A stretch of 64,000 nucleotides of DNA from the NCBI RefSeq assembly GCF_030846775.1, contig NZ_CP132910.1, positions 2,762,001 to 2,826,000 of the forward strand, written 5' to 3'. Numbering within the stretch: position 1 is the first letter of the stretch; every line of letters begins with the position of its first letter. Shown piece by piece: positions 1-64,000 of the stretch. A program made the position numbers and the translations under genes. The stretch is from Geothrix sp. 21YS21S-2 (GTDB taxonomy: Bacteria; Acidobacteriota; Holophagae; Holophagales; Holophagaceae). The notes beneath the pieces were generated by a model. The model was not told the origin of the DNA, ran no database searches, and worked only from the letters and a program-made list of their open reading frames with translations.

Positions 1-1
1 C

Positions 2-1204
2 TACCCCGTCCTTTCCGAGATCCGCACCGCCCTGCGCCACCTGGGTTCCTGGATGCGGCCCCGGAGGGTGCGGACCCCCCTGGCCTTCCTCGGCAGCGCC
101 GCCAGCGTCCGGGCCGAGCCCAAGGGCGTGGTGCTGATCATCAGCCCCTGGAACTACCCCCTCTTCCTGACCCTGGGGCCCCTCGTCTCCGCCATCGCGG
201 CCGGCAACTGCTGCATCGTCAAACCTTCTGAATTCTCGCCCCATGCCACCGCCTTCCTGAGGTCCCTCCTGGAGGGCCTGTTTGCGCCGGAGGAGGTGGC
301 CGTGGTGGAGGGCGCGGCCCCGGAGGCCCGGGCCCTGCTGGACCTGCCCTTCGACCACGTGTTCTTCACCGGCAGCCCCGCCGTGGGGAAGCGGGTCATG
401 GCCGCCGCCGCGCGGCGCCTGGGCTCCCTGACCCTGGAACTCGGGGGCAAGTCCCCCGTCCTGGTGGACGCCGGGGCGGACCTGGAGGAGGCCGCGGGGA
501 GGATCGTCTGGGGAAAGTTCATCAACGCGGGCCAGACCTGCGTGGCCCCGGACTACGTGCTGGTCGCCGAAGGCGCCCACGACCGTCTCCTGGAAGCCCT
601 GGTCCGCGCGGTGAAGCGCCACTACGGCGAGACGCCGGAGGCCCGCAGGGCCAGCCCCGACCTCGCCCGCGTCATCAACGCCGCCCACCTGGCCCGGCTC
701 ACGGGCCTCCTGGCGGTTTCGGGAGGCCGCGTGGTGCTGGGCGGCGAGGCCGATACGACGGAAAACTACCTGGCCCCCACCCTCCTGGCGGACGTACCGC
801 CCCACTCGGCCCTCATGCAGGAGGAGATCTTCGGCCCCATCCTCCCGGTGCTGAAGGTGGCCTCCATGGACGAGGCCGTGGCCTTCGTCAACGCCCGCCC
901 CACGCCCCTGGCGCTCTACGTCTTCGCGGAGCGGGCCCGGGCGGAGCGCATCCTCGCCCGCACCGCCTCGGGCGGGGCCTGCATCGGCGACACGGTCCTC
1001 CACTTCGCCCATCCCCACCTCCCCGCGGGCGGCACCGGCGCCTCGGGCTTCGGGAGGGCCCACGGCCACCACGGCTTCCTGGCCTTCTCCAACGAGCGGG
1101 CCGTGCTCCGCCAGCGGACGCGGTTCTCCCCGGCCCGGCTCATGCACCCGCCCTACACCCGGTTCGTCCGGAAGCTGGTGGCCCTGACCCTCCGGTACCT
1201 CTAG
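2..1204 (+). CDS. Aldehyde dehydrogenase, ALDH3-like (5' end outside window)
   Basis: NAD(P)-dependent oxidation of an aldehyde to its acid. The reading frame is open from base 2, so the start lies upstream of the window; an in-frame ATG at 53 is internal to the fold. Visible family motifs are the SPWNYP segment of the cofactor-binding domain, FTGSPAVGK, the general-base glutamate in LELGGKSP, and the nucleophilic cysteine in NAGQTCVAPD. The C-terminal segment (HPPYTRFVRKL) resembles the membrane-proximal tail of the ALDH3 / coniferyl-aldehyde type. The last four bases overlap the tail of the convergent gene at 1201. The substrate cannot be read from the sequence; long-chain or aromatic aldehydes are usual for this class. 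Confidence 0.9.
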   Translation, partial: YPVLSEIRTALRHLGSWMRPRRVRTPLAFLGSAASVRAEPKGVVLIISPWNYPLFLTLGPLVSAIAAGNCCIVKPSEFSPHATAFLRSLLEGLFAPEEVAVVEGAAPEARALLDLPFDHVFFTGSPAVGKRVMAAAARRLGSLTLELGGKSPVLVDAGADLEEAAGRIVWGKFINAGQTCVAPDYVLVAEGAHDRLLEALVRAVKRHYGETPEARRASPDLARVINAAHLARLTGLLAVSGGRVVLGGEADTTENYLAPTLLADVPPHSALMQEEIFGPILPVLKVASMDEAVAFVNARPTPLALYVFAERARAERILARTASGGACIGDTVLHFAHPHLPAGGTGASGFGRAHGHHGFLAFSNERAVLRQRTRFSPARLMHPPYTRFVRKLVALTLRYL

Positions 1205-3621
1205 CGGAACATCCAGCTCACCTTCACCTGGACCGCATCGTCCGAAGGCAGGCGGGAAAGCACGGCCACGTCCGCACGCGGGCTGAGGCTGCCCCGGTCG
1301 TTGACCAGCGCATCCGTGGCCACCCCGTGGGTGTAGACGAAAAACAGCGTGGACCCCGGGTTGAATTCCCATCGGACGATAAGGTTCTCATTCCATACCC
1401 GGTCCGAGAAGCAGGTGGCGGCGCTGGCGGCGTTGGGGGCCAGGGTCCCGTCGTCCACGTAGCTCTGGAGGTTCCGGAACTCCCAGTTGGCCATGAGCCA
1501 CTGTCCGAGGACCTGCAGGCTGAGCTTCGGGGTCACGGCGTAGGCCAGGCGCAGGGTCTCGTTGAACTGGGTCATGCGCCGGAGGCCGACCACGGGGGTC
1601 GTGCCCTGGGTCTCCAGGTACCTGAGCTCCCCCTCGTTGCGGGTGACGGAGGTGTCGGACTGGATCTCGATGGCCGGACCGAGCTTGATGGACTGGTACC
1701 ACCCCGCGTCGGAGGTGGGGCCGTCCGGCCAGAACGACCGGTTGGCCGTTATGCGCACGTACCAGGGCCGGTTCCCCGGCGTGTCGAACCCCAGGCCCAG
1801 GCCCGGGATGGAGCCCCGGTGGAGGTACTTCTTGACGGGATCCGTGTAGGCGCGAAGCTCCCGGTCGTCGTCCACGGGCAGGGAGACCCGGGCGCTGCCC
1901 CACACGGCCCAGAAATTGGTGAAGTCCGTGCTGGCCCAAGTGCTTGCGGTCCGCTGGAAGACCTTGCCGGCCTGGTCCCGGGCGAACGAGAAATCCACAC
2001 CCCACTCCCAGTTCCGCATGGAGAGGATCCGCTCGTCCCAGTGGCGGACCACCCCGGCGTAGACGCGCTGCTCGTCGGCCCGCGCCTGGTAGCCCTGGTC
2101 GTTGGGGTTGAAGTTCCGGCTGGCGTTGTCGCCGTTGACCTCCATGCGCCAGCCCGAGCTCCAGCGCCGGAAGTACCGGGCGTACTGCCACGCCCCGGTG
2201 GCCTCGGCCCCCCTGGCCCCCGCCTCGCTCCATGCGGCGCTCAGCTCCAGGACGGAAGCCCGGTCGGCGCTCTTCAGGACGCTGTCCACGGCCCCCACCT
2301 TGGCTATCCGCCCAGTGCGGTCCGCCTCCCGCACCACGGACGCGAAGCCGCCCACGGTGCTCCCCCGGCCGTCCACGGTCTGCAGGGCCCGGACGACCCC
2401 GTAGGTGGCGTAGGGGGAGATGGGGCGGCCCAGGCGCCCGCCGTCCGCAGTGTCCACGATGCCCCGGGCGTTCTCCACCCCCGCGGCCAGGGCGCCCAGG
2501 GCCAGACCCCTGTCCAGCTTGGCCGTGTACTTCGCGGCCGCCGCGATCTCCGCGGTCGGGGGCCCGTCCAGGAGGGTCTGGCCGTCGTCCAGGGTGGGGC
2601 TGGCGAGGCTCCGGCCGATCCTGCGGCTGTAGAAGAGGCGGACCCCGGGGAACTGGAAGATCTCCATGCCCTCCAGGAAGAAGGGCCGCTTCTCGGGAAA
2701 GACCGTCTCGACCGTGGAGAGGTTCAGCACCGCCTGGTCCACCTCCACCTGGGCGAAGTCCGGCCGCAGGGTCAGGTCCAGCTGGGAGGCGGAGGTCAGG
2801 CCCAGGTGGGCATCCAGCCCGGCGTTCCCTTTCCGGTGCCGGTCATCGTAGGTCTTGGCCGTACGGAACTTGTCCGTGAAGGTGAAGAAGGGGATCCACT
2901 CCCGCCGGAGCTGGGGGGCCACCCCCTTGATGCCGGTCAGGTCCGGGAACCGGCTGGCGAAGGCGTTCTCGCCCCGGGGCGGAAGGTCCCAGTAGCTGGA
3001 CTCGCGGATGGCGCCCGAATCCGTGCGGCTGAAGTTGATGCCCCAGACCTCGTTCCCTCCGCTGCGCAGGCGCAGGGCGGAGAGGGGGATCTTCAGGATG
3101 GCCGTCCAGCCTCCCGGACCGGCCTTGACCTGGCTTTCCCAGACGGCGTCCCAGCTCGAGTCGCCCGAGATGGCGTCCCCGGCGTAGAGGGCGTCCCGCT
3201 GGACCCCGGCGGCGTTGACCAGGAAGCCGAAGGCGGTGCGCCGGTCCCGGTTGCTGTCGATGTAGACGCCGAACCAGTCGCTGGTGCTCTCCTGGTCCCG
3301 GCGGTGCAGGCGGCGCACGGGGCGCACCCCCCGGGGCAGCCCCATGTGCGCGCCCACGTAGAGATACTGGTCGTCGTAGAGGACCTTCACCTCGGTGGGG
3401 GTGGCCGCCTCCCGGCCGAAGTCGGGCCAGGAGGTGCGGAACCCCGTGGCCGCGGGGGCCCGGTCCCAGTCGGGCTCGTGCATGCCGCCGTCCAGCCGGA
3501 TGGGTCCCCGGGCGCGCACCGCTTCCAGCCCGGCCGCCCCCAGGGGAATGCCCCAGGCCACCAGCCCGAGCGCCGCCCACCGCGCGAGGCGCAGACCGAT
3601 CACGGGCGAGCAAGGAACCAT
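1201..3621 (-). CDS. CBM9-like / DUF5916 outer-membrane beta-barrel protein
   Basis: The 806-residue protein has a hydrophobic N-terminal signal. A carbohydrate-binding-module-9-like domain follows (about residues 35-230, with the LDG...EPDW...A opening and the STSDWFGVYIDSN core). The rest is a long DUF5916-type barrel ending in WMFR; an internal PEKRPFFLEG motif is typical of the family. It is probably an outer-membrane protein of unknown substrate. The open frame runs on to 4050, but the ATG at 3621 sits directly before the signal peptide and after a GA-rich ribosome-binding stretch, so I start there. The gene is convergent with the aldehyde dehydrogenase and divergent from the gene at 3742. 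Function beyond the family name is unknown. Confidence 0.85.
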   Translation of the reverse strand: MVPCSPVIGLRLARWAALGLVAWGIPLGAAGLEAVRARGPIRLDGGMHEPDWDRAPAATGFRTSWPDFGREAATPTEVKVLYDDQYLYVGAHMGLPRGVRPVRRLHRRDQESTSDWFGVYIDSNRDRRTAFGFLVNAAGVQRDALYAGDAISGDSSWDAVWESQVKAGPGGWTAILKIPLSALRLRSGGNEVWGINFSRTDSGAIRESSYWDLPPRGENAFASRFPDLTGIKGVAPQLRREWIPFFTFTDKFRTAKTYDDRHRKGNAGLDAHLGLTSASQLDLTLRPDFAQVEVDQAVLNLSTVETVFPEKRPFFLEGMEIFQFPGVRLFYSRRIGRSLASPTLDDGQTLLDGPPTAEIAAAAKYTAKLDRGLALGALAAGVENARGIVDTADGGRLGRPISPYATYGVVRALQTVDGRGSTVGGFASVVREADRTGRIAKVGAVDSVLKSADRASVLELSAAWSEAGARGAEATGAWQYARYFRRWSSGWRMEVNGDNASRNFNPNDQGYQARADEQRVYAGVVRHWDERILSMRNWEWGVDFSFARDQAGKVFQRTASTWASTDFTNFWAVWGSARVSLPVDDDRELRAYTDPVKKYLHRGSIPGLGLGFDTPGNRPWYVRITANRSFWPDGPTSDAGWYQSIKLGPAIEIQSDTSVTRNEGELRYLETQGTTPVVGLRRMTQFNETLRLAYAVTPKLSLQVLGQWLMANWEFRNLQSYVDDGTLAPNAASAATCFSDRVWNENLIVRWEFNPGSTLFFVYTHGVATDALVNDRGSLSPRADVAVLSRLPSDDAVQVKVSWMFR

Positions 3622-3741
3622 GGACGCTCTCTCATAAGGTGGGACCGAACGAACAGAAGACCCGCTGATCCCGTTTGTTATCCTAGCAAAGAACGTAAGC
3701 TCCACGGCTAAGATGGTTTCCAACTTCCCGGGAGTACGCCC

Positions 3742-4302
3742 ATGGTATCCCTCACTCAGCTGTGGCTGCCCATCCTGCTGGCGGCGGTGTTCGTCTTTCT
3801 GGGCAGCAGCCTGGTTCACATGGCCCTCAGGTGGCACAACTCCGACTACCTGCCCCACCCGGACGAGGAGGGCCTCCGCGCGGCCATCCGCAAGGGCTCG
3901 CCCGGCCCCGGGCAGTACACCCTCCCCCACTGCGGCGACCACAAGGAAATGGGTTCCGAGGCGATGAAGAAGAAATTCGAGGAGGGCCCCATCGGCTTCC
4001 TCATCCTGACCGCCCCCGGGGTCCCGAACATGGGCAGGTACCTTGGCCAATGGTTCGTCTACACCCTGGCCATCTCCTTCTGCGTGGCCTACCTGGCCTC
4101 CCGCACCCTGGCCCCGGGAACCCCGTACCTCCAGGTCTTCCGGGTGGCCGGCACCGTGGCGTTCCTGGCCTACGCCGCCGCCACCGTGCAGGGCTCCATC
4201 TGGTTCGGGAAGCCCTGGAAGGTGACCCTCAAGGACCTGGCCGACGGGCTCATCTACGCCCTCCTGACGGCCGGCGCCTTCGGGTGGCTCTGGCCGCGCT
4301 AG
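3742..4302 (+). CDS. Conserved small membrane protein, function unknown
   Basis: The 186-residue protein has a hydrophobic helix at residues 5-27. A soluble charged stretch follows, containing HSDYLPHPDEEG-like and MGSEAMKKKFEEGP segments. Three more hydrophobic helices lie near residues 97-118, 128-150 and 163-184. A GGGAG-like ribosome-binding site precedes the ATG by about eight bases. I recognise no enzymatic motif; the conserved-looking soluble loop between helices 1 and 2 is the only candidate active region. It stands alone between a divergent barrel gene and a convergent SDR gene, so context gives no clue to its role. Confidence 0.75.
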   Translation: MVSLTQLWLPILLAAVFVFLGSSLVHMALRWHNSDYLPHPDEEGLRAAIRKGSPGPGQYTLPHCGDHKEMGSEAMKKKFEEGPIGFLILTAPGVPNMGRYLGQWFVYTLAISFCVAYLASRTLAPGTPYLQVFRVAGTVAFLAYAAATVQGSIWFGKPWKVTLKDLADGLIYALLTAGAFGWLWPR

Positions 4303-4362
4303 GGGGATTGCGGAACCTTCTCGAACGGCCTGGGGGCGGACCGGGACGGCTCCCCCCGCCCA

Positions 4363-5160
4363 TCACCGTCCCTTGAACTCGTCCATGGACCGGTTCACCC
4401 CGAAGAACCCCGTGATGGCGTCAAAGAGCGACGCGGGCAGGAACTTGATCATCAGCACCGACACCACGAACCTCGGCATGATGAGCCGGGCGCGGTCCTT
4501 CTCGATGGCGTCCAGGATGCGGACGGTGACGTAGACGGGGTCCAGGATGGGCAGGAGCCAGGAGAAGCGGGTCTTGACGCCGCGGAACATGCCGGTGTCG
4601 ATGTAGTAGGGGCAGACCACGGTGGTGCGTACGGGGTGGCCCAGGCGCTTGAGCTCCAGGCGCAGGGACTCGTCGAAGCCCACGGCGGCGAATTTCGAGG
4701 CGCAGTAGTCGGTGAGCCGGGAGGTGCCCGAGAGGCCCGCGGCGCTGGCGACGGTGACGAGGTGGCCCCGGCCCTGGGCGATCATGGCCGGCAGGAAGGC
4801 CCGGGTCATCCAGAAGAGGGCCAGGGTGTTCACCTGGAAGGTGCGCTCGATGGCCTCGTCCGAACATTCCAGGATGGGCTTGCCCGTGACGATGCCGGCG
4901 TTGTTGACCAGCACGTCCACCGCGCCCCGGGTCTTGAGGACCTTGGCGGCCGTGGCCTGGATCTGGGCGCGGTCGGAGAGGTCCACCGTGAACACCGCGG
5001 TGTCGCCCCCCAGTTCCGCCATGACGGAACGGAGCCCGGCCTCGTCCCGGTCAAGGAGCGTCAGGCGCGCCCCCCGCACCCGGGCGTCCTGGGCCATGAG
5101 GCGCCCGATGCCGCTGGCGGCGCCGGTGATGAGCACATGGGAACCGCGCAGGCGGGTCAT
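4363..5160 (-). CDS. Short-chain dehydrogenase/reductase (SDR)
   Basis: A 265-residue classical SDR with the nucleotide-binding motif TGAASGIG near residue 10, the structural NNAG, a catalytic serine in TVASAAG and the YxxxK pair in YCASK. An aspartate after the second strand (LLDRDE) suggests NAD preference. The hydrophobic C-terminal stretch (SVLMIKFLPASLFDAITGFFGV) resembles the retinol-dehydrogenase/DHRS-like group acting on lipid substrates; this is inference. The start at 5160 follows a GGAGG at good spacing; an upstream in-frame codon at 5202 lacks one. The gene lies 61 bases downstream of the nucleotidase gene and may be cotranscribed with it. Confidence 0.88.
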   Translation of the reverse strand: MTRLRGSHVLITGAASGIGRLMAQDARVRGARLTLLDRDEAGLRSVMAELGGDTAVFTVDLSDRAQIQATAAKVLKTRGAVDVLVNNAGIVTGKPILECSDEAIERTFQVNTLALFWMTRAFLPAMIAQGRGHLVTVASAAGLSGTSRLTDYCASKFAAVGFDESLRLELKRLGHPVRTTVVCPYYIDTGMFRGVKTRFSWLLPILDPVYVTVRILDAIEKDRARLIMPRFVVSVLMIKFLPASLFDAITGFFGVNRSMDEFKGR

Positions 5161-5221
5161 GGAACCTCCACGGGAAAAGGGCCGGGGGGCGCCTGGCGGC
5201 ACCCCCCGGCGTTGCGGTTGA

Positions 5222-7690
5222 TCAAAGGCCTCCGAGGGTCGTCATCATCGCGCCGATGGATCCGATCGGATAGGACTGGTTCCGCACCGTGACGGCCGGG
5301 CCCCAGCGCCCCGCGACGGCGAAATCGGAGAAGACGGCGGTGGACAGGTAGTAGGGCGGGATGGTGCCGCCCAGCGCCCCGATGTACTCGACCAGGGCCA
5401 TCCACTCCTTGAGCTCGACCACCGGGGCGACGGGCCCGCTGGCGTTGATGCGGTAGGCCATGGCCGCGGCCAGGTTGGCGGCGGACACCGTGGTGGCGTC
5501 CCCCGCGGTCCCCTTGGCGTAGGCCGTGATGTCCACCCCGAACTTGGACTTCGCCGCGCCCATCATCAGCACGGCATAGAGGTCGCCGGCCACGCGGTAG
5601 CGGGTGGCGGGGGCGAGGTTGAGGGCGGGGGCGCCCATGCAGGTGGCGTCGGCCGCGGCGAAGGCCGAGATCTGGCCGATGGCGCCGATGGCCATGTTGA
5701 AGATCTTGGTGTTGAGGGTGATGCTGCCCGTGGCGGCGTCGGTGGCGCCCTTGGTGGCGACGTCCCCCAGAACCTGCAGGTTCGTGCCGATCTGGGTCTG
5801 GGTGAGGGTGGCGGCCGGGTCGTTCAGGGCGACCATGGCCGTGGCGTAGGCGTTGCCGCCGGCCATGGCGGTGAGGAGCGCCGTGGGATCGCCGGTGGCG
5901 CCCAGGGCGGCCAGGGCCTGGTAGGCCGCGCCGGCGGCGGCGACGGTGGCGGCCTTGGACTGGACCACGGAGAGCACGGCGGCGGCGGTGGCGTACTTGA
6001 AGTACAGGTAGGACCCGGGGCCGTCCAGCGCGTAGGTGAGGCCGGAGAGGTTCAGGTAGTAGTCCGAGGGGGTGAGGTTGCACTGGCTCAGGAGCTGGAG
6101 GGCGCAGACCTTCTGGAGGTCCTCGGTGGTGAGGTAGATGGACATCAGGGGGTAGCCCACCGGGATGGCCTGGGTGGTGTCCGGGGAGATGCCCAGGGGC
6201 AGCACGTTGTAGGCGTTGGCGAAGGAGATGGGGCCGGCGCCCAGGTAGTCGCGGATGACGCCTGTGGCCACGACGCCCGCCGTGTAGGGGGTGGTGTCGT
6301 AGCCTCCGGCCTGGAGGGCCGCGACGGCCTGGGCCTGGGTCAGGGAGTACTTCGTCATGGTCCCCGCGACGGCGGCGGAGATGATGCCGTTGGGAACGTT
6401 GCGCACGGAGTCCGCTGCGAAGTCGCCCAGCCCGTTGGGGCAGCGCACGGGGTTCTGGTCGTTGGAGCGCATGTCCTGGGGGGTGGTGCCCACCACCTTG
6501 TAGATCCCCGTGGTCAGGTCGGTGGCGTTGTAGGTGTATCCCGCCTGCGAGCCGAAGAGGGTCGTGAACAGGGAGCCCAGCCCGTAGTTGAGCTGGGAGT
6601 CCGCCTGGGCCACGAACACGGACTGGGCGGGGTCGCGCACGGGGTTGACCGCCAGGGCCGTGAGGCTCGCGTCGGTCATGGCCTTGTTGGAGGAGGCGAC
6701 CAGGGTGGTCGCCCTGGAGGCGAAGTTGTAGGTGAGGTCGATGCGGGCGACGTTGGTGGTGTAGGCGCCGGCGCAGATGATCTGGGTGGTCCAGGTCTTG
6801 CCCGCGACGGCGGTGGCCTGGGCGAAGTTCGCCTTGGTGTCCGGGAAGGCGTTGTGGGTGTGGCCGGAGGCGATGACGTCGATGCCGGTGGTGTTCTTGG
6901 CCAGGTTCACGTCCTCGCCGGTGACGGCGTTGATGTTGGAGGAGTCCGTCCCCGCGTGGGAGAGGGCGATGACCACGTGGCAGCCCTGGGCGTTGCGGAG
7001 GTTGTCCACCAGGTTCTGCACCAGGGCGTAGTTCTTGCTGTAGTCGGTGAAGGTCACCGGGGCCGAGGCCGGGGCCGCCGCGGCGGCCTCCGTGCCCATG
7101 AGGCCGATGAAGCCGATCTTCAGGCCCGAGGCGTAGGTCTTGGTGTAGGTGGGGGTGATGGCCGTGCCCATGAAGGGGGCCAGGTCCGCGTTCCCGTTGA
7201 GCACCGTGTTGGAGGCGACGATGGGGGTGTGGTAGCCGAACTTGGCCTGGGACTGGGCGAGGGCCGACGCGAGGCCCAGGGGGGTGTAGTCGAACTCGTG
7301 GTTGCCCAGGGTCACGCAGTCGTAGCGCAGCGTGTCGATGAAGAAGGTGGCCAGGGGCTGGGACCCGATGGTGAGGTCGTACAGCGTGCCCATGGTCCAG
7401 TCGCCCGAATCCACCAGCACCACGGAGGTCCCGGCGGGCGCCCCGGCCCGCACGGAGTTCACGTAGCTCGCGACCCGCGCGTAGGAGCCCACGGGGCCCG
7501 GGCTGGTGGCCGACATGGGCCCGAAGCCGTTGGCGTGGTCATGGACGTCCGTGGTCTGGAGGAGGATGACCTTGGCGTCGCCGGCGAGGGCGCCCTGGCC
7601 GGCGAGTTTTTCGGGGGAGGAAAGCGAGCAGCCTACGAGCAGTACGGTGAGGATGCTCCCGGCGGCCAGCGAAACGACATTCCTTGGCAT
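5222..7690 (-). CDS. Lipoprotein 5'-nucleotidase / metallophosphatase with long Ala-rich C-terminal region
   Basis: The 822-residue protein has a lipobox (LLVGC, cysteine near residue 21), so it is a lipid-anchored, exported protein. The calcineurin-like phosphoesterase metal motifs are visible: TTDVHDH, DSGDW, GNHEFD, ALSHAG and SGHTHN. A 5'-nucleotidase C-terminal domain follows (MRSNDQNP and NGLGDFAADSV segments). UshA-type enzymes are about 550 residues long; this one carries roughly 250 extra residues, rich in alanine, glycine and threonine, of unknown role. It probably releases nucleosides or phosphate from extracellular nucleotides. The FadL-like gene lies 16 bases upstream on the same strand, suggesting coexpression. 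Confidence 0.88.
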   Translation of the reverse strand: MPRNVVSLAAGSILTVLLVGCSLSSPEKLAGQGALAGDAKVILLQTTDVHDHANGFGPMSATSPGPVGSYARVASYVNSVRAGAPAGTSVVLVDSGDWTMGTLYDLTIGSQPLATFFIDTLRYDCVTLGNHEFDYTPLGLASALAQSQAKFGYHTPIVASNTVLNGNADLAPFMGTAITPTYTKTYASGLKIGFIGLMGTEAAAAAPASAPVTFTDYSKNYALVQNLVDNLRNAQGCHVVIALSHAGTDSSNINAVTGEDVNLAKNTTGIDVIASGHTHNAFPDTKANFAQATAVAGKTWTTQIICAGAYTTNVARIDLTYNFASRATTLVASSNKAMTDASLTALAVNPVRDPAQSVFVAQADSQLNYGLGSLFTTLFGSQAGYTYNATDLTTGIYKVVGTTPQDMRSNDQNPVRCPNGLGDFAADSVRNVPNGIISAAVAGTMTKYSLTQAQAVAALQAGGYDTTPYTAGVVATGVIRDYLGAGPISFANAYNVLPLGISPDTTQAIPVGYPLMSIYLTTEDLQKVCALQLLSQCNLTPSDYYLNLSGLTYALDGPGSYLYFKYATAAAVLSVVQSKAATVAAAGAAYQALAALGATGDPTALLTAMAGGNAYATAMVALNDPAATLTQTQIGTNLQVLGDVATKGATDAATGSITLNTKIFNMAIGAIGQISAFAAADATCMGAPALNLAPATRYRVAGDLYAVLMMGAAKSKFGVDITAYAKGTAGDATTVSAANLAAAMAYRINASGPVAPVVELKEWMALVEYIGALGGTIPPYYLSTAVFSDFAVAGRWGPAVTVRNQSYPIGSIGAMMTTLGGL

Positions 7691-7706
7691 GGATGGCTCC
7701 TGTCCG

Positions 7707-9158
7707 TTAGAAATGGAAATCGACGCCGATGGCGAGGATGTAGTATTCCTTGTTGTATTCCTTGGTCGGCGCGATGGTGACGCCCTGCGTGGCGTAGGAT
7801 GCCGCCAGCTGCCGGTCCCCGGCGTCCGCGTTCTTGTACTTGTTCTGGAAGGCCGTGTGGGCGAGGCCCACGTTGATCTTCATGCGCTTCGAGGCCGAGT
7901 ACTGGAAGCCGACGCCCTCGGACATGTAGTTGGCGTGGGCGCCCGGAACGCTGATGTCCATGGTGGATTCCTGGCGCTGCCCGATCTGGTTCAGGTTGAC
8001 CCCGAAGCTCACAAGCCATTTGGGATTGATCTGGTACTCGAAGGCCGCCGACTCCTCGTAGGTGTTCCGGTAGGCCCGGGAGGCCTTGATTCCGAACTGC
8101 ACGTTGTCGAGCGCGCTGAAGTCGACGTCCTTTTCCAGGTAGGCGTTGGCCCCCATGGATAGCCGCAGGGCGGGCGTCAGCTGGTAGCCGAAGCCCAGGC
8201 GCACCACCTGGGGCAGGTCGAGGTGGGCCTTGGCGCCGTCCTTGAAGAGGCCGCCGCCGTCCTTGCCGTCGTGCACGGTGGTCTTGAAGTTGAGCGAGGT
8301 GCCCATCTCATAGGTCAGATTCAGCACGGCCTTGTCGTTCGGGTAGTAGTTGAAGCCGAATTCGGCCGAGAACCCCGTGGCCTTGTCGACCTTGTCGATG
8401 ACCAGGCGGTTGTGGGTCCTCAGGTCATGGTTGAACTGGTTGTAGGTGCAATAGCCGTCCACACTGCCCACCGTGGCCTGCTGGGACGTCACGAACCGCC
8501 CCGCCGCGGCCACCGAGAACTTCGGGTTGACCTGGATGGCGCCGCCGATCCGCACGGCGATGTAGGCGGAGGAGCCCTTCAGGTAGGAGTTGGAGGGGAA
8601 GTAGGCGGTGCCCAGGCCCGCCGCAAGACCCGCGGCCTGGGCCTGGGTGGGGGTGGCGCCGCCGGCCAGAGCCGCGGCGATGGCGTCGGCGCCGATGACC
8701 TGGGAGTACTCTGTCTGGCCATAGCCCGCCAGCTGCTTGCCCATGAGGTCGAGGGTGGGCAGCCCGCCCTTCCATTCCCGGATGGCCGTGGCCCCGAGGG
8801 TCTCCACGCCCAGGAAGGCCGCCCAGGTGTCCTTCTTGTACGCCAGGTAGAAGTTGGGGACGATCAGGACCGGGTTGTCGGAGGTGTAGGTCCTGTCCCC
8901 CACCGCCGGGTTCCCGATGGTGCGCACCGTGGCCTTCTGGAAGATCATCTGGTCGCTGAAGTTGAAGGTCCAGCCGTCCTTGAGCCGGGTGGTGCCGGCC
9001 ATGTTGTAGTAGACGATGTCCGCGTTGTCGATCGCGCTGTTCCGGTCGAACATTCGGATGTATTCCGCGCTCTGGTTGCTGTTGTAGAAGATCCCGCCGG
9101 CCGCCGCCGGGGGCATCAGGCCGAGGATCAGCGAGGAATAGAGCAGACCTCTCTTCAT
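7707..9158 (-). CDS. FadL/OmpP1-type outer-membrane transporter
   Basis: The 483-residue protein has a signal peptide ending near PPAAAGG and an N-terminal hatch-like segment (YNSNQSAEYIRMFDRNSAIDNADIVYYNMAG), as in FadL-family porins for hydrophobic compounds. Many amphipathic strands follow, and the chain ends in the outer-membrane signature VDFHF. A perfect AGGAGGT lies six bases before the ATG. It is the first gene of a probable two-gene unit with the downstream nucleotidase lipoprotein and is driven by the promoter at 9270-9298. Substrate unknown; long-chain fatty acids or aromatics are typical for the family. Confidence 0.88.
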   Translation of the reverse strand: MKRGLLYSSLILGLMPPAAAGGIFYNSNQSAEYIRMFDRNSAIDNADIVYYNMAGTTRLKDGWTFNFSDQMIFQKATVRTIGNPAVGDRTYTSDNPVLIVPNFYLAYKKDTWAAFLGVETLGATAIREWKGGLPTLDLMGKQLAGYGQTEYSQVIGADAIAAALAGGATPTQAQAAGLAAGLGTAYFPSNSYLKGSSAYIAVRIGGAIQVNPKFSVAAAGRFVTSQQATVGSVDGYCTYNQFNHDLRTHNRLVIDKVDKATGFSAEFGFNYYPNDKAVLNLTYEMGTSLNFKTTVHDGKDGGGLFKDGAKAHLDLPQVVRLGFGYQLTPALRLSMGANAYLEKDVDFSALDNVQFGIKASRAYRNTYEESAAFEYQINPKWLVSFGVNLNQIGQRQESTMDISVPGAHANYMSEGVGFQYSASKRMKINVGLAHTAFQNKYKNADAGDRQLAASYATQGVTIAPTKEYNKEYYILAIGVDFHF

Positions 9159-9269
9159 TAACGTACCTCCTGTGTGGGATCCGGACTAAGGGGGATTGAT
9201 GCTGTTTCAGGTCAAGGGCAGCCCAGGGCCTGCCGTTGGAGGGACATGGAAAAACGAGTGGTTGGGTGG

Positions 9270-9298
9270 ATGCTAGACCTGCCCGTACCGCCCGTCAA
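9270..9298 (-). promoter_or_regulatory. Putative sigma70-type promoter of the FadL-like gene
   Basis: Reading the minus strand, TTGACG (9298-9293) is followed after 17 bases by TAGCAT (9275-9270). That leaves a leader of about 100 bases before the ATG at 9158. This is a pattern match only. Confidence 0.4.
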
Positions 9299-9319
9299 AC
9301 CTTTGTTTGGGATGCCATT

Positions 9320-9331
9320 CCTAAGCTTAGG
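9320..9331. repeat. Perfect 12-base palindrome between divergent genes
   Basis: CCTAAGCTTAGG is self-complementary over 12 bases. It lies between the outward promoters of the FadL-like gene and the esterase gene, 22 bases upstream of the former's -35 box and 9 bases before the latter's. Its place suggests an operator for a dimeric regulator; no regulator gene is adjacent. Confidence 0.4.
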
Positions 9332-9340
9332 CATTTCAGC

Positions 9341-9370
9341 TTGACGGCGTCCGTCCGCAGCTTCCAGAAT
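9341..9370 (+). promoter_or_regulatory. Putative promoter of the esterase/YtfJ pair
   Basis: TTGACG at 9341-9346 and CAGAAT at 9365-9370 are separated by 18 bases and lie 28 bases before the ATG at 9399. This is a moderate match to the sigma70 consensus. Confidence 0.35.
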
Positions 9371-9398
9371 CCGGTGAGTCCAAAGCTTGCGAGGCACC

Positions 9399-10163
9399 AT
9401 GGCGATGCGCGATCCCGAATCGGCCTGGCAACCCTATTCCGCCTACCCCGGAACGGACGCCGGCGTCCTGGTGTCCCACGGGTTCACCGGCAGCCCCGCC
9501 AGCGTGATCCACCTGGCCCGGCGCCTGGCCGAGGCCGGCTTCAACGTGGAGTGCCCCCGCCTCACGGGACACGGCCTCCACTGGCAGGACCTGGCCACCG
9601 CCACCCGGGAGGACTGGCTGCGGGACCTGCGCGACGCGATGGAGCGCCTCAAGGCCCGGAGCCGCATGGTCTTCGTGACGGGCCTTTCCATGGGGGGGAC
9701 CCTGGCCCTGCGCCTGGCCCAGACGGACCCCGCCATCCGGGGCGTGGCGGTGGTCAACCACGCGCTGGTCTTCGGCAATCCCCTGGTCCCCGTGGCCTTC
9801 CTCCTCAAGCACCTCGTGCGCTCCACCCCCGCCATCGCCTCGGACATCCTGGATTCGGGCATCAGCGAGCCCGGCTGCGACCGCACCCCCACCGCAGGCG
9901 TGGAGCAGGTGTACCGCCTGGCCCGGGAGGTGCGGGCGGACCTGCCCGCGCTCCGCCAGCCCCTGCTGGTCTTCAAGTCCCGGGAGGACCACGTCCTGCC
10001 GGCCCGGAACGCCCCCATCACCCTCCTGGAGGCCGGTTCCGCCGACAAGGAACTGGTGTGGCTGGAGCATTCCTACCACGTGGCCACCATGGACCACGAC
10101 AAGGAACTCATCGCAGACAAGTGCATCGCCTTCTTCACCCGCCTTTCCCGGGAGGAACCATGA
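9399..10163 (+). CDS. Alpha/beta hydrolase, carboxylesterase-like
   Basis: A cytoplasmic hydrolase of 254 residues resembling the Est30/monoacylglycerol-lipase group. The oxyanion motif HGFTGSP lies near residue 27. The nucleophile elbow is GLSMGG, the acid is in SREDHVLP and the histidine is in EHSYHV, so the catalytic triad is complete. A TTG at 9387 extends the frame by four codons, but the ATG at 9399 follows a GAGG; the ATG at 9405 is also possible. The stop overlaps the next start by ATGA, so it is translationally coupled to the YtfJ-like gene. Confidence 0.88.
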   Translation: MAMRDPESAWQPYSAYPGTDAGVLVSHGFTGSPASVIHLARRLAEAGFNVECPRLTGHGLHWQDLATATREDWLRDLRDAMERLKARSRMVFVTGLSMGGTLALRLAQTDPAIRGVAVVNHALVFGNPLVPVAFLLKHLVRSTPAIASDILDSGISEPGCDRTPTAGVEQVYRLAREVRADLPALRQPLLVFKSREDHVLPARNAPITLLEAGSADKELVWLEHSYHVATMDHDKELIADKCIAFFTRLSREEP

Positions 10164-10714
10164 TCCGCAAGGCCGCCATCGCCCTCCTCGCACTCGGTCC
10201 CGCCCTGGCTGGGATCACCGTCGGCCAGAAGCTCCCCGAAGCCGAAGTGGCCGACAAGGGCGTCATGGTCCTGGACGGCAGGTCCATCGCCTATCGCCCC
10301 TGGAAGGCCTCGGAAACCAACGGCCGGATCCGCACCCTCTACCACCTCGCCGCCCGCATGGGCATCGACGACATCAACAAGCCGTACATCGACGCCCTCA
10401 TCGCCGCCAGGCTCCCCGAGACGCTTCCGGACAGCCCCTACAAGACCATCACGGTCCTGAACCTCTCCGAGGCCAACTGGGTCACCCACGGCGTCGGGGT
10501 CGGCCGCCTCGAGAAGAACCAGAGGGACACGCCCTACGCCATCTTCGTGGCCGACGAGAAGGGCGCCGCCAGGGCCGCCTGGGGCCTGCTGCCGGGGCAG
10601 TCGGCGGTCATCGTGCTGGACCGGGACGGGACGGTGCTCTTCTTCAAGGAAGGGAAGCTTTCGCCCGAGGAGATCCGGAAGGCCGTGGGACTCATCCAGG
10701 ACAGGCTGAAATAG
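10160..10714 (+). CDS. ytfJ: YtfJ-family periplasmic protein
   Basis: The 184-residue protein has an N-terminal signal (MIRKAAIALLALGPALAG). A thioredoxin-fold-like domain of the YtfJ family follows, including the GQKLPEAEVADKG opening, KTITVLNLSEANW and the terminal strand SAVIVLDRDGTVLFFKEG. No CxxC is present, so it is not a redox-active thioredoxin. The ATG overlaps the esterase stop, and GGAGG lies four bases before it. The gene ends three bases before the convergent DUF2804 gene. The biochemical role of the family is not established. Confidence 0.82.
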   Translation: MIRKAAIALLALGPALAGITVGQKLPEAEVADKGVMVLDGRSIAYRPWKASETNGRIRTLYHLAARMGIDDINKPYIDALIAARLPETLPDSPYKTITVLNLSEANWVTHGVGVGRLEKNQRDTPYAIFVADEKGAARAAWGLLPGQSAVIVLDRDGTVLFFKEGKLSPEEIRKAVGLIQDRLK

Positions 10715-10717
10715 GGC

Positions 10718-11740
10718 TCACCATACGGAGAGGTGGATCTCCGCCACCCCCCGCATGCGGTCCAGCCGCACCGAGCGCCCGCCGGGGTCCCGCAGCCACC
10801 CGGTGTACTCCCCGAAGAACTGCCGGAAATTCACCTTCAGGAAGGGCACCCGGGTCCGCTCCCCCCGCTCCCCCAGCGGCCGGAACCGCAGGTCCACCTG
10901 GCCGTCCTCGGTGAAGACGCGCCAGTCCTCCCCCCGCGGGTCCGCGGGGTCGTAGTCGAAGACCACCTGGGCCAGGCGGATCCGCTTGGCGCCCACCCAG
11001 AAGGCGTTCTCGGGGTAGAAGGACTCGTTCACCAGGGCGGCGAAATTGGCGCCCACCGGGGTGCCGTCCGGCAGGATCCCGGCCAGGGCCGACCAGAGCC
11101 AGTTGCTGTGGCGGTTGAAGAAGCCGGCTGACCAGTCGTACACGGCGGCCGCCTGGGCGAGGGGGCCCGCCCGCTCGACGCCGTCGAAGGTCACCGACAG
11201 GGCCTCCGGCAGGAGGGGGGCGCACTTCTCGGTGAAGGTGAAGCGGTTGGGGTCCCCGCAGCTGGGGTTCACCACCCGAAGGGGCTTGTTCGCGAAGCCG
11301 TAGGGGAACCGGCCGCTCACGGCCAGGCGCTTCCCGAAGCGGGCCTCCACCTCCAGCCGCTCCCGGCTGTGGGACTTGGCCAGATCGAGGCTGCAGCTGC
11401 GGCTCCGGTAGCGGATGGCGCCCTCGTCGGGGTCCAGGGGGAAGTCCAGGCGGCCCGGGAGGTCCTTCACGGTGTGCTCCCAGAAGTCCCCGGTGCGGAA
11501 ATCGAAGAAGAAGCCGAAGACGTTGGCCACGTAGCCCAGGCGCACGGCTGCCAGGCCCGCCAGGCAGCCGTCCCCCAGGATGCCCAGGTAGCTGAAGGCC
11601 CCCAGGGCCATGCGCCTTCGCAGCCGGCCCGCCCTGCGCCCGAAGAAGGTCCGCAGGGGGAAGGCCTCGTGGTTGAAGTCGACCGGCCCGTCCAGGCAGC
11701 CGTAGCCGACCTTCCCGTTCTCCCCGATGAGCGTGTGCAT
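10718..11740 (-). CDS. DUF2804 domain protein
   Basis: The 340-residue soluble protein matches the DUF2804 family in layout: an N-terminal GYGCLDGPVDFN, a central strand-rich part with SCSLDLAKSH, and a C-terminal YTGWLRDPGG near the end. Members look like lipocalin-type barrels with no proven activity. No signal peptide or membrane helix is seen. Its start faces the GntR operon, so the 117 bases between 11741 and 11857 hold promoters for both directions. A link to lipid or glycerol metabolism would be inference from that neighbourhood only. Confidence 0.78.
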   Translation of the reverse strand: MHTLIGENGKVGYGCLDGPVDFNHEAFPLRTFFGRRAGRLRRRMALGAFSYLGILGDGCLAGLAAVRLGYVANVFGFFFDFRTGDFWEHTVKDLPGRLDFPLDPDEGAIRYRSRSCSLDLAKSHSRERLEVEARFGKRLAVSGRFPYGFANKPLRVVNPSCGDPNRFTFTEKCAPLLPEALSVTFDGVERAGPLAQAAAVYDWSAGFFNRHSNWLWSALAGILPDGTPVGANFAALVNESFYPENAFWVGAKRIRLAQVVFDYDPADPRGEDWRVFTEDGQVDLRFRPLGERGERTRVPFLKVNFRQFFGEYTGWLRDPGGRSVRLDRMRGVAEIHLSVW

Positions 11741-11785
11741 GACGGACCCTTTTCCCCCAGTCTACGCCGCGCCCGTGGAATTCCA

Positions 11786-11813
11786 TTGACTGTTTCAGGG
11801 AAGGGATTAACTT
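11786..11813 (+). promoter_or_regulatory. Putative promoter of the GntR operon
   Basis: TTGACT (11786-11791) and TAACTT (11808-11813) are 16 bases apart, about 45 bases before the gntR-type ATG. The -10 box overlaps the left operator arm described at 11810, which is the expected geometry for repression. Confidence 0.5.
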
Positions 11814-11840
11814 GTCTATACAAGTGTTGTCCGTACAAGT
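11810..11840. promoter_or_regulatory. Tandem GntR/HutC-type operator
   Basis: ACTTGT-CTAT-ACAAGT (11810-11825) has perfect six-base arms and contains GTCTATAC, which matches the GTnTAnAC core of GntR/HutC operators. A weaker copy, TTGT-CCGT-ACAA (11827-11838), is centred 15 bases downstream. Together they span the -10 box to the early leader, so the adjacent GntR protein probably represses its own operon. Confidence 0.65.
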
Positions 11841-11857
11841 TGCAGGGAGCCGCCGCC

Positions 11858-12592
11858 ATGATCAGGAAGACCCTCGCCGCCAGCATCCGGGACGCCCTCC
11901 GGGCCCGGATCGCCGACGGCGTCTGGGAGGACCGCCTCCCCTCCGAGCCCGAGCTGGTCAAGCTCTTCGAGGCCAGCCGGGAGACCGTGCGCAAGGCCCT
12001 GGGGATGCTGGAGGCCGAGGGCCTCATCTACCGCATGCACGGCAAGGGCACCTTCGTGGAGGCGCCCATGAGCTTCAACCCGCTCTCGGGCACCCTCTCC
12101 ATCACGGAGGAGCTGGCCCGCACCCGCCACCCGGTGCGCAACACCGTCCTGGAGTCGGGCTGGATCGCCCCGGACCGCATCTCCTCCCCCTTTCTCCGGA
12201 GCTTCTTCGAGGGGGCCCCGCGGGTCTTCCAGGTCAAGCGCCTCCGCCTGGTGCGCAGCGACGTGCTGGCCGTGGAGACTTCGTACTTCCGGGAGGGGGA
12301 CTTCCCCGGCATCGAGACGGCGGATTTCTCCGGTTCCCTCCACGGGCTCATGAGCGGACGCTTCGGCCTGGCCCCTGACAGGGTGCGCAACCGGTTCCAT
12401 GCCCTGGACTTCCGCATCAAGGAGGAGCGGGAGGCCGCCCGGGCCCTGGGCAGCCGCCAGGCCATCCGGGTGGAACGGGCCCTGGTGCTGAAACGGGAGG
12501 TCTACTACGCGGTGAGCTTCACCCTGCGCACGGACCTCCATCCGCTGGAGTTCATCCAGCTGCCCGGCAGGACCGGGGAGGGGGTGCTGTGA
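11858..12592 (+). CDS. GntR family transcriptional regulator (HutC/UTRA type)
   Basis: A 244-residue repressor-type protein. The N-terminal winged helix (residues 5-70) contains the family signatures RLPSEPELVKLFEASRETVRKAL and GLIYRMHGKGTFV. The remainder is a UTRA-like effector domain with FQVKRLRLVRSDVLAVETSYF. The frame is open far upstream, but the ATG at 11858 follows CAGGGAGC and opens directly into the DNA-binding domain. It is the first gene of a tightly overlapping operon (GTGA overlap with the dehydrogenase) and carries two operator-like sites just upstream, so autoregulation is likely. The effector is unknown; a phosphorylated polyol or sugar would suit the pathway. Confidence 0.88.
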   Translation: MIRKTLAASIRDALRARIADGVWEDRLPSEPELVKLFEASRETVRKALGMLEAEGLIYRMHGKGTFVEAPMSFNPLSGTLSITEELARTRHPVRNTVLESGWIAPDRISSPFLRSFFEGAPRVFQVKRLRLVRSDVLAVETSYFREGDFPGIETADFSGSLHGLMSGRFGLAPDRVRNRFHALDFRIKEEREAARALGSRQAIRVERALVLKREVYYAVSFTLRTDLHPLEFIQLPGRTGEGVL

Positions 12593-14289
12593 GCCGCGGC
12601 GACGATTTCCACACCGCGGGCACGGGCCTGGCCTGGTCCGCCCTCGAGCGCCCCGGCGCCCTGGACCGGGCCGCCAGCCTGGACTTCGACCTGGTCATCA
12701 TCGGCGGCGGCATCACCGGGGCCGGCATCGCCCGGGAGGCCGCGCTCCGGGGGATCACCTTCCTCCTGGTGGACAAGGAGGACTTCGCCTTCGGCACCTC
12801 CTCGCGCTCCTCCAAGCTGGTGCACGGGGGCATGCGCTACCTGGCCCAGAAGGAGTGGAAGCTGGTGCGCGAGTCCACGACGGAGCGGAACTGGCTCCTG
12901 GCGGCCCTGCCCAACCTGGTGCGGCCCCTGGGCTTCCACTACTGCGCCTACCTCGGCAGCAAGGACAGCCCGGGCCGCGTGAAGGCCGCGCTCCGCCTCT
13001 ACGACCTCCTCTCCAACGCCTTCTCCCGCTACCGCATCCCCCGCCACCGGATCCTCACGCCGGCCCAGCTGAACGAGCGCGAGCCCGGCGTGCGTTCCGA
13101 GGGCATGGTCCTCGCCGGCCTCTACTACGACGCCAACGTGGACGACGCCCGGCTCGTGGTGGAAGTGCTCAAGGAAGCCCGGGACTTCAGCGGGGGGCGC
13201 TCGGTGGCCCTGAACTACGCCGAGGCCGCGGGCATCCTCGTGGAGGACGGGAGGGTCCGGGGCGTCGAGATCCGTGACCGCCTCTCGGACCGCGCCTTCA
13301 CCGTGAAGGCCGGCTGCGTGGTGAACGCCACCGGGGTCTGGACGGGAGAGCTCGCGGGCCCCGAGATCCGGCCCACCAAGGGCGTGCACCTGGCCATCCC
13401 CAACGCGCGCCTGGGCAACCGGGAGGCCTTCATCCTCCGTTCCCTGGACGACGGGCGGAACTTCTTCGTGCTGCGCCGGGGCGACATCAGCCTCATCGGC
13501 ACCACCGACACCGACTACCAGGGACCCCTGGACGCGCCCTTCTGCACGAAGGAGGACGCGGACTACCTCCTGCGCACCGTCAACATCCGCTTCCCCGGGG
13601 CGAACATCACGTACGACGACATCCTCTCCACCTACGCCGGCATCCGGCCCCTGGTGAAGGACGGGGGCGCCACCGCCTCCGCCGTGAGCCGCCGGCACGT
13701 CATACGGGATCCCGGCACGGGCCTGGTGGCCATCGCCGGGGGCAAGCTCACCACCTTCCGGGTCATGGGCTGGGACGTGCTGAGCCACTGCTCCCGCCAG
13801 GGCTACCTCCGCCCCCTCAAGGGCCGGGAGAGGCACCGGAACTTCTCGCGCCGCCCCCTGAAGGCGGGCGTCACCTGGGAGGCCTTCGGGAAGGTCCTGG
13901 CCGGCCTGGGGCTGGAGGGCCTCCTGCCCGAGGCCACCCTGCGCCACCTCCACCAGCAGTACGGCCACGGCGCCGTGGCTATCCTCGCCGAGGTCAAGGC
14001 GGACCCGCCCTCCGGGCTGCCCCTGCTGGAGGGCCACCCCTTCTGCGAAGCCGAGCTGCGCCACATCCTGGCCTTCGAGAACGCCCCCACCCTCATGGAC
14101 CTGATGCTGCGCCGCACCGAGATGCAGCTCACCGTCTCCCACCGCCTCCAGGAGGCCCTCGCCTCCAGGGTTGCGGCGGTGGCGGGAAGCTTCTACGGTT
14201 GGGACGAACCCCGCACGCAACGAGAGATCGCGACCTACCTGGACTACATCCGGAAAACCATCTTCTTCCAGCAGGCAGCCCATGGATGA
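12589..14289 (+). CDS. glpD: Glycerol-3-phosphate dehydrogenase/oxidase family flavoprotein
   Basis: A 566-residue GlpD/GlpA-type FAD enzyme that would oxidise glycerol 3-phosphate to dihydroxyacetone phosphate and pass electrons to quinone. Visible are the FAD-binding GGGITGAG near residue 39, the family motif SSRSSKLVHGGMRYL, VNATGVWTGE, GTTDTDYQG and AGGKLTTFR. The C-terminal domain is longer than in minimal family members. The GTG start overlaps the regulator stop by four bases, and the stop overlaps the kinase start by eight. The company of an FGGY kinase and an alkyl-DHAP-synthase-like protein leaves open a related polyol phosphate as the true substrate. Confidence 0.88.
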   Translation: MSRGDDFHTAGTGLAWSALERPGALDRAASLDFDLVIIGGGITGAGIAREAALRGITFLLVDKEDFAFGTSSRSSKLVHGGMRYLAQKEWKLVRESTTERNWLLAALPNLVRPLGFHYCAYLGSKDSPGRVKAALRLYDLLSNAFSRYRIPRHRILTPAQLNEREPGVRSEGMVLAGLYYDANVDDARLVVEVLKEARDFSGGRSVALNYAEAAGILVEDGRVRGVEIRDRLSDRAFTVKAGCVVNATGVWTGELAGPEIRPTKGVHLAIPNARLGNREAFILRSLDDGRNFFVLRRGDISLIGTTDTDYQGPLDAPFCTKEDADYLLRTVNIRFPGANITYDDILSTYAGIRPLVKDGGATASAVSRRHVIRDPGTGLVAIAGGKLTTFRVMGWDVLSHCSRQGYLRPLKGRERHRNFSRRPLKAGVTWEAFGKVLAGLGLEGLLPEATLRHLHQQYGHGAVAILAEVKADPPSGLPLLEGHPFCEAELRHILAFENAPTLMDLMLRRTEMQLTVSHRLQEALASRVAAVAGSFYGWDEPRTQREIATYLDYIRKTIFFQQAAHG

Positions 14290-15847
14290 AACGCTTCTGG
14301 CCCTGGATTGCGGAACGCAGAGCCTCAGGGCCATGCTCTTCGCCAAGGACGGCACCCTCCTGCACAAGGTGAAGATCGAGTACGAGCCCTACACGAGCCC
14401 CCGCCCCGGCTGGGCCGAGCAGGACGCCGAGCTCTACTGGAAGAGCCTCTGCGAGGCCGTGGGCACCCTGAAGCTGGAGGCCCGGGAGGCCTTCGACGCC
14501 GTGCGCGGCGTGGGGGTCACCACCCAGCGGGACACCATGGTCTTCCTGGACCGGCAGGGCCTCCCCCTGCGCCCGGCCATCACCTGGCTGGACACCCGCA
14601 AGGCCCGCTCGGTCTACCGGCCCATCTGGTTCAAGCGCCTGGCCTTCTGGGCCGTGGGCATGCTGGAGGCGGTCCAGAAGACCCAGAAGGAGTGCCGGGC
14701 AAGCTGGGTGCGCCAGGAGCAGCCGGACATCTGGGCCCGAACCACCAAGGTCCTCCAGGTCTCGGGTTTCCTGAACCACCGGCTCACCGGCGCCTACCGG
14801 GACTCCGTGGCCAACCAGATCGGCCATATCCCTTTCAACTACAAGAAGATGCGCTGGGCCCGCAAGGGCGAGCTGCCCTACCTCCTCTTCCCCATCGAGC
14901 GCGCCCTGCTCCCGGAGCTCCTGCCCGCGGGTTCCCTGCTGGGCACGGTGACGGCCGGCGCCGCCCGGGCCACGGGCCTTCCCGAGGGCCTCCCCGTCGT
15001 CGCCTGCGCCTCCGACAAGGGCGCCGAGACCGTCGGCATCGGCTGCGTCGGGGAAACCATGGCCAGCCTCTCGCTGGGCACGACCGCCACGGTCCAGACC
15101 AGCAGCCCGCGCTACTTCGAGCCGGTGGCCTTCATGCCCCCCTACCCCGCCGCCATGGCCGGGCACTACAACCCCGAGGTGGAGATCTTCCGGGGCTACT
15201 GGATGATCTCCTGGTTCAAGCGGGAGCTGGCGCCGGTGGAAGTGAGCGAGGCCGCCGAGGCCGGGGTCCCCCCGGAAGTGATCCTCGACCGGTTCCTGCG
15301 GGAGGTGCCCGCGGGGTCCATGGGCCTGATCACGCTGCCCCACTGGGGCCCCAGCCTCAAGCTGCCCTGGACCAAGGGCGCCATGGTGGGCTTCGGGGAC
15401 GTCCACACCCGCGGCTACATCTACCGGTCCTTCCTGGAGGGCCTGGCCTTCGGCCTGCGGGAGGGCCTGGAGCGGATCGAGAGGGCCGGGGGCAGGCGGA
15501 TCACCCGCATCGGCATCTCCGGCGGCGCCACCCAGTCCGGGGAGATCTGCCAGCTCACCGCCGACATCCTCGGCCGGGAGCTCACCTCGGGCGAGACCTT
15601 CGAGACCGCGGGCCTGGGCGCCGCGGCCATCACCGCCGTGGGCGTGGGCCTCTACCCGACCCTGCCCGACGCGGTGGCCGCCATGGTCCGCCACGGCCAC
15701 GTCTACCGCCCCCGGCCCGCCGAGGCCGCGCTCTACGACAGGCTGTACCGGAGGGTCTACCGGAAGCTCTACGCCCGGCTCAAGCCCCTGTACCAGGAGA
15801 TCCGGTCCATCGTGAACTATCCGGCGAGGGCCTCCGATGAAGACTGA
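14282..15847 (+). CDS. FGGY-family carbohydrate kinase
   Basis: A 521-residue ATP-dependent kinase of the FGGY family. The N-terminal phosphate loop is LALDCGTQSLRAML, followed by GVTTQRDTMVFLD, ITWLDTRKA and a C-terminal FGGY-like signature around GISGGATQSGEICQL. It resembles xylulose/glycerol kinases in fold, but its substrate loop is not obviously that of GlpK, so I give no symbol. It would phosphorylate a polyol or ketose that feeds the preceding dehydrogenase. It overlaps the genes on both sides (8 and 11 bases), which implies translational coupling. Confidence 0.88.
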   Translation: MDETLLALDCGTQSLRAMLFAKDGTLLHKVKIEYEPYTSPRPGWAEQDAELYWKSLCEAVGTLKLEAREAFDAVRGVGVTTQRDTMVFLDRQGLPLRPAITWLDTRKARSVYRPIWFKRLAFWAVGMLEAVQKTQKECRASWVRQEQPDIWARTTKVLQVSGFLNHRLTGAYRDSVANQIGHIPFNYKKMRWARKGELPYLLFPIERALLPELLPAGSLLGTVTAGAARATGLPEGLPVVACASDKGAETVGIGCVGETMASLSLGTTATVQTSSPRYFEPVAFMPPYPAAMAGHYNPEVEIFRGYWMISWFKRELAPVEVSEAAEAGVPPEVILDRFLREVPAGSMGLITLPHWGPSLKLPWTKGAMVGFGDVHTRGYIYRSFLEGLAFGLREGLERIERAGGRRITRIGISGGATQSGEICQLTADILGRELTSGETFETAGLGAAAITAVGVGLYPTLPDAVAAMVRHGHVYRPRPAEAALYDRLYRRVYRKLYARLKPLYQEIRSIVNYPARASDED

Positions 15848-17543
15848 TCCCCAGCCCCCCTGGATCCACGAGGCGCCCCCCCCGGGCTCCTGGCGCTCCC
15901 TGCTCAAGTGGGGCGCCCCGGGGGAATTCAAGCACCCCAACCCCCGGCTCTTCGGCCTCATGAAGACGACCTTCGGCATGTGCGACGCGGACTTCCGGGC
16001 CCCGGGCCGCACCGGGGAGGGCCGGGTGGACCTGGACCCCCCCTGCGGGCTCGCCGCCGGCGACCTCGAGGCCTTCCGGGCCCTCCTGGGGGCAGGCGGC
16101 GTCGCCACGGACGGCCTCGCCCGGCTCCGGGCCGCCTACGGCAAGACCATGCTCGACCTCCTGCGCCTTCGGGAGGGCATCGCCGAGAACCTCCCGGACG
16201 CCGTGCTCTTCCCCCGCAACCGCCACGACGTGGCCCGCATCGTGGAGCTCTGCGCGGGCCGCGGCATCGCCGTGACGGCCCGGGGCGGCGGGTCCTCGGT
16301 GACCCGGGGGCTGGAGTGCCCCCGCGGCGGGGTCTCCCTGGACCTCACCCGGCACATGCACAAGGTCGTCGCCTTCAGCGAGACCGACCAGACCGTCACC
16401 GTCGAGGCCGGCATGTACGGCCCCGAGCTGGAGAAGCTCCTCAACGGCGCGCCCGGGCTCTTCGGCGCCACCCGGCGTTACACCTGCGGCCACTTCCCCC
16501 AGTCCTTCGAGTTCTCCACCGTGGGCGGCTGGGCCGTGACCCGGGGCGCCGGGCAGAACTCCACCTACTACGGCAAGATCGAGGATCTGGTGCTGGCCCA
16601 GGAGTGCGTCACTCCCGCCGGCGTCCTGCGCACCGCCTGCCACCCCGCCGCGGCCACCGGCCCCGACCTGGACCAGCTGCTCCTGGGCAGCGAGGGCGCC
16701 TTCGGGATCGTCACGGAGGTCACCCTGCGCGTCTTCCGGCTCCTGCCGGAGAACCGCCTCCGCTTCGGCTACATGTTCCCGGACTGGCCCGGCGCCTGCC
16801 GGGCCGTGCGGGAGATCCTCCAGTGCGAGGCCGGGTTCCCCTCCGTCTTCCGCCTGTCGGACCCGGAGGAGACCGACGTCGCCCTCAAGCTCTACGGGGT
16901 GGAGAGCCCGGCGGCCAACGCCCTGCTGGGCCTGTGGGGCCTGCGCCCCGGGAAGCGCTGCCTCCTGCTGGGCTCCACCGACGGGGAGCGGGGCTACGCT
17001 CGCAACGTCCGCAGGGCCGTGGGGCGCATCGCCAGGCGCTTCGGCGCCCTGCCCACCACCGGCCTGGTGACCCGGGCCTGGGAGCACGGGCGGTTCCGGG
17101 ACCCCTACCTGCGGGAGGACCTCCAGGACTTCGGCATCATGACCGACACCCTGGAGTGCTCGGTCACCTGGGACAGCCTGGAGCGGGTGCACCGGGAGGT
17201 GCGCGCCTTCTGCAAGGCGCGGCCCGGCACCCTCTGCATGACCCACATGTCCCACTGCTATCCCCAGGGGGCGAACCTCTACTTCATCTTCATCACCCGC
17301 ATGGACGCCATCCCCGACTACCTGGCCTACCAGGCCGGGATCCTGGACGCCATCCGCGCCCAGGGCGCGGCCCTCAGCCACCACCACGGCATCGGGCGCA
17401 TGACGGCGCCCTGGCTGGAGGGCCAGCTGGGACCCGCGCACATGGACCTCCTGCGCGCCATCAAGCGCCACTGCGACCCCGGGGGCATCCTGAACCCCGG
17501 AGGCACCCTGGGCCTGGACCTCCCGGAGGACCAGCGGCGGTAG
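15837..17543 (+). CDS. Alkyldihydroxyacetonephosphate synthase-like FAD-binding oxidoreductase
   Basis: A 568-residue vanillyl-alcohol-oxidase-type flavoprotein. The FAD-binding part is at residues 120-290 (ARGGGSSVTRG). The highly conserved AGPS block CGHFPQSFEFSTVGG...TRGAGQNSTYYGKIEDLV follows. The active-site histidine run HHHGIGRM lies near the C-terminus. In eukaryotes this family exchanges the acyl chain of acyl-DHAP for a fatty alcohol to start ether lipids; bacterial homologues are mostly uncharacterised. The ATG overlaps the kinase stop by 11 bases. Its place beside a G3P dehydrogenase and a kinase is consistent with DHAP-linked chemistry. Confidence 0.85.
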   Translation: MKTDPQPPWIHEAPPPGSWRSLLKWGAPGEFKHPNPRLFGLMKTTFGMCDADFRAPGRTGEGRVDLDPPCGLAAGDLEAFRALLGAGGVATDGLARLRAAYGKTMLDLLRLREGIAENLPDAVLFPRNRHDVARIVELCAGRGIAVTARGGGSSVTRGLECPRGGVSLDLTRHMHKVVAFSETDQTVTVEAGMYGPELEKLLNGAPGLFGATRRYTCGHFPQSFEFSTVGGWAVTRGAGQNSTYYGKIEDLVLAQECVTPAGVLRTACHPAAATGPDLDQLLLGSEGAFGIVTEVTLRVFRLLPENRLRFGYMFPDWPGACRAVREILQCEAGFPSVFRLSDPEETDVALKLYGVESPAANALLGLWGLRPGKRCLLLGSTDGERGYARNVRRAVGRIARRFGALPTTGLVTRAWEHGRFRDPYLREDLQDFGIMTDTLECSVTWDSLERVHREVRAFCKARPGTLCMTHMSHCYPQGANLYFIFITRMDAIPDYLAYQAGILDAIRAQGAALSHHHGIGRMTAPWLEGQLGPAHMDLLRAIKRHCDPGGILNPGGTLGLDLPEDQRR

Positions 17544-17553
17544 ACTGCTTCCC

Positions 17554-18312
17554 ATGTGGAACCCCGCCGGCTACCTCCGCTTCGAGCAGGAACGCACCCG
17601 CCCCTCCCGGGACCTCTGCGCGCGCATTCCCGCCGCGGCCCCCGCTTCCGTCCTGGACACGGGCTGCGGCCCCGGGAACAGCACCCAGGTCCTGCGGGAG
17701 CGCTGGCCCGGCGCCCGGGTCACGGGCATGGACAACTCCCCCGAGATGATCGCCGCCGCCCGGAGGAACGATCCGGAAGGCGACTGGGTCCTCGCGGACC
17801 TGGCGGACTTCGGGGGAGGACCCTACGACGTGGTCTTCTCCAACGCCGTCCTGCAGTGGCTTCCGGACCACCACCTGCTCCTGCCCCGCCTCATGGACCT
17901 GGTGGCCAGGGGCGGCCACCTGGCGGTGCAGATGCCCACCGGCAAGGATTCCCCCGCGCGCCTGGCCATGGAGAAGGCCGCCGCGCACCCGCGGTTCGCG
18001 GGGCGCCTGCCCGGGGCCGAGCCGACGCTCACCTTCAAGGACCCCGGCTTCTACTACGACCTCCTGGCCCCCCTGGCCACGCAGGTGGACCTCTGGGAGA
18101 CCACCTACCACCACGTCCTGCCCGGCCACGAGGCCGTGGTGAAGTGGTTCGAGACCACCGGCATGCGCCCCTACCTGGAGCGCCTGGAGCCCGGGGACCA
18201 GGCCTTCTTCAAGGAGCTGGTCCTCGAGGGCGTCCGGGAGGCCTTCCCCCTGAGCCGGGACGGGAACCTGCTCATGCCCTTTTTGCGGCTGTTCTTCGTG
18301 GTCCAGAAATAA
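17554..18312 (+). CDS. SAM-dependent methyltransferase, trans-aconitate methyltransferase-like
   Basis: The 252-residue class I methyltransferase has motif I VLDTGCGPGNS near residue 32, the acidic post-strand residue in GMDNSPEMI, and FSNAVLQWLPDH. The last resembles the SNAALQWVPDH element of Tam-type (trans-aconitate 2-methyltransferase) proteins, as do the C-terminal features. The gene starts ten bases after the flavoprotein stop and is probably the last gene of the GntR operon. The natural acceptor is uncertain; a role in repairing trans-aconitate is known for E. coli Tam, but the operon does not suggest citrate chemistry. Confidence 0.82.
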   Translation: MWNPAGYLRFEQERTRPSRDLCARIPAAAPASVLDTGCGPGNSTQVLRERWPGARVTGMDNSPEMIAAARRNDPEGDWVLADLADFGGGPYDVVFSNAVLQWLPDHHLLLPRLMDLVARGGHLAVQMPTGKDSPARLAMEKAAAHPRFAGRLPGAEPTLTFKDPGFYYDLLAPLATQVDLWETTYHHVLPGHEAVVKWFETTGMRPYLERLEPGDQAFFKELVLEGVREAFPLSRDGNLLMPFLRLFFVVQK

Positions 18313-18401
18313 GACCTATTCATCGTCAAAATAGAATATGAAATGAGGGATGTTAGTTTTTTTCAAAATTGATGTTTGCACATGCAATAACCTGCGGGTA
18401 G

Positions 18402-18424
18402 CTTGAAGAACCAAGATCTTCAAG
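18402..18424 (+). other. Inverted repeat in AT-rich leader of the cytochrome operon
   Basis: CTTGAAGA (18402-18409) and TCTTCAAG (18417-18424) form a perfect eight-base stem with a seven-base loop. It lies in an AT-rich 183-base gap between the methyltransferase and the multiheme cytochrome gene. The stem is GC-poor and not followed by a clear T run, so a regulator site or leader hairpin is as likely as a terminator. A smaller palindrome, TTGCA-CA-TGCAA, sits at 18376-18387. Confidence 0.4.
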
Positions 18425-18495
18425 ATTTTGCTAATCGATGGATCCCGGAATCCCGATCAGCACTTCATAGCACCCTTCCAGGAGTACCCCGGGCC

Positions 18496-21159
18496 ATGGT
18501 CAAACGTGTGCGTTTCAGGTTAATGATTAGATCATTAATTCAGAAGCTCCCCGCCGGGCTCGTCCTGCTGCCCCTCCTGCCGATCCTCCTGGCCGTGGGC
18601 TGCGGAAGCGGCTCCGCCGCCGCCAAGGGGAACTACCACCCCAAGGGCTGGCTGGGCGTCCATCAGGGGCAGGCCCTGGCCGACCTCGCCCGCTGCAGGA
18701 CCTGCCACGAGATGACCGTCCTCAAGGTGGGCAGCAGCATCCCCAACTGCATGACGGCGGACTGCCACCACGGCACCGTTCCCGGCTTCAGCCTGGCCGC
18801 CTCCCACGGCCTGCGGGCCAAGTCCGCCCAGGACGCCACGGGCGGGGGCCTCGCGTCCTGCCAGACCTGCCACGGGGCGGACTTCGCCGGCGGCGGTTCC
18901 GCGGTGTCCTGCAAGAGCTGCCACGGCGTCCCCGCGCCGCACCCCGCCAGGCCCTGGAATGATGCGGCCGGCCTCACCCACAGCACCACCGATCCCGCCA
19001 ACGCCGCGGTGTGCGCCCAGTGCCACCTGGCGGGTTCGGCCAGCAATCCCGCCGGGCATCCCGCCCAGTCCGCGGCCGCCGGCGCCGTGCCCTCCTGCTT
19101 CAACAACACCCTGTGCCACGGCGCGGCCGCCGCGCCCCACCCGCTGGGAGCCGCGTGGCGCGACGCCGCCAGCAGCGCCTTCCACGGCTTCCAGGCCAAG
19201 CAGAACCTGGTGTACTGCCAGTCCTGCCACGGCATTCCCGGCACCACGTCCTTCGGCGGCGGCTCCGTCTCCACGGCCTGCTCGGCCTGCCACACCGCGG
19301 CGGGGGCCCACTCCACCGTCTGGAGCGCGGCGCCCGTGGACACCTTCCCGGGCTACGTGCCCTCCCACCGCAACGCCCAGAACCGGGACCTGGCCTGCCC
19401 CCTCTGCCACGACTACACCCGGGGCCGCACCGCGCCGCTGCCGGCCGCTCCCAGCTGCTTCGCCGCTTCCTCCAACGCCGTGGCCTGCCACGCCAACGGC
19501 CCCGGCCAGGCCAACCACCCGGTGCCCTTCCAGGGTTCGCTCCACACCGCGGCCACCCAGACCTCCTTCAGCGCCGACTGCGCCACCTGCCACGCCGTGA
19601 CGGGCGCTTCCCCGCTGACGGGCGCGCCCAGCTGCGCCACCTGCCACGTGGCCGGTTCGCCCCTGGCCCGGACCTCCTGCACCTCCTGCCACGGCAGGCC
19701 CCCCACGGGGACCTCCTTCCCCGACGTGGCGGGCTCCCACGCCATTCACGAGGCCCTGGCGGGGGTGACGGGCCTGTGCTCCACCTGCCACAACACCTAC
19801 GACTCCGGCTCCCTGGAGCACTACAACCGCGCCAACGCCAGGCCGGGCCTGGGCACCGCCACCCAGCCCGCACCCGTGTCCCTGCTGGCGAGCTTCAACG
19901 CCAAGGCCGGCACCGCCGCCCTCAATCCCACGGCGCTCACCTGCTCCAGCGTGAGCTGCCACGGCGGCATCCCCACCCCGGCCTGGGGCAGGGCCACCAT
20001 CGACGTCAACTCCGATCCCGGCTGCCGCCAGTGCCACCAGGTGGGCACGGCCCAGGCCACGCCCGAGAACAACGCCGCCTGGTCCGGCCTCCACAGCTTC
20101 CACCTGGCCTCCGGCGTGGGCGCCCTGTGCACCGACTGCCACGGCATGGCCAACGGCACGCCCGGGGCCGCCAACCACTTCGCCCACCTGGACACGCCCC
20201 AGATGGAGGGCCCCGCCAGCGACACCATCCTCCTGCTGGGGAGCACGGCCAACACCTACGACCCGGTCAACCAGAACTGCACCGTGACCTGCCACAGCCA
20301 CGTGCACGCCGCCTCCTCCTGGAAGGGCGGCCCCAGCCACCCGGTGCCCTACCTGGGCACGGGCCACACCGGCGCCGGCAGCCAGACCGCCTTCAACGCC
20401 AACTGCTCCAGCTGCCACGCGGTGACGGGCACGTCCCCGGTGTCCACGGCGCCCCTGTGCAGCGTCTGCCACCAGGCGGGCTCCCCGCTCACGGTGGCCA
20501 ACTGCGCCTCCTGCCACGGCAGGCCCCCGGCGGCCGCCGCCTTCCCCGACGTCGCCGGGGCCCACGCCAGGCACAATGCCCTCGCGGGCGTCGCCGCCCA
20601 GTGCGGGGTCTGCCACACGAACTACGACGCCGGGACCCCGAACCACTACACCTACGCCAACGCCCGCCCCGGCGCCGACACGCTCCGGGTGCCGCCCGCG
20701 CCCACGGGCTTCTCGCCCACCTACAACGCGAAGGCCGGCGCCGCAGCCTTCGCTCCCGCCACCCTCACCTGTTCCAACGTGAGCTGCCACGGGGCCCTGT
20801 CGGCACCCAACTGGCGAACCGGGACCCTGGACTCCGCCGGGGCCACGGGCGACGCCGGCTGCCGCGCCTGCCACTCCCGGGGCACGTCCCTGGGCGTGCC
20901 GGAGAACAACAGCTACTATTCCGGCCACCACGGCACGCACCTGGGTTCGGAGGTGGCCGCCAAGTGCACCGACTGCCACGCCATGGCCAACGGCACGCCC
21001 GGGGCCCTGGCCCACTTCACCCGCCTGAACACCGCCGCCATGGAAGGCCCGGCCGGCGACACGATCCAGTACCTGGGCAGCCGCTCGGTCTACAACGCGT
21101 CCAACCGCACCTGCACCCTCACCTGCCACGGCGAGAACCACGCCAACCGGTCCTGGTAG
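18496..21159 (+). CDS. Multiheme c-type cytochrome lipoprotein (CxxCH plus CxxxxCH type)
   Basis: An 887-residue exported cytochrome with a signal ending in a lipobox (LAVGC), so probably lipid-anchored. I count 19 CxxCH heme sites. Six further cysteine pairs before histidine have wider spacing: three CX4CH, one CX5CH and two CX3CH. This pattern matches the Geobacter-type CxxxxCH/CxxCH domain. The C-terminal two thirds are a tandem duplication of about 250-275 residues. The ATG at 18496 follows AGGAG; the ATG at 18523 is possible and also precedes the signal. It heads a four-gene unit with a monoheme cytochrome, a barrel and a membrane cytochrome. It probably carries electrons across or outside the outer membrane. 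Confidence 0.88.
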   Translation: MVKRVRFRLMIRSLIQKLPAGLVLLPLLPILLAVGCGSGSAAAKGNYHPKGWLGVHQGQALADLARCRTCHEMTVLKVGSSIPNCMTADCHHGTVPGFSLAASHGLRAKSAQDATGGGLASCQTCHGADFAGGGSAVSCKSCHGVPAPHPARPWNDAAGLTHSTTDPANAAVCAQCHLAGSASNPAGHPAQSAAAGAVPSCFNNTLCHGAAAAPHPLGAAWRDAASSAFHGFQAKQNLVYCQSCHGIPGTTSFGGGSVSTACSACHTAAGAHSTVWSAAPVDTFPGYVPSHRNAQNRDLACPLCHDYTRGRTAPLPAAPSCFAASSNAVACHANGPGQANHPVPFQGSLHTAATQTSFSADCATCHAVTGASPLTGAPSCATCHVAGSPLARTSCTSCHGRPPTGTSFPDVAGSHAIHEALAGVTGLCSTCHNTYDSGSLEHYNRANARPGLGTATQPAPVSLLASFNAKAGTAALNPTALTCSSVSCHGGIPTPAWGRATIDVNSDPGCRQCHQVGTAQATPENNAAWSGLHSFHLASGVGALCTDCHGMANGTPGAANHFAHLDTPQMEGPASDTILLLGSTANTYDPVNQNCTVTCHSHVHAASSWKGGPSHPVPYLGTGHTGAGSQTAFNANCSSCHAVTGTSPVSTAPLCSVCHQAGSPLTVANCASCHGRPPAAAAFPDVAGAHARHNALAGVAAQCGVCHTNYDAGTPNHYTYANARPGADTLRVPPAPTGFSPTYNAKAGAAAFAPATLTCSNVSCHGALSAPNWRTGTLDSAGATGDAGCRACHSRGTSLGVPENNSYYSGHHGTHLGSEVAAKCTDCHAMANGTPGALAHFTRLNTAAMEGPAGDTIQYLGSRSVYNASNRTCTLTCHGENHANRSW
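19579..21156 (+). repeat. Internal tandem duplication in the multiheme cytochrome
   Basis: Two in-frame copies, 19579-20403 and 20404-21156, align at the protein level throughout. Each opens with C-x-x-CHAVTG, continues with CxxCHGRPP, FPDVAG, a CX4CH site, PENN, CTDCH plus MANGTPGA and a CX3CH site. Six CxxCH plus one CX4CH and one CX3CH occur in each copy. The first copy carries an extra linker at its end. Confidence 0.8.
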
Positions 21160-21180
21160 GCCGCATTCCAAGGAGATTCC

Positions 21181-21534
21181 ATGCCCTTCCCACGCCTCGC
21201 TCTCCTCGTCCTCCTCTGCGGAGCGTCCCTGGCCGCCCAGAGCAGGAAGGAGGCCCCGCCCTTCGGCGGCGACTACCCCAAGTACTGGCTGGACGTGTGC
21301 GCCCGCTGCCACGGCGTGAACGGCAACGGCCGCGACAACGCCGGCCAGCAGCTGCCCGACAACGGCTTCGATTTCACCGACAGCCGCAAGGCCGGGCGGA
21401 AGAAGGATTCCGACTGGGTCCGCATCACCCTGGAAGGCAAGGAGAAGATGCCGGCCTTCAAGGGCAAGATGACCCCCGAGCAGGCCCAGAAGATGATCAC
21501 CGACATCATCCGTCCCTTCGGCGCCAAGCACTAG
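21181..21534 (+). CDS. Small monoheme c-type cytochrome
   Basis: The 117-residue periplasmic cytochrome has a cleavable signal (to SLAAQS) and one heme site, CARCH, near residue 40. A downstream methionine in KEKMPAFKGKM is a candidate axial ligand, as in class I cytochromes. AAGGAG lies five bases before the ATG. It follows the multiheme lipoprotein by 21 bases and is followed after ten bases by the barrel gene, so cotranscription is very likely. It may shuttle electrons between the inner-membrane cytochrome and the multiheme protein. Confidence 0.88.
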   Translation: MPFPRLALLVLLCGASLAAQSRKEAPPFGGDYPKYWLDVCARCHGVNGNGRDNAGQQLPDNGFDFTDSRKAGRKKDSDWVRITLEGKEKMPAFKGKMTPEQAQKMITDIIRPFGAKH

Positions 21535-21544
21535 GAGGCTGTCC

Positions 21545-22327
21545 ATGACCCCATGCCTGCGAACCGCCGCCCTGTGCCTGGCCTCGAGCCTCCTCTTCGG
21601 CGAGTCATCCGAATACCCCCTGGGGGTCAACCTGCCCACGGGCGACATGATGCAGTTCTGGGACCTGGGGATCGCCTTCACCCACCGCTTCTCCACGCCC
21701 GCCTCCGGCCACGGCAAGGACGCCTACGGCCTGGACGGCTACGCCTATCCGGGCTTCGGCGTGGACTTCGGGTTCAAGCCCGTCAAGGGCCTCAACGTGA
21801 TCCTCTACCGCACGGCGGACAACAAGACCTTCACGTTCGCCCTCCAGCAGCGGCTCCTCAACGCCGACGTCGTGCGCATGGCCCTCCGGGCCGAGCGGTT
21901 CGACGAGGTGGTCAGGCGCACCGAGACCCCCCTCGGCACCGTGGGCCTCACCGGCGCCGCCTGCCAGCTGCCCACGGAATTCTTCCTCGGGGACTTCGGG
22001 ATCCTGACGGTGGTTCCCACCTGGCTGAGCCGCACCACCACCCAGAAGAAGGCCGTCTTCACGGCGGGAGCGGGACTGCGCATCGATTTCACCGACAAGC
22101 TGGGCTTCGTGGCCGAGTACTACCCGCGCCCCCCGAAGATCGACAAGGCCTTCAAGCCGGGCTACGCCGCGGGCTTCACCTACAAGACCTTCAAGCACCG
22201 GTTCACCCTGGTGGGCACCAACACCTCGGGCACCACGGCCAACCAGGTCCTGTCCGGGGACTACGGCGGGGGCGCGCGCTCCACGGGCCAGTGGGCCCTG
22301 GGGTTCAACGTCGCCCGGACCTTCTGA
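21545..22327 (+). CDS. DUF5777-like outer-membrane beta-barrel protein
   Basis: The 260-residue protein has a short signal and alternating hydrophobic/polar strands throughout. It ends in the outer-membrane signature FNVARTF. Segments such as PTGDMMQFWDLGIAFTHRF and a PGFGVDFGFKP strand resemble DUF5777 family barrels. It sits inside a cytochrome operon, a position taken by porins in known porin-cytochrome conduits, so it may form the outer-membrane pore of this module. That role is inference; at 260 residues the barrel would be smaller than the porins of described conduits. Confidence 0.75.
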   Translation: MTPCLRTAALCLASSLLFGESSEYPLGVNLPTGDMMQFWDLGIAFTHRFSTPASGHGKDAYGLDGYAYPGFGVDFGFKPVKGLNVILYRTADNKTFTFALQQRLLNADVVRMALRAERFDEVVRRTETPLGTVGLTGAACQLPTEFFLGDFGILTVVPTWLSRTTTQKKAVFTAGAGLRIDFTDKLGFVAEYYPRPPKIDKAFKPGYAAGFTYKTFKHRFTLVGTNTSGTTANQVLSGDYGGGARSTGQWALGFNVARTF

Positions 22328-22330
22328 GTG

Positions 22331-23221
22331 ATGGGAAGCGCGCTCTTCGAGATCTTCTCCCGCGAACACCCCGCCCTGGTGCACGTGCCCCTGGGCATGG
22401 TCGTGGTGCTGCCGGTCATGATGGTGGCCGCCCACCGCTCCCGCTACCCGCAGACCTGGCGGCGCATGGCCTTCCGGGTCGCCCTGCTGGCCCTGGGGGG
22501 GAGCCTGCTCACCCTGCTGAGCGGCTTCTACTGGGCCCGGCTCCTCAACCTCATCCCCACGGGCGCCTTCCTCCCGGTCGTGGCCTCCCAGGGCCAGGCG
22601 CTCCAGCGCATCCTGCGCACGCACGAGCTCACGGCCCTGGCCGGCTTCGGCGTGGGGCTCCTGAACCTCCTGCTGCTGCGCAAGTCCTACCACGAGCCCG
22701 ACCGCATGCGGTGGACCACCGCGTGCCTGGCCGGGACCATCCTGTGGGCGGGCACCTGGGGCTACGTGGGCCGGCTGGGCGGGGTCATGGTCTTCGGCAG
22801 CGCCGAGACCAACAAGGCCGCGGCCGACGCCATCAACGCCAAGAAGAACGACGCCGAGGCGGAGCTCCCCGTCCGGGCCCTGGACTATGCCAGCCTGGAG
22901 CCGCTGCAGGCCGCCCCCTTCCGCAGCAGGGCCCACGGGGACCGCCTGGCCCGCACCTGGGTCACCGCCTCGGGAAGCGACGCCCTTGCGGCCGGCAAGG
23001 CCCTGCCCGTGGGCGCCTATGCGGTCATGAGCACCGAGGCCAAAGGCGGCCCGGGGCCCCTTTTCATGCGGGAGGCCAAGGCCGACGGAACCCAGGCCTT
23101 CGCCCTCTACTGGCCCCGGATCCCGGAGGCGGACCGCAAGGACTACGGCGGGGAGGACTTCGTCTACTGGCGCAGCCCGGCCCGGGGGCTGGAGACCTGT
23201 GCCGGGTGCCACGCTAGGTAA
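22331..23221 (+). CDS. Membrane cytochrome: DUF2231-like membrane domain with C-terminal P460-like heme domain
   Basis: The 296-residue protein begins with HPALVHVPLG, typical of DUF2231 membrane proteins. Four hydrophobic helices lie within residues 15-150 (near 16-32, 45-70, 93-113 and 122-145). The remaining 140 residues are periplasmic and end in DFVYWRSP...CAGCHAR, a heme site at the extreme C-terminus as in cytochrome P460-like domains. An adjacent GTG at 22328 is less likely than the ATG. It closes the four-gene cytochrome unit and could be its quinol- or periplasm-facing partner. The P460 assignment rests on layout, not on identified cross-link residues. Confidence 0.7.
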   Translation: MGSALFEIFSREHPALVHVPLGMVVVLPVMMVAAHRSRYPQTWRRMAFRVALLALGGSLLTLLSGFYWARLLNLIPTGAFLPVVASQGQALQRILRTHELTALAGFGVGLLNLLLLRKSYHEPDRMRWTTACLAGTILWAGTWGYVGRLGGVMVFGSAETNKAAADAINAKKNDAEAELPVRALDYASLEPLQAAPFRSRAHGDRLARTWVTASGSDALAAGKALPVGAYAVMSTEAKGGPGPLFMREAKADGTQAFALYWPRIPEADRKDYGGEDFVYWRSPARGLETCAGCHAR

Positions 23222-23272
23222 TCGCCGGGGCATCTGGGATCATGGTCCCATCCCCCCGCGAAGGAACCCCCC

Positions 23273-24271
23273 ATGGATCTGATGGCCTACATCCGCGCCC
23301 TGCCCAAGGCGGAGCTCCACCTGCACATCGAAGGAACCCTGGAGCCGGAGATGATGTTCGAGCTGGCCCGGCGCAACGGCGTCGCCCTGCCCTACGCCAG
23401 CGTCGAGGCAACCCGGGCGGCCTACGCCTTCCACGACCTGCAGTCCTTCCTGGACGTCTACTACGCCGGGGCCGCGGCCCTGGTGCGCGAGGAGGACTTC
23501 TTCGACCTGGGCACGGCCTACTTCCGCCGGGCCGCGGCGGACGGGGTGGTGCACGCCGAGTTCTTCTTCGACCCCCAGACCCACACCGCCCGGGGCATCC
23601 CCTTCGCCACGGTGCTGGACGGCCTGGAACGGGCCGCGGCCCTGGCCCGGCGTGAGCTGGGCGTCAGCTCCCGGCTCATCCTCTGCTTCCTGCGCCACCT
23701 GCCCGAGGAGGAGGCCTTCGCGACCCTGGAGGAGGCCCGTCCGCACCTCCACCGCATCCACGGGGTGGGTCTGGACTCCTCGGAAGCGGGCCACCCCCCG
23801 TCGAAGTTCGCCCGGGTCTTCGCGCGCGGCCGGGAGCTGGGACTTCGCGCCGTGGCCCATGCGGGGGAGGAGGGCCCCGCCGCCTACATCACCGAGGCCC
23901 TGGACCTGCTGGGCGCCGAGCGCGTGGACCACGGGGTGCGCTGCCTGGAGGACCCGGCCCTGGTGGAGCGCCTGGCCCTCGCCAACACCCCCCTGACGGT
24001 GTGCCCCCTGTCCAACCTGAAGCTGAAGGTGTTCCCCGGAATGCCGTCGCACAGCCTCAAGCGCATGCTCGACGCGGGCCTCCGCGTCACCATCAACTCC
24101 GACGACCCCGCCTACTTCGGCGGCTACGTGGCGCAGAACTACCTGGAGACGGCCGAAGGCCTGGGCCTCACCCGCGCCGACCTGGCCGCCGTGGCGCGCA
24201 ACAGCCTTCTGGCCAGCTTCGTGACGGACGCGGAACGGGCGCCCTGGCTCGCGGCGCTGGAGGCGCTCTAG
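23273..24271 (+). CDS. Adenine deaminase (adenosine-deaminase fold)
   Basis: A 332-residue zinc amidohydrolase of the Add superfamily. Visible are the metal-binding HLHIEGT, the catalytic region HAEFFFDPQTH, HAGEEG, DHGVR and the metal aspartate in NSDDPAYFGG. The segment GVGLDSSEAGHPPSKF is the form seen in bacterial and fungal adenine deaminases (Aah1 type) rather than adenosine deaminases, so I favour adenine to hypoxanthine. Add-type adenosine deaminase remains the alternative. The gene is single and overlaps the convergent histidine kinase by four bases. Confidence 0.85.
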   Translation: MDLMAYIRALPKAELHLHIEGTLEPEMMFELARRNGVALPYASVEATRAAYAFHDLQSFLDVYYAGAAALVREEDFFDLGTAYFRRAAADGVVHAEFFFDPQTHTARGIPFATVLDGLERAAALARRELGVSSRLILCFLRHLPEEEAFATLEEARPHLHRIHGVGLDSSEAGHPPSKFARVFARGRELGLRAVAHAGEEGPAAYITEALDLLGAERVDHGVRCLEDPALVERLALANTPLTVCPLSNLKLKVFPGMPSHSLKRMLDAGLRVTINSDDPAYFGGYVAQNYLETAEGLGLTRADLAAVARNSLLASFVTDAERAPWLAALEAL

Positions 24272-26598
24272 ACTTTCAGGTGGCCCCTGCCCAGCAGGCC
24301 CTGCGCCTGCAGCACGGCGCGGATCTGCCCCTCCGAGAACGGCTTTTCCAGGAAGCCCCCGACCCCCAGGGAGCGGAAGGTCTCCAGGGCCTCGTCCTCC
24401 ATGCGGCCGCTGGAGACGATGATGGGGATGGCCGGCAGGAGCCGCCTCAGGGCGCGGACGAAATCCAGGCCGTCGAGGGCCGGCATGTGCAGGTCGGTGA
24501 TCACGCCGTGGAGGACCTTCCGGTGGTCCTCGGCGCGCATCAGGCCGTCCACGCCGTCCACGGCGGTCACCACCTCGAAACCCAGGCGCCTGAGGACGAT
24601 GGCCGCCATGGTGAGCACCCCGGCCTCGTCGTCCACCACCAGGAGGGTCCTCCCCTCCCCGGACTGCGCTGCCCCGGGCGCCTGGACCTGCCATTCGTGG
24701 TAGCCGGGGCGGGCCAGGGGGAAGTGCACCCGGAAGGTCGTGCCGTGGCCGGGTTCGGTCAGCACCTGGAGGAAGCCCTCGTGGCCCTTCAGAATGGCCA
24801 CCACCGTGGCGAGCCCCAGGCCCGTGCCCTTGTCGATGGGCTTGGTGGAGAAGAAGGGGTCGAAGATCTTGGAGAGGATCTCCGGAGGAATGCCCGTTCC
24901 GGTATCCCGCACGTCCAGGACGAGGTAGGGTCCCGGCCTGGAGGCAGGGAGGGCGTCGGGGACGGGGCCCGCCACCTCCTGGACCCGGGCCTCGAGGGTC
25001 AGCCTCCCGCCGTCGGGCATGGCGTCCCGCGCGTTGACGCAGAGGTTCAGGAGGACCTGGTTGACCTGGGTGGCGTCCCCCCACAGCGGCGGCAGGTCGT
25101 CCCGGCCGATCAGCTCGACCTGGATGTTCTTGGGGAAGGTGCTTTTCAGGAGGCCGGCCAGTTCGGCGAGGATGAGACCGCTCTGGATGGGTTCCTTGAC
25201 ACCCTCGGTGCCCCTGGCGAAGGCCAGCAGCTGTCTCACCAGGGCGGCCCCGCGCTTGGCGCTGGCCTCCAGCAGGTCCAGGACGGCCGAAGGGGCATCC
25301 GGGAACTGCTCCCTCAGCGCCTCCACGCCCATCAGGATGGGCGTGAGCGCGTTGTTCAGGTCGTGGGCCACGCCGCCGGCCAGGGTCCCCAGCGCCTCGA
25401 TGCGCTGGGACCGGTGCACGGCGAGGTCCTGGAGCCGGCGCTCCGTGATGTCCCGGGCGAGGTAGATGAACCGGGGCGACTCCCGGGCGGGGGTCACGTA
25501 CTGGATCTTGATCTCCACCGGGATCTCGTGTCCGTCCTTGTGCCGGTGCGTGGTCGTCAGCTGCAGGGAGGGCGATTCCCCCGCCGCCAGCTGGGCCAGG
25601 TACGCGTTGAAACCCTCGGCCTCCTCCCCGGGCAGGAGCTCGGGCGCGGTCCTGGCGAGCAGTTCGGCCCTCGTGTAGCCCGTCTGGCGCACGGCGCCTT
25701 CGTTGACGTAGGTGAACCGGAGGGTGCCGGGCTCGAAGACGAAGGCGCCGTCCTCCGTGGCGTCGAGGGTCGCCAGCGCCTGGCGGACCTCGGCGGTGCG
25801 CGCCTCGACCCGGCGCTCCAGGTCGGAATTGAGGGAGCGCAGGAGGTGCTCGCTCTCCACCAGGGCCCCCTGGGAAAGCCGCAGGGCCGTTTCGGCGTCC
25901 TTGAGCAGGGTGACGTCCCGGGCCGTGGCGTACATGGAGCCGTCGGCCACGGGCACCGAGCGCCAGGAGAGCCACCGCCACGAGCCGTCCTTGTGAAGGT
26001 ACCGGTTCTCGAACTGGAGCACCTTCTCGCCCAGGCGCACCTGCCGCTCCACCTCCCGCAGCGTCGCCTCCCGGTCATCGGGGTGCACGAGGTCCAGGAA
26101 CGGCCGGGTGAGGAGTTCCTCCATGCTCCAGCCCAGGGTCTCGGTGAACGCCGGGCTCAGCCGCTTGAAGTAGCCGTCGGCATTGGAGATGCAGAGCATG
26201 TCCAGGGACAGGGTGAAGAAGCGCTCCCGCTCAGCTTCCGCCCGCCGCTGGCGGACCCGGCTGCGCCCCGAGGTCTCCGACAGCCAGGCCAGGATGGTCG
26301 TGATGGCGATGAAGAGCCCCATGCCCAGGAGGCCCATGCCGTCCCGCACCGGCTCGAGTCCGGCGAACCAGGGCAGGCCCCAGAGGACCACGGCGCAGGA
26401 CAGGGCGGTGGCGGCCAGGCCCGCGCGCATCCCCCCGTAGAGCGCCGCGAGGATGACCGCAGGGTAGAAGGTCAGCCAGATGAGGTGCCCGCCCAGGGCG
26501 TGCAGGGGCCAGACCCGGGCCAGTCCGGCGAGGAGGACCAGGCCGGCGCCGAGGCCGTAGGGCATCCATTTCGAGCGTGGCGACAGCAGGGAGACCAT
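24268..26598 (-). CDS. Hybrid sensor histidine kinase with two PAS domains and a receiver
   Basis: The 776-residue protein has an N-terminal membrane domain of about four helices with little periplasmic exposure. Two PAS/PAC units follow (about residues 140-260 and 310-420, joined by a coiled coil). Next come a histidine phosphorylation box GGVAHDLNN, an ATPase domain with DTGTGIPPE and GTGLGLATV, and a C-terminal receiver whose phosphoacceptor is the aspartate in ITDLHMP. The start at 26598 follows AGGA at good spacing; the ATG at 26631 lacks a ribosome-binding site. No separate DNA-binding response regulator is adjacent. The signal is unknown. Confidence 0.9.
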   Translation of the reverse strand: MVSLLSPRSKWMPYGLGAGLVLLAGLARVWPLHALGGHLIWLTFYPAVILAALYGGMRAGLAATALSCAVVLWGLPWFAGLEPVRDGMGLLGMGLFIAITTILAWLSETSGRSRVRQRRAEAERERFFTLSLDMLCISNADGYFKRLSPAFTETLGWSMEELLTRPFLDLVHPDDREATLREVERQVRLGEKVLQFENRYLHKDGSWRWLSWRSVPVADGSMYATARDVTLLKDAETALRLSQGALVESEHLLRSLNSDLERRVEARTAEVRQALATLDATEDGAFVFEPGTLRFTYVNEGAVRQTGYTRAELLARTAPELLPGEEAEGFNAYLAQLAAGESPSLQLTTTHRHKDGHEIPVEIKIQYVTPARESPRFIYLARDITERRLQDLAVHRSQRIEALGTLAGGVAHDLNNALTPILMGVEALREQFPDAPSAVLDLLEASAKRGAALVRQLLAFARGTEGVKEPIQSGLILAELAGLLKSTFPKNIQVELIGRDDLPPLWGDATQVNQVLLNLCVNARDAMPDGGRLTLEARVQEVAGPVPDALPASRPGPYLVLDVRDTGTGIPPEILSKIFDPFFSTKPIDKGTGLGLATVVAILKGHEGFLQVLTEPGHGTTFRVHFPLARPGYHEWQVQAPGAAQSGEGRTLLVVDDEAGVLTMAAIVLRRLGFEVVTAVDGVDGLMRAEDHRKVLHGVITDLHMPALDGLDFVRALRRLLPAIPIIVSSGRMEDEALETFRSLGVGGFLEKPFSEGQIRAVLQAQGLLGRGHLKV

Positions 26599-26722
26599 CG
26601 TATTTTTCCTATCCCGCCCCCAACGGCGCATGGAAAGGAAGGGACTTCCAGGGCAGGGATTCTACCCTGATTCGAGGATGCGTCCCAATCTCGTTTTATG
26701 CTTGTCCGTGCTGTCGCTCGCC

Positions 26723-27814
26723 CTAGGCCTTGGGCATGACCCCGTCCACGCCCTCGACGTAGTAGTTCATCTTGTCCAGGTCCTCGTCGGAGATGTTCTT
26801 CCCGGCGGGCACGCGCACCGTCCCGGCCTGGTCCACCACGGGCCCGGCGAAGGGATGGAAGGTGCCGGCGCTGATCCGGTCGCGCAGCTTGAGGATGGAG
26901 GCGCCCAGTTCCTTGGGGACCTTGGGGCCGAAGGGGGCCAGGGCGATCATGCCCTTGTTGAAGCCGCCCCAGACGTTCTCGGACTTCCAGGTGCCGGCCA
27001 GCGCGGCCTTGACGGTCTTCGTGTAGTAGTCGCCCCAGAGGTGCACGAGGCTGGTGAGGGTGGCCTTGGGGCCGAACTGGGCCTCGTCGGAGTTGTAGCC
27101 GAACACGCCGATGCCCTTCTCCTCCGCGGCCTGGATGACGGCGGTGGAGTCGGTGTCGTGGGTCATCATGTCCGCGCCCTGGGTGATGAGGGTGAGGGCG
27201 GCCTCGCGCTCCTTGCCGGGATCGAACCAGGAGTTGGTCCAGATGACCTTGACCTTGGCCTTGGGGTCGACGCTGCGCATGCCGCGGGTGAAGGCGTTGA
27301 TGCCCATCACCACCTCGGGGATGGGGAAGGCGGCGACGATGCCCGCGGTGTGGGTCTTCGTGAGCCTGCCGGCCATGACGCCGCAGAGGTACCGGGCCTC
27401 GTAGAACCGGGCGTTGTAGACGCCGACGTTGGGGGCCGTCTTGTAGCCGGTGGCGTGCATGAACACGGTGCCGGGGTAGGCCTTGGCCACGGCGAGCGTG
27501 GGGTTCATGTAGCCGAAGGAGGTGCAGAACACCACCTTGCAGCCGGACCTGGCCATCTCGCGGATGACGCGCTCGGAGTCGGCGCCCTCGGGCACGTTCT
27601 CCACGAAGGACGTGGTGACCTTCCCGCCCAGGTCCTTCTCCATCTGCCGGCGGGCCACGTCGTGCTGGAAGGTCCAGCCCGCGTTGCCGACGGGGCCGAC
27701 GTACACGAAGCCGATCTTGGCGGGGGCCGCTGCGGGCGGGGCTCCCAGGAGACTGGCGGAGGCGACCAGGGCCGCCGCGCCGAGGGCCTTCTTGACAAGC
27801 GGATGTCGATTCAT
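26723..27814 (-). CDS. BMP/PnrA-type nucleoside-binding periplasmic protein
   Basis: A 363-residue ABC-transporter substrate-binding protein of the BmpA/PnrA/Med family. A signal peptide (ending near PPAAAP) is followed by KIGFVYVGPVGNAGW, DSERVIREMA, FCTSFGY and the ligand-pocket region VFMHATGYK. Family members bind purine nucleosides or related compounds. AGGAGGTGCTCCC precedes the ATG. No permease or ATPase gene is in the window, so it is an orphan here. The adenine deaminase and 5'-nucleotidase in the same window fit purine salvage but are not in the same operon. Confidence 0.88.
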   Translation of the reverse strand: MNRHPLVKKALGAAALVASASLLGAPPAAAPAKIGFVYVGPVGNAGWTFQHDVARRQMEKDLGGKVTTSFVENVPEGADSERVIREMARSGCKVVFCTSFGYMNPTLAVAKAYPGTVFMHATGYKTAPNVGVYNARFYEARYLCGVMAGRLTKTHTAGIVAAFPIPEVVMGINAFTRGMRSVDPKAKVKVIWTNSWFDPGKEREAALTLITQGADMMTHDTDSTAVIQAAEEKGIGVFGYNSDEAQFGPKATLTSLVHLWGDYYTKTVKAALAGTWKSENVWGGFNKGMIALAPFGPKVPKELGASILKLRDRISAGTFHPFAGPVVDQAGTVRVPAGKNISDEDLDKMNYYVEGVDGVMPKA

Positions 27815-27930
27815 GGGAGCACCTCCTGGATGGGGCGGGCAGGGATGGGGATGGGTATCCCACTACCTTGCCCCTGGACGGGCCCCCTGTCGATCCTGTA
27901 CGTTTAGCTATCTTGTCACGAGGTATGCCC

Positions 27931-29625
27931 ATGCGATGGACCCTGCCCCTCCTCTGCCTCTGCCTCGCGGGCGCCGTCTCCGCCGCCGACCGGGTCACCG
28001 GGCGCGCCTTCGCCACCCGGTCCGAGGTGGCGGCCCAGCACGGCATGGCGTGCACCAGCCAGCCCCTCGTGACCCAGATCGCCCTGGACATCCTCAAGGC
28101 GGGGGGCTCCGCGGTGGACGCGGCCATCGCCGCCGACGCGGCCCTGGGGCTCATGGAGCCCACCGGCGCCGGCATGGGCGGGGACCTCTACGCCCTGGTG
28201 TGGGACGCCAAGGCGAAAAAGCTCCATGGGCTCAACGCCAGCGGCCGGTCGCCCCGCTCGCTCACCCTGGAGCACTTCCAGAAGCTGGGCCTCAAGCACA
28301 TCCCCCCCACCGGCCCCCTGCCGGTGTCGGTGCCCGGCGCGGTGGACGGCTGGTTCATGCTCCACGGCCGCTTCGGCAAGCTGCCCATGAAGGCCCTGCT
28401 GGCCCCCACGATCCGCTACGCGGAGGAGGGCTTCCCGGTGTCCGAACTCATCGCGTACTACATGGGGCGCAGCATGAATTCGCTGGGCCGGTATCCCGGC
28501 TTCCGGGAGACCTTCTCCGTGGACGGCCAGCGGGCCCCCGCCTCCGGCGAGGTCTTCCGCAATCCCCGGCTGGCCAGGACCCTGGCCCTGGTGGCCGAGG
28601 GCGGCCGGGACGCCTTCTACAAGGGCGGCATCGCCCGGAAGATCGACGCCTACATGAAGGCCCAGGGCGGCTTCCTTGGCTACGAAGACCTGGCCTCCCA
28701 CCACGGCGACTGGCTGGACCCCGTGAGCGTGAACTACCGCGGCTACGACGTGTGGGAGCTCCCCGGCAACGGCCAGGGCATCGCCGCGCTCCAGATGCTG
28801 AACATCCTGGAAGGCTATGACTTCTCCAGGATCCCCTTCGGCAGCCCCCGCCACCTGCACCTGGCCGCCGAGGCCAAGAAGCTGGTCTTCGAGGACCGGG
28901 CGAAGTTCTACGCGGACCCCGACTTCGTGAAGGTGCCGGTGCAGGGCCTGCTCTCCAAGGCCTACGCCGCCCAGCGCCGGGCCCTCATCCGGGAGGACCG
29001 GGCCGCCAGGCGCCTGGAGGCCGGCAACCCCGCCCTGAAGGAAGGCGACACCGTCTACCTCACCGTGGCAGACGCCGAAGGCAACATGGTGAGCCTCATC
29101 CAGAGCAACTACCGGGGAATGGGCAGCGGCATGACCCCCGGGGACCTGGGCTTCTGCCTCCAGGACCGCGGGGAGCTCTTCAGCCTCGAACCCGGCCAGG
29201 CCAACACCTACGCCCCCGGCAAGCGCCCCTTCCACACCATCATCCCGGCCTTCATCACCAAGGGCGGCGAGCCGTTCCTGAGCTTCGGCGTCATGGGCGG
29301 CGAGTTCCAGCCCCAGGGCCACGTGCAGATCGTCATGAACATCGTGGATTTCGGCATGGGGGTCCAGGAGGCGGGCGACGCCCCGCGCTGGGCCCACGAG
29401 GGCTCGCCCGAACCCACCGGCGAAAAGGGCCACCTGCCCGGCACCGTGCAGCTGGAGAGCGGATTCCCCCTGGAAACCGTGCGCCAGCTCATGGACATGG
29501 GCCACGGCGTGGCCTGGATGCTGGGCGGCTACGGCGGCTACCAGGGGATCCGCCGGGAGCCGCGGAGCAAGGTGTACTTCGGGGCCAGCGAAAGCCGGAA
29601 GGATGGCCAGGCGGCGGGTTACTAG
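27931..29625 (+). CDS. ggt: Gamma-glutamyltransferase
   Basis: A 564-residue exported N-terminal-nucleophile enzyme that cleaves or transfers gamma-glutamyl groups, e.g. from glutathione. A signal peptide ends near VSAAD. The substrate-loop region AADAALGLMEPTGAGMGGD is family-typical. The predicted self-cleavage site and nucleophile is the threonine at about residue 374 in EGDTVYLTVAD. The second GGxG region is MGSGM. The GAGG at 27920 fits the ATG at 27931 better than the one at 27925. A hairpin terminator follows the stop. It is one of four exported peptide-degrading enzymes in the window. Confidence 0.9.
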   Translation: MRWTLPLLCLCLAGAVSAADRVTGRAFATRSEVAAQHGMACTSQPLVTQIALDILKAGGSAVDAAIAADAALGLMEPTGAGMGGDLYALVWDAKAKKLHGLNASGRSPRSLTLEHFQKLGLKHIPPTGPLPVSVPGAVDGWFMLHGRFGKLPMKALLAPTIRYAEEGFPVSELIAYYMGRSMNSLGRYPGFRETFSVDGQRAPASGEVFRNPRLARTLALVAEGGRDAFYKGGIARKIDAYMKAQGGFLGYEDLASHHGDWLDPVSVNYRGYDVWELPGNGQGIAALQMLNILEGYDFSRIPFGSPRHLHLAAEAKKLVFEDRAKFYADPDFVKVPVQGLLSKAYAAQRRALIREDRAARRLEAGNPALKEGDTVYLTVADAEGNMVSLIQSNYRGMGSGMTPGDLGFCLQDRGELFSLEPGQANTYAPGKRPFHTIIPAFITKGGEPFLSFGVMGGEFQPQGHVQIVMNIVDFGMGVQEAGDAPRWAHEGSPEPTGEKGHLPGTVQLESGFPLETVRQLMDMGHGVAWMLGGYGGYQGIRREPRSKVYFGASESRKDGQAAGY

Positions 29626-29645
29626 CCCGGATCCCAGGCCGGCAG

Positions 29646-29667
29646 AGCCCGATTGGGCTGGTGTTTT
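29646..29667 (+). terminator. Possible intrinsic terminator after ggt
   Basis: AGCCC-GATT-GGGCT (29646-29659) forms a five-base stem with a four-base loop and is followed by GGTGTTTTA. It lies 20 bases after the ggt stop. The short stem makes it only a moderate candidate. Confidence 0.45.
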
Positions 29668-29725
29668 ATGTGGATTTTCGGCGTAGGATACAAGGAACCT
29701 CCACCAGCCCCATGTAAGGATCCGT

Positions 29726-31756
29726 ATGCGCCTGTTCCTCGCCCTGGCCTTCGTCCTGTCTCTGGGCGGGACCGTCCCCCGCCTCGATCTCGCCCTGACC
29801 CTGGAAGGAGCCCCCCGCCAGGTGCAGGATCTGCGCTGGTCCGTGGGCCACGGGCAGCTCCAGGTGCCCAGCGGCACCGCGGACCGAGTGCTCGCCGGCG
29901 GCAAGCCCGTGGGCGTGTTCTTCACCGGCCAGGGCACCTTCCGTTACGCCTCCGCCTACGCCCCGGAGTTCCCCGTGTTCCGCCACAACATGGAGAGCAA
30001 TTCGCTCCCCGTGCGCCCCTACGGCGCCAGGTGGGAGGAGGGGCCCGGCACCCTGGGCTTCACCATGAAGATCGAGGAGGGCCTCGTGCTGGGGATGCCC
30101 TCGGAGATCCTGGCGGCCCTGCCCGCGGCGCCCGGCCCTCTCAAATCCGCCTTCGACGCGCACCAGAGGAAGTTCTCCCTGGAGGCCCAGCCCGGCATGG
30201 CCGCCACCTACTACCACGGGAAGGAGCACCTCCTGGCCTACGCCGCGGCCAACGCGCCCGGCAAGCGCCTGGCCCTGGCCGAGGTCATGGGCGGCGACTA
30301 CGCCGTCATCCACCGTTTCGACGACGCCTGGAGCCAGGTGGAGGCCCTGGATGCGGTGGCATCGACCTTCACCGACCAGCGCGAGTACCGCTGGTTCCTG
30401 CCCCTGTCCTTCCAGCCCCTGGGCTGGGTCATGGCCGACCAGCCCCTGCCCACCTACATCCTCCAGGACGTGGTGCTCAAGCTGGACGCGCGCCCGGAGC
30501 AGATGTCGGACCTGGCCGTGGACGAGACGCTGATGCCCTTCCAGCCCATGCGCATCCTCCCGCTGCAGATGCTCAACTTCGTACGCCGGGGCGGCAGCAA
30601 GACGTCGGTCCGGGTCGCCTCGGTGAAGGACGCGGCCGGCAAGGAACTGGCTTTCAGCCACATGGGCGACGAACTGCTGGTGGACCTGGGACGCACCGTG
30701 CCCGCGGACCAGCCCGTCAAGCTCTCCTTCGCCATCGAGGGCATGCTGATGTTCAACGTGGACAACTTCGACTGCTGGAAGCTGGGCGTCGAGCCCTGGT
30801 TCCCGCAGCCGGACATCGGAGGCCAGTTCTACACCATCCGGGCCCTGATCCGGGTGCCCAGGCCCTACGTCCCCCTCGCCGGCGGCACCACGATCCGCCG
30901 CGAGGCCGAGGGGAACCTGAACTGCCTGGAGGTGGCCTTCACCAAGCCCGTGGAGGCCTTCACGGTCTTCGCCGGATCCTACCAGGTCCAGGAGGAGACC
31001 CAGGGCGGCCAGCTGGTGCGGGTGGCCGCGTACCACACCCAGGGCTCCGGCATGCAGAAGCTCAGCAACCTCGCCTTCGGACTCATCGAGGTCTACTCCG
31101 CCCTCCTGGGCCCCTTCCCCTTCCGGGAATTCAACATCATCCAGGACCGCTCCTTCGGCTACGGCCAGGCGCCGCCGGGGATCATGATCATCACCGACGA
31201 GGCCTTCAGCGGCCAGATGGATGACCTCGCCAAGCTGTTCACCACCAACGTCAACCAGCGCTTCGCCCACGAGATCGCCCACCAGTACTGGGGCCACGCC
31301 CTCAAGGCCACCAGCTGGGAGGAGGAGTGGCTCCAGGAGGCCTTCGCGGAGTACTGCGCCGGCGAGGCCCTCCGCTCCATCCGGAGCAAGGGCGAGTCTG
31401 CCTTCGAGGGCGCCGTGGCGCGGTGGAAGACCAACGCCGAGTCCGCGGCCTCCGTTGCCCCCATCGCCCTGGCCAACCGCATCTGCATCATCAAGGACCC
31501 CTCGAACCTGGAGTCCAGGCGCCGCTACGGCCTGCTCTACGGCAAGGGCCCCCTGCTGCTCCAGCGCATCCGCGAGCGCGTGGGCGACGCGGACTTCTAC
31601 CGGTTCCTGCGCCTCCTCCAGGGCCAGTTCCAGGGGAAGTTCCTCACCACGGCCGATGTCCAGAAGCTGCTGGAGGCGGTCACCCGGCAGGATTTCAAGG
31701 CCTTCTTCGACCAGTACTACTGGGGCCTGGCCCTGCCGCCCAAGGGCGGGCGCTAG
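29726..31756 (+). CDS. M1-family zinc metallopeptidase, exported
   Basis: A 676-residue aminopeptidase-like protein with a signal peptide (first 18 residues). The zinc site is HEIAHQYWGH, with the third ligand glutamate in QEAFAEY 18 residues later, as in M1 gluzincins. The classical GAMEN exopeptidase motif is not obvious; the corresponding region reads GYGQAPPGIMIITDEA, which is shared with many bacterial M1 homologues of unclear specificity. The long N-terminal region (residues 20-330) is strand-rich and unassigned. It probably acts in the periplasm on peptides. Confidence 0.85.
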   Translation: MRLFLALAFVLSLGGTVPRLDLALTLEGAPRQVQDLRWSVGHGQLQVPSGTADRVLAGGKPVGVFFTGQGTFRYASAYAPEFPVFRHNMESNSLPVRPYGARWEEGPGTLGFTMKIEEGLVLGMPSEILAALPAAPGPLKSAFDAHQRKFSLEAQPGMAATYYHGKEHLLAYAAANAPGKRLALAEVMGGDYAVIHRFDDAWSQVEALDAVASTFTDQREYRWFLPLSFQPLGWVMADQPLPTYILQDVVLKLDARPEQMSDLAVDETLMPFQPMRILPLQMLNFVRRGGSKTSVRVASVKDAAGKELAFSHMGDELLVDLGRTVPADQPVKLSFAIEGMLMFNVDNFDCWKLGVEPWFPQPDIGGQFYTIRALIRVPRPYVPLAGGTTIRREAEGNLNCLEVAFTKPVEAFTVFAGSYQVQEETQGGQLVRVAAYHTQGSGMQKLSNLAFGLIEVYSALLGPFPFREFNIIQDRSFGYGQAPPGIMIITDEAFSGQMDDLAKLFTTNVNQRFAHEIAHQYWGHALKATSWEEEWLQEAFAEYCAGEALRSIRSKGESAFEGAVARWKTNAESAASVAPIALANRICIIKDPSNLESRRRYGLLYGKGPLLLQRIRERVGDADFYRFLRLLQGQFQGKFLTTADVQKLLEAVTRQDFKAFFDQYYWGLALPPKGGR

Positions 31757-31817
31757 CGTACCGCGCCGATCCGGAGCATCATGATTCATTCGCGCGAAGC
31801 GCCTTGGATGGGGGTCC

Positions 31818-33230
31818 ATGCCCATGAGACCGTGGTTTCTGGCAGGTCTGGCCCTGGGGCCGGCGGTGCTCCACGCCCAGACGCCGGGAACCTCCGCGGC
31901 CCCCTTCTTCCTGCTCACCCAGCAGGCACGCACGGCCTTCACGGTGGAAGGCGCCGGTGCCAGGGCCATGGGCATGGGGGGCGCCTTCACGGCCATCGCC
32001 GATGACGCCACCGCCGTGTCCTACAACCCCGCGGGCCTGGCCCAGCTGGTCCGGCCCGAGGTTTCCGCCGTGGCGCAGGGCTTCACGCGCAACCTGGATT
32101 TCAAGGGGTTCGCGGGCAGCGTGGCCGGAGTGAGGACGGCCTTCGAGGACACCTACAACAAGGACCGGGACCTGGCTCTCAGCTTCGCGTCGGCGGCGGT
32201 GCCGTGGAAGTGGGGGGGCCGGAACCTGGTCCTGCTCCTCAGCTACCAGAAGGTCTTCGACTTCACCTACCGCAGCGACGTGTCCTACCTTGCCTCCACC
32301 AACGGGGGGACCACGTCGCAGGCCATCGGCCAGAGCGTGGCCCAGAACGGGGGCGTGGCCCAGTACTCCCTGGCCCTGGGCGCGGAGGTGTCCAGCCGCA
32401 TCCTCCTGGGCGTGGCCGTCAACCGCTGGACGGGGCGTTCCGGGTTCACGTCGTTCTCCCAGCGGACCACCACGGGCGTCGACCACATCTTCGATTCCAA
32501 TCTGTCCCAGGAGAGCACCTTCCAGGGACTCAACGCCACCCTGGGCCTGATCTGGCGCTCGGAATGGCTGAACCTGGGCTTCACCTACCGGACGCCCTTC
32601 CGGGCCACCTACGTCTTCACGAACACCTACACCTACCTGGACAACGCCATCGGCATCCCCGCCACCGAAACCAGCGGCGCCACCACCACGGCCATCAACT
32701 GGCCCGAGACGCTCACCTGGGGCCTGGGGGTCCACCTGGGGTCGCGGGTCCTGATAACGGCGGACTGGAGCCTCACGCCCTGGTCCAGGGCCCGGTTCAA
32801 GGGGGGCTCCCTGGACGGCCTCAACTGGTTCGACCTCCAGTCCCGGTCCCTGACGCCCAAGGCCACCGACACGAAGGTGGGGGTGGAATGGCTGGCCCTC
32901 GTCCGGCCCGGGCTGGTCGTACCCCTCCGGGCCGGCGCCTTCCGGCAACCCCAGCCCCTGGTGGACCCCCTCACCGGCGCCCAGCGGGTGCTGGAGGGCT
33001 GGACCGTGGGCGTGGGCGTCAAGATGAGGAACCTCACCGTCGACATGGCCTTGAAGGCCTCCCACGACCACCGCTTCATCTCCAGGTTCAACACGGACGC
33101 CCCCATCGGCGGGGTGGCCTCCACAGCCTACGGCATGGAGCGCCTGGCGGAGTACCGCCTCTACCTTTCCTGCATCTACCAGTTCCAGACCGAGCCCGTG
33201 CACCGGGCCATCGCCTGGGTCTTCGGATGA
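31818..33230 (+). CDS. FadL-like outer-membrane protein
   Basis: The 470-residue protein has a signal peptide ending in LHAQ. The segment GARAMGMGGAFTAIADDA...SYNPAGLAQL is diagnostic of the FadL/OmpP1 and PorV-like outer-membrane families. Many beta strands follow. The chain ends in AIAWVFG, so the terminal residue is glycine rather than the usual phenylalanine, with the penultimate one fitting. It is translationally coupled (ATGA overlap) to a Ser/Thr kinase gene, an unusual pairing for a porin. Substrate unknown. Confidence 0.82.
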   Translation: MPMRPWFLAGLALGPAVLHAQTPGTSAAPFFLLTQQARTAFTVEGAGARAMGMGGAFTAIADDATAVSYNPAGLAQLVRPEVSAVAQGFTRNLDFKGFAGSVAGVRTAFEDTYNKDRDLALSFASAAVPWKWGGRNLVLLLSYQKVFDFTYRSDVSYLASTNGGTTSQAIGQSVAQNGGVAQYSLALGAEVSSRILLGVAVNRWTGRSGFTSFSQRTTTGVDHIFDSNLSQESTFQGLNATLGLIWRSEWLNLGFTYRTPFRATYVFTNTYTYLDNAIGIPATETSGATTTAINWPETLTWGLGVHLGSRVLITADWSLTPWSRARFKGGSLDGLNWFDLQSRSLTPKATDTKVGVEWLALVRPGLVVPLRAGAFRQPQPLVDPLTGAQRVLEGWTVGVGVKMRNLTVDMALKASHDHRFISRFNTDAPIGGVASTAYGMERLAEYRLYLSCIYQFQTEPVHRAIAWVFG

Positions 33231-34777
33231 CCTGGAGCCTGCCCCACGCGGCGCTGGCGGCCCTGCTCTCGGTCTCGGCCCCGGCCTGGTTCAACTTCCA
33301 CACCGCCTACCAGGACGGCCTCGATGCCCAGAAGCGGGGTGACCACGCCCTGGCCGCCCAGGCCTTCGCCAGGGCCATCGACCTGGAGCCCAGGCCGGGC
33401 CGCCAGGTGAAGACCTATGGCCTGAACTTCCTCCCCGCCTACTTCCCGTACCTCCGCCAGGCGGAATCCCTCCTCGCCCTGGGCGACCTGGCCGGGGCGG
33501 AGCGGGCCCTGGCCCTTTCCGAGCGCCTGGGCGTCGAGCCCGCCGCCGAAAGGGAGGCCCTGAGGAAACGGCTCCGCCCGGCCCCCCAGCAGTCGGCCTC
33601 CCCCGCTCCGGCGGCGGTCCAGAGCCAGGTTGCCGCCACCCCCCCGGTGCCCGGACCGGTGCGGATCCCAGAGACGCCGGTCCAGGAACCGCCCGCAGCC
33701 CCGAAGGCGCGCGCTCAGGAAACCCTGCCGCCCCGCCCCGCCCCAAGGCCCGGGCCCGCGGCCACCCCTGCCGAGGCGCCCCCCCGGGCGGCGCTGCCGG
33801 TTCCATCCCCGCCGGCAAGGCCGCGCTGGCCCTGGGGCCTGGGCGGCCTGGGCCTGGGCGCGATGGGCCTGGGCCTCCTCTTCCGGAGGCGATCGCGCCC
33901 CTCCGGGGACCCGCCCACCCTCGCGACCGATCCCAACCTGATGCGCACCTTCGGGCCCTACCGTCCCCTGCGCCTCCTGGGCGACGGGGGCTGCGCCTCC
34001 GCCTACCTGGGGGTCCACCGCGGGACGGGGGATCCCGTGGCCCTCAAGGTTCCCCACCGGCACCTGGCGCAGGATCCCCAGTTCCGCGCCCGGTTCCGCC
34101 GGGAGGCCGCCCTGGGAGCCCGGCTCCACCATCCGCGCATCGTCCCCATCCTCACCCCCGATCCCGCGGAGGAGGACCTCTGGATCGCCATGACCTTCAT
34201 CGAAGGCACCACGCTGGAGGCGTTCCTCCGGGCCCGGGGCGCCCTCCCCGTGCCCTGGGCCACCGCCATCGCCACCCACGTCGCTGAGGCCATCGCCCAT
34301 GCCCACGACAGGAACGTCGTGCACCGGGATCTCAAGCCCGCCAACATCATGCTCAACGAGGCCGGGGCCTGGGTCATGGACTTCGGCGTGGCCCGCGTCC
34401 TCGACGGCACCGCCACCTCCTCCACCATGTTCATCGGGACCCCTTCGTACGCGGCCCCGGAATGCCTGGCGAATCCCCAGGTGGGGCCGGAGGCCGACGG
34501 TTATGCCCTGGGCCTCATCCTCTTCGAGATGCTCACGGGGCAGCAGGCCTTCGGCGGCACCTCGGCCTTCCAGATCCTGGAGGCCCACCGCACCCGGCCG
34601 CTGCCCGAGATGCGCAGCCTGCGGCCCGAGGCTCCGGAGGCCCTGTGCGCCCTGGTGGCCGCCCTCTGCCGGAAGGCGCCCGGAGAGAGGCCCGGGGATG
34701 CCGCGATCCTGGCCGTCCTGCGGGACCAGGCGCCTATCGCATCATGGCCACCGCCCGCTGGAGTTCTTCAGGGGTGA
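33227..34777 (+). CDS. Membrane Ser/Thr protein kinase with N-terminal extracytoplasmic TPR-like region
   Basis: The 516-residue protein starts with a signal-like helix, followed by a helical TPR-like region (residues 26-118) and a proline/alanine-rich linker (120-198). A membrane helix lies at about 201-219, and the kinase domain at 243-510. Kinase motifs are complete: the glycine loop LLGDGGCASAYLG, the lysine in VALKVP, HRDLKPAN, DFGVAR and the APE equivalent in YAAPECL. PknB-type kinases have the opposite order, with the kinase first. The start overlaps the porin stop by ATGA. The 3' end overlaps the convergent MocR-like gene by 44 bases. Confidence 0.85.
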   Translation: MTWSLPHAALAALLSVSAPAWFNFHTAYQDGLDAQKRGDHALAAQAFARAIDLEPRPGRQVKTYGLNFLPAYFPYLRQAESLLALGDLAGAERALALSERLGVEPAAEREALRKRLRPAPQQSASPAPAAVQSQVAATPPVPGPVRIPETPVQEPPAAPKARAQETLPPRPAPRPGPAATPAEAPPRAALPVPSPPARPRWPWGLGGLGLGAMGLGLLFRRRSRPSGDPPTLATDPNLMRTFGPYRPLRLLGDGGCASAYLGVHRGTGDPVALKVPHRHLAQDPQFRARFRREAALGARLHHPRIVPILTPDPAEEDLWIAMTFIEGTTLEAFLRARGALPVPWATAIATHVAEAIAHAHDRNVVHRDLKPANIMLNEAGAWVMDFGVARVLDGTATSSTMFIGTPSYAAPECLANPQVGPEADGYALGLILFEMLTGQQAFGGTSAFQILEAHRTRPLPEMRSLRPEAPEALCALVAALCRKAPGERPGDAAILAVLRDQAPIASWPPPAGVLQG

Positions 34778-36164
34778 AGGCCGTGAAGCCCAGGCGCGTG
34801 GCGGCGAGGTCCTTTCCCGCGAAGTCGTAGTACCGGCCCTGCCGGAGCTTGAGCCCCTGAGACTGGCAGCCCTTGACCCAGGCGCTGAACGCGGCCGGCT
34901 CTTCCAGCGGGCCCCGGCCCTCCAGCCACAGGGCCATGGCGCCGCGAACCCACCGGAGCCGGTCCCCGAGGGCATGGCCCAGGGCGTCCTGGGCGGCTTC
35001 GGCGCGCTCGACTCCCGCCCTGCGCACCCGGAGGATCTGGCGCTCCATCTCGCCGTCCAGGAAGAGCTCGGACAGCGCCCATTCCGTGGCCGGATCCCCC
35101 TGCCAGTCGATGCGCTGCCGGGCCCGGGCCAGGAGGGCCGCCATGGAGTCCGGCACCACCAGATAGCCCACGCCCAGGCCCGGTGCGAAAATCCGGGAGA
35201 GGCTGCCGAAGTGGAGAACCTGTCCGGGGTCCAGGGCCGCCAGCGGTTCCCGGGCGTCGAGGTGGTCGCCCTCGGGATCCAGTTCGAGGATGGGAAAGCG
35301 CCCCCGCCGGGACAGCTCGAGGATCGCGACGCGGCGGGCGTCCTCCAGCCGCGCCCCGGTGGGGAAATGGCATCCGGGGGTCAGCACCAGGAGCTTCAGG
35401 GGACCTTCCCGGAGGAGGTCCTCCAGGGCCTCCACCCGCAGGCCGCTTGCATCCACCGGAAGGCCCCGCAGCTGGGCCGTGCAGGCCTGGCGCAGGCTCT
35501 CCCAAACGGCCGGATCCCCCGGGTCCTCGACCGCGACGGTGCCGCCCCGGCCTCCCACCAGGGCCTGGGCCGCGAGCGTCACGGCCATGGATGAGCTTCG
35601 CAGGATCAGGATCCGCCCCGGGTCCGCCTGGAGCGACCTCCGGCTGCCCAGGTGGGTGGCGAGGGCCTCCCGGAGACGCAGGAGGCCCATGGGGTCCCTC
35701 GACCCCATCAGCTGCGGCCCCTTGAGGCGCAGTCCCCGCTGGTAGGCGCGCCCCAGTTCCCGGAAGGGGGCGAGGCGGGCGTCGGCGCAGGCCTCCGAGA
35801 GGTCCATGACCACGCCCGCGGCACTGGTGACAGGGTCCAGGTTGTCCGGCAGATCGAACCCGGGCGGGACCCTGGCGCCCGGGGCGCCCGCGCGGCCATC
35901 CACGGGAAGCGAGGCGGCCACGAAGAAACCCGCCCGCTCCTGGGAGGTGAGCCAGCCCTGGGCCTGGAGTTCCCGCAGACCGGCCAGGATGGTGTTGACG
36001 GTCACCCCGAGCCGGGCGGAAAGCTCCCTCACCCCCGGCAGGGACATGCCGGGCCGCAGCCGCTCCCGGGCGATGGCCTGCACCACGGCGCCCGCGACCT
36101 GGAGGTAGAGCGGGCCGCGCGACTGCGGGTCCAGCCTGAGTTCAAGCTCGGTTCCCTTCGCCAC
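34734..36164 (-). CDS. MocR-like GntR/aminotransferase-fold regulator lacking the PLP lysine
   Basis: The 476-residue protein has an N-terminal GntR winged helix (YLQVAGAVVQAI, LPGVRELSARLGVTVNTI). A fold-type-I aminotransferase-like domain follows (TPGCHFPTG, then LHFGSLSRIFAPGLGVGYLV). MocR proteins have SK in the position where this one reads SR; the codon is CGG (minus strand at 35195-35193), residue 324. The Schiff-base lysine is therefore absent and PLP cannot be bound covalently in the usual way. I start at the GTG 36164, preceded by a G-rich ribosome-binding stretch and clear of the upstream gene; the ATG at 36245 would overlap it by 53 bases. Target genes unknown. Confidence 0.8.
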   Translation of the reverse strand: MAKGTELELRLDPQSRGPLYLQVAGAVVQAIARERLRPGMSLPGVRELSARLGVTVNTILAGLRELQAQGWLTSQERAGFFVAASLPVDGRAGAPGARVPPGFDLPDNLDPVTSAAGVVMDLSEACADARLAPFRELGRAYQRGLRLKGPQLMGSRDPMGLLRLREALATHLGSRRSLQADPGRILILRSSSMAVTLAAQALVGGRGGTVAVEDPGDPAVWESLRQACTAQLRGLPVDASGLRVEALEDLLREGPLKLLVLTPGCHFPTGARLEDARRVAILELSRRGRFPILELDPEGDHLDAREPLAALDPGQVLHFGSLSRIFAPGLGVGYLVVPDSMAALLARARQRIDWQGDPATEWALSELFLDGEMERQILRVRRAGVERAEAAQDALGHALGDRLRWVRGAMALWLEGRGPLEEPAAFSAWVKGCQSQGLKLRQGRYYDFAGKDLAATRLGFTAFTPEELQRAVAMMR

Positions 36165-36192
36165 GCCCCCCCCTGTCCTTCCCCGGTTCCAT

Positions 36193-38034
36193 TCAGAAGG
36201 AATGATAGACGCACTGGAACACCGCACGGGCCTTGAGGTGCCCATCGGCCGCGGGAATCCCGAAGACCTTCACCGCCGCGCCCTTCAGGAGGGCCGTGGC
36301 GGGGCTCACCTCGGTCAGCACCGGATAGGGGTTTCCCCCGTACCAGTCCGTCGCGGGCAGGTCGGCCCGGTAGCAGACCGTCGAGGCGTCCATGTCCACG
36401 GTGACGGTGTTGGCACCTCCGGGAAGCATCAGCCCGAAGCCCGAGGACGCATACGCTTCGGCCACGGTGCCGGCCGGAAGGGGCAGGGTCTCCAGGACCG
36501 CCCACTGGGCGCTCCATCCCGCGGGATTGGCGGCGTTCCCCCACACGGCGTGGACCGTGGCCAGGGCCCGCATGGCCCCCACGGTTCCACCGAAGTCCAC
36601 CACCGCGGCCGCGGCCCCGGCGAAGGACGCCGCCCCGGCCTGGATCCTGTCCGGGGCGCCGGCCTCCCACCAGGAGAAGCCCTGCTGGATGGTGCCAGCC
36701 CCACCGCTCCCTCCCGCGGGCCCGGCGAAGGGCAGGACCGGGACCAGGGCCGCGGCGTCCGTGCCCGTGGGACAGGACAGGGTCACCTGGTTCCCGTCCA
36801 CGGCCGTGACCGTGCCCTTGAAGTCCGGGGAGACGATGTCCACGGACAGGAGCGTGACCGCGCCGTGGAGGGGGAAGCGGAATACCGGGATCGCGGTGAA
36901 GCCCAGCGCGAGGTTGCCTGCGGACAGGAAGCCCGGTCCCGCCTCGGGGGCCGGGGCCATGAAGAGGGTCTCCTCGGTGACGACGCCGCCGGATCCGGCG
37001 GTCCAGCCGTTGAGGGCGTCCCCGTCGAAGGCCGCCAGGGCCCGGCCGGGATCGACGCGGACCACGCGCCCCTGGATCTGGGTGCCGAGGAAGGTGCCCG
37101 TGCCGGCCCAGATGCGGGTGGCCAGGAGCGTCCCGTCCTGCTGCAGCGTCCCGCGCACCGAAACCGGCCTTCCGGGCAGCGCGTCCCCGACCGCGGAGAG
37201 GTCCTTGATCACCTTGCGGGTCCCGTCATCCACGTCGAAGAAGTAGGCCCCGCCCGCCGCATCCACGGTGACCCCCACGAGCTGGGGCAGGAAGCCGGCA
37301 TTGAACACGCCCGCCCTGAAGGTGGGCGACATCTGGAAGGACTTCCTGGAGGCGTCGACCTTGTAGACCGAGCCCCGCAGGGGAAGGAGGTCCAGCCCGG
37401 CCGGGTCCGCGACCACGCGCTGGCGCAGGCTGTTCTCGAAATTCACCGTCCAGTAGACGGAGGCCAGCCTCGGCACCGCCGCGCCGGTCAGGAAACCCGG
37501 CCGGGCGGTGTCCCACTCCAGGTCCAGCACGACATTCCGGTCGGTGGTGACCACGAGGGGAGCCGCGAAAGGAACCGCCAGGGCGAGGGTCTTCGCGCCG
37601 TTCGCGCCGGAGATCCAGAGCTGCGGGACAGCAGTCTGGGCGGCCTGCGGGAACTGCGGGGAGGGCGTGGAGGACACGTTCAGGACGACATCGCCGCTGG
37701 CCGAGGCCAGGGTGACGGTGGCGCCCGTGTAGGTGCCCACCGGCGCCGCCAGGCTCCCGATCAGCTGGGTGGCACGGCCCAGCAGCGCGAGATTGACCGG
37801 AAGCGGCCCGGTCTGGGGCGCGAGCAGGGCCACGGGGGCGCCGCCCCCCTGGGGGGTCAGGGTCACGCTGACGATCTTCACGTCGATCTCCACCCAGTCC
37901 TGCGTGCCGGTGCTGGTCATGCAGACCGAGACCAGGCCCGTGGAGGGAGGAAGCGTGTGGGTTCCCCGGGAGGACGATGCGCAGCCCAGGACGAGGGGAA
38001 GGAGGGCGATCAGGAGACGGGAAGGGAAGGTCAT
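36193..38034 (-). CDS. DUF4382/DUF5666-like lipoprotein
   Basis: The 613-residue exported protein has a lipobox (LVLGCASS). The N-terminal domain (SVCMTSTGTQDWVEIDVKIVSVTLTP, VGTYTGATVTLAS) resembles DUF4382. The central part has OB-like strands (VSVRGTLQQDGTLLATRIW) like DUF5666. The C-terminal third is unassigned. These families occur as cell-surface lipoproteins of unknown function. The gene lies 12 bases downstream of another lipoprotein gene and 28 bases upstream of the MocR-like gene, so the three may be cotranscribed. Confidence 0.72.
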   Translation of the reverse strand: MTFPSRLLIALLPLVLGCASSSRGTHTLPPSTGLVSVCMTSTGTQDWVEIDVKIVSVTLTPQGGGAPVALLAPQTGPLPVNLALLGRATQLIGSLAAPVGTYTGATVTLASASGDVVLNVSSTPSPQFPQAAQTAVPQLWISGANGAKTLALAVPFAAPLVVTTDRNVVLDLEWDTARPGFLTGAAVPRLASVYWTVNFENSLRQRVVADPAGLDLLPLRGSVYKVDASRKSFQMSPTFRAGVFNAGFLPQLVGVTVDAAGGAYFFDVDDGTRKVIKDLSAVGDALPGRPVSVRGTLQQDGTLLATRIWAGTGTFLGTQIQGRVVRVDPGRALAAFDGDALNGWTAGSGGVVTEETLFMAPAPEAGPGFLSAGNLALGFTAIPVFRFPLHGAVTLLSVDIVSPDFKGTVTAVDGNQVTLSCPTGTDAAALVPVLPFAGPAGGSGGAGTIQQGFSWWEAGAPDRIQAGAASFAGAAAAVVDFGGTVGAMRALATVHAVWGNAANPAGWSAQWAVLETLPLPAGTVAEAYASSGFGLMLPGGANTVTVDMDASTVCYRADLPATDWYGGNPYPVLTEVSPATALLKGAAVKVFGIPAADGHLKARAVFQCVYHSF

Positions 38035-38046
38035 GGAAGCTCCTGT

Positions 38047-39084
38047 TCAGCGATGGACGAGGCAGATCGAGGAGGCCCAGGCTTGGCTCCTGCCGTCCGA
38101 AAGCAGCGTCTCGGCGCCGTTCTTCCAGAGCACCGCGTTGCCGCCGTCGGAGCCGGAGACGTAGACGTCCCTGCCGTAGGGGGCGATCCCGGTGGCCTCG
38201 GAATCCCGCCCCGAGGTTGCGCGCAGGGTGGCCTGCACGCCGTTCTTCCAGGTGGCAGCCACGCGGGTCGTGCCCACCACCACGTAGCCCGCGGCGTAGA
38301 CATCCCCGCCGGCCACGGCCAGGGCCAGGGCGGAGGCCGGGAGGACGCCGTCGGAAAGCGCGACCGGTTCGCCGTTCCGCCACAGGGTGGCCACCTGGAC
38401 ACCGGCCAGGTTCAGAACGTAGCCCGCCGTCAGGACCTCTCCCGCGTCCGTGACGGCAACCGCCGCGACATCCCCGGTCCCCGTGGCCGATCCGAGTCCG
38501 AAGGCCACCGTGTTCTTCCAATACTTCGCGCCCCCGTCCCACCCGGCGACGAAGGTGTCCGCGCCCTTGAGAGCGATCCCGCTGGCCCAGGAAAGGACCG
38601 CGCCGCCGCCCAGGACGGTGCCCTCTCCGTTCTTCCACCTTACGGCGAGGCTGTAGGGGGAGTTGCCGTTCACCGTCCCGGCGATGTGGACGTCCGCCCC
38701 CGACACCGCGATGCCCGTGAGGCCGACGCTGCTCGGGAGATCCGCCAAGGGCGCGCGGACCTCCGTCAGCGCCCCGTTCTTCCACATGGCCCCTGATCCC
38801 GGGAAGCCGGAGTGCCCGCCCACCGCGTAGACATCCGTTCCCGACACGGCCAGGGCCGAGACTCCGGCATGCATCCCGGCCTCGTTTTCCAGGGAGACCG
38901 GCGTTCCGTCCCGCCAGTAGAGGGCTTCCGTCCGGTCGTCCCGCGTGACGCTGCCTCCGACCAGGACGGAAACCGGCGCCTGGGGGAGGACCGTGTTCTC
39001 CTGGCTTCCGCCTCCGCCGGCACAGCCCAGGGCCAGGAGGGCAAGAAAGGGCAGCAGCGTCCGGACGGCTTGAGCGCGTTTCAT
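38047..39084 (-). CDS. Lipoprotein with beta-propeller-like WKNG repeats
   Basis: The 345-residue protein has a lipobox (LLALGCAGGGG). At least six repeats of about 45-50 residues follow, each with a core of the form VYAxG...A-x-W-K-NG-x-x-x-x-L. Examples are VYAVGGHSG...MWKNGAL, VHIAGTVN...VRWKNGE, VLTAGYVL...LWRNGE and VYVSGSDG...LWKNGAE. The spacing suggests a six- or seven-bladed propeller exposed at the surface or in the periplasm. No catalytic residues are recognisable. It is the first gene of the lipoprotein pair. Confidence 0.7.
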   Translation of the reverse strand: MKRAQAVRTLLPFLALLALGCAGGGGSQENTVLPQAPVSVLVGGSVTRDDRTEALYWRDGTPVSLENEAGMHAGVSALAVSGTDVYAVGGHSGFPGSGAMWKNGALTEVRAPLADLPSSVGLTGIAVSGADVHIAGTVNGNSPYSLAVRWKNGEGTVLGGGAVLSWASGIALKGADTFVAGWDGGAKYWKNTVAFGLGSATGTGDVAAVAVTDAGEVLTAGYVLNLAGVQVATLWRNGEPVALSDGVLPASALALAVAGGDVYAAGYVVVGTTRVAATWKNGVQATLRATSGRDSEATGIAPYGRDVYVSGSDGGNAVLWKNGAETLLSDGRSQAWASSICLVHR

Positions 39085-39168
39085 GGGGAGCTCCGTGGGT
39101 ATGGACCAGTCTGATCCCCGCTCCCCTGCCCGGACAGGTACAACTCCAGGATCCCGGAGGGTACAGCC

Positions 39169-40743
39169 CTACCTTTGCACGGGCGCCGGGGGCAGCGTCT
39201 CCTTGGTGAAGAAGGGCAGCCGCTCCGGGCGCTGCGCCAGGTGGATGGCCACGGAGGCCAGCACGGCGGCGGTGCGCTTGACGTCCTCGGGGGGCACCCG
39301 GTCGAGGGTGTCGATGGCGGTGTGCCAGGTGTACTCGAAGTACTCCAGCCCGTCCTGCACCACGCCGATGGCGGGCAGGCCCGAGGCGGTGAACGAGCTC
39401 ATGTCGGTGGAGGGGCCCGTGAGGGACTTGGGGGGACGGTTCCGGGTGGCCGAGGCGCCCCGCACGCCCAGGTCCTGGAAGGGCGCCAGAAGCTCGCGCA
39501 GCACCTGGGACCCCTGGGCGGGGCCGAACATCGTGAGCCCCCGGACCTGCCCCGCGCCGCCGTCCATGTTGACGTAGGCCACGAGCTGGCCGAACTCCGG
39601 CTTGGGGGCCTCGGCGCTGCCGTAGTGGGCCGCCACGTAGGCCATGGAACCCAGGAGGCCGTGCTCCTCCCCGTCCCACAGGGCGAAGCGGAGGGTGCGG
39701 GCGGGACGGACTCCCAGGGCCTTGACGATGCGGGCCACCTCCATCATCACGGCGGCGCTGGCGCCGTTGTCCGTGGCGCCGGTGGCGGTGTGCCAGGCGT
39801 CCAGGTGCGCCCCCAGCAGGATCACCTCGCCGGGCCTGGAGGATCCGGGAAGGTCGGCGATGACGTTGTAGCCCATGCCGCCCTTGTACGCCCGGTTCGC
39901 GATGTCCAGGGCCAGCTCCACCCGGGGCCCGTCCGCCAGCACCCGGCACATGCGCCCGTAGTCCTCGTGGCGCATGACGAGGGTCGGCACGGCCTTGGCG
40001 GTGTCGTAGGCCCGGTTCTGGAAGGCGCGCACCTGTCCGTTGCGCAGGCCCGCGTCGTTCACGCGCGCCAGGGCGCCGGACGCCACCAGGAAGGCGTCCA
40101 GCTGGGCCTCGGCCTCCCGGGGCGGCAGCGCGCCGGCGCGCCGGGGCGCCGGGGTCCGCGGTCCCTGCTCCGGAGCCGCGGGATCGAAACGCCGGGCCAG
40201 GGCATCGTCGGCCAGGCGCGGGGGGCGCGGGGACGGATTCAGGGCCGGCAGGTCCTTCGGCGCCCCCGCCAGCACCACGCGTCCGCGCACCGCCTTGCGG
40301 CTCGCGTCGAAGAGGGCCGTGAGCTCGGCCTGGGTGGGCTCCTCGGGAACCCTGAGCAGGTAGGCGTCGCCCCTCACGGCGCCGCGGGTGGAGGGGGTCC
40401 AGCTCACCACCTCCACGCCCAGGTGGGCCTTGTAGGGCGCTTCCACGTGGGCCGAGCAGCGCTCGTTGGCCCAGCCCGGGTGGCCGAACTGCCAGGATTC
40501 GAGCTTGGCGTCCAGGCCCCATTCCTGGAACCGGCCCACGGCCCAGTCCGCGGCGGCCTTGTAGGTGGGGGACCCGGTGAGGCGCGGGCTGAACACGTCG
40601 GTGATGGGATGGAGCGTGGCCATGACCTGGGACCGGTCCAGCGCCTCCGCGCGAATGCGGGCGTTCAGGCTGGCGTCGATAGGCTCCTGGGCCAGGCCCG
40701 GCGTCAGCAGGGCGATGAGGGGAAGTAGGCCCAGACCATTCAT
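39169..40743 (-). CDS. M28-family zinc peptidase, exported
   Basis: A 524-residue exported peptidase with a signal ending in GLAQE. A PA-like insert is probably present (residues 120-260). The catalytic domain has the M28 metal ligands: LGAHLDAWHTATGATDNG (histidine and bridging aspartate), the catalytic/ligand glutamates in WDGEEHG, the aspartate in NMDGG and the histidine in YTWHTAID. All ligands are present. The ATG at 40743 follows GGAGAG; the longer frame to 40875 lacks a signal at its front. It probably removes N-terminal residues from peptides in the periplasm, like related glutamate carboxypeptidase/aminopeptidases. Confidence 0.88.
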   Translation of the reverse strand: MNGLGLLPLIALLTPGLAQEPIDASLNARIRAEALDRSQVMATLHPITDVFSPRLTGSPTYKAAADWAVGRFQEWGLDAKLESWQFGHPGWANERCSAHVEAPYKAHLGVEVVSWTPSTRGAVRGDAYLLRVPEEPTQAELTALFDASRKAVRGRVVLAGAPKDLPALNPSPRPPRLADDALARRFDPAAPEQGPRTPAPRRAGALPPREAEAQLDAFLVASGALARVNDAGLRNGQVRAFQNRAYDTAKAVPTLVMRHEDYGRMCRVLADGPRVELALDIANRAYKGGMGYNVIADLPGSSRPGEVILLGAHLDAWHTATGATDNGASAAVMMEVARIVKALGVRPARTLRFALWDGEEHGLLGSMAYVAAHYGSAEAPKPEFGQLVAYVNMDGGAGQVRGLTMFGPAQGSQVLRELLAPFQDLGVRGASATRNRPPKSLTGPSTDMSSFTASGLPAIGVVQDGLEYFEYTWHTAIDTLDRVPPEDVKRTAAVLASVAIHLAQRPERLPFFTKETLPPAPVQR

Positions 40744-40833
40744 CAAGCTCTCCATCGTTATACGATGGTAGGCCCGGGAGAGGCTCCAGGGCGACGGAAA
40801 TCTGCGGAGCGCGCCGGAACCCGCGGGGCTCCT

Positions 40834-40895
40834 GGGAGCACGGGTCAGAATCCGGAAGCCGAAGGCTTCCTCCAACCCCCGTATCCGGTGCTCCC
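40834..40895 (+). promoter_or_regulatory. Structured 5' leader closing on the NHL gene start codon
   Basis: GGGAGCAC (40834-40841) is complementary to GTGCTCCC (40888-40895), which ends directly before the ATG at 40896. Inside it, GGAAGCC-GAA-GGCTTCC (40854-40870) forms a perfect seven-base hairpin. No strong Shine-Dalgarno lies outside the outer stem, so folding would occlude the initiation site. Confidence 0.4.
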
Positions 40896-42878
40896 ATGGC
40901 CTACCGTCCGCTCCTGCTCGCCGCCGCCCTGCTGCCCCTGGACGCCCAGGTCCTCGTCGAACCCCGCCACGGCGTCCTGCAGGCGGGCAGCACCCAGGCC
41001 TTCACGGCCCGTTCCCCCGAGGGGTTCCCCGTGGCCTGCGCGTGGACGGTCACGGGTCCCGGAGGCGCCATCGGGGCCGACGGGGTCTTCCGGGGCGGGC
41101 CGGGCCTGCACCGGGTGCGCGCCGCCAGCCTCAAGGACCCTTCGCTCTTCGACGAGACCGGGGTCCTGGTGCTGGAGGACATCCCGGGCCTGCGCACCGT
41201 GGGCCAGGTATGCCCCGGGGCCTTCGCCCCCGGGTGGTCGGAGGCCCTGCCCTTCGTGGACATCACCACCGGCAGGCGCCTGGGGGATCCCGGGGACCGG
41301 GTTCTGCAGCTGCAGGGAGCCGCCTTCCCCCAGCGCGACATCATCGGCTACGGCCTGCCCGTGACCGTGGCCTGGCCCGCGCCGGGCCTGGTCCCGGACG
41401 CCCAGCTCCTAAGCTGGAGCGAGGGCGGCGAAACCTTCCGCAGGGACGTGACGGGGTGCCACGGCGCCGTCCTGCAGGCCCGCGGCCCCATCACCGGGGC
41501 CCAGGTGGAGTTCCTCAACCGGGGCACGGCCCGGGACTGGACGAGCCTCGTCCAGCCCCTGGCCATCACCGTGCGCGGCGCCCTTCCCTTCGCCGGCAAT
41601 CCCCTGGGCCCGGGGGACGCGGACGGGACCGGCCTGTCGGCGCGGTTCCGGCGTCCGGAGGGCCTGGCCAGGATGGCCGACGGCACCCTCGTGGCGGCCG
41701 ATTCCGAGGCCCGGGCCCTCCGCCTGGTGAGCCCCGGAGGCGCCGTCTCGACGCTGCGGGGGGCCCCCTTCGTCTCCCCCGCGTTCGTGGCGGTCCGGGG
41801 CCGGGACATCCTGGTCGCGGACGCTGGCGGCCACGCCATCCTGCGCGTGGACGGCGGCGGGACCGCCACGACCCTCGCGGGCGTCCCGGGCCTGCGCGGC
41901 CACCGGGATTCCCCGGAGCCGGGCGAAGCCCTCTTCGACAGCCCCCAGGGCCTGGCCCTGGACCGCGACGGCAACCTCTTCGTGGCCGACCGCGGCAACC
42001 ACGTCATCCGGAAGGTCACGCCCCAGGGGGCCGTGACCACCGTGGCCGGCATCCCCGGCGCCCCGGGCCGCCAGGACGGCCCCCAGGGCACCTTCAGCGC
42101 CCTGGGGGGCCTGGCCTGGAGCGCCCCCGCGACCCTCTACGCCGTGGACGGCCACAGCGTGCGGAGCGTCGTGGACGGCGCCGTGACGACCCTCTGCGGG
42201 GACCCGGCCCGGCCCGGCCCCTCCCGGCAGACCCGCGCCGGGGTGCCCGTCGACGGCCGGACGCCCTGCCTGGATCATCCCCACAGCATCGCCCTCCTGG
42301 GGCGGGACCTCGTGGTGACCGACACGGGCAACCGCACCGTCCAGGCCATCCACCCCTGCCCCGGCGGCCGGGTCGACCTGAGCCTCCTGGCCGGGGACCG
42401 GTCCCTGGCGGGCACCCGCTTCGGCCTGCTCCGCATGGGCATCAAGGGCCCCCTGGGGGAGGCGTTCGCCGCCCTGGCCGAGCCCCGGGGCCTCGTGGCC
42501 GGCGGCGCCGGCGATCTCTTCCTGGCCGACGGCACCTGCCTCGTCCACCTCTCCGCCCCCGCCGCCACCCTCCATCGCACGGCCCCGGCGCTCATGCTCC
42601 TGTCCGGGGGGACCGTCCGGAGGGACCTCCCCCTGACCGTGGATTTCGCCGGCCCGGGCCTGAACCCGGAAGGCCAGGCGCCCTGCTTCTGGACCCTGGA
42701 CGCCCTGGATCCCGAGGGCCGGCCCGTGCTGCCCCGGATCCGGGGCGCGCTGTCCGGCGGGAGGGCCGGCCGCGCCGAGTTGACCTTCCGGAAGCCGGGG
42801 CGGGTGGAACTGCGGCTCACCTGCATCACCGAGGACGGCGTTCCGGCCCAGGACGCCGCCGTGGTCACGGTGGAGTGA
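40896..42878 (+). CDS. NHL-repeat protein, exported
   Basis: The 660-residue protein has a short signal ending in LDAQ. NHL-type beta-propeller repeats occupy about residues 235-520; recognisable blades include GLARMADGTLVAADSEARALRLV, GLALDRDGNLFVADRGNHVIRKV and ALLGRDLVVTDTGNRTVQAI. The N-terminal 200 residues and the C-terminal 110 residues are immunoglobulin-like and strand-rich. No enzymatic residues are seen; such propellers usually bind proteins or ligands. It has its own divergent promoter region, shared with the M28 peptidase gene, and a structured leader. Confidence 0.8.
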   Translation: MAYRPLLLAAALLPLDAQVLVEPRHGVLQAGSTQAFTARSPEGFPVACAWTVTGPGGAIGADGVFRGGPGLHRVRAASLKDPSLFDETGVLVLEDIPGLRTVGQVCPGAFAPGWSEALPFVDITTGRRLGDPGDRVLQLQGAAFPQRDIIGYGLPVTVAWPAPGLVPDAQLLSWSEGGETFRRDVTGCHGAVLQARGPITGAQVEFLNRGTARDWTSLVQPLAITVRGALPFAGNPLGPGDADGTGLSARFRRPEGLARMADGTLVAADSEARALRLVSPGGAVSTLRGAPFVSPAFVAVRGRDILVADAGGHAILRVDGGGTATTLAGVPGLRGHRDSPEPGEALFDSPQGLALDRDGNLFVADRGNHVIRKVTPQGAVTTVAGIPGAPGRQDGPQGTFSALGGLAWSAPATLYAVDGHSVRSVVDGAVTTLCGDPARPGPSRQTRAGVPVDGRTPCLDHPHSIALLGRDLVVTDTGNRTVQAIHPCPGGRVDLSLLAGDRSLAGTRFGLLRMGIKGPLGEAFAALAEPRGLVAGGAGDLFLADGTCLVHLSAPAATLHRTAPALMLLSGGTVRRDLPLTVDFAGPGLNPEGQAPCFWTLDALDPEGRPVLPRIRGALSGGRAGRAELTFRKPGRVELRLTCITEDGVPAQDAAVVTVE

Positions 42879-42966
42879 ATCCGGCCCGGCGCTCGCGCAA
42901 GCTGCGATCTCCCCGGGGAACCCCGCTACCCTGGAGGTCATCCCCGCCCATTTCCGAGGTAACCCC

Positions 42967-45900
42967 ATGCGCCCCCTCCGCCTGCTCCTCCTGACCACCG
43001 CCGCGGCCGCCCTGGCCCAGGCCCCGCCCCTCTGGCTGCGCTACCCGGCCATCTCCCCCGACGGCGCGTCGGTGGCCTTCTCCTACCAGGGGGACCTCTA
43101 CCGCGTGCCCTCCACCGGCGGCGCGGCCACCCCGCTCACCGTGGGCGGCTCGTACAGCTCCCGCCCGGTGTGGAGCCACGACGGCAGGTGGATCGCCTTC
43201 GCCTCGGACCGCAGCGGCAACCTGGACGTGTACGTCATGCCCAGCCAGGGCGGCGAGGCCCGGCGCCTCACGCACCATTCCGCGCCGGACCTGCCCTTCG
43301 CCTTCACCCCGGACGACCGGGAGATCCTCTTCACCAGCCAGCGGGGCCACTCCGCCCAGAGCCGGCAGTTCCCGGGACGGTCCTTCCCGGAGACCTGGCT
43401 GGTGTCCCGGGAGGACGGCCGCACCCGGCGCCTCACCGACACCACCCTCGAGCAGGCCGCCTACGATCCCGCAGGCGCCCGCATCCTGTTCCAGGACGTG
43501 AAGGGCTACGAGGACCCCTTCCGCAAGCACCACACCTCCGCCGTCACCCGGGACATCTGGAGCTTCCAGCCCGCCTCCGGCGCGTTCACCCGCCTCACGT
43601 CCTTCAAGGGCGAGGACCGCAACCCGGTCTTCGGCTCCGATGGGGACACCTTCTACTACCTCAGCGAGCGCAGCGGTTCCTTCAACGTCTTCCGCGGCTC
43701 CGTGGCCCACCCGGACCGGGCCGAGGCCGTGACCCGCTTCAGGACGCACCCGGTGCGCTTCCTCACCGCGGCCCGGGACAACACGCTCTGCTTCGCCTAC
43801 GACGGGGAGGTCTGGCTCCAGGGCCCGGGGGGGACGCCCCGCAAGCTGGCGGTGACGGTCCAGGTGGACGGCAGGGGCTCCCTGGAGAAGGTGCTGCCCG
43901 TGAACGGGGCCATCACCGAGATGAAGGTCTCGCCCACCGGCAAGGAGATCGCCTTCGTGGTGCGCGGGGAGATCTTCGTCACCAGCGCCAACGGCAAGGT
44001 CACGCGCCGGATCACCAGCCTTCCCGGCCAGGAGCGCAGCGTCAGCTTCAGTCCCGACGGGCGCTCCCTGGTCTACGCCGCCGAGCGCGGCGGGAGCTGG
44101 GACGTCTTCACCAAGCGCATCGTCCGCAAGGAGGAGCCCACCTTCTTCGCCTCCACCCAGCTGGAGGAGAAGGCCGTGGCCGCCACCAAGGCCGACGAGT
44201 TCCAGCCCCTGTTCTCGCCGGACGGCAAGGAGGTGGCCTACCTGGAGGAGCGCACCTCCATCAAGGTCACGGAACTGGCCGGCGGCAGGACCCGCACCCT
44301 CCTGCCCGAGGGCCGCAACTACTCCTACGCCGACGGGGACCAGGACTTCCAGTGGTCGCCCGACGGCAAGTGGATCGTCTATGCCTGCGACCGGGGCATG
44401 GGCTGGCTGCGCGACATCGCCCTGGTGCCCGCCGACGGCTCCGGGCCCGCCCGCAACCTCTCCCACAGCGGCTTCGGCAGCGGCGACCCGCGCTTCGCCC
44501 CCGGGGGCGCGATGATCTACTGGACCTCCTCCCGGGAAGGCAGCCTGAACGCCGCCCAGCAGGGCGTCACCCGGGACGTCTTCGGGCTCTTCCTCACCCG
44601 CAAGGCCTGGGACCGGTTCAACCTCTCCAAGGAGGACTTCGCCCTGGTGAAGGAGAAGGAGGACGCCGAAGAGAAGGCCAAGGCCAAGGATGCGGCCAAG
44701 GACGCGAAGCCCGAACCCGTGGCCATCGAGTGGGACGGCCTGGACGACCGGAAGGCCCGGCTCTCCAGCCACAGCGCGGCCATGGCCGACGCCGAGGTCT
44801 CGCGGGCCCTGGACAGGATGTACTACCTGGCGCGGTTCGAGAAGGGCTACGACCTCTGGTCCGTCGACCTCCGCACCCACGAGAGCCGGCTCGTCCTCAA
44901 GGTGGGAGCTGAGCGCGCGGCCCTGGAGGCCACGGCCGACGGCAAGGCGCTGTACCTCCTGGCCGACGGGAAGCTGGTGAAGATCGACCCTGAGACCGCC
45001 AAGCGCGAGGACCTGCCCGTGGCCTCCGAGCTCATGCAGGACCCCGCCGCCGAGCGCGCCTACATCTTCAACCACGTGTGGCGCCAGGTGGAGAAGAAGT
45101 TCTACGTCACCGACCTCCACGGCGTGGACTGGGCGATGTACCGCGAGGCCTACCGCCGCTTCCTGCCTTCCGTTCGCAACAACTACGACTTCCAGGAACT
45201 GCTCAGCGAGATGCTGGGCGAACTCAACGCCTCCCACACCGGGGCCCGCTACAACCCGCCCCAGGTGAACACCCCCGTCACGGCCTCCCTGGGCCTGTTC
45301 CTGGAGCCCGCCGGCAAGGGGCTGAAGGTGGCCGAGGTCCTGAAGGGCGGCCCCCTGGACCTGGACGCCAGCAGGGTGCGGCCCGGCCACGTGCTCAAGG
45401 CCATCGACGGCACCCCCGTGGACAGCCCGGAGGACGTCGCGCGCCTCCTGAACCGCCGCGCGGGCCTGCCGACCCTGCTCGGCTTCGACGACGCGGGCGT
45501 TGCCTTCGACGAACCCGTGAAGCCCCTGGCCCCCGCCCGCGAGAACGAACTGCTCTACCTCCGCTGGGTGGAGCGGAACCGCGCCGAGACCGAACGCCTC
45601 TCCAGGGGCCGCCTGGGCTACGTGCACGTGCGGAGCATGGACGACTCCAGCATGCGCACCGTGGTGGACGAAGCCCTGGGGCGCCACGGCGCCAAGGAGG
45701 CCCTGGTGGTGGACACCCGCTTCAACGGCGGCGGCAACATCCACGAGCAGCTCTCGGACTTCCTGAGCGGAAAGAAGTACTTCGACATCATCCCCCGCGG
45801 CCTCCCCTACGGCCACGAGCCCCTGCTCAAGTGGGTCAAGCCCTCCATCGTCCTCATGAGCGAAGGCAACTACTCCGACGCCCACCTCTTCCCCGTGGCC

Positions 45901-46173
45901 TACAAGCTCAAGGGCCTGGGCAGCACCGTCGGCAAGCCCGTGCCCGGCACCGGCACCTTCGTGTGGTGGGAGCCCCAGATCGACCCCACCCTGGTCTTCG
46001 GCATCCCCCAGGGCGGCTGGCGCACCCCCGACGGCAGGTTCTGCGAGAACAACCAGCTGGAACCCGACATCGAGGTGGCCAACGAGCCTGCCGCCATGAA
46101 CGGCGGCCGGGACCAGCAGCTGGAGGCCGCCGTGGGCGCCCTGCTGGGCCAGCTGGACGCGAAGCGGAAGTAG
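42967..46173 (+). CDS. Tricorn-like S41 protease, exported
   Basis: The 1068-residue protein has a signal (to LAQAP). Two WD40/TolB-like propeller regions follow (about residues 25-310 and 310-600, e.g. SPDGASVAFSYQGDLYRV and FSPDGRSLVYAAERGGSWDVF). A charged KEKEDAEEKAKAKDAAK linker leads to the C1/PDZ/C2 protease core. The core has the histidine region LNASHTGARY and the Ser-Asp pair in MSEGNYSDAHLFP that matches the tricorn nucleophile. It would degrade peptides in the periplasm. The gene stands alone with an 88-base gap to the NHL gene. Confidence 0.88.
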   Translation: MRPLRLLLLTTAAAALAQAPPLWLRYPAISPDGASVAFSYQGDLYRVPSTGGAATPLTVGGSYSSRPVWSHDGRWIAFASDRSGNLDVYVMPSQGGEARRLTHHSAPDLPFAFTPDDREILFTSQRGHSAQSRQFPGRSFPETWLVSREDGRTRRLTDTTLEQAAYDPAGARILFQDVKGYEDPFRKHHTSAVTRDIWSFQPASGAFTRLTSFKGEDRNPVFGSDGDTFYYLSERSGSFNVFRGSVAHPDRAEAVTRFRTHPVRFLTAARDNTLCFAYDGEVWLQGPGGTPRKLAVTVQVDGRGSLEKVLPVNGAITEMKVSPTGKEIAFVVRGEIFVTSANGKVTRRITSLPGQERSVSFSPDGRSLVYAAERGGSWDVFTKRIVRKEEPTFFASTQLEEKAVAATKADEFQPLFSPDGKEVAYLEERTSIKVTELAGGRTRTLLPEGRNYSYADGDQDFQWSPDGKWIVYACDRGMGWLRDIALVPADGSGPARNLSHSGFGSGDPRFAPGGAMIYWTSSREGSLNAAQQGVTRDVFGLFLTRKAWDRFNLSKEDFALVKEKEDAEEKAKAKDAAKDAKPEPVAIEWDGLDDRKARLSSHSAAMADAEVSRALDRMYYLARFEKGYDLWSVDLRTHESRLVLKVGAERAALEATADGKALYLLADGKLVKIDPETAKREDLPVASELMQDPAAERAYIFNHVWRQVEKKFYVTDLHGVDWAMYREAYRRFLPSVRNNYDFQELLSEMLGELNASHTGARYNPPQVNTPVTASLGLFLEPAGKGLKVAEVLKGGPLDLDASRVRPGHVLKAIDGTPVDSPEDVARLLNRRAGLPTLLGFDDAGVAFDEPVKPLAPARENELLYLRWVERNRAETERLSRGRLGYVHVRSMDDSSMRTVVDEALGRHGAKEALVVDTRFNGGGNIHEQLSDFLSGKKYFDIIPRGLPYGHEPLLKWVKPSIVLMSEGNYSDAHLFPVAYKLKGLGSTVGKPVPGTGTFVWWEPQIDPTLVFGIPQGGWRTPDGRFCENNQLEPDIEVANEPAAMNGGRDQQLEAAVGALLGQLDAKRK

Positions 46174-46194
46174 CGCTTCCGGCTGAATGAAGAT

Positions 46195-46225
46195 ATTTAG
46201 CCAAACATCTAAATAACCCTATACT
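46195..46225 (+). promoter_or_regulatory. ArsR/SdpR-type operator overlapping promoter
   Basis: ATTTAG (46195-46200) and CTAAAT (46209-46214) form a perfect inverted repeat with eight bases between the arms. It is followed by the -10 box TATACT (46220-46225), 17 bases before the ATG of the ArsR-like gene. The repeat covers the -35 and spacer, so binding would block transcription: a clear autoregulation layout. Confidence 0.65.
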
Positions 46226-46242
46226 GATCCCAGAGGCCGACG

Positions 46243-46506
46243 ATGGAACCCGGTTCCCTGGTATTCAAGGCGCTTGCCGACCCCACCCGGAGGCGGATCC
46301 TCGATCTGCTCCGGGAGGGCGACCTCAGCGCCGGGGACCTCGCGGCCGGTTTCGACATCACCAAGGCGAGCATCTCCCACCACCTGAACCTGCTCAAGCA
46401 GGCGGGTCTGGTGCGCGTGCGGCGCCAGGGGCAGCACCAGATCTACACCCTGCATACGACGGTCTTCCAGGAGGCGATGCAATGGATGATGAACTTCTTC
46501 CCGTGA
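46243..46506 (+). CDS. sdpR: ArsR-family repressor, SdpR-like
   Basis: The 87-residue winged-helix protein carries the ArsR core KALADPTRRRILDLLREGDLSAGDLA, a recognition helix in TKASISHHLNLLKQAGLV and a wing with RRQGQHQIYTL. There are no metal-binding cysteine pairs, as expected of SdpR-type autorepressors rather than metal sensors. The 3' end overlaps the SdpI-like gene by 25 bases. In Bacillus, SdpR and SdpI form a signal-transducing immunity pair against the SdpC toxin; no toxin gene is present here. Confidence 0.88.
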   Translation: MEPGSLVFKALADPTRRRILDLLREGDLSAGDLAAGFDITKASISHHLNLLKQAGLVRVRRQGQHQIYTLHTTVFQEAMQWMMNFFP

Positions 46507-47171
46507 GCGAGGAGGGGCTCCAGCTGAGGAGGGAATGGCCCAGCTGGGTCCTGCTGGCTGCGGTGTGGGGCTTCAGCCTCTGGGCCGCGCCGCGGCTGCC
46601 GGCCCAGGTGGCTGTCCACTGGGGCCTCGATGGCCGGCCCAACGGGTGGGCCTCCCCGCTGCAGGCCGCGCTGCTGCTGCCCGGCCTCCTCACCGTGGTC
46701 TACGGCCTGAGCCTGCTCTTCCTGAACGGGCCCTTCGATTTCCGGGCGGCCCGGTCCATGGACCCGGCCCTGGCGCGGCGCGTCCGCCTGCTGCTGGTCC
46801 TGTTCCTGGGCGGCCTCCAGGCGCTGACCCTGGGCGGCGCCCTGCGGGGCGGCGCTCCCGGGGCCACGGGGATCCTCGCCCTCCTGGCCCTGTTCTTCAT
46901 CCTGCTGGGCAACCTCATGCCCCGCCTGGAGCCCAACGCCCTGGTGGGCATCCGCATCCCGCCGACCCTGGAGGACCGCGCGGTGTGGAAGCGCACCCAC
47001 CGCCTGGGCGGGCGGGTGTTCATGGCCGGCGGGCTGCTGCAACTGGCGGCGTGCCTGCTGCCTGGCCCAGTGGCGGGTCCGGTGGTCATGGCGCTCATCG
47101 GAGCCATGGTCGTGGTGCCCGTGGTGTATGCCTACCGCATCCGCCCGGCCCAGCCGCCCGAAGCCAGGTAG
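46482..47171 (+). CDS. sdpI: SdpI-family membrane protein
   Basis: The 229-residue protein has about six hydrophobic helices. An N-terminal DUF1648-like unit contains VAVHWGLDGRPNGWASP. A C-terminal SdpI domain contains LMPRLEPNALVGIRIPPTLEDRAVWKRTHRLGG, which is the diagnostic block of the family. It is coupled to the SdpR-like repressor by overlap. In Bacillus SdpI provides immunity and sequesters SdpR at the membrane when ligand is present; the same mechanism is plausible but unproven here. It ends 21 bases before the convergent copper-ATPase gene. Confidence 0.87.
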   Translation: MDDELLPVSEEGLQLRREWPSWVLLAAVWGFSLWAAPRLPAQVAVHWGLDGRPNGWASPLQAALLLPGLLTVVYGLSLLFLNGPFDFRAARSMDPALARRVRLLLVLFLGGLQALTLGGALRGGAPGATGILALLALFFILLGNLMPRLEPNALVGIRIPPTLEDRAVWKRTHRLGGRVFMAGGLLQLAACLLPGPVAGPVVMALIGAMVVVPVVYAYRIRPAQPPEAR

Positions 47172-47192
47172 GCGGAGACCCCTCCGCCGGGG

Positions 47193-49574
47193 TCACCCCC
47201 GCCCCAGCCTCAGCGAGTTGCCGATCACCGACAGGCTCGACAGGACCATGGCCCCCGCCGCCAGGATGGGGTTCAGGATCCCCGTGATGGCCAGCGTGAT
47301 GCCCGCGGCGTTGTAGACGAAGGCCCAGAAGAGGTTCTGCCGGATGATGGCCACCGTCCGCTCGGCCAGGCGGAAGGTTTCGTTGATGCGCAGGAGGCCG
47401 CCCCCCAACAGGACGATGGGGGCGGCGTGCATCGCCAGGTCGGCGCCCGAACCCAGGGCGATGCCCAGGTCGGCGGCGGCCAGGGCCGGGGCGTCGTTGA
47501 CGCCGTCGCCCACCATGGCCACGACGGCGCCCTTGGCCTGCAGGCGCCGCACGGCCTCGGCCTTGTCGGCGGGGGGCACCTCGCCCAGGCACTCGTCCAC
47601 GCCCAGGCGCTGGCCCATGTGCAGGGTGGTGCTCCGGGCGTCGCCCGATAGGAGGATGGTGCGCACGCCCCGGGCCTTGAGGGCCGCCACGAGGGCGGCG
47701 GCCTCCCGGCGCGGGGCGTCGCCGAAGGCCAGGGCCCCGGTGGGCAGGCCGTCCACGGCGCCGAAGACCACGGTGTAGCCCTCGGCCTGCCACACCGAGG
47801 CCTGGGCGGTCATCTCCGGCGTGGGTTCGGTCCCCTCCAGCTCCATGAGCCTGCGGTTGCCCACCACCACACGGTGGGGGCCCACCCGGCCCGCCAGGCC
47901 GAGGCCGGGCCGGATCTCCAGGCCGGCGGCGTCCTGGGGCGCGAGGCCCTGCTCGCGGGCGTAGGCCACCAGGGCGTGCCCCAGGGGGTGCTCGGAGTAG
48001 GATTCCAGGGCAGCGGCCAGGTCCAGGCGCTCCATGGCCGCGCCCCTCACCTTGAAGACGCCTTCGGTCATGGTGCCGGTCTTGTCCAGCACCACGGCGT
48101 CCACCTTGCGGAAGGTCTCCAGGACGCCCACGTCCCGGATGAGGATGCCCTTGCGCGAGGCCGCCCCCACGGCGGCGGTGGTGGCCAGCGGAGTGGCGAT
48201 GCCCAGCGCGCAGGGGCAGGCGATCACCAGCACGGCGATGGCCCGCAGCATGGCCACGGTGGGCCCCAGGTGCAGGGCGAGGCAGCCCGCCAGGGTGCCC
48301 AGGGAGATGAGCAGCACCACGGGGATGAAGAGCCGGGAGACCCGGTCCACGGCGCGCTCCAGGGGGCTGCGGTTGGCCAGGGCCCCTTCCACCGACTCGA
48401 CGATCCGGGCCAGGGAGGAATCCGCGGAGGCGTGGGTGACGAGCACCTCCAGGACGCCCGAGGCATTGAGGCTGCCGCACACCACCGGGTCCCCGCTTCC
48501 CCGGGCCCGCAGCTCGGACTCCCCGGTGATCACCGACTCGTCCACCGAGGAGGCCCCCGCCACCACCACCCCGTCGGCGGGGATGCGCTCCCCGGCCTTC
48601 ACCAGGAAGACCATGCCGGGCTCGAGGGCCTCGATGGCCACGAAGCGCTCCTCGCCATCCACCCGGATGCGGGCCTTGCGGGGCAGGAGGCGGTGCAGCA
48701 TGGCGATGGCCCTGGCGCTGCGTTCCTTGGCGGAGCGCTCCAGGGCCTTGCCCGTGAGCATGAGGGTGACGATGGCGCAGGCGGTGTCGAAGTAGTAGTG
48801 GCGCCCCCCCAGGAATGCCTGGGCCGCGCTGTAGGCGAAGGCGGCCAGGACGCCTGTGGAGATGAGCGCCTCCAGCCGCAGGCGCCCCTGCCGGAGCCCG
48901 TAGAAGGCCAGACGGTGGATGGGCCAGGCCGAATAGGTCACCGCCGGCAGGGCCAGGCCCATGAGGATGAAGGGCACGGCCCTCCGGGCCCCCTCGGCGA
49001 TGCCTTCGAAGAACGAGGCGTACACAACCAGGCTGAACAGCATCACGTTCATCCACATGCCGAAGGCGATGCCCAGGCGCAGGAGCATGTCCTGCCATCC
49101 CTTCCGGTCCCCCTCGGCCCCGAAGGGCAGGGCCCGGTAGCCCAGGGAGGCCACCCGGTCCGGGATGACCCCCGGCGGAAGGTACTGGGGGCAGTAGCGG
49201 ATCTTCAGGAGATCGGAGGTGAACAGGACGTCGGCGCTCACCACGCCGTACTCCCGGGCCAGGGCGTGCTCCACCAGCCACCCGCAGGAGGTGCACCACA
49301 TGCCGTTGATCTGGTACAGCTCCTCCCGGATCTCGGCGTCCTCCGGGATGGGAGGACGGCCCTCGTCGGGGGCGGCGATCAGGCCCAGCTTGAGGCTCTG
49401 GAGGTAGACCTCGGTGGTGCGCAGGTCCTGCCCCGCGGCCACGGCCCCGCTCTCCACCAGGATGGCGTACACGTTCATGCACCCGCTGCAGCAGAAGGTC
49501 CGGGGGACCTCCAGGAAGGTCCTCGAGCAGGACCCCGTGCCCGCGGGGGTGCCGCAGAGGTCGCAGACCGCCAT
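47193..49574 (-). CDS. ccoI: Copper-type P1B ATPase for cbb3 oxidase assembly (CcoI)
   Basis: The 793-residue transporter has a Cys-rich N-terminus (CDLCG, FCCSGC), a ferredoxin-like metal-binding domain with GMWCTSCG and eight predicted membrane helices. The transport motif is ACPCALG, the phosphorylation site is DKTGT, and the hinge is GDGVNDAPAL. The Cys-rich front is the form found in CcoI/FixI, which supplies copper to the CcoN active site. The ATG at 49574 lies right after the small upstream gene; the frame extends to 49679 without support. It is the last gene of the respiratory operon. Confidence 0.92.
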   Translation of the reverse strand: MAVCDLCGTPAGTGSCSRTFLEVPRTFCCSGCMNVYAILVESGAVAAGQDLRTTEVYLQSLKLGLIAAPDEGRPPIPEDAEIREELYQINGMWCTSCGWLVEHALAREYGVVSADVLFTSDLLKIRYCPQYLPPGVIPDRVASLGYRALPFGAEGDRKGWQDMLLRLGIAFGMWMNVMLFSLVVYASFFEGIAEGARRAVPFILMGLALPAVTYSAWPIHRLAFYGLRQGRLRLEALISTGVLAAFAYSAAQAFLGGRHYYFDTACAIVTLMLTGKALERSAKERSARAIAMLHRLLPRKARIRVDGEERFVAIEALEPGMVFLVKAGERIPADGVVVAGASSVDESVITGESELRARGSGDPVVCGSLNASGVLEVLVTHASADSSLARIVESVEGALANRSPLERAVDRVSRLFIPVVLLISLGTLAGCLALHLGPTVAMLRAIAVLVIACPCALGIATPLATTAAVGAASRKGILIRDVGVLETFRKVDAVVLDKTGTMTEGVFKVRGAAMERLDLAAALESYSEHPLGHALVAYAREQGLAPQDAAGLEIRPGLGLAGRVGPHRVVVGNRRLMELEGTEPTPEMTAQASVWQAEGYTVVFGAVDGLPTGALAFGDAPRREAAALVAALKARGVRTILLSGDARSTTLHMGQRLGVDECLGEVPPADKAEAVRRLQAKGAVVAMVGDGVNDAPALAAADLGIALGSGADLAMHAAPIVLLGGGLLRINETFRLAERTVAIIRQNLFWAFVYNAAGITLAITGILNPILAAGAMVLSSLSVIGNSLRLGRG

Positions 49575-49576
49575 GG

Positions 49577-49732
49577 TCAGCGGACGGGAACGGTCTTGCC
49601 GTGCTCGTCCAGCATCTCGATGCGCACGTGGGAAACCCGGTTGTAGACGTAGCCAAGGAGGCCGATGAACAGCACGCACACCAGCCCGAAGAACGTCAGG
49701 TAGAACCGCCCGGTCCGCTTCTTGTCATCCAT
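49577..49732 (-). CDS. 51-residue single-helix membrane protein in the CcoH position
   Basis: The protein has a basic start (MDDKKRTGRFY), one membrane helix (about residues 10-30) and a short tail ending in HGKTVPVR. It sits between ccoG and ccoI, where ccoH/fixH normally lies, with two bases to each neighbour. CcoH proteins are about 150-170 residues with a periplasmic domain; this one retains only a helix and some 20 residues. It may be a reduced CcoH or an unrelated small assembly subunit. The coding call rests on tight packing and codon use. Confidence 0.65.
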   Translation of the reverse strand: MDDKKRTGRFYLTFFGLVCVLFIGLLGYVYNRVSHVRIEMLDEHGKTVPVR

Positions 49733-49734
49733 GG

Positions 49735-51054
49735 TCAGTTCCTCTTGGTGGGCATGATGAAGTTCATTTCGGCAGCGTCCGGGGCGCCCCGGTCCGAGGA
49801 CTGGATCACCACGCGGATGGGGTTGAGCTCCTGGCCGCCGGCGGGGGCGGCGATGTCGAAGGTCCGCTCCAGGGCGGCTCCGGGGGCCAGGGTGAGGGGA
49901 TTGCGGTCCAGCATCACCCGGGCGCCCGGCAATCCCTCGACCCAGACCCGGATCTCCACCGGCCTGGGGGAGCGGTTGGCGAGGTTCATGCGGACCCGGT
50001 TGGCCACGCTGCCGTCGGGCAGCAGGGTGAAGAGGGTCGCGCGGTCCGGGGTGACCCGCATGAGCACCGGCTTGCGCAGGTACAGCGTCAGCCCCAGCGC
50101 CGTCAGGTAGGCCGCCATCACGAAGAGGATCACGAAGCGCTTGGGGTCCCTGAAGCCCCAGCGGCGGAACCAGGGCTCCTTCCGGGCGGAGGCCGCGGAG
50201 CCGCCCCAGGAGTAGTGGATGAGGCCGGGGTGGCCCACCTTGGCCAGCACCTCGTCGCAGGCGTCGATGCAGTCGCCGCAGTGCACGCACTCGATCTGGT
50301 AGGGGCCCTTGCGGATGTCGATGCCCATCTCGCAGACCCGGACGCACTTCTTGCAGTCGATGCAGGCGGAGGTGGGGTCCTGGTAGGCCACCAGGAGGGA
50401 GTGGCGGTCCTGGAGCATGCCCTGCATGTAGCCGTAGGGGCACACGGTGGTGCAGAAGGTCTGCTTGACCAGGGTGAAGTCCAGGAAGGTCACGAGGGTG
50501 ACCGAGGCGCCCATGATGCCGCCCACCGAGGCCAGGTCGAAGCGGAGCAGGCGGTGCAGCAGGTCCCGGGGTTCGATGAAGTAGGCCATGAAGACGAAGG
50601 CCAGGAACACCGAGGCCGCCGCCAGGACGGCCAGGAAGAGGCCCTTGCCCAGCATCTTCCGGCCCAGGGGCTTCGCCGTCCACCTCTGGGCCAGCTTCAT
50701 GGCCCAGGCCTCCACGGCGGTGCTCGCCTCGCTGAAGATCATCTGGGGGCAGGCGTAGCCGCAGTACACGCGCCCGTACATGATGGCCACCACCGCGATG
50801 ACGAACATCAGGAACATCAGGGCGAAGAACAGGATGCTGAACTCGCTGATGAGCACCTCGAAGCCGGCGAAGTAGAACCGCTGCCGGGGGATGTCGAAGC
50901 GCATCAGGTTGGAGAAGGGCAGGACCAGGAAGACCAGGAAGCAGATCAGGTGGAACAGCTTCCGGAGGGGACGGTGGCCCCGCCCCGGGGGGGGCAGGGG
51001 CTTGCGTTTCTCAGCCAGGAGCCAGTGCCGCGCGGGAGGGACGGCCTCACTCAT
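49735..51054 (-). CDS. ccoG: cbb3 oxidase accessory protein CcoG (FixG), polyferredoxin
   Basis: The 439-residue protein has about five membrane helices, the cysteine sites CGYACPQ and CTTVCPYGYMQ, and two 4Fe-4S sets, CIDCKKCVRVCEMGID and CVHCGDCIDACDE. It ends in a FixG C-terminal Ig-like domain (NRVRMNLANRSPRPVEIRVWVEG). CcoG reduces copper before insertion into cbb3 oxidase. The start overlaps the stop of the upstream flavoprotein (51051-51054). Confidence 0.93.
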   Translation of the reverse strand: MSEAVPPARHWLLAEKRKPLPPPGRGHRPLRKLFHLICFLVFLVLPFSNLMRFDIPRQRFYFAGFEVLISEFSILFFALMFLMFVIAVVAIMYGRVYCGYACPQMIFSEASTAVEAWAMKLAQRWTAKPLGRKMLGKGLFLAVLAAASVFLAFVFMAYFIEPRDLLHRLLRFDLASVGGIMGASVTLVTFLDFTLVKQTFCTTVCPYGYMQGMLQDRHSLLVAYQDPTSACIDCKKCVRVCEMGIDIRKGPYQIECVHCGDCIDACDEVLAKVGHPGLIHYSWGGSAASARKEPWFRRWGFRDPKRFVILFVMAAYLTALGLTLYLRKPVLMRVTPDRATLFTLLPDGSVANRVRMNLANRSPRPVEIRVWVEGLPGARVMLDRNPLTLAPGAALERTFDIAAPAGGQELNPIRVVIQSSDRGAPDAAEMNFIMPTKRN

Positions 51055-52985
51055 CGGCTATAAAGAATTCGTGGATTCGGGGTGGGCACGGCGACGCATT
51101 CCTTGTAATGCACAAAACGTTTCATGAGAATGGCCTGGGTGGGGCACCGGGAGGCGCACATGGCGCAGCGGATGCAGGTGCTCTCGTCCTTCAGCATGAT
51201 TCCGCCCAGTTCGTCCTTCTCCTCCATGGACATGGCCCGGTAGGCCTCGAACGGGATATCGGCACCGGCCTGTTCGAGCTTGAGCCAGGCGTCCTCGTCC
51301 TTGAGGCGGCTGAGGCCCACCAGCTTGATGAGGTCCTCGGGGCACACGTCCACGCAGCCGTTGCAGGCGATGCAGGTGGAGGTGTCGAACACGGTGTTGA
51401 TGTTGCAGCGCAGGCAGCGGGCCCCCTGGCGCCGGGCCATCTCCTCGGGGTAGCTCAGCTCCACGATCTCGGTGGAGGCGGCACGGATCCCGCTCTCCAG
51501 CACCGGGGCGTTGCAGCGCTCCTCGCGGTGCCAGCCTTCGGCCATGGTGTAGACGGCGGGTTCCCAGTGCTTGCGCACCACCACGTCGGTGCGGGTGCCG
51601 CGCAGGAAGTCGTGCATGCTGCGCGCGGCGGTGTGGGCCGAGGCGATGGCGTCGATGAAGAGCCGGGCGCCGTGGGCGATGTCGCCGCAGGCGAAGATGT
51701 CGGGGGCGGTGGTCTGGTAGGTCTCCTTGTTGACCTTGATGAGGCCGCGCTCGGTCTCGACCCCGTCGGCCTCGGAGAGGAACGTCAGGTCCGAGGTCTG
51801 GCCGATGGCGAAGATCACCGTGTCCACCGGGATGTCCTCCAGGGCCGTCTCGTCGAAGGTCGGCGCGAACCGCCGCTCCTCGTTGAAGACCGAGAGGCAC
51901 TTCACCGTGCGCATGGCCTTGACCTTGCCGTTCTCGACGACGATCTCCTTGGGGCCGCGGCGGTTGTGGAGGCGGATGCCCTCCTCCTCGCCCTCATGGA
52001 TCTCCACCTTGTCGGCGGGCATCTCCTCGAGGGACTCCAGGCACATGAGGTGGATCTCCTTGTCCCCGGACAGGCGCAGCGCGGACCGCGCCACGTCGTA
52101 GGCCACCTTCTCGTCGTGGCCCATGGATTCGCGGACCAGCTCCTCCTCGGTGGCCTCCATGGGCCGCAGGGCGCTGCGCGCCACGTCGTAGGCCACGTTG
52201 CCGCCGCCCACCACCATCACGCGCCGGCCCAGTTCCAGCGTCCTGCCGTCGTTGAAGGCGCGCAGGAACTCCATGCCGTCGTAGACGCCCTGGGCGTCGC
52301 CTCCGGGCAGGCTGAGCTTGCGCCCGTTGGGGAGCCCCACGCCCAGGAAGATCGCCTTGTAGCCCTGGTCGCGCAGCTGCTGGATGGTGAAGTCGCGGCC
52401 CAGCTTCATGTTGCACTTGAGGTCCACGCCCATGGAGACGATGGCCTCGATCTCGTGGTTGACCAGCTCCCGGGGGAGCCGGAAGACCGGGACGCCCGTC
52501 ATGAGCATGCCGCCGGGCTTGGAATCGGCCTCGAACACGGTGACCTTGTAGCCCACCTGGACCAGGTCGTGGGCCACGGTGAGCCCGGACACGCCGGCCC
52601 CGATGACCGCGACCCGCTCGTAGTCGCCCCGGTTGGGGGGCAGCATGCGCTGGTCGCAGCCTTCCCTGTAGCGGGCGTAGTCGCCCGTCTCGGGCCCGAA
52701 CTTGTCCGTGACGAACCGCTTGAGGGCGCGGATCGCCACGGGCTCGTCCAGGGACCCCCTGCGGCAGTTGGCTTCGCAGGGGGCCCCGCAGACGCGGCCG
52801 CAGATGGACGCGAAGGGATTGGTGGCCCGCGCGGCCCGGTAGGCGTCCTCGTACCGGCCTTCGGCGATGGCGGTCACGTAGGCGCATGCGTCGGTGTTGA
52901 CCGGGCACGCGTATTGGCACTTGACCATCTCCAGCCAGTACTGGGAGTCGTCCGGAACCCTGAGCTGCCAATTCCCCATATCCAC
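51051..52985 (-). CDS. FAD-dependent oxidoreductase with 4Fe-4S clusters (GltD-like)
   Basis: The 644-residue protein has an N-terminal cysteine-rich GltD-type domain (CQYACPVNTDACAY, CGRVCGAPCEANCRRG), an FAD site GAGVSGLT and an NAD(P) site VGGGNVAYD. A C-terminal ferredoxin part contains CIACNGCVDVCPEDL and CIRCAMCASRCPTQA. An 11-residue segment VAYDVARSALR occurs twice, 90 bases apart. I start at GTG 52985 (AAGGAG ten bases away); ATG 52979 is possible. It lies inside the cbb3 operon and probably feeds or withdraws electrons from NAD(P)H, a quinone or a ferredoxin. The partner is unknown. Confidence 0.85.
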   Translation of the reverse strand: MDMGNWQLRVPDDSQYWLEMVKCQYACPVNTDACAYVTAIAEGRYEDAYRAARATNPFASICGRVCGAPCEANCRRGSLDEPVAIRALKRFVTDKFGPETGDYARYREGCDQRMLPPNRGDYERVAVIGAGVSGLTVAHDLVQVGYKVTVFEADSKPGGMLMTGVPVFRLPRELVNHEIEAIVSMGVDLKCNMKLGRDFTIQQLRDQGYKAIFLGVGLPNGRKLSLPGGDAQGVYDGMEFLRAFNDGRTLELGRRVMVVGGGNVAYDVARSALRPMEATEEELVRESMGHDEKVAYDVARSALRLSGDKEIHLMCLESLEEMPADKVEIHEGEEEGIRLHNRRGPKEIVVENGKVKAMRTVKCLSVFNEERRFAPTFDETALEDIPVDTVIFAIGQTSDLTFLSEADGVETERGLIKVNKETYQTTAPDIFACGDIAHGARLFIDAIASAHTAARSMHDFLRGTRTDVVVRKHWEPAVYTMAEGWHREERCNAPVLESGIRAASTEIVELSYPEEMARRQGARCLRCNINTVFDTSTCIACNGCVDVCPEDLIKLVGLSRLKDEDAWLKLEQAGADIPFEAYRAMSMEEKDELGGIMLKDESTCIRCAMCASRCPTQAILMKRFVHYKECVAVPTPNPRILYSR

Positions 52986-52989
52986 GGCT

Positions 52990-53289
52990 CTAATGCTCCT
53001 TGACGGACCGGAAGGTGAACACGGCCATGATGACCACGTAGATCAGGGCCAGGATCGCCACGGCGTACTGCAGGGCCGGGCTGGTCTGGGTGACCTTGTT
53101 GAACTGCTGCACGAAGGCGCCGCGGGTGGCGTGGTCCACGTCGCCCATCATCTGGAGGACGATGTAGGCCACGCAGCCCAGGCCGATGATGGGGAAGACC
53201 AGCTTGAGGAAGAAGGGGAAGTCGGTGCCCTTCCTCTCCATGATCCAGCCGCCCGCATAGTCCTTCAGTTCTTCCTTCTGCTCACTCAT
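52990..53289 (-). CDS. Small two-helix membrane protein of the cbb3 operon
   Basis: The 99-residue protein has a charged N-terminus (MSEQKEELKDYAGGWIMERKGTD). Helix 1 (FFLKLVFPIIGLGCVAYIVLQ) is followed by a 30-residue polar stretch and helix 2 (AVAILALIYVVIMAVFTF). It has no heme site. Its front vaguely recalls the N-terminal membrane part of CcoP, which is otherwise missing from this operon, but the similarity is too weak to name it. GGAGA precedes the ATG. It overlaps the CcoQ-like gene by eight bases. Confidence 0.72.
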   Translation of the reverse strand: MSEQKEELKDYAGGWIMERKGTDFPFFLKLVFPIIGLGCVAYIVLQMMGDVDHATRGAFVQQFNKVTQTSPALQYAVAILALIYVVIMAVFTFRSVKEH

Positions 53290-53455
53290 GGGTTCTCCTC
53301 TGATCGTCGTCTTCCAGCATGCGGAACTTGATGTCCTCCCCGTCCTTGCCCCAGTAGCCGTCCTTGGCGGTCTTGACGAAGAAGAACACCGCCAGGGCGA
53401 ACATCAGGAAGAAGAACAGATAGGCGAAATAGACGCTGGGCCAGGTGTAGTCCAT
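53282..53455 (-). CDS. ccoQ: CcoQ/FixQ-like small subunit of cbb3 oxidase
   Basis: The 57-residue protein has a single membrane helix (YFAYLFFFLMFALAVFFFV) followed by a polar tail (KTAKDGYWGKDGEDIKF), the usual shape of CcoQ. It lies two bases after ccoO, the standard position. The start ATG at 53455 lies inside a longer frame that would run back through ccoO; the short form is favoured by size. Assigned from position and size rather than strong sequence motifs. Confidence 0.7.
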   Translation of the reverse strand: MDYTWPSVYFAYLFFFLMFALAVFFFVKTAKDGYWGKDGEDIKFRMLEDDDQRRTHE

Positions 53456-53457
53456 GG

Positions 53458-54027
53458 CTACTTCTCGTAGTCGTTGGCCGGGCGCCAGTCCTTGGCGCGC
53501 CCGAGGGTCTGCATGTAGGCCACCAGGGCGGTGAATTCCTTGGGATCGTTGACGATCCATGGGAAGGCCGGCATGATCGAGCCCTTGACGAGGTCGCGGG
53601 GATTGCGGAAGTGGGTGCGGTGCCACTGGGTGTCGTAGCGCCCGCCGATGCGCGCGAGGTCGGGACCGGTGCGCTTGGTGCCGAACATGTGCGGGGTGTC
53701 GTAGACGAACTCGTCGGGCGTGGAGATGGGGGCGTCGACGCCCTTCCAGCCGTAGCGCTTGGTGTCGGCCAGCAGGGTGCGGATCTGCTGCGTGTGGCAG
53801 TACCAGCAGCCTTCCCGCACGTAGATGGCGCGGCCCTGCAGCTGCTGCTCGTTGAGCTTCGCCAGGTGCCCCGTGGGACCCTTGGCGGGATCGGAGTTGG
53901 CGAAGGGCTTGCCCCAGCTCTTGTCGACCATGGGCGGCACCACGGTGGTGAGCAGGCCTCCGATGAAGAAGAGGACGAGGGACGCGACGATGGCCCAGAC
54001 TGCGGAAGTGTCGGCTTTTCTCAGCAT
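53458..54027 (-). CDS. ccoO: cbb3-type cytochrome c oxidase subunit II (CcoO)
   Basis: The 189-residue protein has an N-terminal membrane anchor (VWAIVASLVLFFIGGLL) and a periplasmic monoheme domain. The heme site is CWYCHTQQIRTL and the probable axial methionine is in SIMPAFPWI, both diagnostic for CcoO/FixO. It receives electrons and passes them to the CcoN heme b. It lies 19 bases downstream of ccoN. Confidence 0.93.
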   Translation of the reverse strand: MLRKADTSAVWAIVASLVLFFIGGLLTTVVPPMVDKSWGKPFANSDPAKGPTGHLAKLNEQQLQGRAIYVREGCWYCHTQQIRTLLADTKRYGWKGVDAPISTPDEFVYDTPHMFGTKRTGPDLARIGGRYDTQWHRTHFRNPRDLVKGSIMPAFPWIVNDPKEFTALVAYMQTLGRAKDWRPANDYEK

Positions 54028-54046
54028 GTTCGCTCCTTTCTGGCCG

Positions 54047-55441
54047 CTACGCGGCCGCCTCGGTTTCGGGTCCGAGGACGGTGGCCATGATGTTGTAGGC
54101 GAACATCACGATGCCGACGAAGATCATCACGCCGGAGATGAACCGGACGGTCCAGATGGGCTTGAGGGCCACGACCGTGTCGATGAAGGGGATGGAGACG
54201 TTGTTCCACTGCCAGCCCTGCCAGAAGCCGCCGAGCCAGAGGGTGGTGAAGAAGCCCAGGCCGCCGATCATGATCATCCAGTAGCTCCAGTTGGCCAGGG
54301 GCACCGAGTGCAGGAGCTTGCCGAACACCCGGGGCGCCGCGTAGTAGGTGCCCGCGATGGCGAAGAAGCTGAAGGCGCCGAGCACCGCCATGTGGGCGTG
54401 GCCGGGGATCCAGTCGGTCTTGGAGACGATGGCGTTCACGGTGCGCAGGCTGTGCATGGGGCCCTGGAAGCACGTGAGCAGGTAGAAGACGACGCCGGAC
54501 ATGAGGAACTTCAGCTCGACCTTGTCGCGCAGCTGGTGCCACTGGCCCTTCATCGTGATGATGAGGTTGTAGACCACGGCCCACACGGGGACCAGGAGCA
54601 TGAGGCTGAAGGCGATGGCGATGGTCTGCAGCCACTGGGAGATGGGTCCGTGGAGCATGTGGTGGGCGCCGGTCCAGACGTAGACGAAGGCCAGGGACCA
54701 GAAGCCGACCATGGAGAGCTTGTGGCTGAACAGCGGGGTGTTGGAGGAGCGGGGGATGAAGTAGTAGGCGATGCCCAGGCCCACCGGGGTGAAGATGAGG
54801 CCCACGGCGTTGTGCACGTACATCCAGTTCAGGTTGGCCTGGTTCACGCCCGTGGCGAGCAGCGTGGCGAAGTTCCCTGTGAGGTAGACGAAGGCCGTCC
54901 AGAGCAGGCAGCCCATGAAGTACCAGATGGACACGTACATGGCCTGGTACTTCCGCTGGAAGATGGTCATGAGGATGTTGGCCGTGAACATGAGCCAGGC
55001 CACCACCACCAGGACGCTGATGAACATCTCCAGCTCGCCGTATTCGAAGCCCTTGTTGCGGCCCAGGAGCAGGCTGACCACGGCGCTGAGGATGATGATG
55101 TTCCAGAGGATGCCCGTGGCCACGCCCAGCTTCTCGCTCCAGATCTTCACGGCGCAGAGGCGGGGCACGATGTAGAAGGTCAGGCCCATGTCGGCGGCCA
55201 GGAGCCAGCCGAAGAGCATGCCGTTGACGTGCAGGGGACGGAGGCGCCCGTAGGTGAGCCAGGACGTGGTGCCCATGAGGTCGGGCCACACGAACTTGGC
55301 CGCGATGACGAGGGCGATGATCCCCACGATGAAGAAGTAGCTGATGGAACTCACTACGAACCACTTGACCGTGGTGTCCTCGTGGATGATGGCCCCCGGA
55401 GCTGCGCCTCCGGATTCCGCACGGCTAAATTGTTCCTGCAT
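54047..55441 (-). CDS. ccoN: cbb3-type cytochrome c oxidase subunit I (CcoN)
   Basis: The 464-residue heme-copper oxidase subunit has 12 predicted membrane helices. Visible histidine ligands are in [14 protein letters not shown] (low-spin heme), the copper-site pair [11 protein letters not shown], and [11 protein letters not shown]. It reduces O2 to water with high affinity and contributes to proton pumping. The start overlaps the end of the heptaheme cytochrome gene by 17 bases, so the oxidase core is translationally coupled to that cytochrome rather than to a CcoP gene. Confidence 0.94.
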
Positions 55442-57239
55442 TCTGGCCCCCCTTGGGTTTGGGATTGAGATTCCTGAGGAAGTTCACGAGATCGCCCACA
55501 TCGTTGTTGCTCATGCCGTAGTCGATCCAGGACGGCATCGCCGTGCCCTGGACGCCGTAGAGGATGGAGTCGAAGAGCCGGGTGTCGTTCACGCTGGCCA
55601 TGAAGAGGCCGTTGCGCAGGTTCCTCGGCTTGGGGAGGATGTCCAGGGAGTTGGGCCCCTTGCCGTCGCCCTTGCGGCCGTGGCAGCCCGCGCACCGGTT
55701 GACGAAGGTGGCTTCGCCGCGGGCGATGGACTCGGGGCTGGAGGCCACCGGGTTGGCGGCGGGCAGGTTCCGGGCCTTGGGCTCCTGGCGGGGCTCCTTG
55801 ACGAAGGCCGTCTGGATGTAGCCCAGGAGGGCCGTGGCCTGCTTCTCGTCCACCAGCTTTCCCCAGGCGGGCATGGACGTCCCGTCAACGCCCTTGCTGA
55901 TGGAGGCCACCAGGCGGCCCATGGGCTTGGAGTTCATGAAGGCGGCCTTGGTGAAGTCCCGGGGGGACGGGTCCAGGTGCTCGGCGATGAGCCCGCGGCC
56001 GTCACCCTTTTCCCCGTGGCAGCGCAGGCAGAGCGCCTTGTAGGTGGCTTCGGGGGTGGGCATGGCCGGCACCGCCTTCAGGCCGGACAGGTAGGAGGTC
56101 ATGGCCTTGAACTCGTCGTCGGTGAACCGGAAGGCCGGCATGATGGAGTCCGGCATGGTGATGCGCGGATTCCTGAAGTGGGAATCCAGCCACGCGGGAT
56201 CCTTCACGAGTCCCTCGAAGCTGAGGTCGGGAGCGATGGCCCCGTCCTTGGCGCCGAGCTTGTGGCAGGCGGTGCAGGCGCGGTCGAGGACCAGCTGCTC
56301 GCCCTGCTTCGCCATCTGGGCGGGGTTGATCTGGACGGGCTTGATGTGGGCCTGGACCAGTTCCGCGCCGCCGGTGGCGCGCAGGCGGTAGCGGTCCATC
56401 TCCGTCTCGGAGAAGTTCTTGCCCTTGCGGCTCTTGAGGAAGATGACCAGGGCCTTGATGTCCTGGTCGGAGAGCATGTTGAACTTGGGCATGATGGAAG
56501 TGGCCAGCACGGACTTGGGATCCTTGATGCGGGTGTACAGGTAGTCGATCTTGAACTTGCGGCCCACCTCCGTGAGATCGGGGCCGATGGTGCCGTCCGA
56601 GAGCCCTTCGATGCGGTGGCAGCCGTAGCAGTTGCTGGCGTAGAAGAGGTCCATGCCCTTGCGCACGGTGGGCGTGCCGGTGAAATGGGCGCCGGTGTGG
56701 CACTGGGCGCAGTTGGCCTCCAGGTACTCCTTGCCCCGGAGCATGGGCACGAACTCCTTGCGCCAGTTCTCCTGGACCGCGGCTCCGAGGATGGGGTCGG
56801 GCCAGTACTCGTCCTCCCCGTGGGCGTCCTTGGGGCTGAGGCCCCGGCCCTGGCCGTCGTGGCACACGGTGCAGCCGAACTCGCTGAACTTGTGCCGGCG
56901 CTCCCACCTGCCGTTCTTCTGGACGTCGCCCATGGCCAGCGAATAGGGGTGGGTCTTGAGGGGCTGCTGGTAGGTCGAGAACCGGGGGTCGTCGGAGGCG
57001 ATGTGGCAGGTGATGCAGCGGTCCACCCGGGTCTCCCCGAAGTCGGCCACCACGGTCTGCTCGATGCGCGGACCCCGCGCCTCGAGGGAGGCCCTCTCCG
57101 CCTCGCCCTTCGCCATGGCCTTGGCCTGGTTGAAATAGGCGATCTGGTGCGCCTCCCACTTGTGGGAGAACTGGTTGTAGAGGATGACCCCGTGGATCAC
57201 GAGGATCAGGAAGGTTCCGACGGCGAGTGCGAATCTCAT
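55425..57239 (-). CDS. Membrane-anchored heptaheme c-type cytochrome
   Basis: The 604-residue protein has an uncleaved N-terminal anchor (residues 3-22) and seven CxxCH sites at cysteines 75, 123, 177, 204, 322, 404 and 516. The first three sites resemble a multiheme domain. The last four belong to class I-like cytochrome domains with methionine candidates in IMPKF, IMPAF, SMPAW and AMPSW. It lies between cytochrome b and ccoN, where a cytochrome c1 or CcoP function is needed. It is probably the electron wire from the bc part to the oxidase. It overlaps ccoN by 17 bases. Confidence 0.9.
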
Positions 57240-57249
57240 GGGTTGGACC

Positions 57250-58539
57250 TCACCAAGGGGTAACGAAGGCCCAGTTGGGACCGCGGAAGAACGTTCCGAT
57301 GATGACGAAGATGACGTTCGCCAGGAGGAAGGTCAGGAAGATGGTGTTGGCCAGGAGGCGGTCCTTGGAGAACCACACGCCCACGCCCTTGGGGGAGCGG
57401 TCCAGGTAGGGCGTGAGCAGCAGCAGCCCCACGAAGATGCCCGGAACCCCGATGCCGCCCCAGAACGCCGAGTAGGACACCATCTCCTGGAGGCCCAGGA
57501 AGTACCAGGGCGCCTTGGCGGGGTTGGGCGGATGCATGACGTTGACAGGCTCCTCCAGCGGCGCGTTGAAGAGCAGCGCGAGCACCAGGATCACCGCGAG
57601 GGTCATGACGAACACGAAAAGCTCGGACATGAAGAGGTTCGGCCAGGAGAAGACCGTGTTGTCCGGGATGTTGTTCACCTTGGTCAGGGGCCCGCGCACC
57701 AGGCCCTGGAGGCCGTAGGTCTTCTTGCCCTCCAGGAGGGAGGGCTTGGGGTCCGTCATGGCGGCCATCATCTCCATGGGCGGGGTGGGGTCGGCGTCGG
57801 CGGGCCGGGAGAGGCCGCCATCCTTGCGGATGCGCCAGAAGTGGATCGCGATGGCCATGGTCAGCACGGCGGGGAGCACGGCCACGTGGAGGACATAGAA
57901 GCGCAGCAGCGCCTCCTGGCCCACGGTGGATCCCCCCATGAGCAGGAACTGGATGTCCTTGCCGATGACGGGAGCGTAGCCGGCGATGGCGGTGCCCACG
58001 GTGATGGCCCAGAAGGCCAGCTGGTCCCAGGGGAGCAGGTACCCCGTGAAGCTCATGAGCAGGGTCAGCAGCAGCAGGACGACGCCCAGCACCCAGTTGA
58101 ACTCCCGGGGCTTCTTGTAGGAGCCCGTGAGGAACACCCGGCACAGGTGCATGACCACCACCGCGACCATGCCGTGGGCGGACCAGCGGTGCATGTTGCG
58201 AAGGATGGTCCCGAAGGCGACGGATCCGCGCAGGTCAAGCATCCGGTCGTAGGCCTGGGTCGTGCTGGGGACGTAGTAGAACATCAGGAGGATCCCGGTG
58301 ATGACCAGGATCACGAAGAGGAAGAACGAGACCAGGCCGAGGCCCAGGGTATAGAGGGGCCGAAGGGTGTTCTTGTGCACCTTCACCGGGTGGATGTGCA
58401 GGAAGAAGTTGGTGAAGCTGGTGCTGGAACGTTCCAGGTCGTTGGTGGGCAGGGGATTGCGGAAGATCGACTTCCACACGTTCCCCGGCAGTTCCTTCAC
58501 CGCGGTCAGGAGGGAGGGGCTTGCCGTCTCTTTGCTCAT
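57250..58539 (-). CDS. Cytochrome b of a bc-type complex
   Basis: A 429-residue quinol-oxidising cytochrome b. The N-terminal part has two heme-ligand histidine pairs on helices around [15 protein letters not shown] and [21 protein letters not shown]. The C-terminal part has [11 protein letters not shown] in the place of the PEWY loop of the quinol site, so the usual glutamate is replaced by an alanine/proline context as in some menaquinol complexes. The single chain fuses the b6-like and subunit-IV-like halves. The start overlaps the Rieske stop by four bases. Confidence 0.92.
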
Positions 58540-59024
58540 AGGGTCAGGTAGCTCCCGGGGGTGATCTCGGTGTCCTTGTCCACTTCGATCTCGCCGTTGG
58601 GGGCCAGCGTGATCTTGTACCAGGGAAGCGCGCGCGGGGCGGGGCCGCCGGTGACCGTGCCGTCGGAATCGAACCGCGATCCGTGGCAGGGGCAGGCGAA
58701 GCCCGTGTCGGCCAGGCCCACGATGCAGCCCAGGTGGGTGCAGGTGGTGCTCAGGGCCGCGAGCTTGTTGCCTTCGCGCACGACGCAGATGCGACGGGCC
58801 TCCAGGGCGATGCGGGTGCCCGCCGGAAAGTCGTCGGGCTTGCCGATGCTGAACCGCTGCGGCTGGCCGTAGGTGGCCCTGGGCTTGATGAACACGAAGT
58901 TGGAGACGGCGCTCAGGACGCCCGAGCCGACCAGGCCCGTGCCGGTGATCCAGGCCAGCATCCTCCGGCGCGAAACCGCCACCTGGGTGCCTCCCCCGCT
59001 ACTTCTTTTCAGATTGACTGCCAT
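58536..59024 (-). CDS. Rieske 2Fe-2S protein
   Basis: The 162-residue protein has a twin-arginine-like signal anchor ([18 protein letters not shown]) and the cluster motifs CTHLGC and CPCHGS, with the second half reading [20 protein letters not shown]. It is the high-potential acceptor of quinol oxidation in the bc complex. The ATG at 59024 is preceded by AGGGAGG at six bases. The 5' end overlaps the CcoS-like gene by 26 bases, coupling an oxidase assembly factor to the bc complex. Confidence 0.94.
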
Positions 59025-59196
59025 CAACAGCCTCCCTAGTTGAATCCGTGGAATCTTTCCTGTCCGACCAGAAGACCTGGTATTTCGCGTCCTCGATGTC
59101 CTTGAACCAGCCGCGCTTGACCGCGAAGACGAAGAGGAAGGCCGCGGCGAGTCCCATCGCGAGGCTCGCGGCGATGGAGATCCACGTCATTTCCAT
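58999..59196 (-). CDS. ccoS: cbb3 oxidase assembly protein CcoS
   Basis: The 65-residue protein has one membrane helix ([21 protein letters not shown]) followed by [17 protein letters not shown]. That reproduces the CcoS pattern of helix, sGQFdDle and -rIL-. A GGGGAGG lies six bases before the ATG at 59196; the frame runs on to 59340 without a start of similar quality. CcoS is needed for cofactor insertion into cbb3 oxidase. It is the first gene of the 12-gene operon and is separated from ccoI, its usual neighbour, by the whole operon. Confidence 0.85.
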
Positions 59197-59408
59197 GGCG
59201 TGCCTCCCCGCGGGAAAGGTGACCCCGCGGTGAAGGTTGCGGCGTATCCGGTCAGGGACCAGCACTCCATCAGTAACCTCACGATTGCGATGTCCTATCC
59301 TGCGTGAAACGTCTGCTAGTTCACAAGACCCTTTTGTCATATTTGTGATGTTTTTGGTAACGTTTTATATAAGTCGTGTTATTAGAATAAATAAAAATTC
59401 AAAATCTA

Positions 59409-59440
59409 CCTCAGAATCGTCCGATTTTGAGGCTGTTTTT
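59409..59440. terminator. Inverted repeat followed by T run
   Basis: CCTCAGAATCG (59409-59419) and CGATTTTGAGG (59422-59432) are complementary with one G-T-type mismatch and only two bases between the arms. A run of five T follows at 59436-59440 on the plus strand. It could be a bidirectional terminator separating the Rrf2 gene from the respiratory operon, or a dimeric operator. Confidence 0.4.
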
Positions 59441-59587
59441 ATCTTTGAGACTCATTTTCAGTTCCGTTTCCGGGCGATCCGATATCCGACCAGATTGCCT
59501 GATTACTTGACTTGGATTCCATGCCTGGGATGCGCGCGCGCAGGCCTCCGGCGGGCCGGGTCCTTCGCCGCGGCAGACCTGGTTCGG

Positions 59588-59643
59588 GCCGGCCGGATTG
59601 GCGGAATCGCATCGGCCAAGCCGGCCGGCTTGCGGTGCGATTC
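59588..59643. repeat. Nested inverted repeats 3' of the Rrf2 gene
   Basis: GCCGGCCGGATTGGC (59588-59602) and GCCAAGCCGGCCGGC (59615-59629) pair at 14 of 15 positions around a 12-base loop. The second arm is itself part of a perfect 16-base palindrome, CAAGCCGGCCGGCTTG (59617-59632). The loop sequence GAATCGCA (59604-59611) can instead pair with TGCGATTC (59636-59643). These are mutually exclusive hairpins, 24-79 bases downstream of the Rrf2 stop. Confidence 0.6.
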
Positions 59644-59666
59644 GAAGGGATTCGACGAGGCCTGCG

Positions 59667-60134
59667 CTAGACGAGGCCGACCGCCGCGGAGGCGCTGTGC
59701 ATGCGCTGGTGGGCCACCACGTGCCCCTGCGGCCCGAGGGCCAGCGAGTCGAAGTGGACCTGGTCCAGGTGGCGTTCGAGGACGCTGGTGGCGCCCACCC
59801 ACACGGACTGCACCGGGCAGCTGTGGGAGAGGGGGCAGCCCTTGTCGGCGTCGGCGCAGTGGTTGAGGGCCATGCCGCCCTCCATGGCCTGCACCACGTC
59901 CAGCAGCGAGATCTCGCCGGCGGGCCTGGCGAGGCGGATGCCGCCCGAGGAGCCCCGGGCCGAAACGAGGATGCCCCGGGTCACCAGGGGCTTGATGAGG
60001 CGCCGCACGAAGGGCATGGGCAGGGCCCTGGATTCCGAGATCTCCGCGATGGACACCTGCGCCCCCTTCTCGAGGCAAGCCAGGTGCAGCACCACCCGCA
60101 CGGCGTAATCGGTCTGTCGCGAAATCCCGAGCAT
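59667..60134 (-). CDS. Rrf2-family Fe-S transcriptional regulator
   Basis: The 155-residue winged-helix protein (ISRQTDYAVRVVLHLA, SIAEISESRALPMPFVRRLIKPL, GSSGGIRLARPAGEISLLDVVQAMEG) is a typical Rrf2 member. Three cysteines, C93, C100 and C106 (CX6CX5C), form the usual iron-sulfur cluster site seen in IscR and NsrR. It probably senses oxygen, nitric oxide or Fe-S status. It lies upstream of the cbb3-bc operon on the same strand and divergent from a small membrane protein, so both are candidate targets. The ATG at 60134 is favoured over the longer frame to 60173. Confidence 0.88.
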   Translation of the reverse strand: MLGISRQTDYAVRVVLHLACLEKGAQVSIAEISESRALPMPFVRRLIKPLVTRGILVSARGSSGGIRLARPAGEISLLDVVQAMEGGMALNHCADADKGCPLSHSCPVQSVWVGATSVLERHLDQVHFDSLALGPQGHVVAHQRMHSASAAVGLV

Positions 60135-60310
60135 GGGCCACCAGGAGGAAGATAGTGCGGGAAAACCAGACATCCGCCCCCGGCCGGGGGCGGAAAGAAC
60201 ACGGCATCAGTATCCAACGGAACCCTGCCGGGAACCTTGATCTTCGTCACTTGCTCCCCCAGAATCCGGGTAGGGCCCGTCTGGAGACGCGGACCAACCC
60301 AGGAGATCCC
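60135..60310. promoter_or_regulatory. Divergent promoter region of the Rrf2 gene and a membrane protein gene
   Basis: The 176 bases must carry both promoters. On the plus strand TTGATC (60237-60242) and CAGAAT (60260-60265) are 17 bases apart, a weak sigma70 match. GGAACC occurs twice (60220 and 60231 regions) as a direct repeat that might bind the regulator. No stronger operator is visible. Confidence 0.35.
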
Positions 60311-60844
60311 GTGAACATCCCCGGCCACTACCAGCGGTTCTACCGCACCCAGCTGCGCTTCGCCCTGATCATGATCGTGGTGGCCCTCCTGGCCGGGATC
60401 TCCTTCCAGGAGTCCGGCCGGAAGGTCCTCATCTCCCCAGAAGTTCCCGCCGGGGCCCACCTGGAGTTCCTCCTCACCCTGGCGCTGGTCCATGGGCATG
60501 CCTTCCTGGTGGGGGTCCTCCTGCCCCTCGCCTTCGCCTGGATGCTTCACCTGTCGCTCGCTTTGGGGGCGGGAACGGTCTCCAAGCGCTCCCTCGATTG
60601 GACGTCCGCCCTGTACCTCCCCGGCGCCGTGCTCACCGTCGGGCTCATGCTGGTCAAGGGCTACCACTTCGTGCTGGGCGTCCGGCACGGAGCACATGAT
60701 TTCGCCTTGCTGAATGATCGATTCATGTCTTCAAGCCACGCCCTGCGGGCCGGCGCCTACGGCCTCGCCCATGGCCTGATGGGCCTGGGCCTGGGGATCC
60801 TCCTGGTGGCGCTGTGGAGGAACCTGGGAAAAACCCAAGCTTAG
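60311..60844 (+). CDS. Four-helix membrane protein, possibly DUF2871-like
   Basis: The 177-residue protein has hydrophobic helices near residues 15-32, 50-82, 98-120 and 145-170. Histidines lie in or next to the helices (LVHGHAF, KGYHF, GVRHGAHDF, SSHALRAG, LAHG). The histidine-rich helices and the VHGHAFLVGVLLPL segment recall DUF2871-type proteins and could bind heme or metal. The start is a GTG preceded by AGGAG at five bases. It is divergent from the Rrf2 regulator, which probably controls it, so a role in redox or nitric oxide stress is a reasonable guess, not a conclusion. Confidence 0.68.
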   Translation: MNIPGHYQRFYRTQLRFALIMIVVALLAGISFQESGRKVLISPEVPAGAHLEFLLTLALVHGHAFLVGVLLPLAFAWMLHLSLALGAGTVSKRSLDWTSALYLPGAVLTVGLMLVKGYHFVLGVRHGAHDFALLNDRFMSSSHALRAGAYGLAHGLMGLGLGILLVALWRNLGKTQA

Positions 60845-61017
60845 AGCCTGTGAAAAAGCAGGCAGAACAAAAAGATTGTTCCCATTTCTCCGATTAATTA
60901 AAATAGTTCTGACCAACCCTAGCTCTCGAGGAGGGAAGGTTCCCGCGACCGGGGTAAGGGCAAGTCTGCCGAACTGGCGTGAAGGGTCCGTACCGCGCGT
61001 CCCCACGAAAGGAATCC

Positions 61018-61428
61018 ATGAGCTACTCCAAGACGTTCCTCCTCGCCGCCGCATCCGTGGCCACCCTCGCGGTGCGCGCGGACCTGACGCCTGAAGTGGA
61101 AGCCAAGTTCCTGAAAGCCATCATCGCCTCCAGCGGCACCAACAAGATCGCCTGCGAGGACGCCGCCCTGAAGACCGCCCTGGAGGCCCAGGGGATCGTG
61201 GTGGATTCCTCGGCTCAAATCTGCTGGGTGACCAATCCCAATATCGCCAAGACCATGAAGCAGTTCGGCCGCCTGGTCATCACGAACCGGCGGGACCTGG
61301 CCACCAGCGCCTCCGTCCTCATCGTGGAGGACGGCGGCCGGCCCAAGCTCATCCTGAACACCGCCAACCTGAAGACGGCCAAGGTGCAGCTGAGCGACGC
61401 CGTCCTGAAGATCGCCGAGAAGATCTGA
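61018..61428 (+). CDS. YfiR-like (DUF4154) periplasmic protein
   Basis: The 136-residue protein has a signal peptide (to about VRA). The body LTPEVEAKFLKAIIAS...LVITNRRDLATSASVLIVEDGGRPKLILNTANLKTAKVQLSDAVLKIAEKI has the shape and C-terminal block of YfiR/DUF4154 domains. YfiR is a periplasmic inhibitor of a diguanylate cyclase; no such cyclase gene is adjacent. AAAGGA precedes the ATG. The 173-base upstream gap is partly AT-rich (TTAATTAA at about 60893-60900) and carries a small GCCTG/CAGGC hairpin just after the previous stop. Confidence 0.65.
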   Translation: MSYSKTFLLAAASVATLAVRADLTPEVEAKFLKAIIASSGTNKIACEDAALKTALEAQGIVVDSSAQICWVTNPNIAKTMKQFGRLVITNRRDLATSASVLIVEDGGRPKLILNTANLKTAKVQLSDAVLKIAEKI

Positions 61429-61511
61429 GTCACAATCCAGAGCATATGCGTCGGATATAGGACCGGTCCGGTTATGCTTGGACCCGAGGTCGTTTCCTTG
61501 GAGATGTCACC

Positions 61512-62129
61512 ATGCCAACCCCTTCCCTGAGGCTGCCATCCGGCGCCTGCGCTGCGCTGGCTGCCTGCGCGATCCTTCTCACCGGCTGCGACCGGGACCA
61601 GGTGAGCCGCTCGGCCCCGGTTCCCGCCGCGCCCGCTTCGCCAATGCCCGCCGCGACACCGAGCGGCATGCCCCCGGGGATGTCCGGGGACGTGGCCCCA
61701 CCGCCGGCGCCCGCCAGCCCCCTCCACTGGACCCTTCCCAAGGGCTGGACCGAGACCCCGGGCAGCGGCATGCGCTTCGCGACCCTCAACCCGCCCGGCC
61801 CGGGCAAGATCGAGCTGTCCGTCGTGTGCCTTCCGGGCCAGGCGGGGGGTGAACTGGCCAACGTGAACCGCTGGCGCGGGCAGATCGGCCTGGAACCCCT
61901 GGACGAGAAAGCCCTGGCGGCCTCCCGCCAGACCGTCAAGAGCAAGGCCGGCTCGGTGGCGGTCTTCGACTTCGCCAGCCAGGGGCAGGCCCAGACCCGT
62001 ATGATCACGGGCTCCCTCACCACCAAGGACGGCAGCACCTGGTTCCTCAAGCTCGTGGGCGACGCGGTACCCGTGGCCAAGGCCAAGCCCGACTTCATGC
62101 GCTACCTGGAGACCCTCCACCTTGATTAA
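61512..62129 (+). CDS. Hypothetical lipoprotein upstream of resB
   Basis: The 205-residue protein has a lipobox (LLTGCD) and a proline/alanine-rich linker (residues 33-70). A compact domain follows (LHWTLPKGWTETPGSGMRFATL ... WFLKLVGDAVPVAKAKPDFMRYLETLHL), which resembles uncharacterised lipoproteins next to cytochrome-maturation genes. The stop overlaps the resB TTG start by eight bases, so it is coupled to system II cytochrome c biogenesis. A role in heme delivery or apocytochrome handling is possible but not shown by motifs. Confidence 0.75.
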   Translation: MPTPSLRLPSGACAALAACAILLTGCDRDQVSRSAPVPAAPASPMPAATPSGMPPGMSGDVAPPPAPASPLHWTLPKGWTETPGSGMRFATLNPPGPGKIELSVVCLPGQAGGELANVNRWRGQIGLEPLDEKALAASRQTVKSKAGSVAVFDFASQGQAQTRMITGSLTTKDGSTWFLKLVGDAVPVAKAKPDFMRYLETLHLD

Positions 62130-63291
62130 GACATACGCCCTCCGCTTCTGGAACGGCCTGGCGTCCATGCAGGTCACCATCGTCTCCCTGGTGCTCCTGA
62201 TGGCCCTGGTCGTGCTCTGCACCCTGGCCCAGACCGACCTGGGAACCTTCGGCGCCGTCAAGGTGTACATGCGTTCCTTCCTGGTCTGGCGCTACTTCCC
62301 GGGACTGCCCTTCCCCCTGCCCATCTTCCCGGGCGGAGCCCTGGTGGGCCTGGTGCTCCTGTTCAACCTCTCCGTGGCGGGCTTCAAGCGCCTGGAGCCC
62401 AACTGGTCGAAGTGCGGGCTCTGGCTGGCCCACGGCGGCCTGATCCTCCTGGTGGCCGGGGAGTTCTCCACCGGCGCCTTCCAGGTGGAGACGAACATGT
62501 CCATCGAGACCGGTCAGACCGTGAACTGGCTGGAGAGCCCCCGGGACTTCGAGCTGACCGTCACCGACGTCACCGATCCCGGGCAGCCCCAGGCCTACGG
62601 GGTGCCGGAGAGCCTCCTGGCCAAGGGCCGGGACGTGGCCCTGCCCGGCACGCCCCTGACCATCCGGGTGAAGAAGTTCTTCCCCAACGCGAACCTGACC
62701 CGCCTGGGCCCGGGCGATCCCCCGCCCCTGGCCACCCAGGGCGTCGGCACGGGCGTCAAGGTCACCGAGGCGCCCCTGGCCGCCACGGAGACCGAGGTCA
62801 ACATGGTCACCGCCGTCGTCGAGCCCATGGCCGGTGGGCACAGCTACGGCACCTGGCTGGCCTCCAACGGCATCGGCGCGCCCCAGAGCTTCATCCACGA
62901 AGGGCGCACCTACACCCTGGGCATCCACAACCGGCGCTACTACCTGCCCTACTCCATCACGCTCAAGAAGTTCAGCCACGACCTCTACCCCGGAACCCAG
63001 ATCCCGAAGAACTTCTCCAGCCTGGTCCACATTTCCGATCCCGCCCGGGGCGAGGAGCGGGACGTGCTCATCTCCATGAACCAGCCCCTGCGCTACGACG
63101 GCCGGGCCTTCTACCAGGCCAGCTTCGGCAAGGGGGACCAGCTGAGCATCCTCCAGGTGGTGAAGAACCCCGGGTGGCTGCTCCCCTACATCTCCTGCAC
63201 GCTCATCACCCTGGGCCTGCTCATCCACTTCGGGATCACCCTCCGGCGCTCCACGAAAAAGCGCAATGAAACCCAGGAGGTGACGGCATGA
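62122..63291 (+). CDS. resB: Cytochrome c biogenesis protein ResB
   Basis: The 389-residue protein has three N-terminal membrane helices, a large periplasmic domain (residues 110-350, with SLVHISDP, MNQPLRYDGRAFYQASF) and a final helix. That is the ResB/CcsB layout. With CcsA/ResC it exports heme and attaches it to CxxCH in system II maturation. The start appears to be TTG at 62122, overlapping the lipoprotein stop; the next ATG (62167) would remove most of the first helix segment. The stop overlaps the next ATG. Confidence 0.88.
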   Translation: MIKTYALRFWNGLASMQVTIVSLVLLMALVVLCTLAQTDLGTFGAVKVYMRSFLVWRYFPGLPFPLPIFPGGALVGLVLLFNLSVAGFKRLEPNWSKCGLWLAHGGLILLVAGEFSTGAFQVETNMSIETGQTVNWLESPRDFELTVTDVTDPGQPQAYGVPESLLAKGRDVALPGTPLTIRVKKFFPNANLTRLGPGDPPPLATQGVGTGVKVTEAPLAATETEVNMVTAVVEPMAGGHSYGTWLASNGIGAPQSFIHEGRTYTLGIHNRRYYLPYSITLKKFSHDLYPGTQIPKNFSSLVHISDPARGEERDVLISMNQPLRYDGRAFYQASFGKGDQLSILQVVKNPGWLLPYISCTLITLGLLIHFGITLRRSTKKRNETQEVTA

Positions 63292-64000
63292 ACCTCAACC
63301 GCCTCGCCAAGTGGCTGCCCGCGGTCCTCACCCTCGCGGCCGCCCTTTTCGTCATGATGCCGCCGCGCCCCGTGCGCGGCATGGAGATCGAGAAGTTCTG
63401 CCGCATGCCGGTGCTCGAGGGCGGTCGCGTCAAGCCCCTGGACTCGGTGGCGCGCAACGCCATCCTGGTCATCCAGGAGCGGCAGACCGTCCGCTTCGAG
63501 AACCGCACGCTCAGCCCCGACGAGTGGATCCTGGACGTCATGTTCCGCCCCGCCGTGGCCGACCAGCAGCCCATCTTCAGCATCGACGATCCCGACGTGC
63601 TGGGTCTCATGGGCATGGCCCAGAGCAACCAGCGGCGCTTCAGCTTCGCCACCCTCGGCCCCCACCTCGACGAGATCGTCAAGCAGGCCCAGACCGCCAT
63701 GGGCATCGAGGCCATCAAGCGCTCCCGCTTCCAGGCCGCGGTGGTCAAGCTCTACGGCCGGCTCGAGAAGTACCACGGCCTGCGCAACTCCATGCAGCTC
63801 ATGGACACCCCGGGGCTCTTCATGGAGCTCCAGACGCTCCAGACCCCCGACGCCCCGGCGCGCCACAGGGCCCTTGCGGAGCTGGCGCAGTTCAAGCCCC
63901 TGGCCCCCCTGGCCGGGCAGGATCCCGACGCGTGGATTTCCGTGGGCACGGCCCTGGACAACGCCGCCGCCGGCTCCATGCACCCCGCCCTGGTGCCCCT
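63288..64000 (+). CDS. Cytochrome c biogenesis protein CcsA/ResC-type, N-terminal part (3' end outside window)
   Basis: Only the first 237 codons are present. A membrane helix (residues 8-26) is followed by a periplasmic domain with FCRMPVLEGGRVKPLDSVARNAILVIQERQ and an RFSFATLGPHL segment. This is the N-terminal extension seen in long CcsA proteins, whose WWD heme-handling helices would lie beyond the window edge. The ATG overlaps the resB stop and follows AGGAGG. Together with ResB it would serve the many c-type cytochromes of the window. Confidence 0.8.
   Translation, partial: MNLNRLAKWLPAVLTLAAALFVMMPPRPVRGMEIEKFCRMPVLEGGRVKPLDSVARNAILVIQERQTVRFENRTLSPDEWILDVMFRPAVADQQPIFSIDDPDVLGLMGMAQSNQRRFSFATLGPHLDEIVKQAQTAMGIEAIKRSRFQAAVVKLYGRLEKYHGLRNSMQLMDTPGLFMELQTLQTPDAPARHRALAELAQFKPLAPLAGQDPDAWISVGTALDNAAAGSMHPALVP

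Follow-up and report, generated by a model that had tools for sequence, protein, structure and literature searches.

A conserved four-gene cassette of Holophagaceae, with a modular multiheme cytochrome and a DUF5777 barrel, as a candidate extracellular electron transfer system

Four packed genes of Geothrix sp. 21YS21S-2, which encode a multiheme cytochrome lipoprotein (MHC), a monoheme cytochrome c, a DUF5777 outer-membrane barrel and a DUF2231 inner-membrane protein with a C-terminal heme domain, form a cassette whose order is conserved in 37 genomes. We read this cassette, at about even odds (probability around 0.5), as an extracellular electron transfer system of the Holophagaceae, in which the barrel would be a narrow redox barrel comparable to Cyc2, or else would anchor the MHC and offer it a place to dock. 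Geothrix and its relatives are known for iron and electrode respiration in soils and sediments, and to our knowledge the exit of electrons through their outer membrane is poorly described. The cassette is a testable candidate for this exit, and DUF5777 a barrel family that may move electrons across the membrane in a manner unlike MtrAB.

Gene layout and conservation of the cassette

The analyzed DNA (the window) is a stretch of 64,000 nucleotides, which corresponds to positions 2,762,001-2,826,000 of a single-contig genome of 5.25 Mb. Between 18496 and 23221 it contains four ORFs, all on the + strand and separated by gaps of 21, 10, and 0 bases, which bears out the tight packing described in the earlier note. 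Good ribosome-binding sites are located ahead of genes 2 and 3. The features, in window coordinates, are the following:

18313..18495, + strand: A+T-richer intergenic leader, 5' of the cassette (direct reading)
18496..21159, + strand: MHC of 887 amino acid residues with 25 heme sites (gene 1)
18571..19149, + strand: MHC head (residues 26-218), kin of a stand-alone pentaheme protein (BLASTP)
18601..18603, + strand: MHC Cys36, predicted to be lipidated, in the lipobox LLAVGC (direct reading)
19516..20334, + strand: MHC octaheme module 1, with six CxxCH, one CX4CH and one CX3CH
20335..21156, + strand: MHC octaheme module 2 (comparison of the MHC halves)
21181..21534, + strand: monoheme class-I cytochrome c with a Sec-type signal peptide (gene 2; PF13442, 34.7 bits)
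21298-21312, + strand: heme site CARCH of the cytochrome c
21545..22327, + strand: DUF5777 outer-membrane beta-barrel of 260 residues with a C-terminal Phe (gene 3; PF19089 74.6 bits, model, and fold search)
22328..23221, + strand: DUF2231 inner-membrane protein with a C-terminal heme domain (gene 4)
22367..22798, + strand: four-helix DUF2231 part of gene 4 (residues 14-157), with invariant His14, His19 and His99
22844..23218, + strand: P460/c'-beta-like heme domain of gene 4 (weak profile and fold similarity)
23198-23212, + strand: heme site CAGCH of the C-terminal domain of gene 4

At the Geothrix loci, genes encoding a propeller-type sensor histidine kinase and a LuxR-type regulator are located upstream of the cassette in divergent orientation. 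At the locus of genome L068, the cassette is adjoined by cbb3 oxidase genes.

Of the 93 genomes searched across the class, 38 had close homologues to the gene 4 protein, and 31 of these 38 show the order MHC, cytochrome c, barrel and DUF2231/P460 on one strand. The same order was found in six more genomes from a second collection, 37 genomes in total; in a thirty-eighth (L139) the contig stops within the cytochrome gene. Conservation of the gene order across Holophagae, which the earlier note had proposed as a check, therefore extends to five genera of Holophagaceae, and includes Geothrix campi, G. limicola, G. oryzisoli, G. terrae, G. paludis and G. rubra. The genome of the window contains a second copy, at about 1,000,900-1,006,935, whose MHC shows 29 CxxCH motifs. 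Since the flanking genes vary between genera, the conserved unit is the cassette itself. Furthermore, when compared with lone barrels, the barrels of the cassette form one clade with a support of 100/100.

The multiheme cytochrome and its kinship with Ext-like conduits

The MHC contains 19 CxxCH, three CX4CH, two CX3CH and one CX5CH motifs, that is 25 sites, and a predicted lipobox, LLAVGC, in agreement with the lipid-anchored cytochrome of 19 plus six sites anticipated from the first reading. An extra CX9CH stretch is of doubtful use. Residue-shuffled versions of the protein show a mean of 0.2 CxxCH motifs and a maximum of two. Pfam matches are to Cytochrome_C7/c3, and the NCBIfam match is to the CxxxxCH/CxxCH domain TIGR01904. 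Most MHC homologues show a lipobox near the N-terminus.

The C-terminal part consists of two tandem modules of 273 residues, 55% identical to each other (E 9e-96), each with six CxxCH, one CX4CH and one CX3CH. BLAST of the whole MHC against itself returned the self match alone, and the repeat emerged on direct comparison of the halves. A profile of the module found 1, 2, 3, 4, and 5 copies in homologues with 13, 19, 25, 31, and 37 CxxCH, respectively, so that the architecture is a head followed by k octaheme modules (k = 1-5) with 7+6k CxxCH motifs. Homologues with 10, 11, 14, 16, 22 or 29 CxxCH fall off this series and have partial, diverged or duplicated parts. The partner proteins of the cassette remain constant while the number of modules varies, and solo homologues reach 2664 residues and 53 CxxCH, the giant ones being encoded without any barrel. 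Sequence searches with the MHC and with its module against all solved structures gave no meaningful match. These proteins constitute a natural series that differs by whole octaheme units, from 13 to 37 CxxCH, in which the relation between length and electron transfer could be measured.

The MHC head shares 34-45% identity (BLASTP, E about 1e-22 to 1e-32) with a stand-alone pentaheme lipoprotein encoded in clusters with the order porin (about 460 residues), pentaheme lipoprotein, pentaheme head, and decaheme lipoprotein similar to MtrC/MtrF/OmcA. We call these clusters Ext-like on the basis of their gene layout and of published reports; Ext- and Mtr-type porin-cytochrome genes have been reported in Holophaga (PMC7399161, PMC11748539). 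The genome of the window (L249) contains an Ext-like set at about 4,113,535-4,119,038, as does that of G. fermentans, and the Ext-like porin was found in 59 of the 93 genomes of the class. In four genomes, a second porin-pentaheme pair is followed by an MHC with 25 CxxCH that is 54-57% identical to that of the window. The presence of MHC kin behind an Ext-like porin in relatives, together with such a conduit in the host, makes electron transfer at the cell surface likely. Our best guess, from the kinship of its sequence with conduit-linked MHCs, is that the MHC of the window is located on the outer surface.

The same kinship allows another explanation, in which the MHC would be an accessory wire, bound by its pentaheme-like head to the Ext-like conduit whose genes are elsewhere in the genome; this conduit would then cross the membrane, and the core of the cassette would aid export or anchoring of the MHC or have a separate job. 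It agrees with the relation of the head to a conduit component, with the homologues behind the porin of this conduit in four genomes, with the distribution of the porin (59/93) and with the giant homologues that lack a barrel. However, the partners encoded with the MHC in 37 genomes are DUF5777, cytochrome c and DUF2231-P460 instead of the porin, and we consider this explanation rather unlikely. In Geobacter, the outer-surface lipoprotein is the conduit part most often swapped (PMC6148476). G. fermentans, which is a Fe(III) reducer (PMC6295460), has the Ext-like genes and no cassette, and the cassette is thus an addition and not the core of iron respiration in the family.

The DUF5777 barrel, its carriers and the DUF2231 protein

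The gene 3 product matches DUF5777 (PF19089) with 74.6 bits, above the curated cut-off of 23.1, and its 260 residues fit the small DUF5777-like barrel of the initial description. An AlphaFold2 model built on 54 sequences (pLDDT 85.4, pTM 0.82) shows 12 strands, as counted from the DSSP line. Among the fold-search matches listed, the best natural barrels by target-normalized score were VhGalP (oligogalacturonate porin, 0.68) and NanC (0.60), and OmpG was first by E-value; the nearest folds to the model are thus small solute channels. A sequence search against all solved structures found no meaningful match, and no mention of DUF5777 was found in the literature searched. R115, E117, E121, E191 and H218 are among the invariant charged residues of the strands.

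Lumen width was estimated from strand number alone, assuming usual barrel geometry. The backbone radius is 10.5-12 Å for 12 strands, 15.7-20.9 Å for 18-21 strands and 22.6-25.8 Å for 26 strands. According to the model, a covalent heme with its peptide would not be expected to fit the barrel when the side chains are taken into account. The earlier note had named such a barrel, with too little width for a heme chain, as an outcome that would speak against its conduit, and this is what the 12-strand model gives. A classical conduit, in which part of the MHC or of the cytochrome c lies inside the barrel and a continuous heme chain runs through the outer membrane, therefore appears decidedly unlikely. 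The gene content does resemble a membrane donor, a periplasmic carrier, a pore and a surface wire, and its synteny is conserved; however, known conduit porins have 18-28 predicted strands (18-22 and 28 in PMC4245776; PMC6148476) against 12 strands and a backbone radius of about 11 Å here, the nearest folds are small solute channels, and the cassette contains no periplasmic multiheme cytochrome.

The monoheme cytochrome is also as first described: it has 117 residues, a single CARCH and a Cytochrome_CBB3 match of 34.7 bits. Its pairing with the barrel has parallels across Acidobacteriota, where DUF5777 was found in 118 of 396 sampled genomes. Among 20 non-Holophagaceae neighborhoods read, which belong to top-scoring loci and are not a random sample, none showed a multiheme gene beside DUF5777, and small heme-motif lipoproteins or cupredoxins often adjoin it. 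With this distribution, DUF5777 per se was dropped as a marker of multiheme conduits. Proteins of 11 genomes have a heme motif, mostly straight after a signal peptide, and the barrel following it in frame; in one genome, a cupredoxin precedes the barrel in this way. Lone barrels of Holophagaceae show a heme-less DUF2231 gene nearby in nine loci, a cytochrome c at several loci, and a Rieske protein at all three loci tested. From these fusions and neighbors, the recurrent unit is a small barrel with a single-centre electron carrier, plus DUF2231 in Holophagaceae, and the cassette of the window is this unit with an MHC and with a heme domain added to DUF2231. The heme-motif fusions point to contact between the monoheme cytochrome and the barrel.

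By analogy, these associations suggest a redox barrel of the Cyc2 kind to which a surface wire was added. A wider proposal, which we put forward tentatively as possible but doubtful, is that DUF5777 with one carrier (monoheme cytochrome c, cupredoxin or Rieske protein) constitutes a widespread class of narrow outer-membrane redox barrels in Acidobacteriota, functionally parallel to Cyc2, and that Holophagaceae made one of them into an extracellular wire system with the addition of the modular octaheme MHC and the heme-bearing DUF2231 protein.

The DUF2231 domain (PF09990) of gene 4 scores around its cut-off of 26.4 bits (26.1 in hmmscan and 27.6 in the genome search) and was matched in 15 of 17 relatives. 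In the model of the protein (pLDDT 77.8, pTM 0.62), four membrane helices are accompanied by a beta domain, and the C-terminal region contains the CAGCH motif, all of which is consistent with the DUF2231 membrane protein with C-terminal heme that had been proposed. The invariant His14, His19 and His99 are near helix starts in the model, and would face the periplasm if the heme domain is located there. The P460-like assignment stands as a weak similarity. PF16694 matched six of the 17 relatives with a best E of 0.0024, hhalign against true P460 domains of the class gave 85-92% probability over about 55 columns, and cytochrome c'-beta (7s5o) was among the fold-search matches (E 0.56, probability 0.95); however, the best cassette members reach 21-22 bits with PF16694, below its curated cut-off of 27. 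A sequence search of the DUF2231-P460 protein against all solved structures gave no meaningful match, and a literature search for DUF2231 named with cytochromes found only an unrelated database paper. A second lineage of DUF2231-P460 fusions, present in most members of the family, is located away from any MHC, and beside YceI in the genome of the window, so that the protein is not exclusive to the task of the cassette.

The gene 4 domain and the barrel fold leave room for a periplasmic role in respiration or detoxification, where the barrel would admit a small solute (e.g., NO or hydroxylamine), the P460-like domain or the cytochrome would react with it, and the MHC would be a periplasmic electron store. 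Besides the P460/c'-beta-like domain and the similarity to solute channels, the conserved charged residues on the strands and the cbb3 oxidase genes beside the cassette in L068 are in line with this role. Nevertheless, small-solute chemistry would hardly account for a repeat-extended MHC with as many as 37 CxxCH, and homologues of the MHC are found behind a conduit porin elsewhere, which makes this role unlikely.

Proposed electron path and comparison with known systems

In the extracellular electron transfer reading, which we prefer, the inner-membrane DUF2231-P460 protein would be reduced by the quinol pool or by a quinol enzyme and pass the electrons on to the monoheme cytochrome c, which may dock on the DUF5777 barrel as the cytochrome-DUF5777 fusions elsewhere in the phylum suggest. 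The lipid-anchored MHC, presumably on the outer face like the relatives encoded behind an Ext-like porin and pentaheme gene, would carry the electrons off to a mineral or an electrode, with a reach probably set by the number of tandem octaheme modules. The barrel would not sheathe a heme chain: it would act as a single-heme redox barrel as Cyc2 does, or would hold the MHC in place and let it dock. Electrons could cross the outer membrane either through a single-heme barrel of the Cyc2 type or by way of the Ext-like porin, and we regard both routes as live. The 37-genome synteny, the barrel clade (100/100), the MHC of variable k with constant partners, its kin behind a conduit porin and the recurrence of DUF5777 with single-centre carriers argue for this reading. 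Mesoterricola, a genus of the same family, has been reported to reduce Fe(III) (PMC13064192). Against it, a single heme at the mouth of the barrel would lie too far from the opposite face for electrons to tunnel directly, the modeled 12-strand barrel appears to leave no room for a heme chain, the P460 link is weak, DUF2231-P460 is not task-specific and G. fermentans lacks the cassette.

The closest published layout is PCC3 of Sideroxydans/Leptothrix (PMC5566968, PMC10734462), which also groups in one cluster a barrel, a large repeat-rich MHC with variable hemes and an inner-membrane protein of about 300 residues. The tandem octaheme modules of the cassette (k = 1-5) correspond to these repeats, and PCC3 means that repeat-rich MHCs of variable heme number were already known as a kind. 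However, PCC3 has its own periplasmic MHC of about 21 or more hemes where the cassette has a monoheme cytochrome, and a five-helix inner-membrane protein with WX3HX13H motifs where the cassette has DUF2231 with a heme domain; this motif was found in none of the 33 proteins searched here.

Shewanella MtrCAB, MtoAB and PioAB share with the cassette a barrel and a large lipoprotein cytochrome, but the cassette lacks their periplasmic decaheme and its barrel is far smaller. The periplasmic multiheme cytochrome of Mtr/Pcc systems (5-14 hemes) has no counterpart in the cassette, whose cytochromes are the monoheme protein and the lipoprotein MHC, and 12 modeled strands compare with about 18-28 in their barrels. 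MtrB_PioB (PF11854) had no match in the whole genome. With its DUF5777 barrel and DUF2231-P460 partner, the cassette thus differs in its families from Mtr and Omb/Oma/Omc, as had been noted from the first reading; the porin-cytochrome logic suggested there is retained in the synteny and in the MHC homologues behind an Ext-like porin, but not in the 12-strand barrel or in the lack of a periplasmic multiheme cytochrome.

Geobacter ExtBCD/ExtEFG and the Ext-like conduit of the host resemble the cassette in that the MHC head and whole homologues join their porin and pentaheme lipoprotein in relatives. They differ in a porin of about 460 residues against the 260 of the DUF5777 barrel, and in a pentaheme lipoprotein gene that the cassette does not have. 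Cytochrome P460 and cytochrome c'-beta (PF16694) share with gene 4 a beta domain, a C-terminal CxxCH and a weak profile similarity, but the gene 4 domain scores under the Pfam cut-off and shares its chain with a DUF2231 membrane part. Finally, Cyc2 is similar in combining a monoheme cytochrome with a barrel, an order that distant DUF5777 proteins share in one chain, whereas the window shows two separate genes and another barrel family, with the MHC and the inner-membrane partner as additional members. If the DUF5777 barrel works with a single heme, the Cyc2 principle would extend to a second barrel family.

Copies in the same genome and in relatives

The genome also carries a paralogous cassette and a DUF2231-P460 fusion of a second lineage (coordinates are those within each locus):
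L064 5896-11935, at about 1.0 Mb in the genome: paralogous cassette
L066 8997-10785, at about 3.21 Mb in the genome: second-lineage DUF2231-P460 fusion

The barrel of the paralogous cassette is 96% identical to the window barrel, and its multiheme cytochrome (MHC) shows a duplicated head and 29 CxxCH motifs. The second lineage of the fusion is found in most Holophagaceae genomes; at L066, a divergent YceI gene adjoins it. In one relative, cbb3-type oxidase genes, including one for a CcoP-like protein with seven hemes, adjoin the cassette (L068 2451-8783). An MHC and a barrel of Holophagaceae type are also found in L162, from JAJTBC010000172.1; the title of that record gives a Bacillota MAG, but the bin is probably mislabelled.

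Giant MHC homologues

Three giant homologues of the window MHC are solo, with no accompanying barrel:
L232 4939-12933: 2664 aa, 53 CxxCH
L228 7060-13440: 2126 aa, 40 CxxCH
L233 7035-13262: 2075 aa, 40 CxxCH

DUF5777 barrels outside the cassette

Genes encoding Rieske proteins are found with a lone Holophagaceae DUF5777 barrel adjacent or nearby at three loci, each of which also shows a heme-less DUF2231 gene:
L104 10414-10980: Rieske protein
L112 8452-9120: Rieske protein
L069 7062-7607: Rieske protein

Among the Acidobacteriota, 11 genomes (L180-L186, L189, L191, L208 and L210) encode a DUF5777 barrel fused to a preceding heme motif, and one (L197) encodes a barrel fused to a preceding cupredoxin.

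Follow-up and report, generated by a model that had tools for sequence, protein, structure and literature searches.

How many haems does a cytochrome carry when many of its haem motifs are wider than CX2CH, and which synthase would attach them? The question arises from a window of 64,000 nucleotides of the genome of Geothrix sp. 21YS21S-2, a soil bacterium of the acidobacteriotal family Holophagaceae (contig NZ_CP132910.1, positions 2,762,001 to 2,826,000 of the forward strand), in which the open reading frame at 18496-21159 (+) encodes a giant cytochrome of 887 residues. A first-pass annotation of the window had counted 19 CX2CH sites and six further sites with three to five intervening residues, placed several of the latter at equivalent positions of two duplicated halves, and named the System II machinery encoded in the same window as a candidate for attaching haem to them. 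Taken as a whole, we consider it likely that the protein carries 26 haems, that these are loaded by one CcsB/CcsA pair, and that the protein takes part in surface electron transfer together with the products of three conserved downstream genes.

Haem-site inventory and layout

The 887-residue protein contains 26 Cys-His dipeptides, each with one cysteine upstream, and these sites fall into 19 CX2CH, two CX3CH, three CX4CH, one CX5CH and one CX9CH. The earlier figures for canonical and CX3-5CH sites are correct, yet the CX9CH site at residues 321-332 had been overlooked, so that seven of the 26 sites are wide. Besides the lipobox cysteine C36, which has a counterpart in the relatives, there are 52 cysteines, and these make up exactly the 26 Cys...Cys-His sites with none to spare. 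The combination of 26 CXnCH sites and a lipobox places the protein among exported multihaem c-type cytochromes, and its Pfam matches are Cytochrome_C7 (E = 9.9e-19) and Cytochrom_c3_2. The features of the gene, all on the + strand, are as follows.

18496..21159, +, giant 26-site multihaem c-type cytochrome with lipoprotein signal (CXnCH count, Pfam, TIGR01904)
18601..18603, +, lipobox cysteine C36 (LLAVGC), the sole cysteine outside haem-type motifs
18604..19161, +, six-site head region (2-4-2-2-2-5) with homology to a family of stand-alone hexahaem lipoproteins
18748..18768, +, CX4CH, residues 85-91; the stand-alone hexahaem paralogues have CX2CH here
19096..19119, +, CX5CH, residues 201-208; kept as CX5CH in every head-bearing giant and in all 13 hexahaem paralogues
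19162..19503, +, four-site adaptor (2-2-2-9)
19456..19491, +, CX9CH, residues 321-332, CFAASSNAVACH; CX14CH in many relatives
19504..20328, +, octahaem module 1 (2-2-2-2-4-2-2-3)
19942..19962, +, CX4CH, residues 483-489
20278..20295, +, CX3CH, residues 595-600; CX4CH or CX7CH here in some relatives
20329..21156, +, octahaem module 2 (2-2-2-2-4-2-2-3)
20770..20790, +, CX4CH, residues 759-765
21112..21129, +, CX3CH, residues 873-878

The duplication noted at first is real, each octahaem module having a CX4CH and a CX3CH in corresponding positions, but the repeats (residues ~337-611 and 612-887, 55% identical) make up only the C-terminal two thirds of the protein rather than its two halves. The N-terminal third (~336 residues) is a different ten-site region outside the repeats, composed of the head (2-4-2-2-2-5) followed by the adaptor (2-2-2-9).

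That the wide motifs are chance coincidences of Cys, Cys and His in a cysteine-rich protein is a negligible prospect. When all residues outside the canonical motifs were permuted, each shuffle gave 0.11 CX3-5CH sites on average and none of 20,000 gave more than three, compared with the six observed, and a chance origin is further refuted by the family-wide conservation seen in the alignment described below.

Conservation of the wide sites across Holophagaceae

Relatives of the giant cytochrome were found in 39 of 77 Holophagaceae genomes at E <= 1e-50 (source genome counted), and in a phylum sample of 396 Acidobacteriota genomes the matches at E <= 1e-30 were confined to this family. No plasmid matched, and one scan of genome contigs matched only Holophagaceae bacterium UBA706 and a Thermincola protein whose sites are all CX2CH. 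The Thermincola proteins (L037) have 7 to 17 CXXCH sites, all canonical, in contrast to the Holophagaceae family.

We read 36 Holophagaceae proteins in full frame, including the source protein and some that are cut at contig ends, and found 284 wide sites, with spacers of 3, 4, 5, 7, 9 or 14 residues, among a total of 1,066 CXnCH sites. All 36 follow a common grammar of head, adaptor and then one to several octahaem modules, in which the adaptor is 2-2-2-9 or 2-2-2-14 and at times missing or doubled, and the number of sites per protein ranges from 15 to 72. The largest relative (L080:4942-12957, genome G098) has 72 CXnCH sites in 2,672 residues, and three others (L042, L094 and L095) have 50 to 55 each. 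After the first site, none of the 36 proteins has an unpaired cysteine among its sites; the single cysteine flagged in L094 is the lipobox cysteine, preceded by a spurious CH that lies in the 5' part of the frame left untrimmed. Haem counts based on CXXCH only would miss seven of the 26 sites in the giant cytochrome and 284 of 1,066 across the family, and searches that allow two to four spacer residues would still miss CX5, CX7, CX9 and CX14.

The alignment of homologues that had been suggested as a check bears out the claim that the wide sites are selected rather than random. When 22 relatives (51-88% identity) were trimmed to a common arrangement and aligned, all 22 kept the first cysteine at the wide sites of residues 85, 201 and 321, as they did the canonical cysteines. 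The column at residue 595 holds cysteine in just 11 of 19 sequences because the spacer length differs, the sequences having CX3CH, CX4CH or CX7CH at this place. The first cysteine of both wide sites is also invariant in the 72 octahaem modules compared, whose identity to the query ranges from 34 to 88%. Homologues that lack the first cysteine were sought and none was found, with no loss among the 284 wide sites, whereas spacer length is free to vary at fixed positions (3/4/7/9 or 9/14), the wide site of the adaptor having 9 or 14 residues across the relatives. Both TGC and TGT are present among the wide-site cysteine codons, which indicates that the residue, not the DNA, is what is kept. About 29 of the 32 histidines outside the motifs of the giant cytochrome are conserved, enough to provide a second axial ligand for 26 haems. 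With this pattern of conservation, the wide sites look functional.

The strongest evidence of this kind comes from the stand-alone hexahaem paralogues, which a genome search found to be 37-45% identical to the head of the giant cytochrome. They keep the CX5CH in 13 of 13 cases as their sole wide site, and have a canonical CX2CH at the position of the head's CX4CH. The occurrence of a wide and a canonical site at one position in related proteins is the best sequence evidence for haem at the wide sites.

Probable haem attachment at the wide sites

The giant cytochrome would then be an outer-membrane lipoprotein in which a head with six haems and an adaptor with four precede two modules of eight, most likely with covalent bis-histidine haem c at each of the 26 CXnCH sites, wide or canonical. 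At the seven wide sites, the extra one to seven residues may bulge as a loop, with both cysteines still forming thioether bonds.

Two other readings of the wide sites have to be weighed against this one. A protein with only 19 haems, in which the wide sites act as structural or metal-binding Cys/His elements, is very improbable: the CH and the upstream cysteine are retained at every wide site, the conserved non-motif histidines suffice for 26 sites, wide sites interchange with CX2CH in the paralogues, and CX4CH belongs to a cytochrome family model. Somewhat less remote, although we still regard it as rather improbable, is attachment through a single thioether, where haem is held by the second cysteine and the histidine and the first cysteine is kept for a disulphide during maturation or for contact with the synthase. 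A loosely tethered first cysteine would fit the free spacer length at fixed positions, and the model of one review expects CcsBA to hold both cysteines of CXXC (PMC10663686), which long spacers would strain. Were the bond dispensable, though, the complete retention of the first cysteine would be unlikely; the equivalent site in the hexahaem paralogues is CX2CH; and the solved or measured precedents, OmcZ and MmcA, carry haem at their wide sites. Disulphides among the first cysteines of wide sites were also considered as a general account and ruled out by the odd counts, since seven wide sites in the giant and one in the hexahaem paralogue could not all be used in this way.

Probable maturation by a single CcsB/CcsA pair

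The genes for the System II components lie next to each other at the end of the window.

62122..63291, +, ResB/CcsB, the sole ResB match in the genome
63288..64000, +, start of CcsA, which runs to about 65039, past the window end; the sole Cytochrom_C_asm match in the genome

CcsA carries the tryptophan-rich motif WGWDP (WGRFWGWDPKEN). We searched the whole genome (5.25 Mb, single contig) for synthases, and for System I the profile search found no CcmE match in it. With one ResB, one CcsA-type match and no CcmE in the genome, the candidacy of System II is strengthened, and the pair is likely to be the synthase for all spacers. Ten other genomes with giant cytochromes (G002, G014, G033, G036, G061, G071, G074, G085, G086 and G098) also have one match each, and in four of these (G014, G036, G061 and G074) the protein that was read contains CX14CH. 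From these gene counts we infer that one pair may serve spacers of 2 to 14 residues: the single split CcsB/CcsA of Geothrix sp. 21YS21S-2 would load every site and tolerate spacers of 2, 3, 4, 5 and 9, and tolerance would extend up to 14 in the relatives that also show one pair.

Such breadth would run against what has been described. A review reports dedicated CcsBA enzymes for CX15CH and CXXCK substrates (PMC10663686), and the same is expected from PMC12285233. By this rule a single enzyme for CX9 and CX14 would be an exception, and if true, a spacing-blind pair would contradict the idea that unusual spacings can be served only by dedicated enzymes. A close parallel is the CX15CH cytochrome of Wolinella succinogenes and its CcsA1, where a wide site is likewise matured by System II (PMC10663686, PMC12285233); there a dedicated isoenzyme is used, in contrast to the single CcsB/CcsA pair of the Holophagaceae genome.

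The Wolinella example, in which CXXCK and CX15CH are handled by dedicated CcsBA enzymes, also lends some weight to the idea that the wide sites are loaded by another synthase, divergent or dedicated, or by an adaptor. Some of the other relatives possess two or more CcsBA-type loci, and a divergent enzyme could escape a profile search. We nevertheless consider a second enzyme unlikely, because one ResB and one CcsA were found in the source genome and in each of the ten others, including the CX14 carriers G036 and G014, and no CcmE was found in the source genome. As the family provides natural spacer-length variants of the same site, and the genome only one known pair of synthase genes, the spacer tolerance of System II is directly testable here.

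Comparison with known multihaem cytochromes

The wide sites are not new in kind, as CX4CH is already part of the curated family TIGR01904 (GSu_C4xC__C2xCH; CxxxxCH/CxxCH cytochromes, the name taken from Geobacter sulfurreducens), to which the octahaem modules belong. The whole giant cytochrome scores 30.7 bits against the curated cut-off of 27, each of the 72 octahaem modules matches at E <= 0.01, and the family's layout of CX4CH followed by CX2CH is found at residues 483 then 510 and 759 then 789. The model spans 73 positions, approximately one CX4CH-CX2CH stretch, and is without the CX5, CX7, CX9 and CX14 sites and the head or adaptor layout. Sites of the CX3, CX4 and CX14 classes are documented elsewhere, while a search of open-licence papers for 'CX5CH' together with 'heme', in that spelling only, returned none. 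What sets the present family apart is that spacer classes of 3, 4, 5, 7, 9 and 14 are found together and regularly placed, apparently with a single synthase.

Haem has been observed at wide sites in two of the comparable proteins. OmcZ of Geobacter sulfurreducens resembles the giant cytochrome as a multihaem outer-surface cytochrome with a wide site (PMC9473688, PMC11208441), and its cryo-EM structure has haem at the site with a 14-residue spacer (PMC9473688). It differs in being a polymerising subunit with eight haems and one wide site, compared with the seven wide sites of the Holophagaceae giant. A relation to OmcZ found no backing in searches of solved chains, either by sequence or by the fold of the octahaem module, the latter being a weak test for a fold that depends on haem. 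MmcA of Methanosarcina acetivorans also mixes CXXCH, CXXXCH and CXXXXCH, and mass spectrometry showed haem on its CXXXCH and CXXXXCH sites, all of its sites being haem-bearing by mass (PMC11024163); unlike the giant, it is archaeal, has seven haems and relies on different maturation machinery.

The AlphaFold2 model of an octahaem module reached a pLDDT of 78.5 and matched no solved structure; that of the full mature protein (pLDDT 34.6) was discarded.

In size, modular build, variable haem number and an adjacent porin, the giant cytochrome is similar to the 24- and 49-haem cytochromes of Burkholderiales (PMC7399161), which belong to another phylum and were found by a motif search that allowed only two to four spacer residues (PMC7399161). 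The same Geothrix genome has a decahaem locus of the OmcA/MtrC type, and the giant cytochrome sits in a gene cluster separate from it. No Pfam match to an MtrC/MtrF-type domain was obtained in the giant cytochrome at E <= 10, such matches being present only elsewhere in the genome. At the decahaem locus (L053:4888-9036), a five-haem protein, a hexahaem head paralogue (2-2-2-2-2-5) and an adjoining MtrC/MtrF-domain cytochrome are encoded in a row; it is likely a second extracellular electron-transfer locus.

Gene neighbourhood and a probable role in electron transfer

Three genes follow the giant cytochrome on the same strand, and each is a conserved neighbour.

21181..21534, +, small monohaem cytochrome c (CARCH); Cytochrome_CBB3, E = 2.2e-8
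21545..22327, +, outer-membrane beta-barrel DUF5777; E = 9.4e-21
22328..23221, +, DUF2231-like membrane protein with C-terminal CAGCH; 26.1 bits against a cut-off of 26.4

This trio is found downstream of giant cytochromes at 23 other Holophagaceae loci, including a paralogous locus of the same genome, and is missing in L080, L094 and L095, which are among the longest relatives, and in the CX7CH group (L044, L078 and L079). The DUF5777 barrel lies within 400 nt of the multihaem cytochrome, as in porin-cytochrome pairs; it has only 260 residues, which weighs somewhat against the proposed role at the step across the outer membrane. No paper combining DUF5777 and cytochrome was found in our literature search. 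The conserved trio suggests extracellular electron transfer, and a role of this kind at the cell surface is the best-supported function. Electrons would most likely be carried on the surface by the giant cytochrome together with the three downstream gene products. Previous studies have linked Holophaga and Geothrix to extracellular electron transfer (PMC11748539, PMC7399161), and the four genes conserved together are a candidate for an electron conduit in this group. A broader proposal, possible although on balance doubtful, is that one CcsB/CcsA pair is blind to spacing (2 to 14) and that the giants with up to 72 sites form, along with the separate monohaem cytochrome, the small DUF5777 barrel and the DUF2231-like haem-motif protein, an undescribed Holophagaceae conduit for extracellular electron transfer.

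Within the source genome, the paralogous locus (L038:7839-13914) encodes a giant cytochrome 75% identical to the one described here, and a monohaem cytochrome and a barrel 96-97% identical to their counterparts, a difference that suggests that only the small genes underwent a recent duplication or gene conversion. The window also holds a respiratory cluster (49735-59027) that encodes a CcoG-like ferredoxin protein, FixO, COX1 (cbb3-type), a cytochrome with seven CXXCH sites, cytochrome b and a Rieske protein.
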